A DNA stretch of 5,792 nt from the NCBI GenBank assembly GCA_002479245.1, contig DLMG01000427.1, positions 1-5,792 on the forward strand. The letters run 5' to 3'. This document shows positions 1-5,792 of this stretch, piece after piece. The notes under the pieces are model-generated. The model did not search any database and had not been told where the DNA came from. It worked only from the letters and a program-made list of their open reading frames with translations. Position 1 is the stretch's first letter. Each line of letters begins with the position of its first letter. The stretch is from Verrucomicrobia subdivision 3 bacterium UBA7542 (GTDB taxonomy: Bacteria > Verrucomicrobiota > Verrucomicrobiia > Limisphaerales > UBA11358). The position numbers were made by a program, and so were the translations under genes.

Positions 1-1727
1 AATTGCGGATTGTCAGGTTCAAGCGTCACGGCCTGGGAAAGCTGGTTGGTGGCCTGGTCCAATTTGCCTTGCTTCCAATAAGCCTTCCCCAAACCGTTGT
101 GCGCCGCTGGAAAATCCGGGTTGTTGTCGAGAGTGGTAATAAAACAGGCGGCGGCTTCCTGCGGCCGGTCGAAATCCAGTAAAACCTTGCCGAAATTATA
201 GTGCATCGTTGTGTCAAACGGCGCGAGCCGGGCCGCGGCGCTCAGGTGACTGAGCGCTTCCTCGGATTTGCCTTTCTTCAACAAAACCATGCCGAGAAAA
301 AATTGTCCGGGTGGATAGTTTGGCTTAATCCGCACCGCGTTGGTGCAAAGAGTCAAAGCTTCATCCTCCTGGCCAATGGCATCCAACGCCTGGCCGAGAC
401 AGGCGCAGGCGATGTAATTATCCCTTGTCACCGCGAGCGCGTGGCGGAAAAGCGTGATGCTGCTGCGCCAGTATTTTATTTGAATTGACGTTATGGCGAG
501 ACAACCCACCAGCGCGGCTGTTCCAAGCAGCGCCGCGATTTTTTGTTTGTGCGGAGTCGAAATCAAAATGTCATTCACACTCCAAACGACAAGGATAAAA
601 AGCCCGATGCTTGGAACATAAGTAAAACGGTCGGCCATGGATTGCGACCCCACCTGGACAATGCCGATGGCCGGCACCAGCGTTCCCAAAAACCAAAACC
701 AGCCGGCCAACAAATAAGGCCGGCGGCGCGCTATAAAAATAAACGCGCCCGAACACATTGCCAGCAACAGCGCCGCGACAATGGCCAGAGCGACAAGCCC
801 CTGGCTCGGAAATGGATAAATGACGGCCAAATCCACCGGCCAAAAAATTTTGGAAATGTAACGCACATACGCCCAAAGCACGTTCGCCAGCCGAAGCGAA
901 AATGTGTCGGCTGAAACCGCGCCGCCCACCTTTTGAGTAAAAAAGGCGACGCCGCTTCCTGCCGCCGCCAAAGTGAAGAACGGAATTTTTTCTAAAATTA
1001 ACCGTGCCATATTTTGAACGCTGACCTCTGAACGCTGAACGCTGAACCGCTCCAACGGCCAGAAATCCAGCAGCAACAAAACGAATGGCAATGTCACCAC
1101 CATCGGCTTGGACATCAAACCGCACGCGAAGAATAACAGCGCGAGGAAGTAGTAAAGTGACGGGTGGCGAGTGACGGGTGACGAAGCAGAGTCCGTTCGT
1201 GTCACTTGACACGTGCCACTGGTCACGCACCGCACGTAGCGCGCGTACGCCAGCAACGTCAGCATCCAGAAAAATGCGCTCAACACATCCTTGCGCTCGC
1301 AGGCCCAAGCGACCGACTCGACGTGCAGCGGATGCCAGGCAAACAACGCCGCCACGAAAGCGCTGCGCCACAAGGCGCCGGTCAGTTCATTCAACAGCAG
1401 GAACAGCAGCAAAGTATTGGTGAGGTGAAAGAGCAGATTCGTCAAATGATGGCCGCCGGGGTTCAAGCCATACAGTTGGCAGTCCACCATGTGCGAGATC
1501 CACGTCAACGGAATCCAATAACCGGCGTTAATGTGTTCGAAACTCCACAGGATGTTCGGCCAACTCAACCCTGAATTGACGTGCGGATTTCCCGTGATGT
1601 AGCCGTCGTCATCGAAATTGGTGAAGTTGTGGCGGGTAATCGGCCAATATACGACCAATGTCACAAGGGCGAGCATGAGACAGATAACCGCAAAAAGCTG
1701 GTTCCTTGTTGGTCTGGCTGTGGACAT
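1..1727 (-). CDS. TMTC-like multi-pass membrane protein with TPRs, copy A (3' end outside window)
   Basis: I read one uninterrupted frame of 575 codons from the ATG at 1727-1725 to the low-coordinate edge, where it is still open, so the C-terminus is missing. The N-terminal part is strongly hydrophobic with many predicted membrane helices. The first loop has the acidic motif NFDDDGYI (about 37-44), followed by IPLTWISHMVDCQLYGLNPG (72-91), HPLHVESVAWACERKD (132-147), KPMVVTLPFVLLLLDFWPL (207-225) and QVGSQSMADRFTYVPS (358-373). These fit the TMTC/DUF1736 type of GT-C-fold membrane proteins, whose eukaryotic members are O-mannosyltransferases. Four 34-residue TPR units follow (about 437-573). 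It is closely similar to the upstream copy B throughout, including long near-identical DNA blocks, so it is a tandem duplicate, 28 bp behind it. Residues about 166-191 and 228-242 are made of heptanucleotide repeats. I see no Shine-Dalgarno sequence. A glycosyltransferase activity is inferred; substrate unknown. Confidence 0.9.
   Translation of the reverse strand, partial: MSTARPTRNQLFAVICLMLALVTLVVYWPITRHNFTNFDDDGYITGNPHVNSGLSWPNILWSFEHINAGYWIPLTWISHMVDCQLYGLNPGGHHLTNLLFHLTNTLLLFLLLNELTGALWRSAFVAALFAWHPLHVESVAWACERKDVLSAFFWMLTLLAYARYVRCVTSGTCQVTRTDSASSPVTRHPSLYYFLALLFFACGLMSKPMVVTLPFVLLLLDFWPLERFSVQRSEVSVQNMARLILEKIPFFTLAAAGSGVAFFTQKVGGAVSADTFSLRLANVLWAYVRYISKIFWPVDLAVIYPFPSQGLVALAIVAALLLAMCSGAFIFIARRRPYLLAGWFWFLGTLVPAIGIVQVGSQSMADRFTYVPSIGLFILVVWSVNDILISTPHKQKIAALLGTAALVGCLAITSIQIKYWRSSITLFRHALAVTRDNYIACACLGQALDAIGQEDEALTLCTNAVRIKPNYPPGQFFLGMVLLKKGKSEEALSHLSAAARLAPFDTTMHYNFGKVLLDFDRPQEAAACFITTLDNNPDFPAAHNGLGKAYWKQGKLDQATNQLSQAVTLEPDNPQ
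1015..1049. repeat. Heptanucleotide array, TGAACGC type, five units, inside copy A
   Basis: On the plus strand the units are TGAACGC, TGACCTC, TGAACGC, TGAACGC and TGAACCG, without gaps. The array encodes the hydrophilic residues just after the FWPLERFS motif of copy A (roughly 228-238), in the loop before the next membrane segment. The array is 35 bp long, so gain or loss of a single unit would shift the frame. The same loop of copy B carries a heptamer array of unrelated sequence. Confidence 0.85.
1157..1228. repeat. Inverted heptamer element (4 + 16-nt centre + 4) inside copy A
   Basis: The left arm, 1157-1184, is GTGACGG, GTGGCGA, GTGACGG, GTGACGA. The centre, 1185-1200, is 16 nt and ends in GTTCGT. 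The right arm, 1201-1228, is GTCACTT, GACACGT, GCCACTG, GTCACGC. Folded back, the pentamers pair in register: 1157-1161 with 1222-1226, 1164-1168 (GTGGC) with 1215-1219 (GCCAC), 1171-1175 with 1208-1212 (one mismatch) and 1178-1182 with 1201-1205, with 2-nt mismatched gaps between. It encodes about residues 166-191 of copy A, a loop between two membrane helices, and keeps the frame. The same layout is found in copy B at 3297-3398. Confidence 0.85.
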
Positions 1728-1755
1728 GATTAACAGGTGAGCAGTCTTTTAAAAA

Positions 1756-3888
1756 TCAATGCGTTTCCCGAAAAGGATGTCCCGCCTGATACAGGTTCAG
1801 CAATTCCCCGTCTTGGGCGGCGATTTTCTTCTGCCCGGCGGTTTGGGCAAGTTTGCCGGCTATTTGCGCGGTGGCAATGGCGTCTGGGAACCGGCCGGTT
1901 TCCGCATAGGCGGCGGAGAGCGTGGTGAGAAAAGCCGCCTGCCGATTTTGGGTCAGTTCACAGGCGCGTTTGGCCAGTTGAACGGCTTCCGTGCCGGAGC
2001 GGAGTCCGGAGTCGGGAGCGGTGGAGAGAATCCATGCAAGTTCGTTGAGCGCGTCAGCAAAGTCCGGCTTGAGACGCAACGCCTCGCGGTAATGAAAAAT
2101 GGTTTCCTTTGATTTGTGTTGTTGGGACAAAGCCTGCGCCAGGTGGTAATGCGCCTCCGCGAACTCCGGCCTTTCAACGAGAGCGGCGGTGAAATGACCC
2201 GTGGCTTCATCCGGTTTGTTGTGCAGCACCAAAAACAGGCCAAGATTGTATTGAATCTCGGAATTGTGAGGGGCCAGCCGCCCGGCAGCGTCAAGATGTG
2301 CCAGAGCTTCGTCCCGCCTGTCGTTTTGCAACAAAGCCATGCCGAAATTATATTGTGTCACCGGGCTGTTCGGCGAAATTTTCACCGCTTCAGCACAAAG
2401 CATCATGGCCTCCTTTTTCAGGCCCAAATCACTGAGGGTTTCGCCCAGGCAGGTGTAGGCGACGAAATTATCGGTTGTCACTTCAATGGCATGTCGGAAG
2501 AGTTTTATGCTGTTCTGCCAGTAACTCAGTTGAATTTCAGTGCCCACCAAACAACCCGCCAGCGCCACGCCCCCGGCCAACGTCGTAATTCGCCGCCAGT
2601 GGGGACGCCAGTTCAAAAAATCGTTTAAGCCCCACACCACCAGAATGAACAGGCCGACGCTGGGAATATACATGTAACGGTCGGCCATGGATTGCGAGCC
2701 GACCTGCACCAGGCCGATGGTGGGGATGAGCGTTCCCAAAAACCAGAACCAGCCAACGAGCAAATACGGATTTTGGCGCGCGCGCCAGATGGACAACCCC
2801 GACCACAGGGCCAGCAATAATGCCGCGCCAATCGCCAAACCGGCCGGCCAATGATACGGATGCGGATAAAAAATTGAGAGATCAGCCGGCCAAAATGTTT
2901 TGGAGATGTAACGCTCGTAGGCCCACAAAGCGTTTGCTACACGGGAAGAAAAGGGCAATTCAGCCGACGACCAAAGCGCCCGGCCCGAAGTTTGCACAAG
3001 ATATGTCACAACGCTGGCTGCCACTGTGAGCGCGAAGAAAGGCAGTTTCTCACAAATCAGCCCGAAGGCTGATTTGGTTGAGCCCCGAAGGCATTCGGGG
3101 TGCAGTTGAGGGTCGAGGGCCTGCTCGCGATTTATCGGAGTTGAGAGTTTTTCAGAACTGGAAACTTGGAACTGGAAACTGGAGAAACGGTTCAGCGGCC
3201 AGAAATCAATCAGCAACAGCACAAACGGCAGCGTCACCACCATCGGCTTGGACATCAGTCCGCAGGCAAAGAAAAAAAGCGCGAGGCAGTAATAAGGTGA
3301 CACGTGACATGTGACACGTGACAAGAAGGAAGCGGTTCGTGTCACTCGCCACTTGCCTGCCGTGCCGAAGCGTGGCGAAGGCTGGTCACTTGTCACATAT
3401 CGTGTGTAGGCCATCAATGTCAACATCCAGAAGAACGCGCTCAACACATCCTTGCGTTCAGCCGCCCACGCCACTGATTCGACGTGCAAGGGATGCCAGG
3501 CGAACAAGGCCGCCACGAAAGCGCTCCGCCACAAGGCTCCGGTGATTTGCCTCAACCAAAGGAACAGCAGCAAAGTGTTGGCGGCGTGAAAAAGCAGATT
3601 GGTCGAGTGATGGCCGCCGGGATTCAAACCATACAACTGGCAATCCAGCATGTGCGAAAGCCACGTCAACGGATGCCAGTTGGCGGCGGCTCCGGTTTGG
3701 AAAGCCCAGATCACCCCGGCCCAGGTCAGCCCGGCCTGAACGTGGGAATTGTTGGTAATGTAATCGTCGTCATCGAAGTTGACAAAATCGTGATGAGTAA
3801 TCGGCCAGTAGAGCGCGGTTGTAACCAGGGCAAGCGCCAGGCAGATGAGGGCGGTGAGCTGGTTTTTTGTCAGTTTGGCCGTGAGCAT
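1756..3888 (-). CDS. TMTC-like multi-pass membrane protein with C-terminal TPRs, copy B (complete, 710 aa)
   Basis: This is a complete frame from the ATG at 3888-3886 to TGA at 1758-1756. In order: first membrane helix (about 10-30); acidic loop motif NFDDDDYI (37-44); HPLTWLSHMLDCQLYGLNPG (72-91); HPLHVESVAWAAERKD (132-147); KPMVVTLPFVLLLIDFWPL (214-232); a DUF1736-like stretch (about 278-340); QVGSQSMADRYMYIPS (395-410); last helix about 436-455. It then has four regular TPRs (about 474-610) and a degenerate TPR-like tail (611-690) with LNELAWILSTAPDSGLRSG. The layout matches TMTC-type GT-C membrane proteins, in which the acidic pair in the first loop is considered catalytic. Protein glycosylation is therefore a reasonable inference, but donor and acceptor are unknown; automatic labels such as 'O-GlcNAc transferase' would rest only on the TPRs. 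Residues 166-198 and about 235-277 are repeat-derived insertions, the second about 27 residues longer than in copy A. It lies 18 bp behind the PHP gene and 28 bp before copy A. No clear Shine-Dalgarno precedes it. Confidence 0.95.
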   Translation of the reverse strand: MLTAKLTKNQLTALICLALALVTTALYWPITHHDFVNFDDDDYITNNSHVQAGLTWAGVIWAFQTGAAANWHPLTWLSHMLDCQLYGLNPGGHHSTNLLFHAANTLLLFLWLRQITGALWRSAFVAALFAWHPLHVESVAWAAERKDVLSAFFWMLTLMAYTRYVTSDQPSPRFGTAGKWRVTRTASFLSRVTCHVSPYYCLALFFFACGLMSKPMVVTLPFVLLLIDFWPLNRFSSFQFQVSSSEKLSTPINREQALDPQLHPECLRGSTKSAFGLICEKLPFFALTVAASVVTYLVQTSGRALWSSAELPFSSRVANALWAYERYISKTFWPADLSIFYPHPYHWPAGLAIGAALLLALWSGLSIWRARQNPYLLVGWFWFLGTLIPTIGLVQVGSQSMADRYMYIPSVGLFILVVWGLNDFLNWRPHWRRITTLAGGVALAGCLVGTEIQLSYWQNSIKLFRHAIEVTTDNFVAYTCLGETLSDLGLKKEAMMLCAEAVKISPNSPVTQYNFGMALLQNDRRDEALAHLDAAGRLAPHNSEIQYNLGLFLVLHNKPDEATGHFTAALVERPEFAEAHYHLAQALSQQHKSKETIFHYREALRLKPDFADALNELAWILSTAPDSGLRSGTEAVQLAKRACELTQNRQAAFLTTLSAAYAETGRFPDAIATAQIAGKLAQTAGQKKIAAQDGELLNLYQAGHPFRETH
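3053..3076 (-). repeat. Perfect 10-bp hairpin with UUCG loop inside copy B
   Basis: The arms 3053-3062 (CAAATCAGCC) and 3067-3076 (GGCTGATTTG) are exactly complementary, and the loop 3063-3066 reads TTCG on the coding strand. The mRNA therefore has a C(UUCG)G tetraloop, known for high stability. It encodes KSAFGLIC (about 272-279) at the end of the second inserted loop of copy B. No T-tract follows, so it is not a typical terminator. Copy A has no counterpart. Confidence 0.85.
3083..3100. repeat. Perfect 7-bp hairpin inside copy B
   Basis: The arms 3083-3089 (CCCCGAA) and 3094-3100 (TTCGGGG) are exactly complementary around a 4-nt loop. It is 6 bp from the 10-bp hairpin at 3053-3076, and both contain a CCGAAGGC core. 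Together they look like a two-stem palindromic element inserted in frame; this stretch encodes LHPECLRGS. It is absent from copy A. Confidence 0.75.
3105..3183. repeat. Heptamer-rich insertion in copy B (GTTGAGG and AACTGGA types)
   Basis: Four tandem units occupy 3156-3183: AACTGGA, AACTTGG, AACTGGA, AACTGGA. Shorter heptamer-like pairs lie nearby: GTTGAGG GTCGAGG at 3105-3118 and GTTGAGA GTTTTTC at 3140-3153, the latter weak. The region encodes a polar loop (about residues 236-262) after FWPLNRFS. The array sits at the same protein position as the TGAACGC array of copy A, but its unit sequence is different. Confidence 0.75.
3297..3398. repeat. Inverted heptamer element with a 30-bp insertion, inside copy B
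   Basis: The left arm, 3297-3324, is GTGACAC, GTGACAT, GTGACAC, GTGACAA. The 16-nt centre, 3325-3340, ends in GTTCGT as in copy A. The right arm is GTCACTC, GCCACTT (3341-3354), a 30-bp block (3355-3384), then GTCACTT, GTCACAT (3385-3398). Without the 30-bp block it has exactly the 4 + 16 nt + 4 layout of the copy A element. It encodes about residues 164-198, between membrane helices. The 30-bp block is a multiple of three and adds ten residues without breaking the frame. Confidence 0.85.
3361..3380. repeat. Tandem 10-mer pair within the 30-bp insertion
   Basis: CGTGCCGAAG (3361-3370) is followed directly by CGTGGCGAAG (3371-3380); the two differ at one base. The pair makes up most of the 30-bp block that splits the right arm of the inverted heptamer element of copy B. 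Confidence 0.7.
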
Positions 3889-3906
3889 AACCCGAAAGGT
3901 CTGAAA

Positions 3907-4707
3907 TCAAAATTTAACCACTTGACGTTTTCGCTGTATGAACCGGCAGCTTTCCCTGTAGCCGACAGAGCGTGCGAGCTGGATGGCTTCGGCAAAATTC
4001 ATCCCCACTTCCTCCGGCGCGTGGGCGTCCGAGCCAAACGTGATGGGCACACCTTTTTGAAACGCGAGCTGGAGGATTTCGCGGTTCGGATAAATTTCTT
4101 TGCAGTCCTTTCGCAACCCGGCGGTGTTGAGTTCGATGGCGCAATTGTTCTTTTTGGCCGCGTCCAGAAATTTTTCGTAAAGCGGCGCGCAGTCACGATC
4201 CGGCCGGTGGCCGAATTTTTTCGGCAAGTCCGCGTGGCCGATGATTTCAAAGAAGCCGGTTTCCGCGGCCCGGGTAAGCCGCTCGAAGTAAGTTGACCAA
4301 ACCTCGAACGGGTCGTGATTTTTCCATTTGGAAAGTTCGCGCGGATTATCCACGACCCAATCGTCGGAAACGTAGTGGACCGAACCGATGAGATAATCCC
4401 ACGGTTGGCGCGCCGTGAGTCCGCGAATCCAGTCCTCGTACCCGGGCAGATAATCCACTTCCAGCGCGAGGCGGATGGTCAGGTTCGGAAAATCCTTTTG
4501 CGCCTGGCAGACTTTGGCGATGTATTCGTCCAGTTGATCGGCGCGCATCCGCCAGTCGTCGAAATCGTCGCGCGGCATCGGCGAGTGGTCGGAGAAACCG
4601 ATTTCCGTGAAGCCGGCGGCCAGCGCGTGTTTGGCATATTCGCCCGGCTCGCCGGTCGCGTGCCGGCAAAGCGGCGTGTGCATGTGGTAATCGGCAGGCC
4701 ATTGCAT
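3907..4707 (-). CDS. PHP-family phosphatase, histidinol-phosphatase (HisJ/HisK) type
   Basis: The protein has 266 residues, the usual length for the HisJ family, and starts with the characteristic DYHMHTPLCRHA (6-17). Further metal-site motifs are in the expected order: GFSDHSP (37-43), LALEVDY (80-86, E83), IGSVHYV (107-113, H111), IIGHADL (155-161, H158), IELNTAG (191-197) and FGSDAH (224-229, D227 and H229). H8, H10, H16, H41, E83, H111, H158, D227 and H229 are the likely metal ligands by comparison with PHP enzymes. The family reaction is hydrolysis of L-histidinol phosphate to histidinol in the cytoplasm, the penultimate step of histidine synthesis. No other histidine gene is in the window, so another phosphate ester is possible. 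The start is set by the family N-terminus; no Shine-Dalgarno is visible because a heptamer array lies there. It is probably the first gene of an operon with copies B and A (18 bp to B). Confidence 0.93.
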   Translation of the reverse strand: MQWPADYHMHTPLCRHATGEPGEYAKHALAAGFTEIGFSDHSPMPRDDFDDWRMRADQLDEYIAKVCQAQKDFPNLTIRLALEVDYLPGYEDWIRGLTARQPWDYLIGSVHYVSDDWVVDNPRELSKWKNHDPFEVWSTYFERLTRAAETGFFEIIGHADLPKKFGHRPDRDCAPLYEKFLDAAKKNNCAIELNTAGLRKDCKEIYPNREILQLAFQKGVPITFGSDAHAPEEVGMNFAEAIQLARSVGYRESCRFIQRKRQVVKF

Positions 4708-4710
4708 GGC

Positions 4711-4745
4711 GTTGAGTGTTGAGAGTTGAGCGTTGAGTGTCGAAT
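4711..4745. repeat. Heptanucleotide array, GTTGAGN type, directly before the phosphatase start
   Basis: Five units in plus-strand order: GTTGAGT, GTTGAGA, GTTGAGC, GTTGAGT and GTCGAAT. In the mRNA this covers positions about -4 to -38 relative to the phosphatase ATG, so the array replaces the usual ribosome-binding region; the transcript there is C/U/A-rich and probably poorly structured. The phosphatase frame stays open through the array (it would read STLNAQLSTLNA), but with no start codon there. Confidence 0.85.
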
Positions 4746-4765
4746 AAAAAACGGGGCGTTGGAGT

Positions 4766-4781
4766 TCAAGCTTCAGCTTGA
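4766..4781. repeat. Small perfect palindrome (7-bp arms) between genes
   Basis: The arms TCAAGCT (4766-4772) and AGCTTGA (4775-4781) flank a 2-nt centre. Five T residues follow on the plus strand. It lies between the GC-rich hairpin and the heptamer array and may be part of the same composite repeat. A 2-nt loop is too tight for a good RNA hairpin, so an operator or repeat edge is as likely. Confidence 0.5.
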
Positions 4782-4791
4782 TTTTTCCTGG

Positions 4792-4815
4792 GAGCGCCGG
4801 GCGTCCCGCCGGCTC
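4792..4815. repeat. GC-rich imperfect hairpin, possible REP-like interspersed repeat
   Basis: CCGG (4797-4800) pairs with CCGG (4809-4812), and CG (4802-4803) with CG (4807-4808), with one bulged G and a 3-nt loop. Its sequence is much more GC-rich than its surroundings. It resembles short palindromic intergenic repeats that I associate with Verrucomicrobia genomes, but this is a recollection and copy number cannot be seen here. Confidence 0.4.
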
Positions 4816-4830
4816 TTGGTCTAAGTGTAC

Positions 4831-4858
4831 AAAAAAGCGGAACCCTCACGAGTTCCGC
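4831..4858 (-). terminator. Intrinsic terminator of the NTF2-like gene
   Basis: On the minus strand GCGGAACTC pairs with GGGTTCCGC (nine pairs, one of them T-G) around a GTGA loop of the GNRA type, followed at once by six T residues (4836-4831). It starts 40 bp after the stop codon at 4899, so it ends that transcript and separates it from the downstream phosphatase/TMTC genes, which then need their own promoter in 4708-4830. Confidence 0.9.
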
Positions 4859-4898
4859 CCTGATGCTGCAAACTTGAACTGCTGGTGAATCTGGCAGG

Positions 4899-5792
4899 TC
4901 AGAGTCCGCCATCCACCTGCCAGCGGCCAGCCGGATTATCCTTTCTCACGGCTATGTTCCATTTCTTAACTTGCACAGCGTGGCACTTCACAAACCAAGC
5001 AGATTGTTCCGCCGACCAAGTGGCTTCACCTGCCTCCATGACCGGCATCAATTTATGCACGTCCATGCCCTGCTTCTCTGCCGCCTCAACTTGGTTTTTG
5101 GTTTCCTTGACGTCGGATTCCGAGGTGAACTTGTGCATTTCGACCCAGTCCAATTTTGACTGGGCGTCGAAGTAGGCCTGCACCACTTCCGTGGGCGTCA
5201 GCCGGGCATAGGCATCGTTGTTGGTCAGGACTTCCGGCTCGGTGGACCATTTAAAATCCTGCTGCAGCCGCAGTTTGTTGTCATACATTCCCATTACCAC
5301 GCACCGTTTCGCCGCGTTGGCGTTGGACACCCGCACATTAAACTCCTGCGGTTGAAGTTTGATTTCGTAAGGCACAAACTGGCCGGGATAATCCTTGGAA
5401 GTAAAGGGCTCGCCCAGGTTGATGATTTTCACACCGCCAAGATATTCTTTCAAGCGGTCATTGATGGGCGACATGAATTTTCCGGCTTCATTCCAATCCT
5501 CGCGGCCGCAAGCCTCGAAGAAAGCGCGAGCCGCCTGTTGCGCAGTCATGGAAGCGTATTTTTCGTTGTCGGGCAATTTGGACAACTGTTCCGGCAATTG
5601 CGCCCAACTCACGTCCGCCGGCAACTCCAGTTTCCATACGCCTGAATCTATCGGCTGGTTGTAGTCAATCTGGCTGAGGTCAAAAATTTGCACCTCGCCC
5701 GACGGGCGGGTCAGATAAATCTGCACCGACTCCAGCAATTTGCTCTGCGCGTCGAAGCGATAGACCCGGCGGGTGTCGGCATTTTCCATGAA
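4899..5792 (-). CDS. Protein with two NTF2-like repeats, C-terminal part (start outside window)
   Basis: The frame is open at the high-coordinate edge (a TTC codon precedes the ATG at 5789-5787), so that ATG is probably internal and 298 codons are visible. Counting from it, residues 5-60 (RRVYRFDAQSKLLESVQIYL, then GEVQIFDLSQIDYNQPIDSG and VWKLELP) look like the end of a LolA-like beta domain. Two alpha+beta domains follow, each opening with a helix of the same pattern: TAQQAARAFFEACGREDWNE (82-101) and TPTEVVQAYFDAQSKLDWVE (198-217). This opening is typical of NTF2-like/DUF4878-like folds. The second ends with the strand-like VKKWNIAVRKDNPAGRWQVD (274-293). Similar architecture occurs in Verrucomicrobia proteins of unknown function; a membrane-anchored or anti-sigma-type N-terminus is possible but not visible. 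It has its own terminator at 4858-4831 and so is probably a separate transcription unit. Confidence 0.88.
   Translation of the reverse strand, partial: FMENADTRRVYRFDAQSKLLESVQIYLTRPSGEVQIFDLSQIDYNQPIDSGVWKLELPADVSWAQLPEQLSKLPDNEKYASMTAQQAARAFFEACGREDWNEAGKFMSPINDRLKEYLGGVKIINLGEPFTSKDYPGQFVPYEIKLQPQEFNVRVSNANAAKRCVVMGMYDNKLRLQQDFKWSTEPEVLTNNDAYARLTPTEVVQAYFDAQSKLDWVEMHKFTSESDVKETKNQVEAAEKQGMDVHKLMPVMEAGEATWSAEQSAWFVKCHAVQVKKWNIAVRKDNPAGRWQVDGGL

Follow-up and report, generated by a model that had tools for sequence, protein, structure and literature searches.

On balance, we read the heptamer-built inserts in two paralogous genes of this window as inherited copies of a dispersed DNA repeat. 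The window is the whole 5,792-nucleotide stretch of DNA analysed here, from the genome of Verrucomicrobia subdivision 3 bacterium UBA7542. The repeat has two arms of four heptamers each, is carried in frame inside genes, and has likely spread and had its arms rewritten one by one at the level of DNA, not kept as a fold of the mRNA. The four-unit rule and the inverted pairing hold here also for motifs without G-tracts, and copies lie in frame in housekeeping genes. Two questions thereby become testable: which mechanism produces arms of four heptamers, and by what means a conserved protein accommodates an insert of 20 to 35 foreign residues. In such genomes, the variable loops of many predicted proteins may consist of repeat DNA instead of reflecting protein evolution. 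Among the papers listed by a literature search on heptamer arrays, in-frame palindromes and REP elements, no description was seen of paired four-heptamer arms in frame or of a motif change at one site.

Two copies in paralogous genes

Direct reading places the same inverted heptamer element in both paralogues (Table 1), in agreement with the preliminary description of this DNA. As described there, the two copies occupy a shared loop, and each has a centre ending GTTCGT and four inverted units, those of copy B forming a split arm. From the last GTGAC to the first GTCAC there are 18 nt in both copies, or 14 nt without the two flanking NN. Copy A also contains GACAC (GTGTC on the sense strand), a further variant unit without a counterpart in the other arm. 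Gene B was matched in all 49 same-genus genomes. Rfam, run over the window at gathering scores, gave no match.

Loop 1 of this gene family holds six GTGAC copies in the same genome (A, B, L064, L065, L075 and L078). Because the six paralogues share the element with similar centres, A and B are inherited copies rather than independent ones, and independent insertion into the two genes was rejected.

Table 1. Heptamer features of the window and the genes that hold them; pentamer positions give the first base.
Feature	Positions	Strand	Evidence
Gene A, partial, membrane/TPR protein, holds copy A	3..1727	-	ORF list; Pfam TPR families
Second-loop array, gene A, sense-strand GTTCAGC	1015..1047		TRF and loop 2 reading
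Copy A, left arm: four heptamers GTGACNN, second unit GTGGC (GTGAC 1157, GTGGC 1164, GTGAC 1171, GTGAC 1178)	1157..1184		Direct reading; TRF period 7
Copy A, centre	1185..1198		Direct reading
Copy A, right arm: four inverted heptamers NNGTCAC, with GACAC and GCCAC (GTCAC 1201, GACAC 1208, GCCAC 1215, GTCAC 1222)	1199..1226		Direct reading
Gene B, paralogue, holds copy B	1756..3888	-	ORF list; TPR families
Second-loop array, gene B, sense-strand GTTTCCA	3156..3183		TRF and loop 2 reading
Copy B, left arm: four heptamers GTGACNN (GTGAC 3297, 3304, 3311, 3318)	3297..3324		Direct reading; TRF period 7
Copy B, centre	3325..3338		Direct reading
Copy B, inverted heptamers 1-2 (GTCAC 3341, GCCAC 3348)	3339..3352		Direct reading
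Block splitting the right arm of copy B (32 nt in place of the expected 2); similar blocks elsewhere in genome	3353..3384		
Copy B, inverted heptamers 3-4 (GTCAC 3385, 3392, beyond ~30 extra bases)	3385..3396		Direct reading

A dispersed family carried in frame

The window copies belong to a large family. Allowing at most one mismatch, the pattern GTGACNNGTGACNNGTGAC matched 53 + 45 times in the 4.4 Mb of the genome, against 2 + 1 times for the reversed pattern (98 versus 3); exact matches numbered 22 + 24, against 1 + 0. GTGAC arrays are thus not a product of chance. A script catalogued 20 two-armed copies in the loci scanned by then, with the stretch of copy A lying outside them, and the 4+4 layout reported for the window proved general: 14 of the 20 have it, the remainder being three 4+3, one 4+2, one 3+3 and one 4+5. 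In several of the shorter right arms, including that of copy B, a dispersed block of about 30-33 extra nt interrupts the units. Among one-armed GTGAC copies, inspected by eye, four units are the usual number, with five in L074 and an ambiguous number in L076. The inner edge of the arms is sharp: a G follows the fourth unit in 0.91 of arms (24 elements, own genome and genus) and in 0.95 (54 elements, other phyla), whereas the outer flanks show a weak bias only.

Two side observations concern the arms themselves. The splitting block, of the CAGCCTTCGC..AAGCTTCGGC.. type, looks nested in the heptamer element: it interrupts GTGAC arms in copy B and at L005, L019, L032, L035, L064 and L078. At L070 (G000:C299:25000-27400), two four-unit GTGAC arms stand about 90 nt apart in the same orientation and are not inverted.

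Many copies lie within conserved genes. Copies occur in frame in QueG, LarC, GluQRS-like, inositol-monophosphatase-family (IMPase), LuxC-family, U32-peptidase and prepilin-like genes and in paralogues of the window genes; one-armed copies occur in MutL, GcvP, AddB-like and HypF-like genes. NCBIfam curated models matched QueG and LarC above cut-off, as well as MutL and GcvP among the hosts of one-armed copies, while the matches to GluQRS, AddB, HypF and LuxC fell below it. Pfam gave above-cut-off matches to the inositol monophosphatase family, LuxC, peptidase U32, class I tRNA synthetase E/Q and HypF domains. Three copies sit just ahead of the hydrophobic start of prepilin-like proteins, a name given by eye; L006, so named, had no Pfam match. 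The reading frame stays open through many of the conserved genes that hold copies. Judged from these open frames, the inserts are presumably translated, and the host proteins are predicted to stay functional despite them.

An intact four-unit GTGAC arm contains TGA in every frame and is therefore passable in none. In a hand count (four units per arm, split arms read past the block), the stop-phase unit was altered to GTGGC, GTGTC or GTGCC in 17 of 17 in-gene copies, eight of which come from the window-gene paralogue family and are not independent. In the same 17 copies, 47 of 51 units outside the stop phase were intact; automatic totals, which include stray units, were 0/19 and 43/52 intact. 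The stop-phase unit was the second in seven copies and the third in ten, and never the first or fourth, where two changes would be required. Variant pentamers that resemble compensation (GTGGC and GTGTC in sense left arms) mostly reflect this avoidance of stop codons. Removal of the insert from RNA is disfavoured, since a spliced insert would need no alteration of its stop-phase unit.

The family extends well beyond this genome. The three-unit GTGAC pattern occurs in 27 of 49 genus genomes, and a 2+2 inverted pattern in 14 of 49 (the present one included) and in 1 of 48 others of the order; the control for the 2+2 pattern had no match in these genomes. When 84,980 species were searched, a 3+2 pattern turned up in at least 116 stretches, and the titles of the matches listed include Acidobacteria, Chloroflexi, Nitrospirae, Bacteroidetes, Omnitrophota, Planctomycetota and others. 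The preliminary description had likened the inserts to Rickettsia elements placed in frame in genes, and a dispersed family with many in-frame copies, here and in relatives, bears this out. Like Rickettsia palindromic elements, these are dispersed palindromes, in frame in unrelated genes, with several families per genome; the Rickettsia elements are ~150 bp long with family-specific sequence, and the excerpts of those papers do not mention fixed-number heptamer arrays (PMC10969869, PMC2694212).

Different heptamers at the same loops

In five genes, the motif at one loop differs among same-genus orthologues, often with four units. Loops were read by regular expression, yielding 25 distinct sequences for loop 1 and 30 for loop 2; for IMPase, QueG, LuxC and LarC, 30 loci each gave 26, 28, 10 and 14. 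At loop 1, the closest orthologue of gene B (G046, 85% identical) carries an arm of four GTCGAGG, which faces an inverted arm from the same family across a centre. Other relatives have GTCCAAA-type arrays there, and at five loci (L202, L214, L215, L222 and L224) the loop is short, with 45 residues between the anchors used. Loop 2 contains GTTGCAG/CTTCAAC pairs, AATTTCA, GTGTCGA and others. In LarC, the GTGAC pair of the own genome corresponds to a single arm of four GTCGAGG in G046, with nearly identical flanks. Of 26 IMPase-family loops read, 11 are short (36 residues) and lack an array; the remaining 15 vary in what they contain, non-heptamer palindromes included. One such palindrome, of the GGCGAGACTCCGTCGAG type, was seen in the IMPase loops L282, L284, L285 and L288 (G025, G001, G004 and G018). 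Some orthologous loops are short or empty, a point that the preliminary description had suggested checking.

At the QueG loop, the own genome, G023, G026 and G034 have GTGAC arms, whereas the arms of G046, G031 and G025 are of GTCGAG; others hold a single arm of the CATCTGC, AATCCGA, GCGGAAA, CTCCATC or CACTCCG type. On a QueG tree built with the loop excluded, the motif label changes 21 times over 29 labelled rows. The topology has little resolution, with 17 of 27 inner branches open, and labels were assigned by eye; L311 and L320 were read apart from the other rows, and the count has no label for L320. GTGAC and GTCGAG are interleaved within one six-genome clade. Twelve comparisons were made between QueG centres. 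The centre of the GTGAC-armed G026 aligned with those of the GTCGAG-armed G046 and G025 better than any of 1000 shuffles, and with that of G031, also GTCGAG-armed, at a level reached by 1 in 1000. The own-genome centre aligns closely with that of G026 by eye and weakly with those of G046 and G025 (45 and 43 of 1000 shuffles). No homology was seen between the own-genome centre and G031 (263/1000), or in any comparison involving G023 or G034 (87 to 732/1000).

Shared centres with differing arms, together with chimeric arms, suggest that at least one gene has had its arms replaced around a retained centre; independent reinsertion into tolerant loops could account for most sites. The four-heptamer arm would be the unit of copying. 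An existing array could then serve as a landing site, to be overwritten by whichever heptamer family is active in that lineage, and insertions with an open frame would survive where the peptide is tolerated at that loop. Because the elements show no end duplication and no sharp outer edge, insertion itself is neither dated nor defined. A more specific version is put forward only tentatively: a cassette of four heptamers plus one G may be the DNA copying unit, with each lineage overwriting old arms around a conserved centre with its current heptamer, in the frames of housekeeping genes. The 4+4 layout in distant phyla would make such a process widespread.

Slippage, transposition and folding as possible alternatives

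The preference for four units is not confined to GTGAC. Across 49 genomes, a three-unit GTCGAGN pattern gave 124 matches against 4 for its reversed control. Counted by hand over the complete list, the 70 arrays divide into 45 of four exact units and 24 of three; one has twelve, and none has 5-11. For GTCCAAN there were 122 matches against 39, the latter possibly belonging to another heptamer family, and the complete list of 63 arrays, also counted by hand, comprised 34 of four units, 23 of three and six longer. The heptamer repeats of Xanthomonas (GGGAATC) and Nostoc (GGGGA(C/T)T) also clearly prefer four units, and in two genomes their convergent inverted pairs number 70 and 75; within the heptamer, positions 1-4 and 6 are conserved and the others variable (Rehm et al. 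2015, PMC4692102, in excerpt). According to the same excerpt, however, those repeats have one G-rich motif, are 89-93% intergenic and are explained by G-quadruplexes, whereas here there are many motifs, in-frame copies and motif change at an orthologous site. GGG is present in the variants GTCGAGG and GTGACGG, which by their letters have G-tracts that could form a quadruplex; such tracts are absent from GTCCAAA, GTCGAGA and AACATCC arrays. Since GTCCAAA lacks a G-tract, a quadruplex cannot be the general reason for the four-unit preference.

Could local accidents suffice, with slippage making the heptamer arrays and a hairpin template switch the inverted arm, both visible in tolerant loops? 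Heptanucleotides are quoted as the commonest long simple repeats in most surveyed bacterial genomes, with a polymerase footprint as one proposal (quoted in an excerpt of PMC4679880); a slippage origin of heptamers is likewise quoted there and in the excerpt of PMC4692102. Period 7 leads our pooled sample of tandem arrays, taken from stretches of six genomes (20 arrays; periods 6 and 8 have 8 and 4), and among sampled hairpins with periodic arms, 12 have period 7, 4 have period 6 and 6 have period 8. Elements from other phyla have arms mirrored in both variable bases, as slippage with template switching would have it. Yet one motif recurs at tens of unrelated loci per genome, which local slippage would not yield, array length stops at four in 69 of 70 GTCGAGN arrays, and chimeric arms exist. 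We therefore regard slippage as unlikely. The own-genome part of the sample (L227-L246) has equal numbers of period 6 and period 7 (seven each), and period 6 is rare in the five relatives. The TAACTGA repeats of Beggiatoaceae are similar in being heptamer direct repeats, mostly of two to six copies, scattered over distant phyla; as far as the excerpt goes, they differ in lying mostly between genes, upstream of start codons, with one inverted case in 170 sets (PMC4679880).

Inverted arms of iterated sites, dispersal and lineage-specific abundance would also suit a non-autonomous, MITE- or REP-like transposon whose transposase binds the heptamers at both ends, with one motif per transposase. Of 49 genomes, 44 have Y1 transposases, whose count shows a weak correlation with that of GTGAC matches (rho 0.27, p 0.06). 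However, G016 has 16 GTGAC matches and no Y1 hit, in a genome that is 73% complete. Twenty Y1 loci (8 of 12 own-genome matches and 12 from relatives) had no period-7 array within 400 nt in a scan that detects near-perfect arrays and is blind to GTGACNN, and three-unit GTGAC arrays, sought separately, were also absent. Mobilization by a RAYT was rejected on this ground, and the Y1 loci and counts examined yielded no candidate copying enzyme. Five-base direct repeats at the ends were found in 0 of 24 and 0 of 54 elements, and direct repeats of 3-6 nt did not exceed shuffles in either set, leaving target-duplicating transposition without support. One-armed and chimeric copies also fit a transposon poorly, and we hold this explanation to be rather improbable. 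REP and REPIN elements resemble the present ones as short, many-copy palindromes, often of two opposite units and sometimes in genes; in the excerpts seen, they carry a GTAG or CGTC tag and are linked to a RAYT (PMC3733652, PMC3116915). Here the Y1 loci lack arrays and the tag is not enriched: in the 8 nt that flank the arms on the outside, 5 of 24 and 7 of 54 elements have either 4-mer, against 0.15 at random places.

The preliminary description proposed a fold maintained in DNA or RNA; a hairpin that selection keeps in the mRNA is, in our view, quite improbable. The arms do match: in 29 two-armed elements from five sites, the mean identity of the left arm to the reverse complement of the right is 0.70, against 0.57 in shuffles over all elements and 0.62 within sites, with 0 of 2000 reaching 0.70 in each. 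The sense strand of copy B also folds well as RNA (-43.5 kcal/mol, z -3.6; antisense -41.6, z -2.2). Copy A, however, folds better as the complement (-39.4, z -4.2) than in the sense direction (-26.4, z -1.8); DNA folding of the sense strands gave z -1.1 for A and -2.7 for B. Arms that are not complementary occur in the IMPases of G046 (GTCGAGA versus GTCAC) and G031 (GTCCAAA versus CATCCTC), in the QueG of G019 and at loop 2.

Base-by-base pairing in GTGAC 4+4 elements points the same way. Near-duplicates were dropped beforehand (1 of 15 own-genome, 1 of 17 genus and 22 of 94 other-phyla elements). Copy A, a near-duplicate of L065, was out of the own set and counted via L197 in the genus set, in which a few own-genome loci are repeated. 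Pentamer pairing did not rise above arm shuffles in any set (995, 703 and 284 of 1000 shuffles reached it in own, genus and other-phyla elements), so the idea of a fold maintained by compensating pentamer changes finds no support. Doubly variant unit pairs were complementary in 0 of 2, 1 of 2 and 3 of 6 cases, the single genus case being copy A itself. The GTGGC/GCCAC match that had been read there as compensatory is real, but it is the sole such case in the own and genus sets, and the paralogue L065 has GCCAC opposite GTGAC; the argument for compensation is weak and was rejected. In the 14 own-genome elements, the first variable base is paired at 0.77 against 0.49 in shuffles (1/1000), whereas the second is paired at 0.05 against 0.25, every shuffle being equal or higher. 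In the genus set neither variable base departs from shuffles, and in 72 elements from other phyla both pair above them (0/1000), that is, as mirrored arms. The pentamer test and the strand folding together disfavour mRNA structure as the main constraint. With the second variable base unpaired, own-genome 4+4 hairpins have a mismatch about every 7 bases.

Selection for a useful loop peptide, with the heptamers as its by-product, is very improbable: frames are open in the in-gene copies examined, but a period of seven does not fit codons, two different frames preserve the motif, loops at one site encode unrelated peptides between species, and copies outside genes exist.

The window contains further small repeats. 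A single arm of four GTTGAGN heptamers lies at 4711-4738, just upstream of a PHP-domain gene and outside the annotated frames. Loop 2 of gene B holds, in frame, two short perfect hairpins, at 3054-3075 (AAATCAG..CTGATTT) and 3083-3100 (CCCCGAA..TTCGGGG), and the second of these was seen again nested in the CTCAACT arrays of L075 and L076.
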